Source: Candidatus Acetothermia bacterium | Lineage (GTDB): Bacteria > Bipolaricaulota > Bipolaricaulia > Bipolaricaulales > Bipolaricaulaceae | Length of the DNA stretch: 64,000 nt | NCBI GenBank assembly: GCA_003566155.1 | Contig: PXEP01000050.1 | Location: 1 to 64,000, forward strand | Reading direction: 5' to 3' | Shown: positions 1-64,000 of the stretch, piece after piece | How positions within the stretch are numbered: the stretch's first letter is position 1 | Layout of the letters: each line of letters starts with the position of its first letter | Notes under the pieces: generated by a model | Seen by the model: only the letters and a program-made list of their open reading frames with translations | What the model was told of the DNA's origin: nothing | Database searches by the model: none | Made by a program: the position numbers and the translations under genes

Positions 1-70
1 CAAAGCCACGGGTCTCACCGAGACCGCCGGGCTACCGCGCTTTGCACCTATTGGTAGCCGGGTTGCTAAG
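1..70 (+). ncRNA. c-di-GMP-I (GEMM-I) riboswitch, 5' part cut off by the window edge; 3' boundary uncertain (37 or about 70)
   Basis: Window starts with CAAAGCCACGGGTCTCACCGAGACCGCCGGGCTACCG, matching the GCAAAGCCACGGG..GCCGGGNTACCG 3' half of GEMM-I aptamers; GGTAGCC at 53-59 can re-pair with GGCTACC at 30-36; lies just upstream of the 113-523 CDS. Confidence 0.68.
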
Positions 71-112
71 TGCATCCGACGTTTTACCAATACAACTGGA
101 GGTGCCTACGAA

Positions 113-523
113 ATGAGGAATATTCTGTTTGGCATAGTATTTTCTGTAATGTTGGTTGTCGGTTCTGTGTCCGCGATAGCCGGTTCGGCCGGGGACAGCG
201 CCACCAGTGCAGTGTCCTGGAGCTTGGGTTCGTTCGTAGAACTCACCATAAACTCTAGTTCGTTCGATTTCGGCGAGCTGGATCCAGGAACGGAGAGCGT
301 CTTGGAGAAGAACGCGGTTCGACTGATGGTGCGCAGCAACACCAGCTGGGCGCTCAGCTACTCCGTTGACGGAGTGGGTGCTGACCACCTGGTGGTTGAT
401 CCTCGCCATACCTCAGGCCATCGGAACATGGCCGTCAATGTGGACTACGAGCTGGTGGATCTGTTGGACTTGGATCCCGGCGACTACTCGGTCACGGTGA
501 CCTTCACCGTAACCGCCGACTAA
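113..523 (+). CDS. Small secreted beta-rich protein of unknown function
   Basis: N-terminal signal peptide (MRNILFGIVFSVMLVVGSVSAIAG), GGAGGTG ribosome-binding site, 136 aa. Confidence 0.7.
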   Translation: MRNILFGIVFSVMLVVGSVSAIAGSAGDSATSAVSWSLGSFVELTINSSSFDFGELDPGTESVLEKNAVRLMVRSNTSWALSYSVDGVGADHLVVDPRHTSGHRNMAVNVDYELVDLLDLDPGDYSVTVTFTVTAD

Positions 524-752
524 CCGTCATGGGCGCCGGAAACCGCGCCCCGGATGTGACGCAGTATTGTGGGCCGACAGCAAGGTTCTGGCCCCTCGGT
601 CCTCCCCTTCTTCGCTTGGCGCTTCTTCCATAAGCAGGATGGTTTCTTGTGTGCAGTTGGTGGTGAGTGGTTTGTGGTTGGCAGGCAATGCGGGGTGGTG
701 GTCGCACTCCGTCATCGCTAGCCATCAGCACACACAAAGATAGCGCTCGGGG

Positions 753-840
753 TGGTGCCGAGGGTGGGGGTCGAACCCACACGGCCTCTAGGGCCACGGG
801 ATTTTGAGTCCCGCGCGTCTGCCAATTCCGCCACCTCGGC
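753..840 (-). tRNA. tRNA-Leu (anticodon CAA), CCA encoded
   Basis: Reverse complement GCCGAGGTGGCGGAATTGGCAGACGCGCGGGACTCAAAATCCCG...GGTTCGACCCCCACCCTCGGCACCA folds as a class II cloverleaf with loop CUCAAAA. Confidence 0.95.
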
Positions 841-906
841 TCTCTGCGTCATTATACCGCTACTGCCCCCGGTGTCTCACGGTGTTATGCTTGCCGTGAA
901 AGGAGC

Positions 907-1635
907 GTGGGACGCGTGCGCAAGGGGAGATTTGTTGCCGAGGGAAGGCTGCGCACGGGAACATTCGTCGGAGACAGCGTTCACAGCAAGGATCGCTCCT
1001 GGGCAGTGAGCGATGTGCGCCTGGCAGCACCCGTCCGGCCGGGGAAGATCATCTGCTTAGGACGCAACTACGCCGATCATGCGCAAGAGTTGGGGCATAA
1101 ACTACCGGAGAAGCCGCTCTTGTTCTACAAGCCGCCATCGGCAGTCATCGGGCCGGGCGAACCCATCGTCGTACCTACGTCCTCCCGGGTGGACTACGAA
1201 GGTGAGCTGGCCGTGGTCGTGGGTCGGCGCTGCCGAAATGTCCATCCAACCCGTGCAGAAGACGTTATATTCGGCTTCACCTGCCTAAACGACGTGACCG
1301 ACCGCGAAGCACAAGGCTGGGAGCAAACGTGGGTCCGCGCCAAGGGCTTCGATACCTCTTGTCCTGTCGGTCCATGGGCGGTAACTCCCGATGAGCTCTG
1401 CTTCCCGCTGGAGGTGCGAACATATGTCAACGGACAGCTCCGCCAGATCGGGAACACCAGCATGCTACACATTGGCATTTCGGAGATTATCGCCGCCATA
1501 ACGGCGTTCATGACGTTGAACCCCGGCGACGTGATCGCCACCGGGACGCCCAGCGGCGTGGGGCCGCTCCACCCGGGAGACGTTGTCAAAGTGAGCATTA
1601 CGGGGATCGGCGAGCTGGAGAACCCTGTACAGTGA
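907..1635 (+). CDS. Fumarylacetoacetate hydrolase family protein
   Basis: Motifs GRNYADHAQELG, KPPSAVIGPGEPIVVP, YEGELAVVVG, GDVIATGTPSGVG; GTG start after AAAGGAG. Confidence 0.92.
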   Translation: MGRVRKGRFVAEGRLRTGTFVGDSVHSKDRSWAVSDVRLAAPVRPGKIICLGRNYADHAQELGHKLPEKPLLFYKPPSAVIGPGEPIVVPTSSRVDYEGELAVVVGRRCRNVHPTRAEDVIFGFTCLNDVTDREAQGWEQTWVRAKGFDTSCPVGPWAVTPDELCFPLEVRTYVNGQLRQIGNTSMLHIGISEIIAAITAFMTLNPGDVIATGTPSGVGPLHPGDVVKVSITGIGELENPVQ

Positions 1636-1721
1636 CCGAGGCACCTCCACCGCCGCAGGCGGCTTGCCCCGTGGCCCACGGCAAGGTACGTTTTTGTGCA
1701 GCTCTTCGTGATTAGGGAGGC

Positions 1722-3347
1722 GTGGTGCAGCGGCGGGTAGCACACAAGGACGGAGTCCTCCAGGTGTCGTTCGAATACGACCCCCGGTTGGTGGAGATGG
1801 TCAAGGGTGTTCCCGGGCGGAAGTGGCACCCGGAAGAGAAAATATGGACCGTACCAAGCACCCAGGTGGTGCAGCTTGTGGACCTCCTCTACCCCGCGGG
1901 TTTTTCGTTCGATGCGTCCACACTTGAGCTCTACGAGCAGAACAAGGGGGCTGCCTCCGATCACTACACTGTCTCCCGCCTAAACGCCGAGGCCCGCGCC
2001 GCGCTTAACCGAACCTTCCCCGCACCCGTATGGCTCGTGGGGGAGATCACCGGGTTCTCCAAGTCCTCCCACAAGCGCACCATCGACTTCCAACTGGTGG
2101 ACCGCGATGACGAGGGCAACACACTGGCTGAAGTCAACGCAGTTCTGTTCCAACGGCAAAGACAAGCAATCGAGGACAAACTCGCCCGCCAAGGCAGCCC
2201 GTTCCGCATGGAGGATGAGATAGCCGTTCGGGTTCAGGTGCAAGTGGACCTGCATCCGGAGTGGGGCGCTTACCGTGTGGTCATTCAAGACCTCGACGTG
2301 GAGTACACCCTGGGGGAGGCGGCTCGCCGTAGGGAAGAAATACTGAGAACCCTATCGGCGGAAGGTCTTCTGGAGAAAAACCGCAGGCTCCCGTTCCCCA
2401 TACTACCTCTGCACGTAGGCCTCATCACCAGCCCAGGCTCGGATGCGGAGCGCGACGTACTAAACACCTTGCAGGAATCGGGGTATGCGTTCCAGGTAAC
2501 CGTGTATCCCGCTCGTGTCCAGGGGAGGGAGACTGAACCTACTGTGCTGCGTGCTCTGTCTTGGTTCTCCGCCCGGAAGGAGCTGTTCGATGCCGTGCTG
2601 ATCTGCAGGGGGGGAGGCTCTCGCACCGACCTGGGATGGTTCGACTCACTGGCCTTGGGGCGGGAGGTGGCCTCGTTCCCATTGCCGGTGGTCGTGGGTA
2701 TCGGGCATGAAAACGACCGGTCGGTCTTGGATGAGGTGGGGTGGCGGGCCAAGACACCCACCGCAGCAGCCCAAGTACTGGTGGACCAGGTTGCTCATAC
2801 GCTGGAGAGGGCAGAAGCGGCCTGTAGACGAGCCCTCGAGTCCGCCCGGCATCGGGCGTCCGCCGAGCGTGAGCGCCTAGCGTCCGACGCACGGCGACTC
2901 TTGCAGTCCACCCGACAGACCTTGTCCCACGCCCACACAGAACTACGCCACTCACGCCATCGACTTCTCCGGGGGACCACAACCACCATCCGCACAGGCA
3001 GGCACGCCCTGTGGGCGCGCGCGGGCAGCCTCCCCCGCGCCGCTCACTACAGATTACAAACGGGACGGTCTTCTCTGGTCGAACTCAACCGACGGTTGCC
3101 CTTAGCCTCGGCCAACCTGATCGTGCGGGAACAAGAACGCGCCCACGCGCGTGCACGGCGCTTGGAATTGATACATCCTCGACGGGTGTTGGACCGTGGT
3201 TACGCGCTTCTGCGCTTGGACGACGGCAGAGTGATCACCGAACCCAAACATGCCCCGCCAGGCCGCCACGTTCACGCCGAGCTCCGCAAAGGTATCCTGA
3301 AGCTCCGCTCCGAGGGGGCCGGTGAGCACAGAGAGGGGGACACATGA
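1722..3347 (+). CDS. xseA: Exodeoxyribonuclease VII large subunit with N-terminal HARP-like extension
   Basis: XseA OB domain (YTVSRLNAEARAALNRTFPAPVWLVGEITGF) and catalytic region (RGGGSRTDLGWFDSLALGREVASFPLPVVVGIGHENDRSVLDEVG); followed by xseB. Confidence 0.95.
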   Translation: MVQRRVAHKDGVLQVSFEYDPRLVEMVKGVPGRKWHPEEKIWTVPSTQVVQLVDLLYPAGFSFDASTLELYEQNKGAASDHYTVSRLNAEARAALNRTFPAPVWLVGEITGFSKSSHKRTIDFQLVDRDDEGNTLAEVNAVLFQRQRQAIEDKLARQGSPFRMEDEIAVRVQVQVDLHPEWGAYRVVIQDLDVEYTLGEAARRREEILRTLSAEGLLEKNRRLPFPILPLHVGLITSPGSDAERDVLNTLQESGYAFQVTVYPARVQGRETEPTVLRALSWFSARKELFDAVLICRGGGSRTDLGWFDSLALGREVASFPLPVVVGIGHENDRSVLDEVGWRAKTPTAAAQVLVDQVAHTLERAEAACRRALESARHRASAERERLASDARRLLQSTRQTLSHAHTELRHSRHRLLRGTTTTIRTGRHALWARAGSLPRAAHYRLQTGRSSLVELNRRLPLASANLIVREQERAHARARRLELIHPRRVLDRGYALLRLDDGRVITEPKHAPPGRHVHAELRKGILKLRSEGAGEHREGDT

Positions 3348-3610
3348 CCAAGCCCGATGTGAGCTACACAGAGGCTGTAGAAAGGCTCGACGCCATCCTT
3401 GAGCGTATCGAGGGCGGCGAGGCGGACATCGACGAACTGTCGGGCCTAGTGGAAGAGGCAGCACAGCTCCTGGAACTATGCCGGGACAAGATCGCGCACG
3501 CTGAGATGCAGGTGAAGACGATTACACAGCGACTGGAAGCCGAGCAGTCTGTCGGGAGCGATCAAGAGGAAGCACCCGAGGAAAGCAACGATAACAGCGT
3601 CCCGTTCTGA
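3344..3610 (+). CDS. xseB: Exodeoxyribonuclease VII small subunit
   Basis: SYTEAVERLDAILERIEGGEADIDELSGLVEEAAQLLELCRDKI; overlaps xseA stop. Confidence 0.93.
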   Translation: MTKPDVSYTEAVERLDAILERIEGGEADIDELSGLVEEAAQLLELCRDKIAHAEMQVKTITQRLEAEQSVGSDQEEAPEESNDNSVPF

Positions 3611-3678
3611 CGAATTGCGCAGCCAGCTGGGTGTGCGTTATAGAAATTCCGGTATTCTCGTACTACAATACGTGTACT

Positions 3679-4155
3679 ATGCCGACGGCACTACGAGTAT
3701 CAGATGCAGCATCGTTGGGACTTCATGCGGCAGCGTTGCTTGCCGCAAACTCCGGGCGTCGCATCACTGCCGCACAGATGGCGGGCGAGATGGGCGCCTC
3801 GCAGGCCCATCTGTCGAAGGTCCTCCAGCGGATGAAGGGGGCGGGTCTGGTCGACTCTGGGCGGGGCCCAACTGGAGGCTTCTGTTTAGCCCAACCCCCG
3901 AGCAATGTGACGTTGCTAGACGTCTACTGCGCGGTAGAGGGAAACCTCACGCTCTCCAGCTGTCTTCTACCCCGTCCTATGTGCGACGGAGAGAGCTGCA
4001 TCCTGGGTAACGTGATGGGCACCGTGAACCAGGAATTACGCAACCGTCTGGAACACACCACCCTGGCCCAGCTGGCCGACGTGTTCCGTCCGCAAGCGAA
4101 AGAGCACCGAGCCCCCGACCAATCTAATAGTGCAAAGAAAGGAGTCACACCATGA
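3679..4155 (+). CDS. Rrf2 family transcriptional regulator
   Basis: Winged-helix motif plus Cys cluster C..MCDGESC typical of Fe-S Rrf2 proteins; adjacent to hcp. ORF-track start is 3631. Confidence 0.88.
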   Translation: MPTALRVSDAASLGLHAAALLAANSGRRITAAQMAGEMGASQAHLSKVLQRMKGAGLVDSGRGPTGGFCLAQPPSNVTLLDVYCAVEGNLTLSSCLLPRPMCDGESCILGNVMGTVNQELRNRLEHTTLAQLADVFRPQAKEHRAPDQSNSAKKGVTP

Positions 4156-5777
4156 ACATGCTCTGCTATCAATGCGAACAAGCCGCCCGGGGAACGGGCT
4201 GCACCACGCAAGGCGTGTGCGGAAAAGAACCGATAATCTCCGACCTTCAGGAGCTGGTGGTCCATGCGGCCAAGGAGATCGCCCAGTACGCCCATCGCGC
4301 CGCGCAGGAAGGTCGTAGGGACCCCCAGGTGGATACGTTTGTGCTGGAAGCACTGTTCGCCACAGTAACCAACGTCAACTTTGACCCCGAGAGACTGCGC
4401 GAACTCCTGCACAGAGCCGCAGAAGTCAAGGCCACCGCTCGAAGCTTGTCCGACTCGGGGGAGGCCGCCCCCGATGAACTCCACTGGGAGGAAGCTTCGG
4501 ACGTGGACTCGCTGCGGTCGTATGTACCGCCCGTCTCGCTCGCTCGCCGCATCGAAGACCTAGGTGCAGAGGCCGCAGGTTTGGGAGAGCTGGCGCTGTA
4601 CGGACTCAAGGGAGCGGCCGCTTATGCTGACCACGCCAGGATCTTGGGCTATGAAGACCCCGAGCTCTACGACGGCTTTCACCGGCTTCTCACTGCAATT
4701 GCCCAAGGGAGTACCCAGCGTGACGAACTCCTGTCCACAGCGCTCGAGGTGGGCGAACTGAACCTACGGGCAATGGAAATCCTGGATCAGGCCCACACCG
4801 AGACCTACGGCCACCCCGAACCTGCAGATGTGCGGATCACCCCGCGGAAGGGCAAGGCTATTTTGGTATCCGGGCACGACATGAAGGACTTGCACGCCCT
4901 GCTTGAGCAAACAAAGGGCACCGGCATCAACGTATACACCCACGGGGAGATGCTCCCCGCACACGGGTATCCGGAGCTTAGAAAGTATGAGCATCTGGCG
5001 GGAAACTACGGCGGCGCGTGGCAGGAACAGCGGAGGGAGTTCGCAGACTTTCCCGGGGCCATTCTCATGACCACCAACTGCCTACAGAAGCCCCAGGATA
5101 CCTACAAGCACAGGATCTTCACTTCCGGTCTTGTAGCCTGGCCCGGGGTTGACCACATCAACGATCGTGACTTCGCTCCTCTGATCAGCGCTGCCCTGGA
5201 GGCCCCTGGGTTTGACGAGGACGGGCCAGCGCAGCACATCACTGTGGGTTTCGGGCGAGACGCGCTGCACAAGGCCGCGGGGCCACTCCTCGAGGCCGTG
5301 GGGCAAGGAAAGATCCGCCATCTATTTCTGATCGGCGGATGCGACGGGGCCAAGCCGGGCCGCAATTACTACACGGACCTCGCCCTAGCGGTGCCTGAGG
5401 ACTGCCTCATCCTCACCCTAGCCTGCGGTAAATACAGGTTCAACAAGCTCCAGTTCGGCACCGTAGCTAGAATACCACGCCTTCTTGACGTGGGCCAATG
5501 CAACGATGCCTACGCGGCGATTCGCACAGCCATGGCATTGGCCGATGCTTTGGATTGCGAGGTGAACGACCTCCCGCTGTCGCTGGTCCTTTCGTGGTTT
5601 GAGCAGAAAGCAGTGGGGATCCTGTTGACCCTGTTGCATCTTGGTCTGCGGAATATCCGCCTGGGGCCGTCCCTGCCAGCCTTCGTTACCCCCGGTGTGC
5701 TGCAGGTTCTCCAAGACACGTACAACATCAAGCCCATCAGGGATCCCCAGTCCGATTTGAACGAAATCCTGGGATGA
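4152..5777 (+). CDS. hcp: Hydroxylamine reductase / hybrid cluster protein
   Basis: N-terminal MLCYQCEQAARGTGCTTQGVCGK cluster motif; GGCDGAKPGRNYYTDLA; LTLACGKYRFN. Confidence 0.96.
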   Translation: MNMLCYQCEQAARGTGCTTQGVCGKEPIISDLQELVVHAAKEIAQYAHRAAQEGRRDPQVDTFVLEALFATVTNVNFDPERLRELLHRAAEVKATARSLSDSGEAAPDELHWEEASDVDSLRSYVPPVSLARRIEDLGAEAAGLGELALYGLKGAAAYADHARILGYEDPELYDGFHRLLTAIAQGSTQRDELLSTALEVGELNLRAMEILDQAHTETYGHPEPADVRITPRKGKAILVSGHDMKDLHALLEQTKGTGINVYTHGEMLPAHGYPELRKYEHLAGNYGGAWQEQRREFADFPGAILMTTNCLQKPQDTYKHRIFTSGLVAWPGVDHINDRDFAPLISAALEAPGFDEDGPAQHITVGFGRDALHKAAGPLLEAVGQGKIRHLFLIGGCDGAKPGRNYYTDLALAVPEDCLILTLACGKYRFNKLQFGTVARIPRLLDVGQCNDAYAAIRTAMALADALDCEVNDLPLSLVLSWFEQKAVGILLTLLHLGLRNIRLGPSLPAFVTPGVLQVLQDTYNIKPIRDPQSDLNEILG

Positions 5778-5787
5778 CCCTTCCCCT

Positions 5788-5821
5788 GCCCCGGCCGCAC
5801 TCCCCCCAGTGCGGCTGGGGC
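5788..5821 (+). other. Strong GC hairpin after hcp, no U-tract
   Basis: GCCCCGGCCGCACT-CCCCCC-AGTGCGGCTGGGGC inverted repeat. Confidence 0.6.
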
Positions 5822-5833
5822 GCCCCCAATCGG

Positions 5834-5871
5834 GAGCTATGGTGGAAGGACGAATAGCTCATGGCTATAAT
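5834..5871 (+). promoter_or_regulatory. Putative operator palindrome and -10 box of the iron ABC operon
   Basis: GAGCTAT (5834-5840) N13 ATAGCTC (5854-5860), then TATAAT (5866-5871). Confidence 0.5.
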
Positions 5872-5903
5872 GGAATTGAAAATGAGTTTTGTTTTAGGAG
5901 GCG

Positions 5904-6908
5904 ATGGGTATGCGTATATCTATGGTACTTGTCCTCAGCGTGGCGTTGTTGTTTGTTGGGGCTCACGCAGCACAATCGGAGGAGATAACGCTGTATTCAG
6001 CTAGAGCACAGTCCCTTGTAGGCCCCTTGGTCCGTGCGTTTGAGCAGGAGAGCGGCATTCAGGTTAGGGTGCGCTACGGAGCTAACGCCCAGCTCGTGGG
6101 CCAGATCATGGAAGAGGGACTACGCAGTCCTGCTGATTTGTTCTGGGGATACGAGAACTCGCTGTCTGCGCTCGCGAAGGCCGGACTTCTCAAAGAGCTC
6201 CCCGACGACATCTTGGCACTTGCGCGCCCTGCGTACCGGCCCCAAGACGCGATGTGGGTGCCGACCAGCATCCGCGTGCGCACGCTTGCCTACTCGCCGG
6301 ACAGGGTCAACCAGCAAGACCTTCCTGGCACGGTTATGGACCTCGCCGACCCCCGGTGGGAGGCACGCGTGGGATGGGCGCCTACAAACGCTGGTTTTCA
6401 GACCTTCGTCACCGGGCTGCGCCTTATCCTCGGGGAGGAAGAAACGCTCACCTGGTTGGAGAAAATGCGGGCCAACCGCACCAAGCCTTATGGGAACAAC
6501 ACTGCCCTCATCCAGGCCCTTGCCGCGGGAGAGATAGACGTTGCGCTTGTCAATCACTACTACCTGTTCCGCTTCCTGGAGGCCGACCCGGACTTTCCCG
6601 TGGCTCAAACCCTTTTCCCAGAAGGGGATCCAGGAAATCTCCTGCTGGCGGCAGGAATGGGGCTTCTCTCCTCATCGTCGGCGGCGGAGCCAGCACAGGA
6701 GTTCATCGAATACCTCTTGAGGCAGGAGGGGCAAGCGTACTTCACCCGCGAGACGTACGAGTTCCCCGCCGCGGACCATGCGCAGCCGGTAACGAGCGTC
6801 GCCGAAATAGCTGATGACGCTGCCCGCCTGGCCCCTCCGGTGCACCTGGGGGAGCTATCGGATCTAGGCGGAACGCTGGATCTTCTTCGGAGGGCGGGGG
6901 TCCTCTGA
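5904..6908 (+). CDS. Iron(III)-type ABC transporter substrate-binding protein
   Basis: Signal peptide; EEITLYSARAQSLVGPLVRAFEQESGIQVRVRYG; genomic context with permease and ATPase. Confidence 0.9.
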   Translation: MGMRISMVLVLSVALLFVGAHAAQSEEITLYSARAQSLVGPLVRAFEQESGIQVRVRYGANAQLVGQIMEEGLRSPADLFWGYENSLSALAKAGLLKELPDDILALARPAYRPQDAMWVPTSIRVRTLAYSPDRVNQQDLPGTVMDLADPRWEARVGWAPTNAGFQTFVTGLRLILGEEETLTWLEKMRANRTKPYGNNTALIQALAAGEIDVALVNHYYLFRFLEADPDFPVAQTLFPEGDPGNLLLAAGMGLLSSSSAAEPAQEFIEYLLRQEGQAYFTRETYEFPAADHAQPVTSVAEIADDAARLAPPVHLGELSDLGGTLDLLRRAGVL

Positions 6909-6920
6909 GGGAAGGCGGCC

Positions 6921-8492
6921 ATGGGACGCCCAAGATCCTTCTCTCATCACCGGCCGTTGGGCCTGCTTGTGGTGGCAGGTGCGGCTGGCGCAGGCGTTCT
7001 CCTTCCGCTCATCTACTTGCTCCTGCGAGCAATGGAGGCTGAGTGGGGAGTAGTGCAGGAGCTCGTGTTCCGTCCCCGTAACCTGTACTTGCTGGGCAAC
7101 ACGTTGGGTCTTACAGCCGGAGTGCTGATCATGGACACGCTGATCGCTGTCCCCTTGGCCTGGCTACTCACCCGGACCGAGCTCGCCACCCGAAGGTGGT
7201 TGGTGTCCCTGGCCGTGCTGCCACTGGCCATCCCCGGCTATGTAATGGCTACCGCCCTCCTGGGGCTGGGGGGGGGCTACGGAGCCCTGGCCCGGCTGAC
7301 AGGGCTGAGCGTGCCGCGCCTCGGAGGATACTGGGGGGCACTACTGTGTATCTCGCTGTACACGTTTCCCTACGTGTTCATCAATGTACGGACTGCGCTG
7401 GCCGGATTGCCTCGGAACCTAGAGGAAGCCGCTCGCTCTCTGGGATACACGCCCCGCGCGTCCGCCCGGCGGGTGGTGCTGCCTCAACTCGTTCCCGCAC
7501 TGCTCTCCTCGTGGTTGGTGGTCGGGCTGTACACACTTGGCGATTTCGGCGCCGTCAGCCTGATGCGCTATGAATCCTTTAGCTACGCGATCTACCTGCA
7601 ATACGCGGGCGCGTTCGACCGCACCTACGCCGCGTGGCTGGCGCTGATGCTGCTGACCCTGGCGGGAGGCATCGTCTTCGTGCACAGCCGCCTGCAACGA
7701 GGGAAGAGCTACCACGCTGTAGGGAGCGCGACCCCGGGGGGCGCCTCTCCGGCGCCGTTGGGTCACTTGCGCTGGGCAGCGTATGCATACCTTCTAATCT
7801 TGTTCTTCCTGTCATTGGGCGTTCCGATAGGAACCCTGGGGTTCTGGCTGTTCCAACGCCCGTTGCTACCCGAGCTTTCCTCCCTGGCGAGCTCCGCGAT
7901 CGATACACTGTCCGTTGCGCTGCCTGCTGCCGCCTTGGCCGGCGTACTGGCAGCCGCGGTTTCGTACCTCTCTGTGAGGTGGCCGGGGAAGCTCACCCAA
8001 GCGCTGGCCGGAGCCCCTTATATCGGGTACGCCACCCCTCCACTTGCGTTCGGCCTGGCTTTGGTGTTCTTCGGTCTGCGCGGCGTTCCGTGGTTGTACC
8101 AAACGACAGCCCTTCTCTCTCTGGGACTAGCGCTGCATCTACTGGCGCTGGCCGTGGGGCCGGTACGTAGCACACTTCTGCAGACCCCTCCCCGGCTGGA
8201 GGAGGGAGCCCGCGCACTTGGTCGCAGTTGGCTGCGGGCGTTTCTGGAGGTCACAGGGCCACTCATGGGCCGAGGGGTGCTGGCAGGGACGGCGCTCGTA
8301 TGTATCGTGGCTATGAAGGAGCTTCCCATAACGATCTTGCTTGCGCCGCCGGGGTTTTCTACTCTGGCCACACAAGTATTCTCATATACCAGCGAAGCCC
8401 TGTTCGCTCAGGCTGCTCCCTATGCGTTGGCCATCGTGTTCCTTGCAGCACCCCTTGTCACCTACACGTTAGGAAGAGAGGTCAACGGATGA
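6921..8492 (+). CDS. Iron(III)-type ABC transporter permease
   Basis: Multi-TM duplicated permease with two EAA-type loops (EEAARSLGYTPRASARRVVLPQLVPAL; EEGARALGRSWLRAFLEVTGPLM). Confidence 0.92.
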   Translation: MGRPRSFSHHRPLGLLVVAGAAGAGVLLPLIYLLLRAMEAEWGVVQELVFRPRNLYLLGNTLGLTAGVLIMDTLIAVPLAWLLTRTELATRRWLVSLAVLPLAIPGYVMATALLGLGGGYGALARLTGLSVPRLGGYWGALLCISLYTFPYVFINVRTALAGLPRNLEEAARSLGYTPRASARRVVLPQLVPALLSSWLVVGLYTLGDFGAVSLMRYESFSYAIYLQYAGAFDRTYAAWLALMLLTLAGGIVFVHSRLQRGKSYHAVGSATPGGASPAPLGHLRWAAYAYLLILFFLSLGVPIGTLGFWLFQRPLLPELSSLASSAIDTLSVALPAAALAGVLAAAVSYLSVRWPGKLTQALAGAPYIGYATPPLAFGLALVFFGLRGVPWLYQTTALLSLGLALHLLALAVGPVRSTLLQTPPRLEEGARALGRSWLRAFLEVTGPLMGRGVLAGTALVCIVAMKELPITILLAPPGFSTLATQVFSYTSEALFAQAAPYALAIVFLAAPLVTYTLGREVNG

Positions 8493-9556
8493 ACTTGCTC
8501 GAGGTGCTCGGCCTACAACGCTCGTTCTCCGGAGGGATACGTGCGGTGGACGACGTGAGCTTCCATGTAGATCAAGGCGAATCCTTTGCTATCGTGGGCC
8601 CCTCTGGCTGCGGGAAGACGACCACCCTCCGCCTAATCGTCGGTTTCGATCTCCCCGACCGCGGTACGGTTCTGTTAAGAAAAAAGGATATCACCCGCAT
8701 TCCGCCGGAACGGCGAGGTATAGGATTTGTGTTCCAAGAGCACGCTCTGTTTCCCCACTTGTCCGTGCACGGAAACGTTGCGTTCGGCTTGCGTGGACTG
8801 CCCCGTAGCGTACGCCGGGAGCGAGCTTTGGAGTTGCTCCGCCTCGTAGGCCTGGGCGCAGAACGCGACCGCCAACCTCACCAGCTATCCGGTGGGCAGC
8901 AACAGCGCGTGGCATTGGCCCGTGCCCTAGCCCCTGGACCGCACATCGTGCTGTTGGACGAACCGTTTAACAGCCTGGACGCGGAACTGCGCGATGTGAC
9001 CAGACGAGACGTGTACACCCTGCTCCGACAGGCGCGAACGGCGTCCATTCTGGTAACACACGATCAACAAGAGGCGATGAGTTTCGCCGACCGTCTGGCG
9101 GTTATGCGGTCAGGGCACCTGGAACAGGTGGGAACGCCGAGCCAGGTATACCGCTATCCCCAGACGGTGTTCGTGGCCCGCTTCCTGGGCAACGCCAACG
9201 TGCTATCGGCCGTTGCACACGGGGCGGACGCCGCAACCCCAGTGGGCACAGTCCCCCTGACCGAGGAGCGACGGGGCCCTGTCATGATCGCGCTGCGCCC
9301 CGAGGCGTTGGCAGTCGTACCCAACGGGGAATGGAAGGTGGTCGCGTGCGAGTACAAAGGAGACCATTCCCTTCTGCGGATCGCGCACGAGCAGACAACT
9401 CTTCTCGCACGGAGCCCCGCGGAGTGTACTGTCTCCCCTGGACAAAGCGTGCACCCTACTGTCCTTGGTCAAGCCGTGCCCCTACAACAGGACACCGATG
9501 GAAACGGATCCCCTCAGCTCCAGTCAGGGCGGATCCCTGCCCGGCCGGATAGATAG
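8489..9556 (+). CDS. ABC transporter ATP-binding protein
   Basis: Walker A GPSGCGKTTTLR, signature LSGGQQQRVALARALAP, Walker B IVLLDEPF; ATGA overlap with permease. ORF-track start 8228 is too long. Confidence 0.95.
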   Translation: MNLLEVLGLQRSFSGGIRAVDDVSFHVDQGESFAIVGPSGCGKTTTLRLIVGFDLPDRGTVLLRKKDITRIPPERRGIGFVFQEHALFPHLSVHGNVAFGLRGLPRSVRRERALELLRLVGLGAERDRQPHQLSGGQQQRVALARALAPGPHIVLLDEPFNSLDAELRDVTRRDVYTLLRQARTASILVTHDQQEAMSFADRLAVMRSGHLEQVGTPSQVYRYPQTVFVARFLGNANVLSAVAHGADAATPVGTVPLTEERRGPVMIALRPEALAVVPNGEWKVVACEYKGDHSLLRIAHEQTTLLARSPAECTVSPGQSVHPTVLGQAVPLQQDTDGNGSPQLQSGRIPARPDR

Positions 9557-10479
9557 CGCTCGGCGGCCATCGCTGCCTGGGCGCCTTGCGCCGCAGCCAC
9601 CACCACCTGTCTTACCCGGGGGCCGATCACATCGCCCGCGGCGAACACACCCGGAGCACTGGCTGAGAACCACTCGTCCACCGATATATGCCCTTTCTCG
9701 TCCAGCTCGAGTTGTCCGCCGAGGAAATCAACCGCTGGCCGTGCCCCCTGGAGGTAGATAAACACCCCTGCCACAGACAGCTCGTACTCCTCCCCGCCCG
9801 GAGGGCGGAGCCGCACCTTTTCCACCTGCTCGCCGCCGGAGATCTGCCTAAGAGAGGTCGCCATATGGACGTCCACCAGAGGGTGCGATTCGACTTGGGC
9901 CAGAAGATCGGAGTCCATCTTCGCTTCCTTGCCTGGAACAACCAGGTGCACCTGCCCGGCCAGCTTAGCCAGAAGGAGCGTCTCCTCCCCCGCTTCATCT
10001 GAGTCCCCCACGACGGCCACGGTCTTGTCCCGGAAGAAGGCTGCGTCACAAGTGGCACAGTATCCAACCCCTTTGCCCACGAATTCTTCCTCCCCGGCCA
10101 CAGAAGGCGCGCGCCCCATCGAGCCAGTGGCGATGACCATCGCCCGCCCCCGGTAGCTTCCATCGCCTATCAGTAGCTCGTGCGCCCCCTCCCGCAACAT
10201 GGACGCGACCACCTTCCCTTGAGCGAATTCCGCCCCTTGGGAACGCGCTTGGTCACGCATGCGCTCAAGGAGCTCGGCCCCGCTCAGTTCCCCCCCGGCG
10301 CCGGGATAGTTGGCGATCCTTTGCGCCAAGCCCAACGCGCCGCTACGTAGCCCCTTGTCCACCACCAACGTGCGCAGGCCGGCGCGGGCCCCGTACAGCC
10401 CCGCAGTCGCTCCGGCGGGACCACCTCCAATCACCACAAGATCGTACAACCCGTCGCCGGTCGCACTCTGTTCGCCCAT
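9514..10479 (-). CDS. Thioredoxin reductase family FAD protein
   Basis: VIGGGPAGATAGLYGARAG, redox motif CATCDAAFF, GVFAAGDVIG. Confidence 0.93.
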   Translation of the reverse strand: MGEQSATGDGLYDLVVIGGGPAGATAGLYGARAGLRTLVVDKGLRSGALGLAQRIANYPGAGGELSGAELLERMRDQARSQGAEFAQGKVVASMLREGAHELLIGDGSYRGRAMVIATGSMGRAPSVAGEEEFVGKGVGYCATCDAAFFRDKTVAVVGDSDEAGEETLLLAKLAGQVHLVVPGKEAKMDSDLLAQVESHPLVDVHMATSLRQISGGEQVEKVRLRPPGGEEYELSVAGVFIYLQGARPAVDFLGGQLELDEKGHISVDEWFSASAPGVFAAGDVIGPRVRQVVVAAAQGAQAAMAAERYLSGRAGIRPDWS

Positions 10480-10506
10480 GTTCGCGTTCCTCCTTCCCGA
10501 CCGACC

Positions 10507-12282
10507 CTATAAGGGCCACACCACCATGATCAACGGCAACCCCACGCCCATGATGATGATCTCCAATGGAAGGCCCATACGCCAGTAGTCGCCGAACCGG
10601 TAACCCCCGGGGACCATCACCAGCGTGTTCGACTGGTGACCGATCGGCGTCAGAAATGCGCACGAGGCGCTCACAGCAACCGCCATCAAGAACGGATCGG
10701 CTGATACCCCCAGGCCTCCCGCCACACTGACGGCGATCGGGGCCATGAGCACAGCAGCGGCCGCATTGTTCACCAAGTCCGACAAGAACATGGTGCCCAC
10801 AAACACGATGCCGAGGGAGACAAACGGCGGCAGCCGCGTCCCGAGATGAAGGAGGCCTTCGGCGATGAGTGCCGCCCCACCGGTAGCCTCCAACGCATAG
10901 CCAATCGGGATCATCCCCGCCAACAGGACGATCACCGGCCAATCAATGCTCTCGTAGACCTGTCGCAGCGGGATCAGGCCGGTCAGGACCATACACACGG
11001 CCGCGGCCAGAAAAGCCACCGGAACCGAGAGCACCCCCGCCGCCGCCACACCAAGCGCCATCGCGAACAGCCCGCCGGCCAGCAGCATCCTCCGCGGCTG
11101 TCCGATGGCCAGTCCCCTCTCGGCGAGGGGAAGGCAACCCAGCCGCTCGAGCGCTTCCTGTAGCTGGTCTTCCCTCCCCTGCAGAAGGAGAACATCTCCG
11201 GCACGAAAGCGCACCTCCGCCAGCCTCCGCTGCAGGCGAGCTCCTCGCCGAGCCACCGCAAGCAGATTCACCCCGTACCTCCAACGAAGCCGGAGCTGTG
11301 CGACCGATCGGCCCGCCATAAGCGCATCGGGCATGACCACCGCCTCGACAACGCTTACCTCCTCCGAGCGCAGATCCTCTTCCCCCAGTTCAACATCACC
11401 CACCATCTCCAGGCCCACCGCGTCCACGAGCTCCTTCAGCGTGTCCGAATCGGCTATAACCATGAGCACATCGCCCCCGGTGAGCCTCTCGTACGGGGAG
11501 GGAGCGGGCCGACGATCCTCTCCCCGCACCAATCCCACAACCGAGAACTCCCCTTCTACCTCCTGCTCAAGCTCCCGTAGAGTCTTGCCCACGGCCGCCC
11601 CCTCCTCGGGGAGCCTGACCTCAGTGAGGTAGTCACGGATGTCAAACAGCTCCTCCCGCGAGGCCGGACCCTCCCTCTTAGGGACCAGTCGCCATCCCAC
11701 CAAGGCCACAAACAACACACCCGCCACCGCGATACCCGCCCCCACCGGGGTGAAGTCGAACATCCGAAAGGGCTCCCCGGCACTCCCCGCACGGAATGAA
11801 GCAACGATTATGTTGGGAGGGGTCCCTATCAGAGTCATCAGCCCGCCGAGCAACGAGCCGAACGCCAGCGGCATCAGCAAGGCAGACGGGGGTCGCCCGG
11901 CGCTCCGGGCCATCCGAACTCCCACAGGGAGCAACAAGGCCAGAGCACCCACGTTATTCATGAATGCCGACAGGACAGCCACCAGTCCGGTCAAGGCCAG
12001 GACCTGCAACATGAGCCGCTCGCCCACCCGAGCGAGAAGTCCCGCCAGCGCGTCCACGATCCCCGAGGCGCCTAGCCCTCGACTGATAACAAGCACTGCG
12101 GCCACGGTGATCACCGCCGGGTGGGCAAACCCTACGAACGCCTGACCCGCAGGCACGACACCGGCTACGGTGGCCGCCAGCAACGCCAGCATGGCGACCA
12201 GGTCGTACCTCCACCGCCCCCACACGAACAGGGCCAAAGCGCCCAGCAAGACTCCAAATACAATGCCCTGTTCCACTGTCAT
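10507..12282 (-). CDS. SLC13-family permease with RCK_C (TrkA-C) domains
   Basis: About 10 TM helices; GTPPNIIVASFRAGSAG; two central TrkA-C-like segments. Confidence 0.88.
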   Translation of the reverse strand: MTVEQGIVFGVLLGALALFVWGRWRYDLVAMLALLAATVAGVVPAGQAFVGFAHPAVITVAAVLVISRGLGASGIVDALAGLLARVGERLMLQVLALTGLVAVLSAFMNNVGALALLLPVGVRMARSAGRPPSALLMPLAFGSLLGGLMTLIGTPPNIIVASFRAGSAGEPFRMFDFTPVGAGIAVAGVLFVALVGWRLVPKREGPASREELFDIRDYLTEVRLPEEGAAVGKTLRELEQEVEGEFSVVGLVRGEDRRPAPSPYERLTGGDVLMVIADSDTLKELVDAVGLEMVGDVELGEEDLRSEEVSVVEAVVMPDALMAGRSVAQLRLRWRYGVNLLAVARRGARLQRRLAEVRFRAGDVLLLQGREDQLQEALERLGCLPLAERGLAIGQPRRMLLAGGLFAMALGVAAAGVLSVPVAFLAAAVCMVLTGLIPLRQVYESIDWPVIVLLAGMIPIGYALEATGGAALIAEGLLHLGTRLPPFVSLGIVFVGTMFLSDLVNNAAAAVLMAPIAVSVAGGLGVSADPFLMAVAVSASCAFLTPIGHQSNTLVMVPGGYRFGDYWRMGLPLEIIIMGVGLPLIMVVWPL

Positions 12283-12316
12283 CTGCTACCTCGCTTCACG
12301 CTACGGAGCTCTCACC

Positions 12317-13252
12317 TCATCCGGCAACGTGTGGGCGTCGAGGGCGGCGCCGGGAGTTGGCCAGCGCCACACCGCATACAGCAACCGCTCCCCCGATGAG
12401 CGTCAGCCAGCTGGGAATCTCCCCCAACCACAGCCAAGCTATCCCAAGGGCGAACACGGGGTTGAGATAAAGGAAGCTTGCCAGTCGTGAGGCTGAGAGC
12501 CTGTTCAGCCCGTACACCCAGAAGACATAGGCGATTGCACCAGGAAACACTCCCAGGTAGATCACGGAGGCCAACGCATCCCACGGGGCAGCCCGCACTG
12601 TAGGCACCAACCCTGGCAGGAACACCAACATGGGGATGGTCCCCGCCCATATCACGTAGGTGGTGAACGCAAGAGGAGAATAGCGAAGGATAGCCTTCTT
12701 CTGGAACACGCTGTACACGCTGGCGGACAAGGCTGCCAGTAGAATCACAAGCGCCCGTGGTTCTAGACGAAGGGTTTCCCCTTCGCCCAACGTGATCAAG
12801 GCCACTCCGGCAAAACTGATCGCTATCCCTACCCAACTCCGCGCCCCTAACCGCTCGCCCAGCACCGCCGCTGCCAACAACGCGGTGAACACAGGTGCGG
12901 AAGAGATCAGGAGACTGGCCGCGCCCGCGGTCACGATGACCTCACCGTAATTCAGCGCTACATGGTAGACCGTGATCCCCAAGAACCCCAGCACCATAAT
13001 AAGCGGCACATCCTGTCGGCGCGGAAGGGAGCCCCCACGGGCCGCATGGATCACCCCCAAGGTCGCTGAAGCCACGAGAAACCTCAACAGCGCCAGTTCG
13101 CCAGGAGGAATGCTGGGAAGCGCGCTGCGTATCCCGGCGAACGCAGACGACCACAGAAGTAGCATTACAAACACGGCTATCGTGGTCCGGAAGTCTAACT
13201 TTGCGGTGTCCATCCCCTCTCCCCTCATCCTGTCATGTGGTTTCCTGCCCAT
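12317..13252 (-). CDS. EamA/DMT family transporter
   Basis: Two EamA repeats, LLWSSAFAGIRSALPSIPPGELALLRFLVA and AFTTYVIWAGTIPML; 10 TM. Confidence 0.9.
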   Translation of the reverse strand: MGRKPHDRMRGEGMDTAKLDFRTTIAVFVMLLLWSSAFAGIRSALPSIPPGELALLRFLVASATLGVIHAARGGSLPRRQDVPLIMVLGFLGITVYHVALNYGEVIVTAGAASLLISSAPVFTALLAAAVLGERLGARSWVGIAISFAGVALITLGEGETLRLEPRALVILLAALSASVYSVFQKKAILRYSPLAFTTYVIWAGTIPMLVFLPGLVPTVRAAPWDALASVIYLGVFPGAIAYVFWVYGLNRLSASRLASFLYLNPVFALGIAWLWLGEIPSWLTLIGGAVAVCGVALANSRRRPRRPHVAG

Positions 13253-13295
13253 TCGGCCGCTGGCCCATGGGACGGGCGGCGCACAATGTACGCAA

Positions 13296-13733
13296 TCAGC
13301 GTACGACGAGCCACGTACCCCCAGCCACGGCCATCAAGCCAACAACCCGCAACACATCTAGTGGCCGCGGCACAGCGCCGAACCAGCCAAAGTGGTCGAG
13401 CACCGCGCCCATGACCAGTTGCGCAACGATGGCCAAGGTCAGGGTGGAAGCCAGCCCCACCCGGGGCACGGCAAAACTGACCGATGACACGATGACCACA
13501 CCGAGAAACCCCGCCGTCAACGCGTACCACGGCACCGTGGTCCACTGGGCAATGGCTCCCCCGCGCAGCAACAGCAGGATCAAACCCGAGAGCAGGAACC
13601 CACCCAAGTGCACGATAAACGAGCTTTCCGCCGCTCCCAGCCGACCGCCAATGATGCCTGAGAACAGCGACTGTAGAGCGATGGCTACCCCGGCCACCAA
13701 AGCAACAGCTATCGCTGGAAACAACGAACTCAA
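13296..13733 (-). CDS. DMT family transporter, YdcZ (DUF606)-like
   Basis: LFPAIAVALVAGVAIALQSLFSGIIGGRLGAAESSFIVHLGG. Confidence 0.85.
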   Translation of the reverse strand: MSSLFPAIAVALVAGVAIALQSLFSGIIGGRLGAAESSFIVHLGGFLLSGLILLLLRGGAIAQWTTVPWYALTAGFLGVVIVSSVSFAVPRVGLASTLTLAIVAQLVMGAVLDHFGWFGAVPRPLDVLRVVGLMAVAGGTWLVVR

Positions 13734-13776
13734 CGCTCCCCTCCCGTAGACATGAAACCCCTACGCTCGGCACCTG

Positions 13777-15216
13777 TCAAGGACACGATTCCTGAGCCAG
13801 ATCCTTCAACAGCTCCCAGACCCCTTCTACATGACTGCGCTCGGTGTTCGCTTGGCCTATACACAAGCGCAGTGCGAATTTGCCATCCAACACGGCGTGG
13901 GACAGGTAGCTGCGGCCGGAAGCGTTCACCTGTTGCAGCAGCCATCGGTTGAATTCTTCTCCGTCGCCGTGGCGGAAACACACAAGGTTCAACGAGGGGG
14001 GTGCGGCCAGTTCGAAATCGGGGTGTGCGGCCACCCACTGGGCGAATTCCCCCGCCAGGGCAATGTGCTTTCGGATCAAACTCTGCAGTCCCTCCACTCC
14101 GAAGTAACGAATCACAAACCACAGTTTCAGCGCCCGGAAACGGCGCCCTAGAGGGATCTGCCAGTCCCGGTAGTCGATCACCTGGCCGGACTCTGTAGGT
14201 GCATTACGGAGGTACTCCGGCAACACGGTCAGCGCCCCGACCAACGGAGCACGGTCGGCCACGTAAAAGCAGTCACAGTCGAAATTTGTGAGCATCCACT
14301 TATGCGGGTTCACACAGTAACTATCGGCGCAATCCAGGCCCTGACGGAGATGCTCGTGTTCGGGACACAGTGCAGCCACGCCGGCCATCGCGGCGTCCAC
14401 GTGAAGCCACAGCCCTTCGGCTGCGCACACACGGCCCACCTCTTCCACAGGATCCACAGCAAGAGAGGAGGTAGTTCCCACCGTCGCGCAGACGAAGAAC
14501 GGGTGAAGCCCGGCTTCTCGGTCCCGGTGCACTGCCTCGGCCAGAGCCCGAGGGCGCATGGCAAGACGCTCATCGACCTCTACCAGTCGCAGTCGCCCCC
14601 CACCGAGGCCGGCAATGGCCACCGCCTTCTCCACCGAGGAGTGTGCCTCCCGTGATGCGTAGGCCACCAGAGGCAGACTTATGCCGCTCTGTCGACAGTT
14701 CATCCCCTCCGCCCGCTCACGGGCCGCCAACAGCGCGCACAGCGTAGCACTCGACGCGGAGTCCTGGATCACCCCTCCCCCAGGGCCCGAAGATTTGAAC
14801 CTGTGCGGGAGCCCTATCATATCTGCCATCCAGTCGAGAACATGGGTTTCAAGCTCCGTGCACGCCGGACTGGTCGCCCACAGCATCCCCTGTATCCCCA
14901 ACCCCGCCGACAACAGCTCCCCCAGCACCGACGGTCCGGACACGCTGGCGGGGAAAAACGCGAAAAAGTTCGGGGATTGCCAGTGGGTGATCCCGGGAAG
15001 GATAATCCGTTCGACATCTCGGAGGAAATCATCGAAATCCTCCCCCTGTTGGGGCGGGGCCGGCGGCAGCTGTGCACGCACCTCTCCGGGAGCGTTCCGC
15101 GAACACACCGGGAACTCCTCCACGCTTGCCCAATAGTCGGCGATCCAATCCACAACCCGCCGACCCCAGTGTCGAAATTCCTCCGGTGTCATACGCTGTG
15201 GAAGGTCTTTATCCAT
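13777..15216 (-). CDS. Pyridoxal-dependent decarboxylase, aromatic-L-amino-acid decarboxylase-like
   Basis: MTPEEFRHWGRRVVDWIADYW; HWQSPNFFAFFPA; PLP-lysine SYCVNPHKWMLTNFDCD. Confidence 0.93.
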   Translation of the reverse strand: MDKDLPQRMTPEEFRHWGRRVVDWIADYWASVEEFPVCSRNAPGEVRAQLPPAPPQQGEDFDDFLRDVERIILPGITHWQSPNFFAFFPASVSGPSVLGELLSAGLGIQGMLWATSPACTELETHVLDWMADMIGLPHRFKSSGPGGGVIQDSASSATLCALLAARERAEGMNCRQSGISLPLVAYASREAHSSVEKAVAIAGLGGGRLRLVEVDERLAMRPRALAEAVHRDREAGLHPFFVCATVGTTSSLAVDPVEEVGRVCAAEGLWLHVDAAMAGVAALCPEHEHLRQGLDCADSYCVNPHKWMLTNFDCDCFYVADRAPLVGALTVLPEYLRNAPTESGQVIDYRDWQIPLGRRFRALKLWFVIRYFGVEGLQSLIRKHIALAGEFAQWVAAHPDFELAAPPSLNLVCFRHGDGEEFNRWLLQQVNASGRSYLSHAVLDGKFALRLCIGQANTERSHVEGVWELLKDLAQESCP

Positions 15217-15249
15217 GCCACCTCCACACGCAGGGTATGCAAGCGCTCA

Positions 15250-16497
15250 TCAAGTCTGCGCGCAGTCGAACGCTTCCGGCGGAACAGGATGCGCACCTTC
15301 CCATACCACCTGCCGGTAGTGTTCCGGATCGGTAGCACCCTCCGTGTTGATCAACAACACTTGCGATTTCTGGTCCAGCCTCAGGGAGTCCCTTAACGCG
15401 GTGCTGCCCGCGGCCTGCATGATGAAACTCAGTGCCCCCAGAGTCGCCGCCCCCGACTCTCCGGACACAACACGTGGATCGCCGGAAAGCGGGGCAGCAT
15501 ACATGCGCATCCCCCGCGCCGCCACGAAGTCAGGACATGAGACAAACGCTTCCGCACAGTCACGGAGAACAGGCCAGGCCAACGGGTTCGGCTGTCCACA
15601 GGACAGCCCGGCCATTATCGTATCCAAGTTGCCGGGGAATTTGTGGGGTTGCCCGTCGGCCGCGCGAGCGGACTCAAGTATACAGGCCGCCTTGGTGGGC
15701 TCGACTATGACGAACTTGGGCGCCCCCTGGCCTAGCTGCCCGAGGTAGAAAGACACTCCCGCCACGGCCAGAGAGCCCACACCGGCCTGCAAGAGCAAAT
15801 GTGTGGGAGCGGATAGCCCTGCCTCAGCCAACTGCTGCTGGGCCTCGGAGAACATCGTCGTGTAGCCTTGGATCACCCAGCGCGGGATTTCCTCATAGCC
15901 CTCCCACGCTGTATCGGACACCACCAGCCATCCGCTGCGTTGGGCATCGCGGCTGATCTGCTCAACCGCGTCATCGTACGTCCCGTCAATCACGCGCACA
16001 TCAGCCCCGTGCCCACGAATGGCATCGATTCTGGCCTGTTTCGTTCCCCGCGGCATATAGATCACTGCGCGCTGCCCGAGCATGCTCGCCGCCCACGCCA
16101 CACCCCGACCATGGTTTCCATCGGTAGCGGCGGCGAACGTGAGCGCACCCAACCTCTCACGCACCGGCTGCGACGTGAGCTCGGAAAAGCTCAGCGGCCC
16201 ATCCTCCCCAAGCCGTCGCTTCAGCAAGCGGTACACTGCGTAGGCACCGCCTAGCACCTTGAACGAAGAGAGCTCACATCGTTCTGCTTCGTCTTTCACC
16301 CAGATCCCCCCCAGGCCCAACTCCTCTGCCATGCTTGTCAGGCTGCGCAAGGGGGTCTCCCGGAAACCAGGAAGCTGGCTATGAAACCAGCGCACCTCCT
16401 CCACCACTTCCCGCGGCACGATGCCCGACGCTGCGTCTACACATCGGTCACGGTGTAGCTTTTCGTTGTGTAACCAGTTCAGCGGCCGCACAGCCAC
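15250..16497 (-). CDS. Diaminopropionate ammonia-lyase
   Basis: LSSFKVLGGAYAVYRLL (PLP lysine), ATDGNHGRGVAWAA, LLQAGVGSLAVAGVSFYLG; GTG start with GGGAGGAGG proposed; ORF-track start 16584. Confidence 0.9.
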   Translation of the reverse strand: MAVRPLNWLHNEKLHRDRCVDAASGIVPREVVEEVRWFHSQLPGFRETPLRSLTSMAEELGLGGIWVKDEAERCELSSFKVLGGAYAVYRLLKRRLGEDGPLSFSELTSQPVRERLGALTFAAATDGNHGRGVAWAASMLGQRAVIYMPRGTKQARIDAIRGHGADVRVIDGTYDDAVEQISRDAQRSGWLVVSDTAWEGYEEIPRWVIQGYTTMFSEAQQQLAEAGLSAPTHLLLQAGVGSLAVAGVSFYLGQLGQGAPKFVIVEPTKAACILESARAADGQPHKFPGNLDTIMAGLSCGQPNPLAWPVLRDCAEAFVSCPDFVAARGMRMYAAPLSGDPRVVSGESGAATLGALSFIMQAAGSTALRDSLRLDQKSQVLLINTEGATDPEHYRQVVWEGAHPVPPEAFDCAQT

Positions 16498-16678
16498 CCT
16501 CCTCCCATAGGTTTTGCCCCATGGTACCCAGCTGGTTACCGAAAGCACACTCCCGAGCACTACAGAGCACACATTTCCCTCCAACCAGGTGGTAACGAGG
16601 GAGGCCGACGTAGTAGAATGGGTGCAGGGTGGTAGTGAAGCGCTTCTAGATAGCTACCTGCACCGCAAGGAGGGGTAC

Positions 16679-16894
16679 ATGGCTGTTGCACGGGGGAGAA
16701 TTATTCTATGGTTGGTATCGCTGGCTATTGCAGCGTTGGTAGGATTGCTCGTAGCCGTACTGTCAGATCTACCCCCCGGGGTGGTAGCGCTGATCGCTGC
16801 GCTGACAACCATCGCGCTCATTGTGGTGGGCGGCAGGATACGCAAACGGACGCATTCTGATGAACCGGGAGCCCCAAGCCCCGACCAGAGCTAA
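16679..16894 (+). CDS. Small two-TM membrane protein
   Basis: AAGGAGG RBS before ATG; two hydrophobic helices; ORF-track start 16514 is too long. Confidence 0.7.
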   Translation: MAVARGRIILWLVSLAIAALVGLLVAVLSDLPPGVVALIAALTTIALIVVGGRIRKRTHSDEPGAPSPDQS

Positions 16895-16953
16895 GGACTC
16901 CGCATTTCACTTCTCCACGCAGCACTGGTGCTGCGCCGGAGCTGGGTTACCAT

Positions 16954-17580
16954 GTGTGCATGCCTATCCGTGCGGTTCTAGTAGATATGGACGGCACCAT
17001 CTGGAAGACGCCGGTGGATTGGGCCGGGCTCCGCCGCACGCTCGGCTTGCCCCCCGACGGTAGGCCGATTGTGGAACATCTGCGGAACGTTCCCTCCAGA
17101 GAACGTGCCCGGGGGATGAAAATGCTGGCGGAACAGGAAGCGCGCGGAGCAGCTGAGGGCTGCCTGATGCCCGGGGCAGATGAGCTGGTGGATTTTGTGT
17201 CCAGAAATCGCCTACGTTCAGCGCTGGTGACGAATAACTCCCGTGCCAGTGTGGATACTGTCTTGGCTCAGCATCGACTGCAATTCGACGTTGTGCTGAG
17301 TCGAGATGAGATCGCCATGAAACCTGCTCCAGAGGCGTTTCTCGTTCCACTAGAATCGCTTGGCTGCTCGCCGGAGGAGGCGGTGGCCATAGGCGACACC
17401 CATCTCGACGTGTGGGCTGCCCATGCGGCAGGGCTGGCGCACGCAATCCTTGTGGCCCCTCCACAATGGACACGGCAGCTGCTTCCCAGGTCCGCGCGGT
17501 TGACCGAAGTTTCCGATCTGGACGAAGCCCGTCGAGTACTGGCGGCGCTGCTGTCGGCAACCAGCAAGGCCCCAGACTAA
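16954..17580 (+). CDS. HAD family hydrolase
   Basis: VLVDMDGTIW, ALVTNNSR, MKPAPEAFLVPLESLG, VAIGDTHLDVWAAHAAG. Confidence 0.92.
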   Translation: MCMPIRAVLVDMDGTIWKTPVDWAGLRRTLGLPPDGRPIVEHLRNVPSRERARGMKMLAEQEARGAAEGCLMPGADELVDFVSRNRLRSALVTNNSRASVDTVLAQHRLQFDVVLSRDEIAMKPAPEAFLVPLESLGCSPEEAVAIGDTHLDVWAAHAAGLAHAILVAPPQWTRQLLPRSARLTEVSDLDEARRVLAALLSATSKAPD

Positions 17581-17643
17581 TACCCTACCCAGGAGTTCGC
17601 AGCACCAGGAGTTAACACTGTCCTGTTGAAGATTTTAAAGCTC

Positions 17644-17672
17644 TTCACAAGGAACTCACTTTGTGGTATAGT
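17644..17672 (+). promoter_or_regulatory. Sigma-70-type promoter of sigA
   Basis: TTCACA (17644-17649), 17-nt spacer, TATAGT (17667-17672). Confidence 0.6.
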
Positions 17673-17746
17673 CGAGGTGGACGCCGGAACCAAGGCCTCT
17701 CAACTTATGCCTACTCGGCAGGAGATTGCGAGGAGGGTTTGATCTT

Positions 17747-18712
17747 ATGGATAGTGTGACAAGCGTGCGAAACGGCTTGGCGGACCAGGCCAAAGTCGGC
17801 AAGCACGAAGTGGAGGAGAATAACGTGCAGTGGTTTGAAGAGGAGGGGACCGAACGCCGTTCCCCCGAGAATCCTATAAGGACCTACTTCGACGAGATAT
17901 CGCGGGTACCGCTTCTGACCAAGGAACAAGAGGTGGAACTGGCCAAGCGCGTGGAGGCTGGCGACAAAGAAGCTAAGGAGCACCTGGCGGCCGCCAATCT
18001 ACGGCTCGTGGTATCGATCGCCAAGAAGTACCGGGGCTGTGGTCTACCTTTCTTGGACTTGATCCAGGAGGGCAACCTCGGCCTGATGAAGGCAACGGAG
18101 AAGTTTGATTGGCGCAAAGGATATAAGTTCTCGACGTACGCCACATGGTGGATTCGTCAGGCCATCCTCAGGGCCATCACAAACCGCTCCCGAACCATAC
18201 GTGTGCCGACCCATATTAACGAGCTAATCCGCAAAATATACCAAGCGGAGCGTGATCACACCAAAGAGTTCGGCCGTGCCCCCTCCATGGAGGCACTGGC
18301 GGAGGTGCTGGACACATCCGTGGACAACGTCATCAAAGCCAAGAAGACAGCACAGTACACAGCATCGCTGGATTCCCCCATCGGCTACGAAGACGAAGGT
18401 TCGGTGCTGGGGGACTTTGTGGAGGACGGCGGGGCGATCTCTCCTACGCGAGAGACATTCAAGGAGCTCCTCCAGCAGGAGCTCCAGCGCGCCCTGAAGG
18501 ATCGCCTTACACCCCGCGAGCGCCGTGTCCTTGAGCTTCGATACGGATTAGATGACAACCAACCGCGTACGTTGGACGAAGTGGGAGAGACGTTCGGGAT
18601 CTCCCGTGAGCGTGTGCGGCAAATTCAGAAGGAAGCACTAGAGAAGCTGAAAAACTCCGATTTGATACGTAAGCTGGAGAAATTCCGGCTGCTCAGCGAG
18701 GAGGAACTCTAG
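17747..18712 (+). CDS. sigA: RNA polymerase primary sigma factor
   Basis: [76 protein letters not shown]; region 4.2; AGGAGG at 17731. Confidence 0.95.
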
Positions 18713-20925
18713 GCTCTGCTTGGACACCGCTTGTTCGAACAACGCCGACCGTACCGGGGGTCCTCATAGAGGACCCCCTGTTCACAGGTGGGGCACGCCT
18801 CCAGCGGCTGGCCCGATACGGTGAACTTACAGTTCGGATACTGATCACAGCCGAAGAAAGGTCCTTTCCCTCGGGCAAATCGCTCCACCAGCTCACCCGA
18901 GCCGCAAGAGGGGCATTCAACACCGGTGTACACCGGACTGGTCTGGCGGCAGCTACTACAAGACATATAACGGCCGTACCTACCGTGCCTTAGCTCCATG
19001 GACTTGCCACACGCGGGACACTCCTGGGCAGGTGCCTTATCCGCCTCTGCCAAAGCTTCCGCCAACTCTACTCGTCCATCCCCGAGGCGGAAGGCGATCA
19101 TCGGCGGCAAGTTGCGTGTGCTTCGGCAATCGGGGTACCTGGAGCAACCCAGATACATGCCGCCTTTCCACACGCGGACCGTCATCGGAGCGCCGCACTT
19201 TGCGCATTCCACATCCGTGAGCACCTGAAACGGCTTCGTCCCCTGGTCCATCAGGTCTTCCACTTTCTCCAGCCTGCGCTGCAGACGGCTGTAGAGCTCG
19301 CGCAGCACATCGAGCCGCGCCGCTTGACCTTCCTGTATCTTGTCAAGCTTTTCCTCCATGCGCGCGGTGAATCCCTCTTCCACCGTCTCGGGGAAGTACT
19401 GTTGCAGAAACTCGCTCACCGTCTGACCGAGCAGAGTAGGTCGCAGGCTTCCCTCTTCCCGCCGCACGTAGCCCCGCTCTTGGATGACCGACACAATCTG
19501 AGCATACGTACTAGGTCGGCCCACACCCTCCCGTTCCAGTTTTCGCACCAGCCCAGGTTCGGTGTACCTCTTCGGGGGCTCGGTGTACTTCTCCCCCACT
19601 TCCACCTCAGGCCGAGGAAGGATCATCCCTTCGGTCACGCCCGTCGGCAGAACTGCTCCTTCGTCAGCGAGGGTGCTGACGGGGTAGACCACTGTGAACC
19701 CGGGAAAGTCTGCCCAGGACGTGGAAGCTTGAAAATCCCGTCCGGCGGCCTCCAACTCTACCTTGCGCCTGCGCCATATTCCGTCGGCCATCTGCGTGGC
19801 CACGAACCGCCGCCAGATGAGCTCATACAGTCTGTACTGCTCAGGCTTCAGATATCGGCGGACTTCCTGTGGCGTACGCTTGACCGACGTCGGACGTACT
19901 GCCTCGTGCGCATCCTGCGTGCGCCGTTTGTTCTTGAACCTCCGGGGCCGGGGGCTCGAATACGCTTTGCCATATTCTCCCCTGACGTACTCGCGCGCCT
20001 CGGACACTGCCGCGTCCGACACCCGCGTGGAATCGGTTCGCATGTACGTGATCAACCCCACCGGTTCGCCGGCAATCTCTACGCCCTCGTACAAGCTCTG
20101 CGCCACCTGCATCGTACGCCGGGGGGAGAACCCAAGCTCCGCTCCGGCTGTCTGCTGTAGCGTGGAGGTGATAAACGGTGGTGACGGCCGTCGCTTGACT
20201 TCCTCCTCTGTCACACTGGTGATGACAGCTTGGGCTTCGCTTAGAGCGCGTTGTAGTTCGTCCAGTTCCGTCTTGTCTTCGATGCGCTCCTTGAGCTGCG
20301 CGGTGAACTGCGGATCAGTGGGAAACCTGAGCCCCACTTCCCAGTACGGCTGGGGGACAAAGCGCTGAATCTCCTGCTCCCGCGCGCAGATGAAACGTAG
20401 GGCCACCGACTGCACCCGCCCGGCGGATAGGCCCTCAAATCGCCTTCCCGCCAGCACCACAGATAGCACCGGGCTCACTTGGTAACCCACCAGTCGGTCA
20501 AGTATGCGTCTGGTCCGCTGCGCCTCAACTTTCTGCGGGTCAAGCCCTCCGGGGGTTCGCAGCGCCCTTCGTACGGAGTCGGCCGTTATCTCATGGAGCA
20601 GTACCCGGGCAAAGCGGTCTCTGCCTCCATTTCCCAACAGCTCAGCGAGGTCAAAAGCTATGGCCTCACCCTCTCGATCCGGATCGGTGGCAAGATATAC
20701 ACGTTCTGCTCCCGCCGCGGCTTTCTTGAGATCGCTGATCACACGGCGATTGCGCACCTCCCATGTGGGAGCAAAATCGTTGTCCACATCGACCCCCAGC
20801 TCCTTGGCAGGAAGATCGCGGACGTGCCCTTTGGAGGAGTAGACAGCGTAATCCTTGCCCAAGTGCCCGGTCAGCGTGCGGGCCTTGGTTGGCGATTCAA
20901 CGATCAGTACGTACTTTTTAGCCAT
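18709..20925 (-). CDS. topA: DNA topoisomerase I
   Basis: [18 protein letters not shown], Toprim [17 protein letters not shown], active site [13 protein letters not shown]-terminal Cys4 zinc ribbons. Confidence 0.97.
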
Positions 20926-20989
20926 GTGTTCGCTCCCTCGTCGTGCGGGGATTATGAGTCGCCCGTTCCCAAGGCGCAAGCTAGCTGCA

Positions 20990-21027
20990 GCAAAAGGAAA
21001 GGGCCCCGCCGAACCCGACGGGGCCCC
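20990..21027 (-). terminator. Intrinsic terminator of groESL
   Basis: Minus strand GGGGCCCCGTCGGGTTCGGCGGGGCCC followed by TTTCCTTTT. Confidence 0.85.
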
Positions 21028-21059
21028 ATTGTTCTGTTCCTATTTAGGCTTTCCCTCTA

Positions 21060-22682
21060 TCAGTAGCCCATGGGCGGGGTTGGATACTGCTGGTCGTCCT
21101 TGTCATCCTTGATCTCGGCCACCAATGCCTCGGTGGTAAGAAGCATGCCCGCAATGGACACAGCGTTCTGCAAGGCAGAGCGCGCGACCTTCGTTGGATC
21201 GATGATCCCCGCTTCAAACATGTCGCGGTACTCCTCGGCCACCACGTCAAAACCGACAGCCGGTTTCTCGCTCTTCAAGCGCTCCACGATGATCGCGCCC
21301 TCGAATCCAGCGTTCTCTGCAAGCTGTCGCGCGGGCTCCTGCAGCGCCCGCCGCAGGATGTTGACCCCCACACGTTCGTCGCCGGTCAACTCCTTGCTCG
21401 CTTCCTCCAACACCGCTCCGGCGTTCAACAAGGCCACTCCGCCACCGGGGAGGATGCCTTCCTCCACAGCCGCCTTGGTGGCCTCAAGAGCGTCCTCCAT
21501 GCGATGCTTCTTCTCCTCCAGCTCGGTCTCGGTGGCAGCGCCAACCTTTATTACCGCCACACCACCGGCCAGCTTGGCTTTCCTCTCTTCCAGCTTCTCC
21601 CGGTCGTAATCCGAGTCGGTAGTCTTGATCTGCTCGTTTATCTGCTCGACGCGGGCCTTGATCTGCTCGGCATCACCCTTGCCGCTGATGATGGTGGTAT
21701 CCTCGTTGGTAACGCGGATCTTCTCCGCCCGGCCCAACATCTCCAGCGTGGTGTTCTTGATCTCCATGCCTGCGTCCTCGGCCACGACTACACCGCCGGT
21801 CAAGACTGCAATGTCCTCGAGCATGGACTTACGCCGTTCACCAAAGCCCGGGGCCTTTACCGCGCACGAACTCAGCGTCCCCTTCAGCTTGTTCAGGACC
21901 AGGGTCGACAACGCCTCACCGGTGACGTCCTTGGCGATGATCATCAATGGCTTCCCGGACTGCGCAATCTTCTCCAGGAGGGGGATGACCTCCATGGCGT
22001 TTTTCAGCTCGCGGTCGGTGACCAGGATGTACGGATCTTCGAGCGAGACCTCCATCTTCTTGGGATCGGTAACGAAGTAAGGTGAGACGTACTCGCGGTC
22101 GAAGCGCATTCCCTCCACCAGTTCATAGTAGGTATCGATGGTGTCGGAGTCCTCCACCGTGATGACGCCATCCTCGCCCACAACCTCCATCGTATCGGCG
22201 ATGATCTGTCCAATATCGGGATCGTTCGCCGAGATCGTGGCTACTTGCGCCGTTTCCGCCTTTGTGCCGAGCTTACGCGACATCTTCTTCAGCTCGTCGG
22301 TCACAGCACGCGAGCCCCGCTCGATTCCCCGCTTGAGTGCCATGGGGTTCCCGCCGGCGGCGACCATCTTGAACCCTTCCTTGACCATGGCCTGCGCCAG
22401 TATGGTGGCGGTAGTGGTACCGTCTCCGGCCACGTCGTTGGTCTTGGAGGCTACCTCCTTGACCAGCTGCGCGCCCATGTTCTCAAATGAGTCCTCGTAC
22501 TCCTGCTCTTCAGCAATGGTTACACCGTCGTTAACGATATCCGGCGAGCCAAACTTCTTCTCGATGCATACGTTCCGCCCTCGCGGGCCCAACGTCACGC
22601 GCACCACTTGGGCCAGCTTGTCGACGCCGGCCATCACCTTCCTACGTGCTTCCTCCGCAAACAGTAGTTCCTTTGCTGCCAT
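21060..22682 (-). CDS. groEL: Chaperonin GroEL
   Basis: [61 protein letters not shown]-track start 22718. Confidence 0.98.
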
Positions 22683-22692
22683 CGTTACCCCC

Positions 22693-22965
22693 TCACTCCT
22701 CGATGACCGCGAGGACATCTGTGGTCTTCACCAACAGGTGCTTCTCCTCGCCGATACGTATCTCAGTCCCCGCGTAGGCCGATATCAGCACCTTATCGCC
22801 AACACTCATATCAAATTTCTCCGCGGTCCCCAGGGCCTTGACTTCCCCGCGTACAGCCTTTTCTTCCTTTACTGCCTCGGGAAGCACGATCCCCCCGGGA
22901 GTGCGACGTTCCTCTTCCTCTATAGCACGTACGAGGACACGGTTCCCCAATGGTTTGACAGTCAT
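22693..22965 (-). CDS. groES: Co-chaperonin GroES
   Basis: [46 protein letters not shown]. Confidence 0.97.
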
Positions 22966-22982
22966 CACCCACCTCCTCGAAT

Positions 22983-23009
22983 TTAGCACTGGGGTGCCTT
23001 AGCTGCTAA
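22983..23009 (-). promoter_or_regulatory. CIRCE-like HrcA operator upstream of groES
   Basis: TTAGCACTG-N9-AGCTGCTAA versus consensus TTAGCACTC-N9-GAGTGCTAA (14 of 18 arm positions). Confidence 0.75.
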
Positions 23010-23015
23010 CGCTGG

Positions 23016-23044
23016 ATTGTAGCTATTGCTCCCAGCTCGGTCAA
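23016..23044 (-). promoter_or_regulatory. Sigma-70-type promoter of groESL
   Basis: Minus strand TTGACC, 17-nt spacer, TACAAT, immediately upstream of the CIRCE-like element. Confidence 0.75.
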
Positions 23045-23082
23045 GGGTTGCCTCGCTCATCCCGCACACGCTACAGTAAGGT

Positions 23083-23538
23083 GTGGCTGCGGGACGCTCG
23101 CACTTGGCCTTGGAACTGGCAACCCTGCCGTTGTGGATACTCGCAGGTGCCGCCCTCGAGATAGAGGGCCAGCACCTACTGGTATTCTCTCTATCTTACA
23201 CACTCGCCAGTATCTTGCTATCCCCGGACCTTGATCTGAGGCGGACGTCCGTCGGCCGGCGCTGGGGACCTTTGCGGGTGATCTGGGTACCCTACTTCTT
23301 GCTGTTTCGCCACCGAGGCCTATCCCACTCTCTACTTTGGGGGCCGATCACTAGGGTCGGTTACCTGGCGTGCCTGACGGCAGCCGTGTGGTGCACGGTC
23401 GTGCGCCTGTCGGGCGTCTCCCCTGTTATACCTGCGGTCAACGTCCACGTGCCGGCGCTCGCCGCGGGCCTGTACTTTCCCAACACGCTCCATGTGCTGC
23501 TGGACAGAGCGTGCAGTCTCAGGTACCGCGTAGGCTGA
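23083..23538 (+). CDS. DUF2227-like putative metal-binding membrane protein
   Basis: SPDLDLRRTSVGRRWGPLRVIWVPYFLLFRHRGLSHSLLWGP. Confidence 0.75.
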   Translation: MAAGRSHLALELATLPLWILAGAALEIEGQHLLVFSLSYTLASILLSPDLDLRRTSVGRRWGPLRVIWVPYFLLFRHRGLSHSLLWGPITRVGYLACLTAAVWCTVVRLSGVSPVIPAVNVHVPALAAGLYFPNTLHVLLDRACSLRYRVG

Positions 23539-23623
23539 ACTGTCCATTTGTCGGCACAAGGGCGCCGATGCTATACAATGAAGCAAGGACAAACAGCTAC
23601 CCAGATTGCAGAGGAGGTCATTG

Positions 23624-24187
23624 GTGGCAATTTCTATCGGCGACATCACTCGGGGCATGACCCTGATATACAATGGAGAACTGTACGAAGTGGTCTCCTT
23701 CGAGCATGTGAAGCGGGCCCGGGGAAGCGCCTTCGTCAGAGCGAAGCTGCGGCACCTGCCTAGCGGTCGGTCGGTGGTCGAGACCTTGCGTGACTCGGAT
23801 CACCTGGAGGCGGCGTTCATGGAGAACCGCCCTCTGCAATATCTGTACAACGATGGCGCCGCCTTTGTGTTCATGGACAAATCGACGTTCGAGGAGTACC
23901 GTGTCGCCCCGGATCTTCTGGCCACATTTAAGGACTTTCTGCTGGAAGGCATGGACGTCCAGGGCCTGTTCCACGAGGGACGGTTGCTGCAGGTGCAAGC
24001 CCCCAGCTTCTTGACCCTGGAGGTGGTGGAGACCCCCCCGGGGATTAAGGGAGATACGGCCACCGGTGGGGACAAACCTGCTAAACTGGAAACGGGGGCC
24101 ACAATCAAGGTTCCTTTGTTCATCCGTGTGGGGGACCGGCTCAAGGTGGACACCCGCACCGCATCGTATGTGGAGCGGGTGAGCTAA
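23624..24187 (+). CDS. efp: Elongation factor P
   Basis: GDITRGMTLIYNGELYEVVSFEHVKRARGSAFVRAKLRHL; TPPGIKGDTATGGDKPAKLETGATIKVPLFI; GTG start with GGAGG. Confidence 0.95.
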   Translation: MAISIGDITRGMTLIYNGELYEVVSFEHVKRARGSAFVRAKLRHLPSGRSVVETLRDSDHLEAAFMENRPLQYLYNDGAAFVFMDKSTFEEYRVAPDLLATFKDFLLEGMDVQGLFHEGRLLQVQAPSFLTLEVVETPPGIKGDTATGGDKPAKLETGATIKVPLFIRVGDRLKVDTRTASYVERVS

Positions 24188-24197
24188 GGAGGGGAGC

Positions 24198-24587
24198 ATG
24201 GCAGAGCAACAAGTGGTATTGGACCTGCCGCTGGGCAGAGCGTCGGTGCACAGCGAGGTACTAGCGGCCACCGTGGCCAAGGCTCTGGACAAGGTAGAGG
24301 GCGTGCGCCCCCTAAGGGGTGGAGGTGGCGTTATCGCCATCTTCGGCGGGGGCGAGGAGAGCGTGCACCTGGAGACCGAAGGGGAAATGGTCAACGTGGA
24401 GTTGCGCATCGCCGTCATCTTGGGTTACCCAGTGCATGAGGTCGCCCAGGCCGCGCAGCAAGCGGTGCGCGAGGACCTCGAACAGCTGGCCAACGTCACC
24501 GTGGGCCAGCTCAACGTGTTTGTGAAGCGCGTTATCTCCCCAGAAGAGGAACTCGTATTGAACGGAGAGGAGGGTAGCGATGGCTGA
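24198..24587 (+). CDS. Asp23/Gls24 family protein
   Basis: VLAATVAKALDKVEGVRPL...VNVELRIAVILGYPVHEVAQAAQQAVREDLE. Confidence 0.82.
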   Translation: MAEQQVVLDLPLGRASVHSEVLAATVAKALDKVEGVRPLRGGGGVIAIFGGGEESVHLETEGEMVNVELRIAVILGYPVHEVAQAAQQAVREDLEQLANVTVGQLNVFVKRVISPEEELVLNGEEGSDG

Positions 24588-24984
24588 GCGAAAGGGAAAC
24601 ACGGAGCGAGAAGAAGACCTCACGCAGGAGGTGACGACAGGCAGTGGCGCCATCAGCATATCCAGGGACGTCATCGCCACGATCGCCGGCCTGGCTGCCG
24701 CGGAGGTCGAAGGCATCACCTCCCCTCGGGGTATGCAGCTACGCAAGCGGAAGGGCGAGGCGGCCAAGCGACAAGTAGAAACCGTTATTGACGGCGGCGA
24801 AGTGAAGGTGGCCATCAAAGTGGCGGTTATCTACGGATACCAAGTCAAGAGTGTGGTGCAGGAGCTGCAAGAGAAGGTCAAGGCGGAAATCGAACGTATG
24901 ACCGGTCTGCAGGTACGCTCGGTGGACGTGGAGATCACTCGCCTCCTGTTCCCCGAAGAGGGAGAGCAACCAGAGGAGGTATAG
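24580..24984 (+). CDS. Asp23/Gls24 family protein
   Basis: ISISRDVIATIAGLAAAEVEGITSPRG...VKVAIKVAVIYGYQVKSVVQELQEKVKAEIERMTGLQVRSVDVEITRL. Confidence 0.92.
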   Translation: MAERKGNTEREEDLTQEVTTGSGAISISRDVIATIAGLAAAEVEGITSPRGMQLRKRKGEAAKRQVETVIDGGEVKVAIKVAVIYGYQVKSVVQELQEKVKAEIERMTGLQVRSVDVEITRLLFPEEGEQPEEV

Positions 24985-24985
24985 T

Positions 24986-25519
24986 TTGTTCCTAATCGGA
25001 ACGGCAGCAGCAATAATTCTAGTAGCCGCAGCGGGGTTTGCTGCCTGGGTGGCAGCAGCAGGTGTGCCCGAAGGTTGGCTCCCCGGCCTTACCACGTGGT
25101 GGGGACGTACCATCTTGGGCGTGCTCGCGCTCTCCCTAATAGGAGCAGCCACACTGGCCAGCAGATCCGCCGTAGAGCAGGCCGCAAGCCGGCGCGCGGT
25201 TCGACGAACCGGGCCCAAAGGCGAGATAATCATCTCCCCGCGGGCAATAAGAGAACTGGCTACGGTTCATCTCACCCGCGACCTTGGGTTGAGCGGATTC
25301 CGAGTGCGCATACGCCCGGGCGCCGATGGAGTGTACATTAAGGTCAGCCTGCGCTTACCCCCGGAACAGGAGGCCCCACAGCTAGCGGATCAGGTTCAGG
25401 AGATTCTTAGCAGGGAAATACAAGGCAAGACAGGCATACCGGTGCACGAGATAAATCTGGACATCCGAGGGACAACTCCCTCTCAACCTTCTTCATCACC
25501 CTCGGCGCGAGTGGAGTAA
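24986..25519 (+). CDS. Alkaline shock response membrane anchor (AmaP)-like protein
   Basis: Two N-terminal TM helices, Asp23-like C-terminal domain, position after asp23 genes; TTG start. Confidence 0.75.
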   Translation: MFLIGTAAAIILVAAAGFAAWVAAAGVPEGWLPGLTTWWGRTILGVLALSLIGAATLASRSAVEQAASRRAVRRTGPKGEIIISPRAIRELATVHLTRDLGLSGFRVRIRPGADGVYIKVSLRLPPEQEAPQLADQVQEILSREIQGKTGIPVHEINLDIRGTTPSQPSSSPSARVE

Positions 25520-25526
25520 TCGAACC

Positions 25527-25925
25527 GTGAGACGGCACGCTCGCGAGGCAGCCTTGCGTGCCCTGTACCGCCATGAGTACCTGCCGGTGCCCGCTGCTGA
25601 CCTGCTGGAGGAGGAAGAGCTTTCTTCGGACGAAGCCGACATGACCGTAGCTCTGTTGACCGGAGTGCTGTCACATCGGGATGAACTGGACAACATCATC
25701 AACCGCCGAGCGGTCGGCTGGGGCACAGACCGGTTGTCCATAGTCGATCTAAACCTACTGCGCCTAGCACTGTACGAGCTTCTGCATACGGACACGCCGG
25801 CAGAGGTCGTGATCGACGAGGCGGTGGAGCTGGCCAAGAGCTATGGCACAGACAATGCACCGTCCTTCATTAATGGCATCCTCGACCGGACTTGGAAGGA
25901 TGGCTTAAACCAGAACGCCAAGTGA
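25527..25925 (+). CDS. nusB: Transcription antitermination factor NusB
   Basis: RRHAREAALRALYRHE; RLSIVDLNLLRLALYELLH; VVIDEAVELAKSYGTDNAPSFINGILD. Confidence 0.95.
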   Translation: MRRHAREAALRALYRHEYLPVPAADLLEEEELSSDEADMTVALLTGVLSHRDELDNIINRRAVGWGTDRLSIVDLNLLRLALYELLHTDTPAEVVIDEAVELAKSYGTDNAPSFINGILDRTWKDGLNQNAK

Positions 25926-25969
25926 GCGTTGGCCTGGCTCCGCCTGCACAGGTACACTAGACGTATTCT

Positions 25970-26824
25970 ATGCACCGAGAAAGATTCGCCGACCTGCATC
26001 TACATACCCGCTGGTCCGACGGCACGGTGGATTTGAACGAAACCGTGCGGCGGGCCCGAGGGGCAGGGCTCGCCTGCATAGCGATCACCGATCATGACAC
26101 CATTGCTCCTCACTTGTCAGCACCTTACCAACGACTGGAGGGGATGGAAGTCATAACCGGGGTGGAAGTGAAGGCCAGCATCCTTGGCCACCGAGGAGAG
26201 ATCTTGGGCTACTTCGTGGATCCCGGTGCCCCGCAACTGCGCCAGCTACTGGACCAGATCGTTGATGCGCGTGTTGAACGGATGAAGGAGATGATCTCAC
26301 TGGTTAACTTGCGACTGGGCCTGCGTTTGGAGTACGAAAGCGTGGCTCAGCTAACCGACGGATCCGTAGGACGGCCGCACCTGGCAGCCGCTCTTGTGGA
26401 AGCTGAAGCCGCGCCGACCAAAGATGAGGCGTTCCAGCGCTTTCTGTCTCAGGGAGCTCCCTGCTACGCTCCGTTGCCCCGACCAGACTTTGCACAGGTG
26501 GTCGCCGCCATCCACTCCGCCGGCGGCGTTGCATCACTGGCTCACCCGGCGTTCCTTCCATTTGACAACTGGCTGGCTGATCTCTCCCACCTCCAGAACC
26601 GCGGACTTAGGGGAATAGAAGTGTACTACCCCTACCAGACCGGCCGCGCACCCCTGTATGCCTCAGCGGCGGAACTGGCCGCACTCGCCGAAGAGTTGGG
26701 GTTTATCCCCACCGGAGGATCCGATGATCATGGCCCCGACTCGGTGAACGAGAGCCTCGGCACAGTACACGTGCCCTACGAGGTGGTGGAAAGGCTCGCC
26801 GGCGAGGCCTCCTCGGTAACATGA
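25970..26824 (+). CDS. PHP domain protein
   Basis: FADLHLHTRWSDGTVDLNETVRRARGAGLACIAITDHDT. Confidence 0.93.
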   Translation: MHRERFADLHLHTRWSDGTVDLNETVRRARGAGLACIAITDHDTIAPHLSAPYQRLEGMEVITGVEVKASILGHRGEILGYFVDPGAPQLRQLLDQIVDARVERMKEMISLVNLRLGLRLEYESVAQLTDGSVGRPHLAAALVEAEAAPTKDEAFQRFLSQGAPCYAPLPRPDFAQVVAAIHSAGGVASLAHPAFLPFDNWLADLSHLQNRGLRGIEVYYPYQTGRAPLYASAAELAALAEELGFIPTGGSDDHGPDSVNESLGTVHVPYEVVERLAGEASSVT

Positions 26825-27645
26825 CGCAGCGCAGTCACCGCCACTTCGAGCTGGTCATCCGAGGGTTCCTGCGTTGTTAGCAGCCGCTGCAGCAAAAGCC
26901 CCGGCATCAGCAAAGGCCGTAGCCACCAAGCCTTGGGGTATTTTCCGCCCAAGAGCAGTATTTCGTAGGTCACACCCGCAACCACGGGAAGCAACGCCAG
27001 CCTGCCCAAGAACCTGAGCCACAACGGCTCCGCCGGAAGCACCGAAAACACCAAAACGGCCACCACAATGAACAGAAGCAAAAAGGCCGTTCCGCACCGG
27101 GAGTGAACAGGGCTGTAATCGCGAGCCGCCGCTGCCGACAGACCACGTCCGGCCTCGTAAGCATGGACCACCTTGTGTTCCGCCCCATGGTACTCAAACA
27201 CTCTGCGGATGTCCTTTTGCCGGGAGATCAAGAACATGTACAAGATCAGTATCGCCAAACGGATCCCGCCCTCGGCCAGGCTCAGCAGTACCTGTGGAGA
27301 GATATCAGCAAACGAAGCCAGATAATTCGGAAGAAGCACAAACGCGCCCAGTCCAAGTGCAAGCGCGGCCACCGTCACTGCCCCCATGGCCCATCCGCCC
27401 AGCTTCTCCTCTTCCCCGGCAGCCAACTCGGCGGAGACGTTCAGCGCGCGCATCCCCAGAGCCAGCATCTCGTACATCCGCAGCGGGCCACGGACAAATG
27501 GGATTTTGCGCGCCCGGGGGAATCTCGGGGGTCGGCCAAGATCGCGGACCGCTATCCCCCCGCTGGGCGTACGAACGGCCACCGCAACGCGGTGGCCGTT
27601 TTGCATCATCACTCCCTCAATGACCGCCTGCCCGCCAATGGGCAT
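26776..27645 (-). CDS. DUF1385 family membrane protein (YqhQ-like)
   Basis: MPIGGQAVIEGVMMQNGHRVAVAVRTPSGGI; FEYHGAEHKVVHAYEAG; CGTAFLLLFIVV. Confidence 0.93.
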   Translation of the reverse strand: MPIGGQAVIEGVMMQNGHRVAVAVRTPSGGIAVRDLGRPPRFPRARKIPFVRGPLRMYEMLALGMRALNVSAELAAGEEEKLGGWAMGAVTVAALALGLGAFVLLPNYLASFADISPQVLLSLAEGGIRLAILILYMFLISRQKDIRRVFEYHGAEHKVVHAYEAGRGLSAAAARDYSPVHSRCGTAFLLLFIVVAVLVFSVLPAEPLWLRFLGRLALLPVVAGVTYEILLLGGKYPKAWWLRPLLMPGLLLQRLLTTQEPSDDQLEVAVTALRHVTEEASPASLSTTS

Positions 27646-27647
27646 TC

Positions 27648-27872
27648 TTATTTCTTTGTGCGGTCTTCGTGCCAGTTCTTGCCGTACTTGCGCTCGAACC
27701 GCTCGATTCTGCCTTCCGTGTCCACCAGCCGAGACTCCCCGGTGAAGAACGGGTGGCATTGGGCACACACGTCTACCCGCAGGTCCTTCTTGGTGGACAA
27801 GGTTTCAACTTCGGCCCCACAGCTGCAATGAACCACTGTCCGGTGCAACGTAGGGTGTATATCCTTTTTCAT
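27648..27872 (-). CDS. rpmE: 50S ribosomal protein L31
   Basis: [45 protein letters not shown]. Confidence 0.96.
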
Positions 27873-27879
27873 ATCGTCC

Positions 27880-28338
27880 TCACCGCTTGGAGTACTGCTC
27901 CTTCTTCCGCGCCTTGCGACGCCCGTACTTCTTCCGTTCGACCACCCGAGCATCCCGTGTGAGCAAACCGGCGTCCTTCAAAGTCTTCTTGAACTCCGGC
28001 GCAACGCCCACCAAAGCACGGGCGATTCCCAGTCGCACAGCCTCCAGTTGGCCAGTGGGACCGCCTCCTCCAACACGAGCCCGTACATCGTACCGACCCA
28101 CGGTGCCGGTGACGTAAAACGGGGTCATCAGGTGTCGGTTCAAGTACTCCGGCGCATCCTGGAAAGCAGCGAAGTGTTCGGTCGCCGGCCGGCCGTTGAT
28201 CTTAGCCTGGCCGGTGCCCTCAGTTATGTACACGCGGGCGACAGCTTCCTTGCGTCGCCCCACCCCGTGATAGGCATCGCCCACCTTTTTGGGCAATCGT
28301 TGTTCCTGCGTAGCTACGGGATCCAAAAGGGTAGTCAC
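27880..28338 (-). CDS. rpsI: 30S ribosomal protein S9
   Basis: [47 protein letters not shown]-terminal YSKR. Confidence 0.97.
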
Positions 28339-28484
28339 CTCCGGTCCTTGTTTCCGAGACGGAATTGCGGTGAAATACTACCCGCTAGTCGGCTGGGATG
28401 TCAACTTCCCTATGGCAAGGACCCTGGCCGAGGGCGGCGAGCTTGCACGAGCCCAGTCCGCGTGGGGCAGTCAAGGAGGCGCAG

Positions 28485-31178
28485 GTGAGCATCCGCAATC
28501 TGGACAGCATTTTCAAACCCAGCCGCGTTGCCGTGGTGGGGGCCAGCGACAACCCGGCAAGCGTCGGGCACACGGTGTTGAGAAACCTCGTCGGCTCAGG
28601 CTACTCGGGTGTGGTCTATCCGGTTAACCCAAAGAGGGAGTCCGTGCAGGGGATTCATGCCTACCCAGATGTGGCGAACCTTCCCCGGACCCCGGACCTG
28701 GCAATACTCTGCACCCCTGCCGACACGGTTCCAGGTTTGGTGAGGGAATGCGGGAACGCAGGGATACGCGGCGTCATCATCACTTCTGCAGGGTTCAAGG
28801 AGGCTGGTGAGGAAGGACGCGCGCTGGAGGACAAGGTAAAACAGGAGTCCTCCGCCTTCCCGGAGACCCGAATCATCGGCCCCAACTGCCTGGGCATCAT
28901 CGCCCCTTCCCTTAAGCTGAACGCAAGTTTTGCCGGAGCTATGCCCTCCACCGGCCACGTGGCGTTCATCTCTCAATCGGGAGCCCTCTGCACCTCTGTG
29001 CTTGACTGGGCCCTGGAGAGAAATATCGGGTTCTCGTACTTCGTTTCTATCGGAAATATGCTGGACGTCAATTTCGGAGACCTAATCGATTATTTCGGAG
29101 AGGACCCACACACCCAGTCCATCATCCTGTACACAGAGTCCATCACCGAACCCCGTGAGTTCATGTCAGCTGCAAGGGCGTTTTCCAAGGAGAAGCCTGT
29201 CGTCGCCTATAAATCAGGCCGGTTTGCCCAGTCGGCCCAGGCAGCTGCCTCCCATACTGGAGCACTGGCTGGCGAAGACGACGTTTACGACGCCGCCCTC
29301 CAACGAGCTGGGATCGTACGGGTAACCGAGATCGATGATGTGTTCGACTGTGCCGAACTTATCGCCCGGGCTCGCGCGCCTTGGGGCCCACGCCTGGCCA
29401 TCATCACCAATGCCGGCGGTCCGGGGGTCATGGCCACAGATGCCCTGCTCGCCCGCGACGGCAGCCTAGCAGAGTTGTCCAGCGAAACACTCGATCAGCT
29501 TAACTCAGCGCTCCCCGCTTTCTGGTCTCGGGGAAATCCGGTGGACGTGCTTGGGGATGCAGGGCCGGACCGATTCGTAGATGCCACGGAGTTGGCCCTG
29601 GCTGATGAGGGGGTGGACGCAGCCCTGGTAATCCTGACACCTCAGGCAATGACCGATCCCACAGCCACCGCGCGGGCCATGGGTGAGCTGGCCGAGCGCT
29701 CGCGTAAACCCCTTCTTGCAGCTTGGATGGGAGGGAACAGCGTGCGGGAAGGCCTCCACATCCTCACCGAGCACGGAATCCCTGCCTATACCACTCCCGA
29801 ACAAGCCGTGCGGGCGTTCATGTACCTGGTTCAATATGCGCGCAACCTGGAAGTTCTGTACGAAACACCCCGAGAGATACCCGTACGCCTGACTATGGAC
29901 AGGGAGAAGGCTCGGAGCACATTCGCCGAGCTTGTTACGGATGCAAGCTCGACGATGTCCGAGCAGGCATCCAAAGAACTGCTCGACGCCTACGGCATTC
30001 CTACCACCAAGGTACGCGAGACCCACAGCGAAGATGAAGCGATCGCTGCGGCCGAGGAGATCGGGTACCCAGTGGTCCTCAAAATCCTGTCCCCCCAGAT
30101 AACCCATAAGACAGATGTCGGCGGCGTGGTGCTCGACCTGCACAGTGCTGACGAAGTCCGCAACGCCTACCAAAGAATCGTAGAGGGAGCCAGACAGCAC
30201 GAGCCCGAGGCCGATATCCTGGGGGCGTCGGTCCAGCGTATGGTTGATGCCAAGGGCGGATTCGAGTTAATCCTCGGCGCCAAGCAAGATCCAGCCTTTG
30301 GAGCAGTGCTCATGGTGGGCACAGGGGGGATCGCCGCTGAGGTGTTCCGGGATAGAGCACTGGGGCTACCTCCGCTCAACGAGCGACTGGCTCGCAGGCT
30401 GGTAGAAGCTTTGCGCGCCTGGCCCTTGCTTGGAGGATACCGCGGCCGCCCGAAAGTGAACATGGACAAACTGCTCGAGGTGTTGATGCGGTTTTCTTAC
30501 CTGGTCGCAGAGCATCCGGAGGTAACCGAGCTGGATATAAATCCGTTGTTGGTAACGCCACAGGAGGCGGTGGCTCTGGATGCTCGGGTGGTTGTGAACA
30601 GTGAGAAGCTTGCCAAGCAAGAGAAACCCTACGCGCATTTGGCTATCCGCCCTTATCCGGGAGAGTACATAAGAGAAGCCACTACAACTGAGGGAGTGCC
30701 GGTCACGCTTCGGCCGATCCGTCCAGAGGACGAACCTTTGTGGCACGAGATGTTGCGGATCTCCTCACGCGAGTCGATCCGGTTTCGCTTTCAGTACATC
30801 TTCAAGGAGAGCACCCACGAGATGGCTACCCGATACTGCTTCATCGACTACGACAGGGAAATGGCAATCGTCGCCGAGCTTGAGGAAGCCGGCGAGCGGA
30901 AGATCGCCGGCGTAGGCAGGCTGGTCGCCGGTCCAGATCCACGGACCGCGGAGTACGCTGTGTTCGTAGCAGATCCCTGGCAGGGGCAAGGGCTGGGAAA
31001 CCTCCTTACGGAATACTGCCTGGAGATAGCCGCCACACGGAAGGTGTCGAGAGTAACTGCGGAGACAACACCGGACAACCGGCGCATGCTGGCCATTTTC
31101 GAGTCGCAGGGCTTTCGCTTGGAACACCACGCACAAGAAGGAATCGTGCTGGCGCACAGAGAACTGGCGGGCACCTAG
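28485..31178 (+). CDS. Pat-like NDP-forming acyl-CoA synthetase/ATP-grasp/GNAT fusion with intact His motif
   Basis: CoA-binding domain, ASHTGALAGEDDVYDAALQRAG phospho-His motif, ATP-grasp VVLKILSPQITHKTDVGGV, C-terminal GNAT DPWQGQGLGNLL; GTG start with AAGGAGG. Confidence 0.92.
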   Translation: MSIRNLDSIFKPSRVAVVGASDNPASVGHTVLRNLVGSGYSGVVYPVNPKRESVQGIHAYPDVANLPRTPDLAILCTPADTVPGLVRECGNAGIRGVIITSAGFKEAGEEGRALEDKVKQESSAFPETRIIGPNCLGIIAPSLKLNASFAGAMPSTGHVAFISQSGALCTSVLDWALERNIGFSYFVSIGNMLDVNFGDLIDYFGEDPHTQSIILYTESITEPREFMSAARAFSKEKPVVAYKSGRFAQSAQAAASHTGALAGEDDVYDAALQRAGIVRVTEIDDVFDCAELIARARAPWGPRLAIITNAGGPGVMATDALLARDGSLAELSSETLDQLNSALPAFWSRGNPVDVLGDAGPDRFVDATELALADEGVDAALVILTPQAMTDPTATARAMGELAERSRKPLLAAWMGGNSVREGLHILTEHGIPAYTTPEQAVRAFMYLVQYARNLEVLYETPREIPVRLTMDREKARSTFAELVTDASSTMSEQASKELLDAYGIPTTKVRETHSEDEAIAAAEEIGYPVVLKILSPQITHKTDVGGVVLDLHSADEVRNAYQRIVEGARQHEPEADILGASVQRMVDAKGGFELILGAKQDPAFGAVLMVGTGGIAAEVFRDRALGLPPLNERLARRLVEALRAWPLLGGYRGRPKVNMDKLLEVLMRFSYLVAEHPEVTELDINPLLVTPQEAVALDARVVVNSEKLAKQEKPYAHLAIRPYPGEYIREATTTEGVPVTLRPIRPEDEPLWHEMLRISSRESIRFRFQYIFKESTHEMATRYCFIDYDREMAIVAELEEAGERKIAGVGRLVAGPDPRTAEYAVFVADPWQGQGLGNLLTEYCLEIAATRKVSRVTAETTPDNRRMLAIFESQGFRLEHHAQEGIVLAHRELAGT

Positions 31179-31184
31179 GTAACA

Positions 31185-33470
31185 ATGGGCACGGTTAACC
31201 TCGAGCGTGCGCTGCGCCCTACAGGGGTAGCTGTCATCTCAGTCGGTCGTGGCCGATGTGCCCGGCAGGCGTTGGACAATCTGGTTGCTCACGAGTTCAC
31301 GGGGCAGGTCTACTGTGTCGGGATCGCCCCCCCCGCACCGTCTGTCCAGACAGCGCACAAGGTAGAGAACCTACCGCCCGAGGGCACATTGCTCATACTG
31401 GACGCTCCTTCTGAACAGATTCCTCACTTGGTTCAACAAGCCGGGGAGCTGGGCTTCCCGGGGGTGTTGATCATGTCACGCGAGGCGCCCATGGGCGTAC
31501 TGCGTGCCTTCTGCCAAGAGCATCCGCAAACCAGGGTCATCGGTCCTGGCTCCAGAGGGTTGATCATTCCTGCACTCGGCCTCAACGCCAGCTTGCATCG
31601 GGGACTCCCTGGGCACGGCGGCTTGGCCATGATCAGTTCCTCCCCCTTGCTGTGGGACCAGCTCCTATACAACGCGCAGCGCAAACGCCTTGGCCTGAGC
31701 CACCTCGTCTCACTGGGGGAGCAGGTAGACGTTGACGCAGCCGACGTCACAGACTATTTGCACAGGCGAGGGCGTGTACGGTGTCTGGTGTTGGACTCAA
31801 GCTCCGTACCGAAGCCGGACAAATTGCTTCCCGCCGTATGGTCATTCGCCAGGGACAGACCGCTGATCGCGCACAGCTCTCAGTCCCCATGGGATTGGCA
31901 GGTGTTCTCTTGCGCTCTTGAGCGCGCCGGGGCCATCCCGCTTGAGGACAAACAGGAGCTGTTATCCCTATTGGAGATCACCTGCAGACTCGACCATCCT
32001 CCCCCGGGGCCCCAAGTGGTCCTGCTTAGCTCCACAGGGGAAGAAGCGTTGCCGGAGGGTCATTCCCGCCGAGTGCTGCACCTGTCCCCACACACCCGCC
32101 ATGCTCTAGGCGACTTAGGTTGTTCGGTAAGCCGAACCCATGTTTCCCTGCCCAGCGGCGCAGGCGAACAGGACTGGTTGCACACCGTCCACCTGTTGCT
32201 CGACGACGCCCGTGTCCACATGCTCCTTTCCCATAGTCCTCCTCCGCTGTCCCCAGCTGCCGCCGCCCAGGCCGCCGCAGCCGCAGAGAAGGCGTGCAAG
32301 CCGTTGGCCATTGCTGCTACCGACGCACAGACTGTACAGGTGCTGTCTCAGGCAGGCATAGCAACTTACGCAAGCATCTCTGAGCCGCTCCGTCTGCTTG
32401 ACAGACTGGCACGGCATGCGCACAACCTTAGGAAGCTCCACCGCTGGTGGGGCAACCTGCCCGCAGGCCCTCGGCCTCAGCAACGTCCTAAGCTCCCCCC
32501 GGGGCAGACACCCCAGGACTTGCTGATTGACACTCTGGCCCGTTGGGGCATCAAGGCGAAGTCGACAACGCAGCCTGCGCAGCAACGCAGCTACTCGGTT
32601 GGACTGCGCCGACACCCCCTGTTCGGCACGGTGGTCACTTGCAGCACCGATATTCCCGACAGCTTCTTGCCCGCTGTTGGCATGCCCCCGCTCACCAGGC
32701 CTCTGGCCCGCTCAATGGTGGCCGCACTGTCCCGTCCGCTTCCCGCCGCAGAGGAACGGGCACTGACGGAACTCCTGATTCGGACTTCCCAGCTTGCCGG
32801 TGACCTACCCCAGCTGGTGGAACTGGAGCTATCTCCGGTCGTGATCATCGACCGAGAGCCTATTGCTCTAGACGCCCGGGCCCGGTTCGAAGCCGATTGC
32901 CCCGAGCCCCATGTGTGCTTGTGCCCCTACCCCCTGGAGCGCACATGCACAGTGAAGCTCAAGGACGGCACCGCGCTCTCTTTGCGTCCCATCCGCCCCG
33001 ACGACGCACCCCGTTGGCGCAGGATGCTCACAACTTCCTCTTCGGAGTCCCTCCGGCTTAGGTATCACTCAGTGCATCACGCTCCTTCCCGGAGGATGGC
33101 ACGCCGCCATTGCTGCATCGATTACCACAGGGAATTCGTCATCGTGGCCGAAGCAAGGACAGAAAATCGAGCTGTATTGGCCGGAGAGGGCGAACTGTTC
33201 CTCGATTCGGATTGCGATCTCTCTGAGTTCGCCGTGTTCGTGGCCGATCCCTGGCAGGGGAAAGGTTTGGGCAGCATCCTCACCGACTACATGGTGGAAC
33301 TGGCCCGGCAGCTGGGCGCGTGCCGTGTGACCTGTGAGTTGACCCCGGACAATGTGCGCATGATCAACCTCCTCCAGCGCCGCGGGTTCGCCGTGCGCAT
33401 CGAAATGGAGGACAGGGTAGTGTTCGCCGAGAAGGAACTGTCCCAGCCTCCCCCTCCCGCTGGCGCATGA
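31185..33470 (+). CDS. Degenerate paralogue of the upstream Pat-like protein; GNAT domain retained
   Basis: Collinear with the 28485 protein; no SHTGALAG motif and most of ATP-grasp missing; GNAT motif DPWQGKGLGSILTDY present. Confidence 0.88.
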   Translation: MGTVNLERALRPTGVAVISVGRGRCARQALDNLVAHEFTGQVYCVGIAPPAPSVQTAHKVENLPPEGTLLILDAPSEQIPHLVQQAGELGFPGVLIMSREAPMGVLRAFCQEHPQTRVIGPGSRGLIIPALGLNASLHRGLPGHGGLAMISSSPLLWDQLLYNAQRKRLGLSHLVSLGEQVDVDAADVTDYLHRRGRVRCLVLDSSSVPKPDKLLPAVWSFARDRPLIAHSSQSPWDWQVFSCALERAGAIPLEDKQELLSLLEITCRLDHPPPGPQVVLLSSTGEEALPEGHSRRVLHLSPHTRHALGDLGCSVSRTHVSLPSGAGEQDWLHTVHLLLDDARVHMLLSHSPPPLSPAAAAQAAAAAEKACKPLAIAATDAQTVQVLSQAGIATYASISEPLRLLDRLARHAHNLRKLHRWWGNLPAGPRPQQRPKLPPGQTPQDLLIDTLARWGIKAKSTTQPAQQRSYSVGLRRHPLFGTVVTCSTDIPDSFLPAVGMPPLTRPLARSMVAALSRPLPAAEERALTELLIRTSQLAGDLPQLVELELSPVVIIDREPIALDARARFEADCPEPHVCLCPYPLERTCTVKLKDGTALSLRPIRPDDAPRWRRMLTTSSSESLRLRYHSVHHAPSRRMARRHCCIDYHREFVIVAEARTENRAVLAGEGELFLDSDCDLSEFAVFVADPWQGKGLGSILTDYMVELARQLGACRVTCELTPDNVRMINLLQRRGFAVRIEMEDRVVFAEKELSQPPPPAGA

Positions 33471-33497
33471 GGATCAGTGGGTTGTGCCAAGCCCCTA

Positions 33498-34784
33498 TCA
33501 CCGCGGGCGGGAGCGGCGAGCTGCCCTTCGCTTGGGAACCACTGCGGCCTGGGGTCCTTCGTGGACCGGATTGAGTAGGAGAATAGAGAGAAGAAGCCCC
33601 ACCAGGGCAAGCCCGATTACTGGAGGGAACACCAACACGTAACTACCGGTGATGTCACGCAGCAACCCCGATAGCACCATCCCCAGGATCGCTCCCAGTC
33701 CATATCCGGTATACACCCATCCGTAGTTGCTGCCGTAGTGCTTGGTCCCAAACAGCGTCGCCGTAGCCGTAGGTGCGATGGCCAGCCACCCGCCCAGGTT
33801 GAGCCACAGAATGGAGAAGCCAACAAAGTAAACTGGTGCATTTCCTTCTCCCCACAGCGCCAGTAACGTCGAACCAACGATAATTGCACCAAACGACATC
33901 ACAGCAGCCCGCTTGGGCGACAGCAAATCCGTCAGCCAACCAAATAGGGGACGGCCAGCAGCGTTGAACAACGCGAACATTGAGACGAAAACGGCCGCCG
34001 GCCCCGGATCCAGGCGCGCCACCTCTTGCCCATACGGAGAAGCGATGCCGATGGCCATCAGCCCCGCCAGACAGCCAACGGTGAACGAACCCCACAGACC
34101 ATAGAAAGCACTCGTGCGCAGCATGGCCGCGGAGTCTAGCTCCGCACGCGCCGAGTCTTCCTCGGAGTGCTTGGCAGCACCTCGCAGCTTCCAGCCCGCC
34201 GGGGGCACCCGCAATGGAACGGAAAGGAGCAACAACAGCAGCATCAATACGCCGCCAAACACAGAAAACGTAGGCAAGGGACCCAACCAACGTATGGTCA
34301 TCTCCAACAACGGGGCCATCACCAATGCTGACAAGCCAAAGCCCATCACCGTAAGGCCTACCGCCAAGCCTTTCTTGTCCGGGAACCACTTTGCGGACAC
34401 CGCGATAGGGCAGCCGTACAGCACCCCCACGCCGGCACCACCCAACACGCCATACAGCACGGTGAGAACAACGATGTTCGGAGACAATCCAGCCAGAAGC
34501 CAGCCCGCGCCCACCAATACTCCTCCCACCAGCCCGGTCCTCTTGGGGCCCCAGCGGTCAATCCCCCGACCGGCGACCACCATCCCCACGCTGAACACGC
34601 CGAGGAACACCATGAAAGGAAGGCCGCTATGGGTGGCGCCGATGTCCCACAGCTCCTCCAGAGGTCTCCGGAACACGCTGAAGGCGTACACGGCCCCCAG
34701 GCACATGTTGATCAACACCCCGAGCGCCACGTAAAGCCAACGCCCCTTCTCCGCTGGAAGACCAAACACCGCCAGTTCCTTCAT
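33498..34784 (-). CDS. MFS transporter, OFA (oxalate/formate antiporter)-like
   Basis: LGVLINMCLGAVYAFSVFRRPLEELW; GAGVGVLYGCPIAVSAKWFPDKKGLAVGLTVMGFG; 12 TM. Confidence 0.88.
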   Translation of the reverse strand: MKELAVFGLPAEKGRWLYVALGVLINMCLGAVYAFSVFRRPLEELWDIGATHSGLPFMVFLGVFSVGMVVAGRGIDRWGPKRTGLVGGVLVGAGWLLAGLSPNIVVLTVLYGVLGGAGVGVLYGCPIAVSAKWFPDKKGLAVGLTVMGFGLSALVMAPLLEMTIRWLGPLPTFSVFGGVLMLLLLLLSVPLRVPPAGWKLRGAAKHSEEDSARAELDSAAMLRTSAFYGLWGSFTVGCLAGLMAIGIASPYGQEVARLDPGPAAVFVSMFALFNAAGRPLFGWLTDLLSPKRAAVMSFGAIIVGSTLLALWGEGNAPVYFVGFSILWLNLGGWLAIAPTATATLFGTKHYGSNYGWVYTGYGLGAILGMVLSGLLRDITGSYVLVFPPVIGLALVGLLLSILLLNPVHEGPQAAVVPKRRAARRSRPR

Positions 34785-34798
34785 CCACTACCCCCGTT

Positions 34799-34834
34799 CA
34801 ACAAACTGGGGGCGGACACATTGTCCACCCCCAG
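34799..34834 (-). terminator. Hairpin and T-tract between acs and the OFA transporter
   Basis: Minus strand CTGGGGGTGGACAATGTGTCCGCCCCCAG followed by TTTGTT. Confidence 0.7.
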
Positions 34835-34868
34835 CGGCAGAACCTTACGGACACTTGACCTGTACTCG

Positions 34869-36827
34869 TCAGCCGGTATAACCAACTGCCCGCTTTAGAT
34901 CCTCAACCGAGTCGGGGTTACGCAAAGTAGCCACATCTCCGAGCGGCTCCCCGCGGACAAGCGACTTCAGCACACGTCGCATGATCTTCCCCGAGCGTGT
35001 CTTGGGTACGTCCTCCACAAAGTAGATCTCCGCCGGACGGGCCGTGGGCCCGATGTGAGCATCCACAGTCTTTATTAGCTCCCTCTTTAGGTCATCCGAG
35101 GGCTGGGCCCCCTTCTTCAGAAGCAAGAACGCGATGGGGACCTCGCCCTTCACCTCATCCGGCTTGGACACAACGGCCACCTCACTGACCAGGGCGTGTT
35201 GGGTCAGTGCGTCCTCCACCTCCGCGGTGGCCAGGCGGTGTCCAGCAACGTTCATCACGTCGTCCACGCGCCCGGTGATCCGCACGTTGCCCAACTCGTC
35301 GATGCGCGCTCCGTCACGGGTGAAGTAGAAGCCGGGGCCGTACTCCGAGAAGTAAGTGCCTTTGTACTTCTCCGGATCACCATATAGTCCCCGGAGGAGT
35401 GCCGGCGGGAAGGGAGGCTTCAACACCAGGTATCCACCCTCACCGCGTGGTAGCTCTTGGCCTCCCGCATCCAGAATGGCTACCCGAACGCCGGGGAACG
35501 GCCTGCCCGCAACGGTGGGCACAAACGGACCGATGCCGGGCAACGATTGCACACACGTGGCTCCGGTCTCCGTCTGCCACCAGGTATCCACAATCGGACA
35601 ACGTTCGCCCCCGATGTTTTTGAAGTACCACAGCCACGCCTCTTCGTTGATCGGCTCCCCGACAGTTCCCAGAACACGCAGGGTGGATAGGTCGTACTTC
35701 GCGGGCCACTCCTCTCCCCACTTGACGTGCATACGGATCGCGGTGGGAGCCGTGTAGAAGACAGTGACTTTGTGCTTCTCCACAACCTGCCACATACGAC
35801 CATAGTCCGGATGATCCGGCGTTCCCTCGTACACCACTGTGGCAACACCGTTCAGCAACGGCCCGTAGTTAATGTACGTGTGCCCCGTGATCCAACCCAC
35901 ATCGGCCGTGCACCAGTGGACATCGTCCTCGTGGAGGTTGAAATCCCACTTACACGTAGTGTGCGCCTGCACGGCGTACCCACCCGTGGTATGCATCACA
36001 CCTTTGGGTTTCCCGGTCGTTCCGGATGTGTAGAGGATGAACGCCAAGTCCTCGGAATCCATCTCCTCGGCCGGACACTCGGTCGGCTGATCCTTAACCA
36101 GATCGTGATACCAAACATCCCGGCCCATGGACATAGGGACCTCGCTACCGGAACGCTGAACCACGATCACTTTCTCCACCTGTGTCCCACTCAGGGCCTT
36201 GTCCGCGTTGGGTTTCAACGCGATCGGTTTTCCCCGGCGATAATAACCGTCAGCGGTGATCAACACCTTAGCCCCACAGTCCAACATTCTGTCCCGTAGC
36301 GCTTCTGCTGAGAAGGCAGAAAACACAACCGAATGCACGGCGCCAATGCGCACGACCGCCTGCATGGCGATCACCGCCTCGGGGATCATCGGGAGGTAAA
36401 TACCCACCCGGTCGCCCTTACCCACTCCCATCTCCTTGAGGGCATTGGCCAAGCGGGATACCTCTTCCAGTAGTTCGCTGTAGGTCAACACGCGTCCGGG
36501 CTGATCGGTGGGCTCAGGCTCCCAAATCAAAGCCACCCGGTCACCGTTTCCGGCCTCTATGTGCCGATCCAGCGAGTTGTAGGACAAATTTGTCTTACCA
36601 CCAACGAACCACTTGAACTCGTACGGGGCCTCTTCATAGACCTTGTCCCATTTCTTGAACCAGTGAAGCTCTTGCGCTCGCTCCTCCCAGAAACCCTCTG
36701 GATCGGCCTCCGCCTTTTCGTAGACCTCCGGATCGGAGATCCACGCTCGCTCCTTGGCCTCTTGTGTAGGCCAATACCAGTTCTTGCGCTTTGGATCAGG
36801 CTGAACCCACTTCACACCCTTGGCCAC
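34869..36827 (-). CDS. acs: Acetyl-CoA synthetase
   Basis: FILYTSGTTGKPKGVMHTTGGY; DTWWQTETGA; C-terminal PKTRSGKIMRR; GTG start with AAGGAGGAG; ORF-track start 37070 is too long. Confidence 0.97.
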   Translation of the reverse strand: MAKGVKWVQPDPKRKNWYWPTQEAKERAWISDPEVYEKAEADPEGFWEERAQELHWFKKWDKVYEEAPYEFKWFVGGKTNLSYNSLDRHIEAGNGDRVALIWEPEPTDQPGRVLTYSELLEEVSRLANALKEMGVGKGDRVGIYLPMIPEAVIAMQAVVRIGAVHSVVFSAFSAEALRDRMLDCGAKVLITADGYYRRGKPIALKPNADKALSGTQVEKVIVVQRSGSEVPMSMGRDVWYHDLVKDQPTECPAEEMDSEDLAFILYTSGTTGKPKGVMHTTGGYAVQAHTTCKWDFNLHEDDVHWCTADVGWITGHTYINYGPLLNGVATVVYEGTPDHPDYGRMWQVVEKHKVTVFYTAPTAIRMHVKWGEEWPAKYDLSTLRVLGTVGEPINEEAWLWYFKNIGGERCPIVDTWWQTETGATCVQSLPGIGPFVPTVAGRPFPGVRVAILDAGGQELPRGEGGYLVLKPPFPPALLRGLYGDPEKYKGTYFSEYGPGFYFTRDGARIDELGNVRITGRVDDVMNVAGHRLATAEVEDALTQHALVSEVAVVSKPDEVKGEVPIAFLLLKKGAQPSDDLKRELIKTVDAHIGPTARPAEIYFVEDVPKTRSGKIMRRVLKSLVRGEPLGDVATLRNPDSVEDLKRAVGYTG

Positions 36828-36991
36828 TTCTAGGTCTCCTCCTTTCTCAGCTGAACGCCGCTGAACGCAACTCAGCCCCGGAATCATATCCAATACGCGT
36901 CGGCGCACCAGGCCGCGCCGAGGGACACCTCTTTGCGCAGTTCGTCGGTTTGGCGTACAAGGGGACGGAGAACATTTGTGCTGGGGGCGAC

Positions 36992-37669
36992 ATGAAACGC
37001 CTGATCCGACTTTTGCGCGACACATTCGTATCGGGCCTGCTGGTTCTTCTGCCCGCAGGGCTGACGGCATATGTCTTGTGGCTCATCTTCCGACTGATAG
37101 CAGGGTGGGTCGGTCCGCAGACTGCCCTTTCCCAACTGCTCACCAGGGCATTCGGACGCTATATCCCAGGTACGGAGATTCTGGTCACCCTTTCCATTGT
37201 CCTCGTTGTGGGGGCCGTAGCGCGCTATTGGTTGGGGAAGCGCTTGGTCAACACTGTGGAGCAAGGCTTGCTCTCTCTGCCGGTATTGCGCAAGCTCTAC
37301 TGGACGACCAGACAACTATCGTACGCTCTGCTCAAACGGGAGGTGGTGCAGGAGGGCAAGGTCAAGCGGCTGGTTCTTGTGGAGTTTCCCGTCGAGGGCT
37401 CCTACGCCATGGGCTTCCTGACAAGTTATGATCTTTCGTACCTAGACCAGCTGCTCGAGGCGTCGATTGTATCCATCTATGTACCAACGGCGCCTAACCC
37501 TACCTCCGGTTATGTGGTGTTCGTATCGAGGGACAAGGTGATCCCGTTGGATCTGACTATGGACGAGGGCTTCAGTATGGTGCTCTCCGGTGGTATGGTG
37601 GTTCCCGATAGGATGAGAGTGGAACGCCCTCCAGATAAGGAGGTACCCGATGCCGATCAGGCGGGATGA
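36992..37669 (+). CDS. DUF502 family membrane protein
   Basis: LRDTFVSGLLVLLPAGLTAYVLWLIF; IPGTEILVTLSIVLVVG; KLYWTTRQLSYALL. Confidence 0.9.
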   Translation: MKRLIRLLRDTFVSGLLVLLPAGLTAYVLWLIFRLIAGWVGPQTALSQLLTRAFGRYIPGTEILVTLSIVLVVGAVARYWLGKRLVNTVEQGLLSLPVLRKLYWTTRQLSYALLKREVVQEGKVKRLVLVEFPVEGSYAMGFLTSYDLSYLDQLLEASIVSIYVPTAPNPTSGYVVFVSRDKVIPLDLTMDEGFSMVLSGGMVVPDRMRVERPPDKEVPDADQAG

Positions 37670-38501
37670 CCGAGGTAGATATGTGGAGGTGGAACCTCGC
37701 CGTACCGAAGAAACGGCGTGGCTGCGATGCCGAGAGTGCGGGGAGCTGGTCTTTCGCCGCAAGCTAAAGGAGTCCAACCACATCTGCCAACGTTGTGGCG
37801 CGTACTTCTTCCTCACCGCCCACGAGCGCGTGACTTCATTGGTCGATGAGGATTCGTTTGAGCCTTTGGGCTTGGGGGCCACCTCGCTTGATCCGCTCGA
37901 GTTTGTCGATAGGCGACCCTACCAAGAGCGCCTGGAGGAGGCACAGGCTATTACTGGTTTGAACGATGCGATCCTCGTAGGGCGCGGGACACTAGACGGC
38001 TGCCCTTTGGTTCTGGCTGTGATGGACTTCCGCTTCATCGGAGGCAGTATGGGGCAAGTCGTGGGCGACGAGATTGCCGCAGCTCTGGAGCGCTGTGCTC
38101 AAGAGGAAGTACCATTCGTGCTTGTTGTAGCCTCAGGCGGAGCGCGGGTGCAAGAAGGCATGGTCTCCCTCCTACAAATGGCCAAGACAGTGGCCGCGCG
38201 GAACGTGCTCGCCGAAGCGGCCGTTCCCTTCATCGCCGTGCTCACCTACCCATCAAGCGGTGGAATGCTGGCCTCGGTAGGCAGCCTGGCCGACATCACC
38301 ATCGCCGAGCAAGGAGCGATGATCGGTTTCGCTGGGCCGCGCGTTATCGAGCAGACCACGGGAGAACGGCTCCCGGCCGGTTTCCAGACCGCCAGCTTTG
38401 CCCTTGAGCATGGCATGGTGGATCAGGTGGTCACCAGAGAATCACTGCGAGCTGAACTGACCCGGGCGTTGTCTGTACTCCAAGGAGGTTCTCATGGCTG
38501 A
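37650..38501 (+). CDS. accD: Acetyl-CoA carboxylase carboxyltransferase subunit beta
   Basis: Cys4 zinc ribbon CRECGE..CQRCGAYF; MVSLLQMAKTVAA; VGSLADITIAEQGAMIGFAGPRVIEQTTGE. Confidence 0.97.
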   Translation: MPIRRDDRGRYVEVEPRRTEETAWLRCRECGELVFRRKLKESNHICQRCGAYFFLTAHERVTSLVDEDSFEPLGLGATSLDPLEFVDRRPYQERLEEAQAITGLNDAILVGRGTLDGCPLVLAVMDFRFIGGSMGQVVGDEIAAALERCAQEEVPFVLVVASGGARVQEGMVSLLQMAKTVAARNVLAEAAVPFIAVLTYPSSGGMLASVGSLADITIAEQGAMIGFAGPRVIEQTTGERLPAGFQTASFALEHGMVDQVVTRESLRAELTRALSVLQGGSHG

Positions 38502-39453
38502 CGACACCTCCATCCGTGCCTTGGAGGAGAAGGTCGCCGAGCTACGTACGATGATGGAGAGCGGCGGCGTCGACCTAAGCGAGGAGATCACACTCCTGGA
38601 GAAGAAACTGTTCGCCCTAAGACGAGAACAATACGCGCGGATGTCTGATTGGGACAGAGTCAAGCTTGCTCGCCATCCAGAGCGTCCCCGCGGGTCTCCG
38701 TTGGTGGAAGCCGTTGCAGAAAACTTCTACGAATTGCGCGGCGACCGGATGGGCGGAGATGATCCAGCTCTCCGAGGGGGCCCGGCCCTTCTGGACGGCA
38801 GGAGGATCATGATCCTGTTCCACCACAGAGGGAGCACACGTGAACAGCAACATGCCTGTCGATTCGGGATGGCCACGCCGCAGGGTTACCGCAAGGCGAT
38901 CCGCCTGATGAACATCGCCGAGAGGCTTCGCCTGCCGCTTCTGTCGCTCGTGGACACACCAGGCGCCTACCCCGGCGTGCAGTCAGAAGAGCAGAACATA
39001 GCAGGGGCTATAGCGGAAAGCATTTCACGAACGCTTGCTTTGGACGTGCCCACCTTGACGGTCATCCTTGGCGAAGGTGGATCCGGGGGAGCGATTGCGA
39101 TAGCCGCTACCGACCGGGTCCTGATGATGGAGAATGCAACGTACTCGGTGATCTCCCCCGAAGGGGCAGCAGCTATCCTGTGGAAGGACCCCCAGGCCAC
39201 TCCCCAAGCCGCCCAGGCGCTGCGCCTGACCGCCCCTCCCCTTATGGAACTGGGGCTCATAGACCAGATCATCGCCGAACCTGTCGGAGGGGCACATACT
39301 GACCCGAAGTCGACCGCCGATGAACTACGGACTGCCGTAAGCAATCATCTGCATGAATTGTCATCGATCCCGCTGGACGAGCTGAGAGCTTTGCGGTACA
39401 AACGGTATCGAAATGCGGGAAGCGTCCGTGCGGCGGCCGATCAAAGGGGTTGA
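38494..39453 (+). CDS. accA: Acetyl-CoA carboxylase carboxyltransferase subunit alpha
   Basis: RPRGSPLVEAVAENFYELRGDRMGGDDPALRGG; VDTPGAYPGVQSEEQNIAGAIAE; ILGEGGSGGAIAI. Confidence 0.97.
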   Translation: MADDTSIRALEEKVAELRTMMESGGVDLSEEITLLEKKLFALRREQYARMSDWDRVKLARHPERPRGSPLVEAVAENFYELRGDRMGGDDPALRGGPALLDGRRIMILFHHRGSTREQQHACRFGMATPQGYRKAIRLMNIAERLRLPLLSLVDTPGAYPGVQSEEQNIAGAIAESISRTLALDVPTLTVILGEGGSGGAIAIAATDRVLMMENATYSVISPEGAAAILWKDPQATPQAAQALRLTAPPLMELGLIDQIIAEPVGGAHTDPKSTADELRTAVSNHLHELSSIPLDELRALRYKRYRNAGSVRAAADQRG

Positions 39454-40168
39454 CGCCTGCGAGGGATGCGAGGCCGGCTGCACCTATGTGTTTCGTGGAC
39501 TCCCAGCCGAAGCTTGGAGAGAACTGCGGCCAGCCATGCGGACCATGGACCTTGCAGCCGGAGAGACGGTGTTTCACGAAGGCATGCCCGCCTTTGGTTT
39601 GTACATCGTCTGTGAGGGCAAAGTGAAAGTAGCTAAGCACACCCGCGCTACGCACTCGCAGATCCTCAAACTGCTGGGCCCCGGGGAGATTCTGGGCGAG
39701 AAGACCTTGTTCGATCGAGAGACCTACACCTGTTATGCGAAGACCCTCGAACCATCGCGTCTTGTGTTCATTCCCAAAGAAGATTTCCTGGCCCTCGTGC
39801 GCAAGTACCCGGACGTAGCCTTGCGGTTGGTGGAGAAGCTTTCCCGCGAGGGGAAAGTGTTCGGCGAGAAGCTAGTCGAGATCACCTCACGCTCGGCAAA
39901 GGAGCGCGTCGCCCGTGTGTTGGTCGAGCTCTATCACGCGTTCGGCAGCGAGACAAGGAGGGGGTTGGACATCGGGGTAGAGCTGCCCCGTGCCGAACTG
40001 GCGGAGATGGCAGGACTAACCACCGAAACCGCTATCCGAGTCCTCTCGGATCTCAAGGACCGCGAGATCATCGCCCTGGATGGCCCCCGGATCCTTATCT
40101 TGAAGATGGATAACATGAAGCATCTGGCTCACCCGTTCCGCACCTTCCTTCGGGAAAACCTGGCCTAG
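39413..40168 (+). CDS. Crp/Fnr family regulator with N-terminal CxxCxxxC
   Basis: DACEGCEAGC, cNMP-binding fold, C-terminal HTH RAELAEMAGLTTETAIRVLSDLKDREII. Confidence 0.92.
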   Translation: MREASVRRPIKGVDACEGCEAGCTYVFRGLPAEAWRELRPAMRTMDLAAGETVFHEGMPAFGLYIVCEGKVKVAKHTRATHSQILKLLGPGEILGEKTLFDRETYTCYAKTLEPSRLVFIPKEDFLALVRKYPDVALRLVEKLSREGKVFGEKLVEITSRSAKERVARVLVELYHAFGSETRRGLDIGVELPRAELAEMAGLTTETAIRVLSDLKDREIIALDGPRILILKMDNMKHLAHPFRTFLRENLA

Positions 40169-40654
40169 ATGGTGCTGTCCGTCCTGGGGGTAGGAAACCC
40201 CCTACGCCGAGATGACGGAGTAGGTCAGTGGGTGGCCGCCCGTCTGGCCGACTTGGGCTGGACGGCCTATCTTGCCGGAAGGTCACCGGAGAACATGATC
40301 GGCAAGGTCCAGCGAGACCATCCCGCAAAGCTTATCGTGGTCGATGCAGCGAACCTCGATCTTCCTCCGGGCGCATTCCGTAGGCTCCCCGAACAGGCCT
40401 CCCCCACCATGCTCGTCGGCACCCACGGCCTCCCGCTGCCCTTTCTCCTGTCATTGCTGCGAGAATCCGTGGGGGAGATGGTACTTGTGGGCGTACAACC
40501 GGCACGCATCGAGCCGGGCGAAGGACTGACACCCCCAGTTGAGAGGGGAGCTGGACGGCTGGTCGTGCTGCTGGCCGAGGGCAAGCTCGACCATATACCT
40601 ATGTACAATCCGCCGCCCCATGTTGACACAGTACCCCCCCAGGGGGAACATTAG
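40169..40654 (+). CDS. Hydrogenase maturation protease (HycI/HyaD-like)
   Basis: VLGVGNPLRRDDGVGQWVAARL; VVDAANLDLPPG; THGLPL. Confidence 0.88.
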   Translation: MVLSVLGVGNPLRRDDGVGQWVAARLADLGWTAYLAGRSPENMIGKVQRDHPAKLIVVDAANLDLPPGAFRRLPEQASPTMLVGTHGLPLPFLLSLLRESVGEMVLVGVQPARIEPGEGLTPPVERGAGRLVVLLAEGKLDHIPMYNPPPHVDTVPPQGEH

Positions 40655-40662
40655 TCTTACCA

Positions 40663-40738
40663 GGGGCCGTAGCTCAGCTGGGAGAGCGCTGGCATGGCAT
40701 GCCAGAAGTCAGGGGTTCGAGTCCCCTCGGCTCCACCA
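40663..40738 (+). tRNA. tRNA-Ala (anticodon GGC), CCA encoded
   Basis: GGGGCCGTAGCTCAGCTGGGAGAGCGCTGGCATGGCATGCCAG...GGTTCGAGTCCCCTCGGCTCCACCA; loop AUGGCAU. Confidence 0.97.
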
Positions 40739-41020
40739 AACACGACAATTCCGTTACCTGTACGACAACCCTCAATCTCGCCGTACAGACCTACCCCGCC
40801 CGAATGGTAGAACCGCCTTGCACCCACAGACAACCGCGGCCATCGGATTCGGCATCAAGAATGCATGCTGGCCGGCCCATGGTCTCCTGTCAGATGAGTG
40901 TCGGCTTCGACATCGGTGGCCTTATACACCTGAGACAGTGCCAGCCCTCTGGAGCAGCCAACGTCTGGTATAGTAGTCTCACATGGTGTCGCGGGGATCG
41001 CCCAATGAAGGAGGTGCACT

Positions 41021-41255
41021 ATGCAGGGATTTGACCGCATCACGTTCGATCCCGAAGTCATGGGGGCGTCGCGCCTGCGTGCGTGGTATGCGAGTGCCCG
41101 TCTCGCTGGTGATCAAGTTGGTGGCCAACGGGTTGTCCACGGAAGAGATCATCGACGCCTATCCCTACCTTGAGCCGGAGGACATCCGCCAAGCACTGCG
41201 TTATGCGGCCTGGCTTGCTGAAGAAGGTGTTCATCCACGCGAGCAGACGACATGA
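41021..41255 (+). pseudogene. DUF433-family antitoxin, interrupted by a +1 frameshift at a G5 run
   Basis: MQGFDRITFDPEVMG in one frame continues as RRACVRGMRVPVSLVIKLVANGLSTEEIIDAYPYLEPEDIRQALRYAAWLAEEG in another; switch at GGGGG 41062-41066. Confidence 0.85.
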
Positions 41256-41371
41256 AGCTCTTGGCCGATATGGGAATCCCCCCGAAGACCGTTGTCTTTC
41301 TTCGGGAGCTTGGCCACGACGCGATCCACCTGCACGAACAAGGGCTTGAGAGGTCAGCACTATGCGGCTAA
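41252..41371 (+). pseudogene. Truncated DUF5615-family PIN-like toxin
   Basis: MKLLADMGIPPKTVVFLRELGHDAIHLHEQGLERSALCG*, family N-terminus only; ATGA overlap with the DUF433 ORF. Confidence 0.75.
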
Positions 41372-41886
41372 ACGAATAGTCCAGATATCGTGCTCATGGG
41401 GAGGAACAGGCGGTTCTCATCGTCAATGAGAGCCTGAAAACCATACTTCTGGTAGAAACTACGCGCAGCTTCATTCTTGGCGCTCACCACCACAGCATAC
41501 GAAGCTACTTCCTGAGCGTGGACGGAACTCCGAAAGAGAGCGTCCATCAGAAGGAATTCCCCCAAGCCCTGACCACGGCACCTCTGATCCACGGCCAACC
41601 GTCCAAGCAGTGTAGTGGGCACAACGGGATAACGGGGCAACCTGCGCGCCAGATCGGACGGTAGTTCGGCAAGCCTGACCGCACAGGCTGAGAGAGTGTA
41701 GTAACCTAACACCTGCGGGTTGTCTCGGCTGATGAGGACAAAAGGGACGGTTACGTTCCGACGTTTGTCCTGATTCGCCCGGTGCTGTAAATACTCATCC
41801 AATACAGGGATACCTGAGGAGAAGGTACTCCTGTCGTGCTCAGCGCCCAATGCCTCAACAAGGTGTTCGCCGTCAGGGCATGCCAT
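41368..41886 (-). CDS. GNAT-family toxin, TacT-like
   Basis: FSSGIPVLDEYLQHRANQDKRRNVTVPFVLI; LLGRLAVDQRCRGQGLGEFLLMDAL; paired with DUF1778. Confidence 0.92.
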   Translation of the reverse strand: MACPDGEHLVEALGAEHDRSTFSSGIPVLDEYLQHRANQDKRRNVTVPFVLISRDNPQVLGYYTLSACAVRLAELPSDLARRLPRYPVVPTTLLGRLAVDQRCRGQGLGEFLLMDALFRSSVHAQEVASYAVVVSAKNEAARSFYQKYGFQALIDDENRLFLPMSTISGLFV

Positions 41887-42159
41887 TCAGAGGTTCGTAG
41901 CTCGTTTGTATCGTTGCGCGGCGGTCCTCAGTCCCTCGTTCGGTTTCGGAGGGTTGAGAAGGGCTTGGACAAATGCTTCACTGTCTTGGCGAGAGAGGGC
42001 CATTTCCTCATGTTCCTTTACGGCACGGCGGGCAGCTTTGACGGCACTGTTGATCACAAACTCGGAGATTGAACGATGCGTTAGCGCGGCAGCCCGTTTG
42101 ACCAAGGCTTTTTCGTCGGGGCTTGCGCGAAGCTCGATTCTCTCACCTTTAACAGCCAT
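41887..42159 (-). CDS. DUF1778-family antitoxin, TacA-like
   Basis: GERIELRASPDEKALVKRAAALTHRSISEFVINSAVKAARRAV; directly upstream of the GNAT toxin. Confidence 0.92.
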   Translation of the reverse strand: MAVKGERIELRASPDEKALVKRAAALTHRSISEFVINSAVKAARRAVKEHEEMALSRQDSEAFVQALLNPPKPNEGLRTAAQRYKRATNL

Positions 42160-42188
42160 GGTAGCACTCCCTTCATTGACCCGGATTC

Positions 42189-42235
42189 TGTACGGGCCTA
42201 TGCCGTACACTAGCACACTGGCCTTCGCGTGTCAA
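42189..42235 (-). promoter_or_regulatory. Promoter and operator palindrome of the TacAT-like module
   Basis: TGTACGG-N7-CCGTACA at 42189-42209; minus strand TTGACA (42230-42235), 17-nt spacer, TAGTGT (42207-42212). Confidence 0.75.
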
Positions 42236-42337
42236 CGCCCCCCTTCCTCCATGGGGACCGATCCTGCTGACTGAAGCTGGCCCACCTCGGTGAACACCAA
42301 CTCGCCCGAACTCGCTTAGGTTCTCTTGGTCCCGCGA

Positions 42338-42356
42338 GTCAACGGGAAACTGCCCC
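42338..42356. mobile_element. Possible IS21-like terminal sequence remnant
   Basis: GGGGCAGTTTCCCGTTGAC (minus strand) resembles the GGCAGTTTnnnnTTGAC repeats at IS21-family ends. Confidence 0.25.
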
Positions 42357-42740
42357 GGAAGGTTCTACATTCGGTCCGGTTGGCTCCACCACCTTGCCAG
42401 GTGCACTTTCCAGTTAAGTTATGACGATCGTCCTCACTGAGGCCAACCTAACCGATCGGGGAGCTGGTTCCGTCTCTGCTGGGGAGGCAATGAGACGAGT
42501 ACAGTTTGGTCGCCGCCATTGCGACCGCTGAACACCCTGCTCAGCGCGAGCGGGAGGGGGGAGCTCCGGAGAAGGCTCCGGCCTTCCTGCGCCTCTGTAA
42601 GTACAATGCCAAGTGCAATGCACGGAGGACTGATGGCATGACGGGCATGCAAAACGGGAAAAGCCAGCATGAACAGAAGCTCACCTTCAGAAAGCTGGAG
42701 CGGGAAGAACTGGGGAAACTGAGGAACATCGACCGTAGGC

Positions 42741-42794
42741 TCATTCGAGGCCCAACAGGCGAGCCGCATTTCCGTAAGCGAACTGTTCGATCTC
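42741..42794 (-). pseudogene. C-terminal relic of an amidohydrolase
   Basis: Minus strand encodes EIEQFAYGNAARLLGLE*, the typical Amidohydro_2 C-terminus, with a stop 4 codons upstream. Confidence 0.5.
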
Positions 42795-42826
42795 CCGGCA
42801 TCATGGAAGGAGGGTCCAAGGTCAGG

Positions 42827-43285
42827 TCAATGACCCAACGCAAACCTCAACACCACTACCCAGATGACGACGCTGGATAGGAGAAGCCCAGCGGTGGCCA
42901 GCACATGGCGCCGGGTTCGGCGTCGCCCCAGAATCCCCAGCACCACTCCAGTGACAGCCACTACCAAATTTACCTGAGGTCCAGTGGGCAGAACCAACGC
43001 TGCGACCCCCGCAGCCACTGCTCCGAGCCCGCAGAGGTTCTCTTGATAGCGCCTGGGCTCCGCCAGGCGGCGGATCTGCTCGATCGCGGGGGGGACTTCC
43101 GTATCCGCCGGCGACTCCTGGCACCCATCCTGCGCGCGGGCGTCCGGCGGAGTCTCTGGCCCCTTCAGACATAGCGGGCACCCCTCGCCAGCCAGAAACG
43201 ACTGCACCTTGCGTTCATCCCAGCTGCGCAGATCGCCTACGTTCAGCCTTCTCCCACACCGCCTGCAGGATAGATCTTGACCCAT
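42827..43285 (-). CDS. Zinc-ribbon protein with C-terminal TM helices
   Basis: CRRCGRRLNVGD...GCPLCLKG; two C-terminal hydrophobic segments; start with GGAGGAGAGG; ORF-track start 43669. Confidence 0.65.
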   Translation of the reverse strand: MGQDLSCRRCGRRLNVGDLRSWDERKVQSFLAGEGCPLCLKGPETPPDARAQDGCQESPADTEVPPAIEQIRRLAEPRRYQENLCGLGAVAAGVAALVLPTGPQVNLVVAVTGVVLGILGRRRTRRHVLATAGLLLSSVVIWVVVLRFALGH

Positions 43286-43582
43286 CCTCTCCTCCTTAGC
43301 TACTCTAGCAATGCTCGTGAGCACTCTGCAACGAATCGGCCCCGCCAACTTCCGCCCCGACCCGTGCGCGACTGGCCAAGCACAATGGCCCCTCCGGCCT
43401 GGCAAGATAAGGGAAACCTCGTACGCCTTGGTCGTCTGCGCCCTTGACAAGTACTCCCCATAGGCTAAAGTAACATCTACAAGACCGTACGAAATGTAAT
43501 TGCGTGGCCGTTGGGTACCCCTCAGCGAACCGGAGCAAACATGTAGTCGGTTTAGTCGAATGTGCAAGGAGGGATACACCAG

Positions 43583-43783
43583 ATGGCCATCGGCAAAGTT
43601 AAGTGGTTCAACGATGCGAAGGGCTTCGGTTTCATCGAGCAAGATGACGGACCCGACGTTTTCGTGCACTTCTCAGCGATCAACGCGCCAGGCTTCAAGA
43701 GCCTCCGCGAGGGTCAGGCTGTAGAGTTCGAGATCGAACAAGGGCCCAAGGGTCCGCAAGCCAAGAACGCTACCCCACGCTGA
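43583..43783 (+). CDS. Cold shock protein
   Basis: [38 protein letters not shown] upstream. Confidence 0.96.
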
Positions 43784-43863
43784 ATGCTGACCGTCGCTGC
43801 ATAGGCTGATGCACCGCTGGGACGTCTATTGCGGTGCTAACAGCGTTATGCGTGAAAGATAAC

Positions 43864-43927
43864 GAGCCGCCGTGCCTCTACGTGAGTCTTGCTCACGCAG
43901 AGGATTCACCGGCGGCTCTGTTCTTTT
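43864..43927 (+). terminator. Long segmented hairpin with T-tract downstream of the csp gene
   Basis: GAGCCGCCGTGCCTCTACGTGAG-TCTTG-CTCACGCAGAGGATTCACCGGCGGCTC followed by TGTTCTTTT. Confidence 0.8.
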
Positions 43928-44134
43928 GCAGTTTCGACAGGGGGCGATTTGGCATCTTGAGATACACCTTACTACCATACGCGGTGTGGGTGGATGTGGT
44001 GACAGCCGGTCAACCTGTTTCTCCAGCAAGCGATGCCATAGAAGCCAATCCCGCAGTAGGAAGCTGTTTCCCTTCCCTGAGTTAACCGGCGCCCACTGCC
44101 GCCTTCTGACCAACAAGTGCATAAGGAGGCGCTT

Positions 44135-47481
<3,347 letters not shown>

Positions 47482-47515
47482 CTATTCTAACGCCAACAGG
47501 CAGGACTCAAGTCGG

Positions 47516-48508
47516 TCAGGCCGAGGGAGCGTAGCCATGCTCCCGAAACCAGCGCACCGACTTTGCTAAGGCCTCCCGGGTTGGGGTCTGCGGAAAACCA
47601 AGCTCCTCCACGGCCTTGCTTGGGTCGAAGTACATCTTGTGCTTGGACATCCTTACAGTTTCCGGGGTCAACCTACGGCTCCCTCGCCCCATGAGACGTA
47701 AAGACAGCGCATTCAGGTGGGAAAGAGCCAGCACGGGAGCATAAGGAAGACGCGCTTTGGGGGCGGGTAGACCGCTCACCTCGGCCAACATGCCCAGCAT
47801 CTCTCGCATGGTCACGTTCTCCCCCCCGAGGATGTACCGCTCCCCCGAGCGCCCCCGCCGGGCAGCGAGCACATGCCCCCGTCCCACGTCTTCAGCATCG
47901 ACCACGTTCATTCCTGTGTCCATGTACGCAGGCATATCGCCTCGCAAGAAATCCACAATCACCTGCCCGGTCGGCGTGGGCTTGCTGTCCCACGGACCGA
48001 CCGGAAAGCTGGGATTCACTATGACCACCGGGAGTCGACGGGAGTACTCCAGCGCAACCTGCTCCGCCAGGTACTTGCTGCGTTTGTAATGGCCGATGAT
48101 GGCCTGTGGCCGCACCGGGGTGGACTCGGTCGCCGATCCCCCGTCATCCCGCAGCCCAAGCGCGGCAACAGAACTCGTATACACCACGCGTTCCACTCCC
48201 GCTCGCTCTGCCTCCTCCAATACCGTCCGGGTACCGTCCACATTGGCCAGATACACTTGCTGCGGGTCAGGAGTAGAGAATGCGTACATCGCCGCCACGT
48301 GAAACACGAGCGCGCAACCCTCCACGGCACGCTTCAGGGAAGATGCATCGCGCACATCTCCCTCCGCGATTTCCACGTTCAAACCATGCACGGCACGGCG
48401 ATCGGAGCCCGGGCGGGCCAACACGCGCACGGGGATCCCTTCCTGCAGGAGCGCCCGGACCACATTTGCGCCGAGGAATCCCGTTCCACCAGTTACCAGC
48501 GCCTTCAT
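47516..48508 (-). CDS. NAD-dependent epimerase/dehydratase, HpnA-like
   Basis: MKALVTGGTGFLGANVVRALLQEGIPVRVLARPGSDRRAV; YKRSKYLAEQVALEY; ORF-track start 48652. Confidence 0.88.
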   Translation of the reverse strand: MKALVTGGTGFLGANVVRALLQEGIPVRVLARPGSDRRAVHGLNVEIAEGDVRDASSLKRAVEGCALVFHVAAMYAFSTPDPQQVYLANVDGTRTVLEEAERAGVERVVYTSSVAALGLRDDGGSATESTPVRPQAIIGHYKRSKYLAEQVALEYSRRLPVVIVNPSFPVGPWDSKPTPTGQVIVDFLRGDMPAYMDTGMNVVDAEDVGRGHVLAARRGRSGERYILGGENVTMREMLGMLAEVSGLPAPKARLPYAPVLALSHLNALSLRLMGRGSRRLTPETVRMSKHKMYFDPSKAVEELGFPQTPTREALAKSVRWFREHGYAPSA

Positions 48509-48622
48509 CTTTCCCCTCCGCCTCGTAGCGTACAGCAAACCCGCGTTGATGGTACCGGATACACACGGAGTGGGCCGACAGGTGAAGTGAGGTAGAATGG
48601 AACATGGAAAGGGGGATGTGAT

Positions 48623-50467
48623 ATGCAAGGCGTGTTCGGCAAGTACCTCCAAGTGAACCTGTCAACTGGGGAGATCAAGGACCGGTCAATTCCAGAGGAA
48701 TGGTACCGCATGCATCTCGGCGGAAGGGGAATCGCCGCTCGACTCTTGTTGGAGATGGTGCCTCCCGGCACGGACGCCTACGCGCCGGAGAACGCACTGG
48801 TGTTCGCCACCGGGCCGTTTCAGGGTACCGGATTGGCTGGTGCAGGTCGACATGTGCTGATGGCGGTATCGCCCAAGACTGGCTCGATAGCCTGTTCCTA
48901 CGCGGGGGGGTACCTGGGGCACGAACTTGGCCGTTCCGGCTACGACGGTGTCGTATTCCATGGCCGCTCCGCCGAGCCTGTGTACCTTGTCCTCAACGAG
49001 GAAGGCGCGGAATTACGGACTGCGGGGGACCTGTGGGGAAGGCCCACGTTGGAAGTAGATCGAAAACTCAAAGAACGACATCCCGGGGTGCGCGTGGCAT
49101 GCATCGGCCCGGCTGGGGAGCGCCAGGTACAGATGGCATGTGTCATCCACGACGTCAACCGCTCAGCGGGCCGCCCCGGCCTGGGGGCGGTCATGGGAGC
49201 CAAGAAGCTCAAGGCACTCGCCGTCAAGGGTTCCGTGGACAAACCATTGGCCAACAAGGACACCTTCACCCGGCTCAGGACGGAATTCGGTCGGGCCCTC
49301 GCGGAGAACAAAGGGGCCCAGCAACTGGGACAGTACGGCACCGCCGGGGGTCTCACCGGACTCAACGAAACGGGGATCCTCCCCACGGAGAACTTCCGCG
49401 AGGGCGTGTTCGACTCGGCTGAGAGTATCGGCGGGGAACGCATGGCGGAAACGATATTGACCGAACGGGAGACGTGCACCGCCTGCCCCGTCCGCTGCAA
49501 ACGGGTAGTGCAGACGACGTTCGCCGGCGAGCACGTGGACCCGGCTTACGGCGGTCCGGAATACGAGACCTTGGGGGCGCTGGGATCACTGTGCGGGGTG
49601 TCCGATCTATCGGCCATCGCGCTGGGCAATCAACTGTGCAATGCTTACGGCCTAGATACCATCTCCGCCGGCGTGGCGGTAGCCACGTTGATGGAGGCCT
49701 CCGAGCGGGGACTTATCAGCGAGCGCATACCGTGGGGAGATCCCCAATCGTTGGTCTCCTGGATACGCAAGATCGCCGACCGGGAAGGCCTCGGTGACGA
49801 TATAGCGCGCGGCTTGGACAACTGGGCCCGCTCGGTGGGCGCGGACTACGTGATGACGGTGAAGGGCGTAGAACTGCCGATGCATGAACCCCGCGGGAAG
49901 GTCGCCCTGGGACTGTCCTATGCCGTCAGTCCACGCGGGGCGACGCACTTGGAGGGTGTCCACGACACGATGTTGGAGAAAGACTCGCCCACACCGGAGC
50001 TGGGCGTGAACCAACCGGTCGATCGCTTCCAGGTAGAAGACAAGGCGTCGATCGCTGTACTCTATGAAAACTTGCGCTCCTTCAACAACTCACTGGTGAT
50101 GTGCGTGTTCACCACGCCGATGACCGGTCCCGCGTACAACTTCCCCCAGCTGCGCGAGCTTCTGCAAGCTGCTACAGGGGAGGAGATCACCGCCCAGCGG
50201 ATGCTAGAAATCGGGGCGCGCAACTTCGACCTATTGCGTCTGTACTCCTCGCTGTGCGGTTACCGGTCCGCACACGACCGGCTGCCGGATCGACTACACG
50301 CCGCCTTGCCCCGGGGGGCCTCGGCCGATCGCCCGATCGATCGGGAGGCTTTCCGGCGGGAACTAGACCGCTATTATGAACTGCGCGGGTGGGACGACTC
50401 CGGCCCCACCGGCGATCGACTCCGGGAAGCGGGCCTGGCCGAACTCGCGGACAGGTTCGCGCGGTAA
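48623..50467 (+). CDS. Aldehyde:ferredoxin oxidoreductase family protein
   Basis: GVFGKYLQVNLSTGEI; FATGPFQGTGLAGAGRHVLMAVSPKTG; CTACPVRCKR Fe-S ligands. Confidence 0.95.
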   Translation: MQGVFGKYLQVNLSTGEIKDRSIPEEWYRMHLGGRGIAARLLLEMVPPGTDAYAPENALVFATGPFQGTGLAGAGRHVLMAVSPKTGSIACSYAGGYLGHELGRSGYDGVVFHGRSAEPVYLVLNEEGAELRTAGDLWGRPTLEVDRKLKERHPGVRVACIGPAGERQVQMACVIHDVNRSAGRPGLGAVMGAKKLKALAVKGSVDKPLANKDTFTRLRTEFGRALAENKGAQQLGQYGTAGGLTGLNETGILPTENFREGVFDSAESIGGERMAETILTERETCTACPVRCKRVVQTTFAGEHVDPAYGGPEYETLGALGSLCGVSDLSAIALGNQLCNAYGLDTISAGVAVATLMEASERGLISERIPWGDPQSLVSWIRKIADREGLGDDIARGLDNWARSVGADYVMTVKGVELPMHEPRGKVALGLSYAVSPRGATHLEGVHDTMLEKDSPTPELGVNQPVDRFQVEDKASIAVLYENLRSFNNSLVMCVFTTPMTGPAYNFPQLRELLQAATGEEITAQRMLEIGARNFDLLRLYSSLCGYRSAHDRLPDRLHAALPRGASADRPIDREAFRRELDRYYELRGWDDSGPTGDRLREAGLAELADRFAR

Positions 50468-50475
50468 CCTAAGCG

Positions 50476-50955
50476 ATGTACGCCATCACGTTTATCGGGC
50501 ACCACAACGCGGGGAAGACGGCACTGATACGTCGACTGATCCCCGCGTTGCGGGCCCGGGGGCTGCGGGTAGGCACGGCCAAACACGTGGCCCCTGATGT
50601 GGAGCTTGACTTCCCAGGCAAAGACTCCTACCTACACCGCCGCGCGGGAGCCGAGCGTGTGCTTGTGCTATCGGATGCTGGCGGAGCGCTGTTCTGGGAA
50701 CAGTCAGAGCTCGCGGTTGAACAGCACGTACATCGGTACATGGAGGACTTGGACCTGGTCCTTCTGGAAGGGTTCAAGCACTCTCCCCTTCCCAAAATCG
50801 AGGTCTACCGCAAGGGAGAGCCGCTGGCCGGTCATATTCCGGTGATGGCTGTGGTGGCCGAAGGAAGGCCGCGCATCCCGGATGATGTTCCCCTGCTACC
50901 TCCCGACGAAGAGGAGATCGCCGATTTCTTGCAGACCCAGCTGCTGGAGCGCTAA
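50476..50955 (+). CDS. mobB: Molybdopterin-guanine dinucleotide biosynthesis protein MobB
   Basis: ITFIGHHNAGKTALIRRLIPALRARGLRVGTAKH; DLVLLEGFKHSPLPKIEV. Confidence 0.94.
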   Translation: MYAITFIGHHNAGKTALIRRLIPALRARGLRVGTAKHVAPDVELDFPGKDSYLHRRAGAERVLVLSDAGGALFWEQSELAVEQHVHRYMEDLDLVLLEGFKHSPLPKIEVYRKGEPLAGHIPVMAVVAEGRPRIPDDVPLLPPDEEEIADFLQTQLLER

Positions 50956-50962
50956 TACCCTA

Positions 50963-52900
<1,938 letters not shown>

Positions 52901-53015
52901 CTAGTTCGAGCTAAATCCGCAAACGGACGGGCTTTGCGTGTTCCGACCCCTCGGCGGTGCCTGGCTCGTTCCCGGGTTGCGCGTTAAGCTCAGGTGATGG
53001 TGTAAAGGAGGTTTC

Positions 53016-54140
53016 GTGCGCCTACTGGAGTGGCAAGGCAGAGAACTGATGGCGCAGGCGGGTATCCCCGTACCACACGGCGACGTAGTGCGCAGCCCTC
53101 AAGAGGCTCGCCAAGTGGCCGAAGATATTGGAGCACCCGTGGTGCTTAAGGCCCAGGTACCGGTTGGAGGAAGAGGGAAAGCAGGCGGCATTCGCACGGC
53201 TGCAGGGCCGGAGGAAGCACAGGAAGTAGCGACTCAACTCCTCGGTGCGGAGATCAGATCCTATCCGGTGCGCGAACTCATGGCCGTCGCAGCAGCCGAT
53301 GTGCAGGCGGAGCACTACCTGAGCATCACCCTAGATCGGCGCCGCCGGTCGCCGGTGTTCATCTACTCACCCACCGGAGGCGTGGACATCGAAGAAATAG
53401 CGCGGTCATCACCGGACCGCGTGCGCCAGGTGCCCGTACCCACATTGGAGGGACTGCTTCCGTTCCGGCTACGCAGGTTGTTCGAACCGGCCCCTGCTGC
53501 CCTGCGCAAGGAACTGTCGGCGGTAGCAGCTAAGCTGTATCGCATGTTCTCCACGTACGAGGCGCAGCTGGTGGAGATCAATCCCCTGGCGACAACCGAC
53601 CAGGGTCTTCTGGCCTTGGACGCCAAAGTGATCATCGACGACGACCACCGACCCGGATCACAGTTCGAGGGCCTGACTGAGGGGGATCACAATCCTCTGG
53701 AGGCGGAGGCCACTGAGGCAGGGCTCCACTATGTGGCCCTGGACGGGGATATCGGGATCATCGGAAACGGTGCCGGCCTGGTTATGTCCACCCTGGACCT
53801 GGTTTCCCAGGCCGGGGGTAGACCGGCGAATTTCTTGGATATCGGAGGAGGGGCACGCTCCGATAGAGTGGGCAAGGCACTGGATATCGTCACCCGAGAA
53901 GCGCATCTTCAAGCGCTCCTGATCAATGTGTTCGGCGGTATCACCAGATGCGATGAAGTGGCCAAAGGGATCACCGGCGCTACCGGGAAGCTCCCTCAGG
54001 GACTGCCGGTGGTCGTCCGGCTGACCGGGACCAACGCCCCCCAAGGCCGCAGCATCCTCAGCGAGGCCGGACTGGTGCCTGTGGCAACGATGGAAGAAGG
54101 GGCAGCCCAGGCAGTAAGCCTGGCAAAGGGGGAAGCATGA
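53016..54140 (+). CDS. Succinate-CoA ligase beta subunit-like (ATP-grasp)
   Basis: LLEWQGRELMAQAGIPVPHGDVVRSPQEA; ALDAKVIIDDDHR; IGNGAGLVMSTLDLVSQAGGRPANFLDIGGGA; FGGITRCDEVAKGI. Confidence 0.93.
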   Translation: MRLLEWQGRELMAQAGIPVPHGDVVRSPQEARQVAEDIGAPVVLKAQVPVGGRGKAGGIRTAAGPEEAQEVATQLLGAEIRSYPVRELMAVAAADVQAEHYLSITLDRRRRSPVFIYSPTGGVDIEEIARSSPDRVRQVPVPTLEGLLPFRLRRLFEPAPAALRKELSAVAAKLYRMFSTYEAQLVEINPLATTDQGLLALDAKVIIDDDHRPGSQFEGLTEGDHNPLEAEATEAGLHYVALDGDIGIIGNGAGLVMSTLDLVSQAGGRPANFLDIGGGARSDRVGKALDIVTREAHLQALLINVFGGITRCDEVAKGITGATGKLPQGLPVVVRLTGTNAPQGRSILSEAGLVPVATMEEGAAQAVSLAKGEA

Positions 54141-55915
54141 CCAGAACAGTGATGGTGGTCCTGGCAGCGATCTTCGTCACCGCCTTCGCAGGAGCCAGCG
54201 GTGCCTACATCGGCCTGGATGAAGTGTCCCCAGGCATGACAGGGTACGGACTCACCGTGGTCGCCGGGGACGAGCTTGTGGAGTTCGATGTGGAAGTCGT
54301 CGGGGTGGTCCACGCTCCGGGCGATGGACAGAATTTCATAGCCATCCGCGCCTCCGGGGAGGCCATCGAGCGTTCGGGAGGCATTGCCCAGGGCATGTCC
54401 GGTAGCCCCGTATACCTGGACGGGCGCCTGGCCGGGGCGCTGTCACGGGCAGCCATTTGGACCGCGACACCCGATCGACCCCTGGGCCTGGTAACCCCCA
54501 TCGAGGACATGCTGGAAGTGCTGGCTGAGGTTAGGGACGAGCCCCCTTCGGAGCCTAGGTTCCCACCGGAGGAACCAACTCCGCCAGAGGACACTGCCCC
54601 CGACATCGCCGAGGGCAAGCTCTACGGCGCAGCACTACACCACTGGCCGCTGCAAACACCGCCTGTGCTCGCCGCAGGGCTTTCCTCGCGCGCCATACGA
54701 GCTCTCAGAGAAGGTTTCCGGCTGGATGCGCTGGACTCTCCCCTGACCCAGCTTCTGCCCTCATGGGCGGCCAGCTTTCCGGGGCTGGAGGAACTGGGGA
54801 TCTCGCGGGTCATAGATGCGCCAGGAGTGTCCACATCGACCACTTGGGAACTACGCCCAGGAGGGCCGGTGGGCGTGAGCCTAATGGTGGGTGACATGCA
54901 CATCGGATCACTGGGCACGGTTACCGAAGTGGACGGGGCGGCCCTGGTGGCCATGGGACATCACTTTCTGTTCTCGGGTCCTTCCCGCTACTTCCTGACA
55001 CAGGCTGAGATACTGGACACAGTCCAGGCTCTGAACGCCCCGTTCAAGTTCGGGATGCTGGGGGACATAGAAGGGGGCATCTATGCCGACCGATGGGCAG
55101 CGGTCGGCGGCCGGACCGGAGTGCCACCGCAGGGGATAGATGTGGCCGTTCAGATACGCGACCTGTCTCACCCGGATGAGCGAATCTCCTCTTTACGCAC
55201 GACTATGGCCCGAGAGCCACGATTACAGCCCCTTTTGCTATACCTGGCCGGCCTGGAGGCCACCGACCGCGGGCTGGATCGCAGAGGAGCGGGCACGGTT
55301 TCGGTACGCTACGAGATCGAAGGGGATGGCATGCCCCACGCTCTGTCTCTTAGCAACGTATTCCTGAGCACCCAAGACGTGGCCGTGTACGCTTCGCTGG
55401 AAGCAGCCATGATCCTCAACATACTGCAGTACAACGAGTTCCAGGATCCTGCGTTGACCTCGGTGCACCTGGAGGCTGAGGTCAGCAAGGAGTTTCGGGT
55501 AACTGAAATCACGGATCTTTCGGTTCATGGACAGGCGTTCGGTCCTGGAGACATCGTGCCGTTCACCGTGTACGGACGGGACTGGCGGGGAGAGGAGCGC
55601 TCCTGGTCCGGGGAACTCCGGATACCTCCGCGAGTGGACGGTCCTTATGTCGAACTCCGTGCCTATGGCGGCCCCCGACCGCTGGAGAAGGGTGAGGCCC
55701 CTCCCGTGATGGAGTCGTTGGAGGACCTCCTTGGTTACATAGAACGGGTACCGGGAAACGATACCCTGACTGTAGAATTGTTTGCCACCGATCCGTTGAC
55801 CCAGCTTACAGGTGTTGAACACCTGGTCGGAGTCGACGGTCGGACCCTGCAGGTGCCCGAAACGGTGGTCGTGGGAGAAATCTCACTGTACATCCCCCTG
55901 GAGCAGGAAGACTGA
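54137..55915 (+). CDS. SpoIVB-like (peptidase S55) domain protein
   Basis: GMTGYGLTVVAGDELVEFDVEVVGVV; GGIAQGMSGSPVYLDGRLAGALSRA; signal peptide. Confidence 0.9.
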   Translation: MTRTVMVVLAAIFVTAFAGASGAYIGLDEVSPGMTGYGLTVVAGDELVEFDVEVVGVVHAPGDGQNFIAIRASGEAIERSGGIAQGMSGSPVYLDGRLAGALSRAAIWTATPDRPLGLVTPIEDMLEVLAEVRDEPPSEPRFPPEEPTPPEDTAPDIAEGKLYGAALHHWPLQTPPVLAAGLSSRAIRALREGFRLDALDSPLTQLLPSWAASFPGLEELGISRVIDAPGVSTSTTWELRPGGPVGVSLMVGDMHIGSLGTVTEVDGAALVAMGHHFLFSGPSRYFLTQAEILDTVQALNAPFKFGMLGDIEGGIYADRWAAVGGRTGVPPQGIDVAVQIRDLSHPDERISSLRTTMAREPRLQPLLLYLAGLEATDRGLDRRGAGTVSVRYEIEGDGMPHALSLSNVFLSTQDVAVYASLEAAMILNILQYNEFQDPALTSVHLEAEVSKEFRVTEITDLSVHGQAFGPGDIVPFTVYGRDWRGEERSWSGELRIPPRVDGPYVELRAYGGPRPLEKGEAPPVMESLEDLLGYIERVPGNDTLTVELFATDPLTQLTGVEHLVGVDGRTLQVPETVVVGEISLYIPLEQED

Positions 55916-55916
55916 C

Positions 55917-57272
55917 ATGTGGGATCTGCGGCAGGCCGCTCGAGAGATCGGGGCCCGGCTGGGAGAAGTTCGGGAACCATGTACCGCCACCGGGGCGACG
56001 TGTGACTCCCGAAAGGTTCGCCCAGGAGACTTGTTCGTCGCCCTCCCGGGCCAACGACACGACGGGCATGAATTCGTCCAACAGGCCTTTGCTCGCGGTG
56101 CGGCCGGGGCGCTGATCAGCCGCCCGCTGGACGTGGGACACAATCTCCTGCTGACCCAGGACACACAGCGCGCTCTTTGGGCTCTCGCCGCCTGGAGGCG
56201 ACGCCAACTCACGATGCCGGTCATCGGCGTCACAGGTTCGTTTGGCAAGACCACCACCAAGGAACTGCTTACCGCAGCCCTTTCCTCCCGCTACCGGACC
56301 TATCGCGCCCCGGAAAGCTACAACACCGAACTCGGAGTCCCCCTGTCCATATTGTCGGTGCCAGACGATGCCGAGGCGGTGGTGCTAGAACTGGGCATGA
56401 CCGCACGCGGAGAAATCCACGAACTCACGGAGTTGGCCCAACCTTGGGGAGGGATCATCACCGGTGTAGGCGAGGCTCATCTGGCCACGGCTGGTTCCGT
56501 GGAGGATATAGCTGAAGCCAAGTGGGAACTGGCAGCAGCCATCCCTGAGGAAGGACCGCTCGCGTTGGCCTGGGATTATCCTCAGTTGCGAGCGCGTATA
56601 GAACGCTGCCAAGCTGTGGTGGTGCGTTTTGGACGCAACAAACAGGCTGATTTTCGACCCCTTGATGTCGATGGAGGCGATCCCGCGGGGATAGCCTTCC
56701 GCGCTGCAACCCCTGCCGGCGTGGTGTCCGCTCGCGTACCCCTGCTCGGCGAACACGTAGCGACGCTGGCCTGCGGGGCGCTGGCCATGGCCTGGTCGAT
56801 GGGAGTAAGGCCCGAAGCCGCGGCCCGCGCACTGGAAGACGCGCGCCCCGTACCTCATCGACTGGAGCTGTTGAGCGCGCCGTTTGGGTGGATCCTGGAC
56901 GACTCCTATAATGCCAACCCCCTGTCGGTCAGAGCGGCATTGCAGACCGTCACCAGTTTGCATCTACCGGTGGGCAGGAGGGCAGCTCTCCTGGGGGACA
57001 TGCTCGACCTGGGTCCCAACGAAGCGTGGTACCACCAAAGGATGGTACAGGAGGCTCACTGGCACGGGCTGGACAACCTGTATTGCTTCGGAGAGCGCGC
57101 CAGTAAGGTCTTCGAAGCGTGGCCCGGCCCCGGCGCAGCGGAGGCCCAGGACTTGGAGCGCCTAATACAGCGTATCAGAGAAGATCTGGCCGGGAGCCCC
57201 TCCCTGCTGCTGGTTAAGGGCTCCCGGCGCATAGGGCTGGAACACGTGGCTGAGGTTCTAGCTGCTTCCTGA
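55917..57272 (+). CDS. murF: UDP-N-acetylmuramoyl-tripeptide--D-alanyl-D-alanine ligase
   Basis: DSRKVRPGDLFVALPG; GVTGSFGKTTTKELL; ELGVPLSILSVPDDAEAVVLELGM; DDSYNANPLSVRAAL; ORF-track start 55812. Confidence 0.95.
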   Translation: MWDLRQAAREIGARLGEVREPCTATGATCDSRKVRPGDLFVALPGQRHDGHEFVQQAFARGAAGALISRPLDVGHNLLLTQDTQRALWALAAWRRRQLTMPVIGVTGSFGKTTTKELLTAALSSRYRTYRAPESYNTELGVPLSILSVPDDAEAVVLELGMTARGEIHELTELAQPWGGIITGVGEAHLATAGSVEDIAEAKWELAAAIPEEGPLALAWDYPQLRARIERCQAVVVRFGRNKQADFRPLDVDGGDPAGIAFRAATPAGVVSARVPLLGEHVATLACGALAMAWSMGVRPEAAARALEDARPVPHRLELLSAPFGWILDDSYNANPLSVRAALQTVTSLHLPVGRRAALLGDMLDLGPNEAWYHQRMVQEAHWHGLDNLYCFGERASKVFEAWPGPGAAEAQDLERLIQRIREDLAGSPSLLLVKGSRRIGLEHVAEVLAAS

Positions 57273-57289
57273 GCGCAACCCCACTGTGT

Positions 57290-57424
57290 TCAGCGTTCCC
57301 ACGGCTTGGGCGGAGCGTCCTCCGCAGCCGGGGGTGGGGAGAGGATCTCCGCCAGCACGATCCCTACCCGCGGATCCCGTCCGAGGATCTTCCGGATCTC
57401 CGCCGCTAGTTGCTCTTTGGCCAC
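57290..57424 (-). CDS. 44-aa microprotein downstream of the flotillin gene
   Basis: (GTG)MAKEQLAAEIRKILGRDPRVGIVLAEILSPPPAAEDAPPKPWER*; AGGAGG RBS 8 nt upstream; start 3 nt after flotillin stop; below the ORF-track length cutoff. Confidence 0.7.
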   Translation of the reverse strand: MAKEQLAAEIRKILGRDPRVGIVLAEILSPPPAAEDAPPKPWER

Positions 57425-57427
57425 TGA

Positions 57428-58447
57428 TCAGTCCTCCTGTCCGTGGGGCCGTCTCTGCGTCCGCGTGTCCTCCGTGCCTTGGGTGTAGCCCTTTTCCTCA
57501 CGGGATAGTCCCTCACGCATCTGGGTATCGGCTTGGATGTTGCGCATTCGATAGTAGTCCATGACCCCGAGCTGCCCAGTGCGGAACGCCTCGGCGATCG
57601 CCCGAGGCACCTCGGCCTCGGCCTCCACCACGGCCGCTCGGCGTTCCTCCACCAGGGCGCTCATCTCCTGCTCCTGAGCGACAGCCATGGCCCGCCGCTC
57701 CTCGGCTTTGGCCCGGGCCACCTTCAGGTCGGCATCGGCCTGGTCGGTCTGTAGCTGCGCGCCGATGTTCTTGCCCACATCCACATCGGCAATATCGATG
57801 GACAGAATTTCGAACGCCGTCCCCGCATCCAGTCCCCGTTCCAAAACGCGCTTGGAAATGGAATCCGGATTCTCCAACACCGCCTTGTGACTTTCCGCGG
57901 AGCCAATACCCGACACGATGCCTTCGCCCACCCGGGCGATGATGGTCTCCTCGGTCGCTCCCCCGACCAAGCGCTCGATGTTCGCCCGTACGGTGACCTT
58001 GGCTACAGCGAACAGCTGGATGCCATCAGCCGCAACCGCGCCCACCCGTGGCGTCTCGATAACCCGGGGGTTCACCGACATGGCCACGGCATCCTGCACA
58101 TCACGGCCCGCTAGATCGATAGCCGCCGCGCGCTGGAAATTCAGAGCGATGTTGGCCTTGTCCGCGGAGATCAATGCCCGAACCACCCGGTCCACGTTGC
58201 CGCCGGCAAGGTAGTGGGCCTCCAGGTCGGAGGTGGAAAGCTCCAGTCCCGCCTTCCAGGCAGCGATCATCGGGCTCACCACTTTGTGCGGGCTCACCTT
58301 TCGCAGGCGCATCCCGATGAACGTAGACGGTCCTATCGGAAGCCCGGCCGCAATAGCCGAGATCCATAGCCCAACCGGAACAAAGTAGAAGAATAGCCAT
58401 AGGACCACGATTGCTACACCGATAATCACAAACACAAGCGGATTCAT
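57428..58447 (-). CDS. floA: Flotillin-like protein FloA
   Basis: [73 protein letters not shown]. Confidence 0.95.
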
Positions 58448-59814
58448 CCTGCCACCTCCATAGCGCGTTCTGCAGCGTCCGAACGACGCACAACTTTGCG
58501 GTATCCCTCATCCCGCACCACTACGATGTTGGTTCCCTTGGGCAGATAACCTTCCTCGCACACCACATCCACCCGGTGCTTGTCAATCAACGCCACGCCC
58601 ACCGGACGCAGATCGGTCATGGCCACTCCAGCCTTGCCAATCCACATCTGGCCCACCTGCGCCTGGGGCTCAATGTCGTACGCCCTGCCAGTAATTTTGC
58701 CCGATAGAACAATTCCGCCGAACCGTAGCCGGCTCTTGGGCAAGCGGGTGATCAGCAAGACCGTGCCCACCAAAGACAACACCAGGGCAATCCCCACGGC
58801 CCCCACCGCCCACATCGCTTCTTCGGGGCGGGTCAGCGGGCCGACCATCGCCTGGTAGAAGCCCAAGCCGATCAACACGAGCCCCACCACCCCGGACAGT
58901 CCGAAATCGCTGCCGGTGAACACAAGCAGCTCAAGCATAATCGCTACCACGCCAGCCAAGAAGAAAAGCAGCGAGTCCCAACCGGCAATCCCCACAAAGA
59001 AATGCGCCCACAGAAACAGCCCTAAGGAGGCCGCTCCTAGTATGCCCGGGACGCCGAGTCCCGGCGTGACCAGCTCCGTGACGAGCCCCAGCATCCCAAC
59101 CATGATCAGAAGGCCTGCCATCCAGGGGGAGGTAAGAAACTCCAGGGCCCGATCCGTCCAGCGAACCGTATATCTCTCCACAGTCGCCCCGCCGAGGCCG
59201 GCCAGTTCCAACAGCTTTTCCAGCCTGTCGGCCTCCCCATCGGAGTAGCCCCATTGCGCAGCCTCCCCTGACGTGAGGGTAAGCAGTTCCCCTCGATCAA
59301 TCAGCCCCTCAACCGTCTTGGCTGGGTCCACCATCGCCTCGGCAACTTCAGGTTTTCGCCCCCTCGCCTCGGCTGTGCTTCTAAACAGGGCGCGAACAGC
59401 CGACACCACCTTCTCCGGCGCCTGCTCGATCCCTTGGACACCCGGATAGACCGGTGTCGCCGCGCCCATCACACCCCCAGGAGCGAAGTAGATCTTCTCA
59501 CAGGCCAATGCCAGCAGCGCCCCGGCGGACAACGCTTCACCGTTGACGTAGGCGATCGTGGGTATGGGGGAGGCCATGATCACATCCCGGGCCGCGCTCG
59601 CTGCATCCAGCCGCCCTCCAGGAGTGAGAAAATCGAATACGACTGCTGCCGCACCCGCTTCATCGGCACCGCTGACCCCGGCGCGGAGGTAGCTTACCAT
59701 CCCCCGGCCGATCTCATCCCTGACCTCCAAAACCCAGACCGTTTCTGGGTAGGCGACCGAGGATACCAATGCGCACAGCCCCACTAGGACGATACATGCC
59801 CGCCGGACATTCAT
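58444..59814 (-). CDS. NfeD-family membrane serine protease-like protein
   Basis: [46 protein letters not shown]-terminal NfeD OB domain; overlaps floA. Confidence 0.93.
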
Positions 59815-59884
59815 AGAGCATCCTAGGCCTCAGCGGGAGCGGCTGTCAACCCGAACTTTCAGAGGGTGCTCCGCACTTCAGCCC

Positions 59885-60478
59885 TCACCACAGAGGGGCG
59901 AGCGTGTCAGCGTCGATCAACGCCGGGTGCCCCATATATCGGATCACTCCGTCTCTATCCACAACCAGCGCTTGGGGAATCCCCTGTACACCGTACTTCT
60001 GGGCTACCTCACGCGCTGCTCCGAACGAGCCCCACAGCACGGTGATGTCCGGCTCGCCGGTTGCCTTGAGGAAGTTCTCGATAGCGTCACGGGACTGATC
60101 AAGGCTTACCCCCAGGACCACCAACCCTCGGTCCTCGTAGCGTTGGCTGAGCTCACCCAGATGAACAGCGGACTGCCAGCACGGCGGACACCAGCTGGCC
60201 CAGAACTCGATGATTGCCACACATCCGCGTACCCCAGTCAGCGAGACTTCGTTCCCGTCCATGTCCGGTAGACGAAAATCAGGCGCAACCTGACCTATCT
60301 CCGTGCCGAGGTCTTCTTGGGCGGGTTGCTGCTGGTCCCGCGTACGTTGTTCATCCGTAGCGCAGGGAAACCGATCCGCTTCCGCAACAACCTCAGCGGA
60401 TGGAAGCACCATCACGACGATCAATGCCGCCAACACTCCACGCATCCATCGTGCTCTAAACATTGTGCGTTGACTCAC
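59885..60478 (-). CDS. TlpA-family thiol-disulfide oxidoreductase
   Basis: APDFRLPDMDGNEVSLTGVRGCVAIIEFWASWCPPCWQSAVHL. Confidence 0.94.
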   Translation of the reverse strand: MSQRTMFRARWMRGVLAALIVVMVLPSAEVVAEADRFPCATDEQRTRDQQQPAQEDLGTEIGQVAPDFRLPDMDGNEVSLTGVRGCVAIIEFWASWCPPCWQSAVHLGELSQRYEDRGLVVLGVSLDQSRDAIENFLKATGEPDITVLWGSFGAAREVAQKYGVQGIPQALVVDRDGVIRYMGHPALIDADTLAPLW

Positions 60479-60610
60479 ACTCCCCTCCTGAAGTTACTGT
60501 ACCGTAGCACCACTGCTGTGGAGAGGTTATGGGGACAAGGAGCATCCCCAGTGGAAGTCTGCCAGGCGATCCTCCCTTGCGGGGGGACCCAGATCCGCTA
60601 TCCTGGGGCG

Positions 60611-61111
60611 ATGTTCATCGGAATCGTAGGGGACACACACGACAACCTGCCCCGGCTCCGCGAAGCGGCAGCCATATTTCGGGACCGAGGTGCGCGGATC
60701 GTTCTCCATGCAGGAGATTTCGTATCCCCGTTCACCGCTACGCCGTTTGAGGAAGCAGGGCTACGGGTGGTGGGGGTGTTCGGAAATAACGACGGGGACA
60801 AGCTTTTCCTTACCGAGCGGTTCAGCAAGGTGGGAGAGCTGTACCACGGACCGCATGTGTTCTCCCTGCACGGCAGGTCCATCGTCCTGATGCACGAGCC
60901 CTACGCTCTGGACGCGTTGATCGACTCAGCACACTTCGATCTGGTGGTCTTCGGTCATCTCCATACGTGCCAACTGCGGCAAGGGCCTCCCCTGGTGGTC
61001 AACCCAGGAGAGTGTTCGGGGTGGCTTTCGGGTAGCGCCACCTGCGCGATCGTCGATCTGGATTCCTTAAGCGCAGAACTCATCAAACTGCACGGCAGCT
61101 CCCCGCGCTAG
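60611..61111 (+). CDS. YfcE/MJ0936-type metallophosphoesterase
   Basis: MFIGIVGDTHDNLPRLREAAAIF; LHAGDFVSPF; GVFGNNDGD; VVFGHLHTCQ; VNPGECSGWLSG; ORF-track start 60317. Confidence 0.93.
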   Translation: MFIGIVGDTHDNLPRLREAAAIFRDRGARIVLHAGDFVSPFTATPFEEAGLRVVGVFGNNDGDKLFLTERFSKVGELYHGPHVFSLHGRSIVLMHEPYALDALIDSAHFDLVVFGHLHTCQLRQGPPLVVNPGECSGWLSGSATCAIVDLDSLSAELIKLHGSSPR

Positions 61112-61250
61112 CTTCGCCGAGGCTCCTGCCTGAATCTACGCTTCATTGCCTCAACACCCAGAACAATGTCCTCCGCGTCGTGGGTTATCATCTGGGCCGA
61201 AACCCTACACCCGGTGACCACATCCAAGCCTTCGAGGAAGGGAGGGGCTG

Positions 61251-62462
61251 ATGAACGCCGCACGTGACAGGATCCGCCTTTTCGTCGGCCGATATCACAA
61301 ATCAGTTTGGGCCCTCGTCATTCTCAGGCTTGTGAGCGCCAGTGGTGTATCCCTCTCGCTTCCATTCCTTTCCCTTTACCTACATCAACAACGAGGCATT
61401 CCCATGACGGTTGTGGGGACAATCATGATGCTAAGCGCAATCCTGTCTCCCGTTGGACGGCTGGTCGGAGGGGATCTAGCCGACCGCCTAGGGCGCAAGC
61501 CAATTCTACTGTGGTCAGTGCTGAGCCGCTCGGCGCTCTTTTTCGTCCTTGCCGCTTTGCTCTGGCGAGATGCGCCCGTATGGGCGATCGCGCTCTGCTA
61601 TTCCACGGTACGACTCTCAGGATCGTTCGCCATGCCCTGCATCTCGGCCCTAATCGCTGATCTCACCCCTCCTGAGCAAAGGACCGAGGCGTACGGACTC
61701 ATGCGTGTGGGCTCGAACGTTGGCTGGGCCGCCGGACCTGCGGTGGGAGGGTACCTGGCGGTGGTGCTGCCCTACGCGGCTTTGTTTGCGTTTTCTGCTT
61801 CAGTATCAGCCCTTTCCCTACTGCTTGTGCTCGCCTTGGCCCACGAGCCGGTGCGTCAGACAGCCGAGCAACACGGACTGGGCAGCCTTGTGGCCACATT
61901 GAGAGACCGCACGTTCACTGCCTTCGTGGGGCTTTCCATCCTCGTGCTGGTGGTCAGCGGCCAACTTGTCTCAACGCTGTCGGTGTTCACCGTGGACCGC
62001 CTGGGGTTCTCCGAGGCCCAGTTCGGTGGGCTACTCACGCTGAATGGGGCATTGGTGGTCGCTCTGCAATACCCGCTGGCCCGCTTTGCCTCGCGCGTGT
62101 CACGATACCGGGCGCTGGTCCTGGGAAGCATCCTCTACGGAGTGGGGTATCTTGCCTTGGGCTGGTTGCACAGCTATGTCGCGCTTCTAGGCGCTATTAC
62201 TGTGGTAACCGTCGGGGAGGTGGTCTTTCAGCCCACAGCCCTGGGCGTCGCCGCCGATACAGCTCCTCCCAACCGGCGGGGGACCTACATGGGGTCCTTC
62301 GGCCTGGCGGAAGCCCTGGGGTGGTCCGCAGGTCCGTTCTTGGGGGGCGTTCTCCTGGACGCCTTCCCCGCATCACCTCCCGTGGTGTGGGGTATGATCA
62401 CCTCATTGGCATTTCTCGCGGCCACAGGGTTCGTCCTGTGGACCCGGGACAGACGTCCCTGA
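61251..62462 (+). CDS. MFS transporter
   Basis: 12 TM; RLVGGDLADRLGRKPILLWSVLSRS; EAYGLMRVGSNVGWAAGPAVGGYLA. Confidence 0.92.
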   Translation: MNAARDRIRLFVGRYHKSVWALVILRLVSASGVSLSLPFLSLYLHQQRGIPMTVVGTIMMLSAILSPVGRLVGGDLADRLGRKPILLWSVLSRSALFFVLAALLWRDAPVWAIALCYSTVRLSGSFAMPCISALIADLTPPEQRTEAYGLMRVGSNVGWAAGPAVGGYLAVVLPYAALFAFSASVSALSLLLVLALAHEPVRQTAEQHGLGSLVATLRDRTFTAFVGLSILVLVVSGQLVSTLSVFTVDRLGFSEAQFGGLLTLNGALVVALQYPLARFASRVSRYRALVLGSILYGVGYLALGWLHSYVALLGAITVVTVGEVVFQPTALGVAADTAPPNRRGTYMGSFGLAEALGWSAGPFLGGVLLDAFPASPPVVWGMITSLAFLAATGFVLWTRDRRP

Positions 62463-62560
62463 CCGGACGGGGCATCGATATGTCATGGATATTACCCCCG
62501 GAGGGGACAAAGGCCCTGTGCGCGTCAGAAGCTTCCGGTTAGCGTGGATATGGGTGATGG

Positions 62561-63313
62561 ATGATGAACAAAGCGTCTCTGGCGTTGTTGGTGGTGTGTG
62601 CGTTGGCTCTACCCGCGGCAGCGGGCCGTATCCTGCGAGAGCCTATCGAGATCCGCTCCGACAGCGAGTTCACTTCCGACAACGGGGTGATCTCGGGCAC
62701 CGGTAGAGTGGGTGATCCCTACGTCATCGCTGGATGGGACATCGACGCGGGAGGCGAGCGCTATGGGATCCTGATCAACAAGACCACCCGTCCTTTCGTC
62801 ATCGAAGACGTATCCATTCGAGGGGCTCGTCAGGCAGGAATCGGATTGACATCGGCCGTCAACGGTACGGTACGAAATGCGGAGGTCGCCGGTTGCACGA
62901 TCGCGATATCCATCACCCTGTCTTCGCGCATCACCGTCCGTGACGTATCCGTCCGCCACTGCGATGATGGCCTCAGACTACTCTATTCCAGCGACGTAAA
63001 AGTCCAACGGGCGCGTATCCAACACGCGCAGATCGGGCTGTGGGCTTCCGGGGTCACCTCCAGTTCGTTTACGGATTCTACGGTGAGGTATTGCGGTGTA
63101 GGGGTTCGCCTGGACCTGGGTTCGCAGGACAACGCGGTGGCGGGCAACGCATTCCTGGAATGCTACACACCGGCTTATTCCGAAGGGCGAAACCACTTTC
63201 ACCTTCAAGAGCGGGGAAACTACTGGGATGAGCACGATCCGTCCACTCCTTACCCAGTGGAGGGGGGAGACGACGAAGATCCATTCCCCTTGGAATCGGC
63301 GCCCGAAGGTTGA
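62561..63313 (+). CDS. Secreted right-handed parallel beta-helix (NosD-like) protein
   Basis: Signal peptide; I.I....R.FVIEDVSIRGARQAGIGLTSAVNGTVRNAEVAGC..I repeat pattern; GNYWDEHDPSTPYPV. Confidence 0.78.
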   Translation: MMNKASLALLVVCALALPAAAGRILREPIEIRSDSEFTSDNGVISGTGRVGDPYVIAGWDIDAGGERYGILINKTTRPFVIEDVSIRGARQAGIGLTSAVNGTVRNAEVAGCTIAISITLSSRITVRDVSVRHCDDGLRLLYSSDVKVQRARIQHAQIGLWASGVTSSSFTDSTVRYCGVGVRLDLGSQDNAVAGNAFLECYTPAYSEGRNHFHLQERGNYWDEHDPSTPYPVEGGDDEDPFPLESAPEG

Positions 63314-63798
63314 GCAGGGGTGCTCACGACACGCACCTGTTGTCGGAACCACCGCAACAGCACGAACAACACACACAGCACCCCCAGCAGTGGCCAGAAG
63401 GAGATCGTCAGCTGAAACCGGGCCAACGCAAGCCCCGTTCCTCCGCTGGCCAATGCGAGAAGGCTAGCCCGAAGCAATTGAGACTTCCACAACTCCTCAC
63501 GACCAGCAACTTCATCCACGCCGGCCAAGCGGATCCCTAGCAAACCCACATCCCACGCCCACAATAGCACCGCCGCAGCCACCACGGCCAGCTCAGGACG
63601 GCCCGTCTGGGCAACCACACCGCACGCAGCAAAGCCAAACACTAGACCCACAGCCAGGGTACCCGTTGACCGGAGGGTCAGACCCACCGCCCACAGCGCA
63701 GCGGGCGCCCACACAAACGCAGCCCACACTCGCAACTCCTCAAGCCCCCAGTGCTGCAATCCCGCGGCCGCCGCGCACGCCAGTGCCGAAAGCGTCAT
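63250..63798 (-). CDS. Hypothetical membrane protein
   Basis: Several TM helices; ATGA overlap with the upstream DUF58-like gene; ORF-track start 63855. Confidence 0.65.
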   Translation of the reverse strand: MTLSALACAAAAGLQHWGLEELRVWAAFVWAPAALWAVGLTLRSTGTLAVGLVFGFAACGVVAQTGRPELAVVAAAVLLWAWDVGLLGIRLAGVDEVAGREELWKSQLLRASLLALASGGTGLALARFQLTISFWPLLGVLCVLFVLLRWFRQQVRVVSTPAQPSGADSKGNGSSSSPPSTG

Positions 63799-64000
63799 CG
63801 ACGTTCTCTCCAACCTTTCTGTATCAGCGGAGCCAACGGCTTGGTCACATCCCATACAAGGACGCTCACCCCCGCCGCAGCTACCTCTTGCAGTACAGCT
63901 TCTCTTTCCAGAGTCACCATGCGTGCAGCCAGCTCCCTGGAGACGCTGCCGACAGCTTTGGCCCCGCCACCCGGCTGTCGTGGCACAAGTGCCAGCACCT
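63795..64000 (-). CDS. C-terminal part of a DUF58-like protein, cut by the window edge
   Basis: ARMVTLEREAVLQEVAAAGVSVLVWDVTKPLAPLI; open to the window end. Confidence 0.6.
   Translation of the reverse strand, partial: VLALVPRQPGGGAKAVGSVSRELAARMVTLEREAVLQEVAAAGVSVLVWDVTKPLAPLIQKGWRERR

Follow-up and report, generated by a model that had tools for sequence, protein, structure and literature searches.

A tandem pair of acyl-CoA ligase-GNAT fusion genes, one with a degenerate ligase domain, beside an acetyl-CoA synthetase gene in Candidatus Acetothermia

Introduction

The Pat proteins of E. coli and Salmonella are type I GNATs. Their N-terminal domain, resembling ADP-forming acyl-CoA ligases (ACD), is inactive; it binds acetyl-CoA, and the proteins depend on it for activity, and these enteric enzymes normally lack the ligase His (PMC8556138). 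Both the origin and the use of this dead ligase domain are debated. In B. subtilis, AcuA acetylates the catalytic Lys of AcsA, inactivating the enzyme (PMC11910552). In B. subtilis AcuA-AcsA and for the Pats of M. tuberculosis and S. lividans, a GNAT is encoded or acts beside acetyl-CoA synthetase (Acs), on its catalytic Lys, with no regulatory part in AcuA, a cAMP domain in MtPat and a C-terminal ACD-like domain in SlPat. Among ACDs, Ca. Korarchaeum ACD1 and the N. maritimus 4-hydroxybutyrate-CoA ligase are the nearest described relatives of the locus reported here, and intact ACD-GNAT fusions exist elsewhere, e.g. in Cupriavidus respiraculi.

The window (the whole stretch of DNA analysed, 64,000 nucleotides) comes from a Candidatus Acetothermia draft genome (1.93 Mb, 236 contigs, 83% complete), and holds two consecutive ACD-GNAT genes, for proteins P1 and P2, likewise beside Acs, with a regulatory part in P2 that differs from those of AcuA, MtPat and SlPat. 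Neither P1 nor P2 is a new kind of protein, and no new system is described; the unusual feature is that an intact and a dead-ligase copy stand in a conserved tandem, with constraint mostly on the GNAT.

Results

Layout of the gene pair and class of P1

P1 is a complete ACD-GNAT fusion of 897 aa (28485..31178, +), with a GTG start and AAGGAGG upstream, and P2 is its ligase-dead paralogue of 761 aa (31185..33470, +), read from the ATG at 31185 to a stop ending at 33470, and identified by its ORF, Pfam domains, orthologues in two other genomes (G001 and G007) and an AlphaFold2 model. The P1 stop and the P2 start are 6 nt apart on the same strand. BLASTP aligned the C-terminal parts at 38% over 299 aa (E 2e-58) and the N-terminal parts at 28% over 462 aa (E 2e-38), and by these alignments the two proteins are homologous over nearly their whole length, far above chance.

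CoA_binding_2, Succ_CoA_lig, Ligase_CoA_2, ATP-grasp_5 and Acetyltransf_1 were all found over the Pfam cut-off in P1. The phospho-His, His257 in ASHTG (29253..29255, +), is shared by all P1 homologues that align at this column, and the ATP-grasp motif HKTDVGG, residues 541–547 (30105..30125, +), is conserved in P1 homologues and deleted in 3/3 P2. The GNAT domain, residues 736–895, with E823 and QGQGLG (30690..31169, +; Pfam and alignment), is still constrained in P2-bearing genomes.

By sequence, P1 thus has the phospho-His loop and the complete ATP-grasp of an ACD; against the curated models TIGR02717 and NF045493 it scored 547.8 and 562 bits, under the respective cut-offs of 567.15 and 1300. 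Type I Pats have an inactive ligase with the catalytic His absent, and since P1 retains both His257 in ASHTG and HKTDVGG, it was not filed as a classical Pat. It looks better described as a bifunctional ACD-GNAT, combining a ligase and an acetyltransferase. Compared with Ca. Korarchaeum ACD1 and the N. maritimus ligase, P1 likewise carries the ligase motifs and differs by its added GNAT and its scores under the curated cut-offs, whereas P2 has the same fold with the catalytic parts missing. A conventional ACD gene without a GNAT, with SHTG and HKSDVGG present, lies elsewhere in the same genome (L002:1488-3566, G000:C78).

Losses in the ligase half of P2

The CoA-binding, Succ_CoA_lig and Ligase_CoA regions persist in P2 as a remnant over approximately residues 1–419 (31185..32441, +; Pfam and alignment), with Succ_CoA_lig weakened (E 7.5e-16) and CoA_binding_2 under the Pfam cut-off (E 0.053). 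The phospho-His loop, the Rossmann GAS and most of the ATP-grasp N-half, including HKTDVGG, are missing in all three P2 sequences. Deletion of the 15-residue phospho-His loop left a junction at about residues 232–237, SQSPWD (31878..31895, +), which is alike in 3/3 P2 orthologues, and alignment of the three placed the junction of the ATP-grasp N-half deletion at about residues 455–472 (32547..32600, +). The C-half of ATP-grasp_5 was retained, residues 466–566 (32580..32882, +), matching Pfam profile positions 108–219 of 221 (E 4.1e-11).

Residues invariant in P1 were kept by all three P2 at 12/42, 18/61, 12/52, 2/31 and 13/34 positions in the five ACD regions, the lowest count being that of the ATP-grasp N-half, where 23 of the 31 fall in gaps in all three. 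In the CoA-binding region, from which GAS is missing, P2 has 17–18 of the 42 P1-invariant residues, against 24 in PatZ.

Lacking the phospho-His loop and a complete ATP-grasp in 3/3 orthologues, P2 is not an ACD by sequence, and the deletion of the His loop (3/3) gives it, likewise by sequence, the presumably inactive ligase without catalytic His of a type I Pat. E. coli PatZ has Leu at the ligase His position in the alignment. Because the ligase His is lost in enteric Pats, it is P2, not P1, that resembles the textbook Pat in that respect.

GNAT half and predicted structure of P2

The GNAT domain of P2, residues 598–753 (32976..33443, +), was found over cut-off by both Pfam Acetyltransf_1 and Acetyltransf_3, and is the slowest-evolving part of the protein. 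It carries the R/Q-x-x-G-x-G/A motif of type I Pat GNATs as the acetyl-CoA P-loop QGKGLG, residues 691–696 (33255..33272, +), and E681 (33225..33227, +) aligns with the postulated catalytic Glu of PatZ, E809, although its presence proves little, because that Glu is not strictly needed in PatZ or SePat (PMC8556138). All three P2 keep 38 of the 52 P1-invariant residues of the GNAT region, which also contains 25 fixed P2-specific residues, including a charge change from GVGRL to GEGEL, residues 667–671 (33183..33197, +), fixed in the three P2. V810 and R812 of P1, within GVGRL, are near-invariant among P1.

AlphaFold2 folded P1 (pLDDT 86.0, pTM 0.86) and P2 (pLDDT 86.4, pTM 0.87) whole, each as a single chain; P1 sequences dominate the 39-sequence alignment used for P2, so that the P1 fold may have influenced the ACD part of its model. 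The best PDB match of P2 by Foldseek was liganded E. coli PatZ (9it0, TM 0.83, E 3.2e-52), and its GNAT also matched 4nxy, 4u5y (the S. lividans Pat GNAT-Acs complex) and 4avb. P2 thus has the type I Pat architecture, N-terminal ACD-like and then C-terminal GNAT, by Pfam and by a whole-chain match to the PatZ fold. It shares with E. coli PatZ and S. enterica Pat this domain order, the absent ligase His and the E809 equivalent. It is more eroded than they are, having lost the ATP-grasp N-half and GAS, whereas PatZ keeps GAS and HKSEVQG; it is about 125 residues shorter and, unlike these Pats, stands in tandem with an intact-ligase paralogue.

The original prediction, of two collinear fusion proteins 6 nt apart with a Pat/PatZ-like architecture, was borne out by both ORFs, the Pfam order and the PatZ fold match. 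Its account of the motifs also held, with the phospho-His and ATP-grasp motifs kept in the first protein, the His site of the second changed and its ATP-grasp core mostly gone (the 15-residue deletion and the N-half loss), and the second GNAT intact, with E681 and QGKGLG present. Its statement that the second protein "kept only the GNAT" was too strong, as P2 retains about 570 ACD-derived residues, which AlphaFold2 folds confidently.

Selection on P2

Intact P2 orthologues were found directly after P1 in G001, of the same genus (51% identity), and in G007, of another genus (47%), both Candidatus Acetothermia (Bipolaricaulota) draft genomes (records PWTL01000071.1 and PWTC01000018.1). The isolate tag CSSed11 may denote soda-lake sediment. 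The conserved tandem pair that a homologue search was to look for is therefore present in two relatives.

Over the same three genomes, the ratio of P2 to P1 tree length was 5.2, 8.1, 6.5 and 6.0 for the ACD parts and 1.9 for the GNAT. Nei-Gojobori dN/dS, which is rough because dS was saturated (1.2–2.9), was approximately 0.10–0.11 for the P2 GNAT, 0.28–0.40 for the P2 ACD parts and 0.05–0.14 for P1. Purifying selection in P2 is concentrated on the GNAT. The proposed comparison of the two halves thus separated two selective regimes (about 0.10 vs about 0.3), and the relaxation across the whole protein, GNAT included, that would have spoken against the prediction was not seen (1.9-fold vs 5.2- to 8.1-fold); nor did the orthologues in G001 and G007 contain the stops of a decaying pseudogene.

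The faster evolution and internal deletions of the ACD part are what would be expected if P2 were a decaying pseudogene or an in-frame relic, but in three genomes whose synonymous sites are saturated the gene stays open for more than 750 codons, a rough neutral simulation gave about 7 stops at 20% substitution, the deletions are shared by all three P2, and the GNAT has a dN/dS of about 0.1. A pseudogene is therefore very improbable, and was rejected given intact orthologues, no stops and GNAT constraint. That the locus is an assembly or binning artefact of a draft genome, as the fragmented state of all three P2-bearing MAGs might suggest, is more improbable still: the gene order recurs in three separate assemblies, which come from two genera and have diverged in sequence and two of which are public records (those of G001 and G007), and this explanation was likewise rejected.

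Distribution and origin of P2

P2 was present in 3 of 100 genomes of the phylum, for which a phylum-wide search added no genomes to the class set of 100, and was never seen without P1. P1 is widespread in the family, and most family genomes have no P2. A scan of named genomes with the single P2 query gave no match, and with the P2 alignment the only close matches were the two orthologues.

Whether the tree was built on the C-terminal, the GNAT or the N-terminal part, the three P2 formed one clade on a long stem with support 100. The C-terminal and GNAT trees placed this clade among or beside the P1 sequences of the family; its position there differs between domain trees, with a long branch, and the degenerate N-terminal part fixes no position. 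A block of P1, transporter and Acs without P2 was found in genera g3, g5, g9 and g12, in most with accD-accA and a Crp-like gene. A decayed P2 was sought between P1 and the transporter/Acs genes in P2-less genomes and none was found; the space is occupied there by a SatP-like gene, by folD and formate-THF-ligase-like genes, or by unassigned ORFs of spacer size. The P1 that clusters most closely with the g1 copies is that of genome G004, and because the sequence after it is unrelated and the genome 58% complete, loss of P2 there is indistinguishable from rearrangement. P2 was added in one lineage to an existing P1 acetate locus, the simplest reading being that P1 was duplicated at or before the g1/g7 split.

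Where P2 is present, the P1 GNAT still has its invariant residues and is thus constrained, so that P2 has not simply replaced it; supersession of the P1 GNAT by P2 was considered and left no sign.

A rival reading makes P2 chiefly a regulatory pseudo-subunit, which would assemble with P1 through the ACD fold and tune the P1 ligase or GNAT, with a P2 GNAT that may act only in the complex. The 6-nt tandem spacing in G000 (the window's genome) and G001, the constant company of P1, the predicted folding of the ACD remnant and the tetramers and octamers of PatZ and tetramers of SePat (PMC8556138) are consistent with such a role. It is nevertheless unlikely, given that the remnant evolves 5–8 times faster than its counterpart in P1, whereas a strict interface should hold the rate down, that conservation in P2 lies mostly in the GNAT, and that P1 manages without P2 in most family genomes.

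An apparently independent parallel was observed in f5, another family of the class. A second ACD-GNAT paralogue there (L138:1825-4443, −; L141:268-2886, +), identical in both MAGs aligned, is missing the INPL motif as well as the ATP-grasp HKTDVGG segment, its His loop reads SSHIG, and its GNAT looks intact. The ancestor-like bifunctional protein, the dead-ligase copy beside it and the half-decayed f5 copy form a natural series that runs from a working enzyme to a regulatory scaffold, and with it one can test in which role, enzyme, sensor or scaffold, the ligase domain is required. The f2/f3 families encode a fusion of a Pat-like GNAT with an acetyl-CoA hydrolase/CoA-transferase (L144:4244-6145, −), and the gene directly downstream of it is an ACD without a GNAT.

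Gene neighbourhood and proposed function

In all three loci, P2 lies between P1 and the transporter-Acs genes. Convergent with P2 in the window is an MFS monocarboxylate transporter gene (33498..34784, −; NCBIfam NF049980 SfMCT, 365.6 bits, cut-off 320), followed by the gene for AMP-forming Acs (34869..37070, −; TIGR02188, 889.5 bits, cut-off 725), the presumed GNAT substrate, in which the motif PKTRSGK contains Lys695 (34986..34988, −), a putative Pat/AcuA-type modification site. P1 is linked to Acs and to an acetate- or lactate-type (monocarboxylate or SatP-like) transporter in several genera. A class-wide search found Acs in nearly all genomes, so that its co-occurrence with P2 is uninformative. 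Genes for a SIR2 deacylase occur in the window's genome and across the family (36 of 40 genomes).

P2 probably originated as a tandem duplicate of P1, within a locus for acetate uptake and activation, and is probably a lysine acyltransferase of the Pat type (type I GNAT) with a dead ligase, acting on Acs, which we infer as its substrate from the neighbourhood alone. P2 would take acetyl- or another acyl-CoA, with a substrate preference possibly altered by the change from GVGRL to GEGEL, and acylate Lys695 of the adjacent Acs or a related CoA ligase, switching it off as feedback control, and the sirtuin encoded elsewhere in the genome would reverse the acylation. As in PatZ, the ACD remnant may provide a scaffold for oligomerisation or regulation, and because its Rossmann motif is damaged it has perhaps stopped sensing acyl-CoA. 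P1 would keep both activities, interconverting acyl-CoA with acid and ATP and acting as a GNAT, and the two proteins together would separate the making and use of acyl-CoA via ACD from the control of Acs. P1, widespread without P2, has a GNAT and the Acs linkage, and control of Acs therefore does not require P2.

The P2 GNAT might instead act on P1 itself, another CoA ligase, the acetyl-CoA carboxylase encoded by the adjoining accDA, or a small molecule. This is possible but doubtful: the fixed P2-specific residues of the GNAT region, GEGEL among them, and the linkage of accD-accA in the same block point that way, but at each of the three P2 loci the transporter gene has Acs as its neighbour, Pat-type enzymes have Acs as their textbook target, and the accDA linkage occurs without P2 too. 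More speculative, and rather improbable, is a pseudoenzyme-regulated acetate switch, in which P1 and P2 would form one mixed complex, with acyl-CoA made or bound by P1 passed to or read by the P2 GNAT, setting Acs activity. Acylation of Acs by P2 is the preferred reading, and the P1-P2 locus yields a specific hypothesis of how acetate might be controlled in Candidatus Acetothermia (Bipolaricaulota).

In the f5 family, the ACD-GNAT gene, Acs and a SatP-like gene are consecutive on one strand, with the ACD-GNAT gene directly upstream of Acs. The transporter beside Acs alternates between MFS monocarboxylate and SatP-like types, the latter assigned by sequence appearance, in otherwise similar loci (window 33498-34784; L040 ~2643-3215; L046 ~8356-8928; L134 ~7285-7854). 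Genes for AccD, AccA and a Crp/FNR-like regulator (window 37650-40168) lie beside Acs in many family genomes, and the accDA-Acs linkage suggests an acetate-to-malonyl-CoA neighbourhood.
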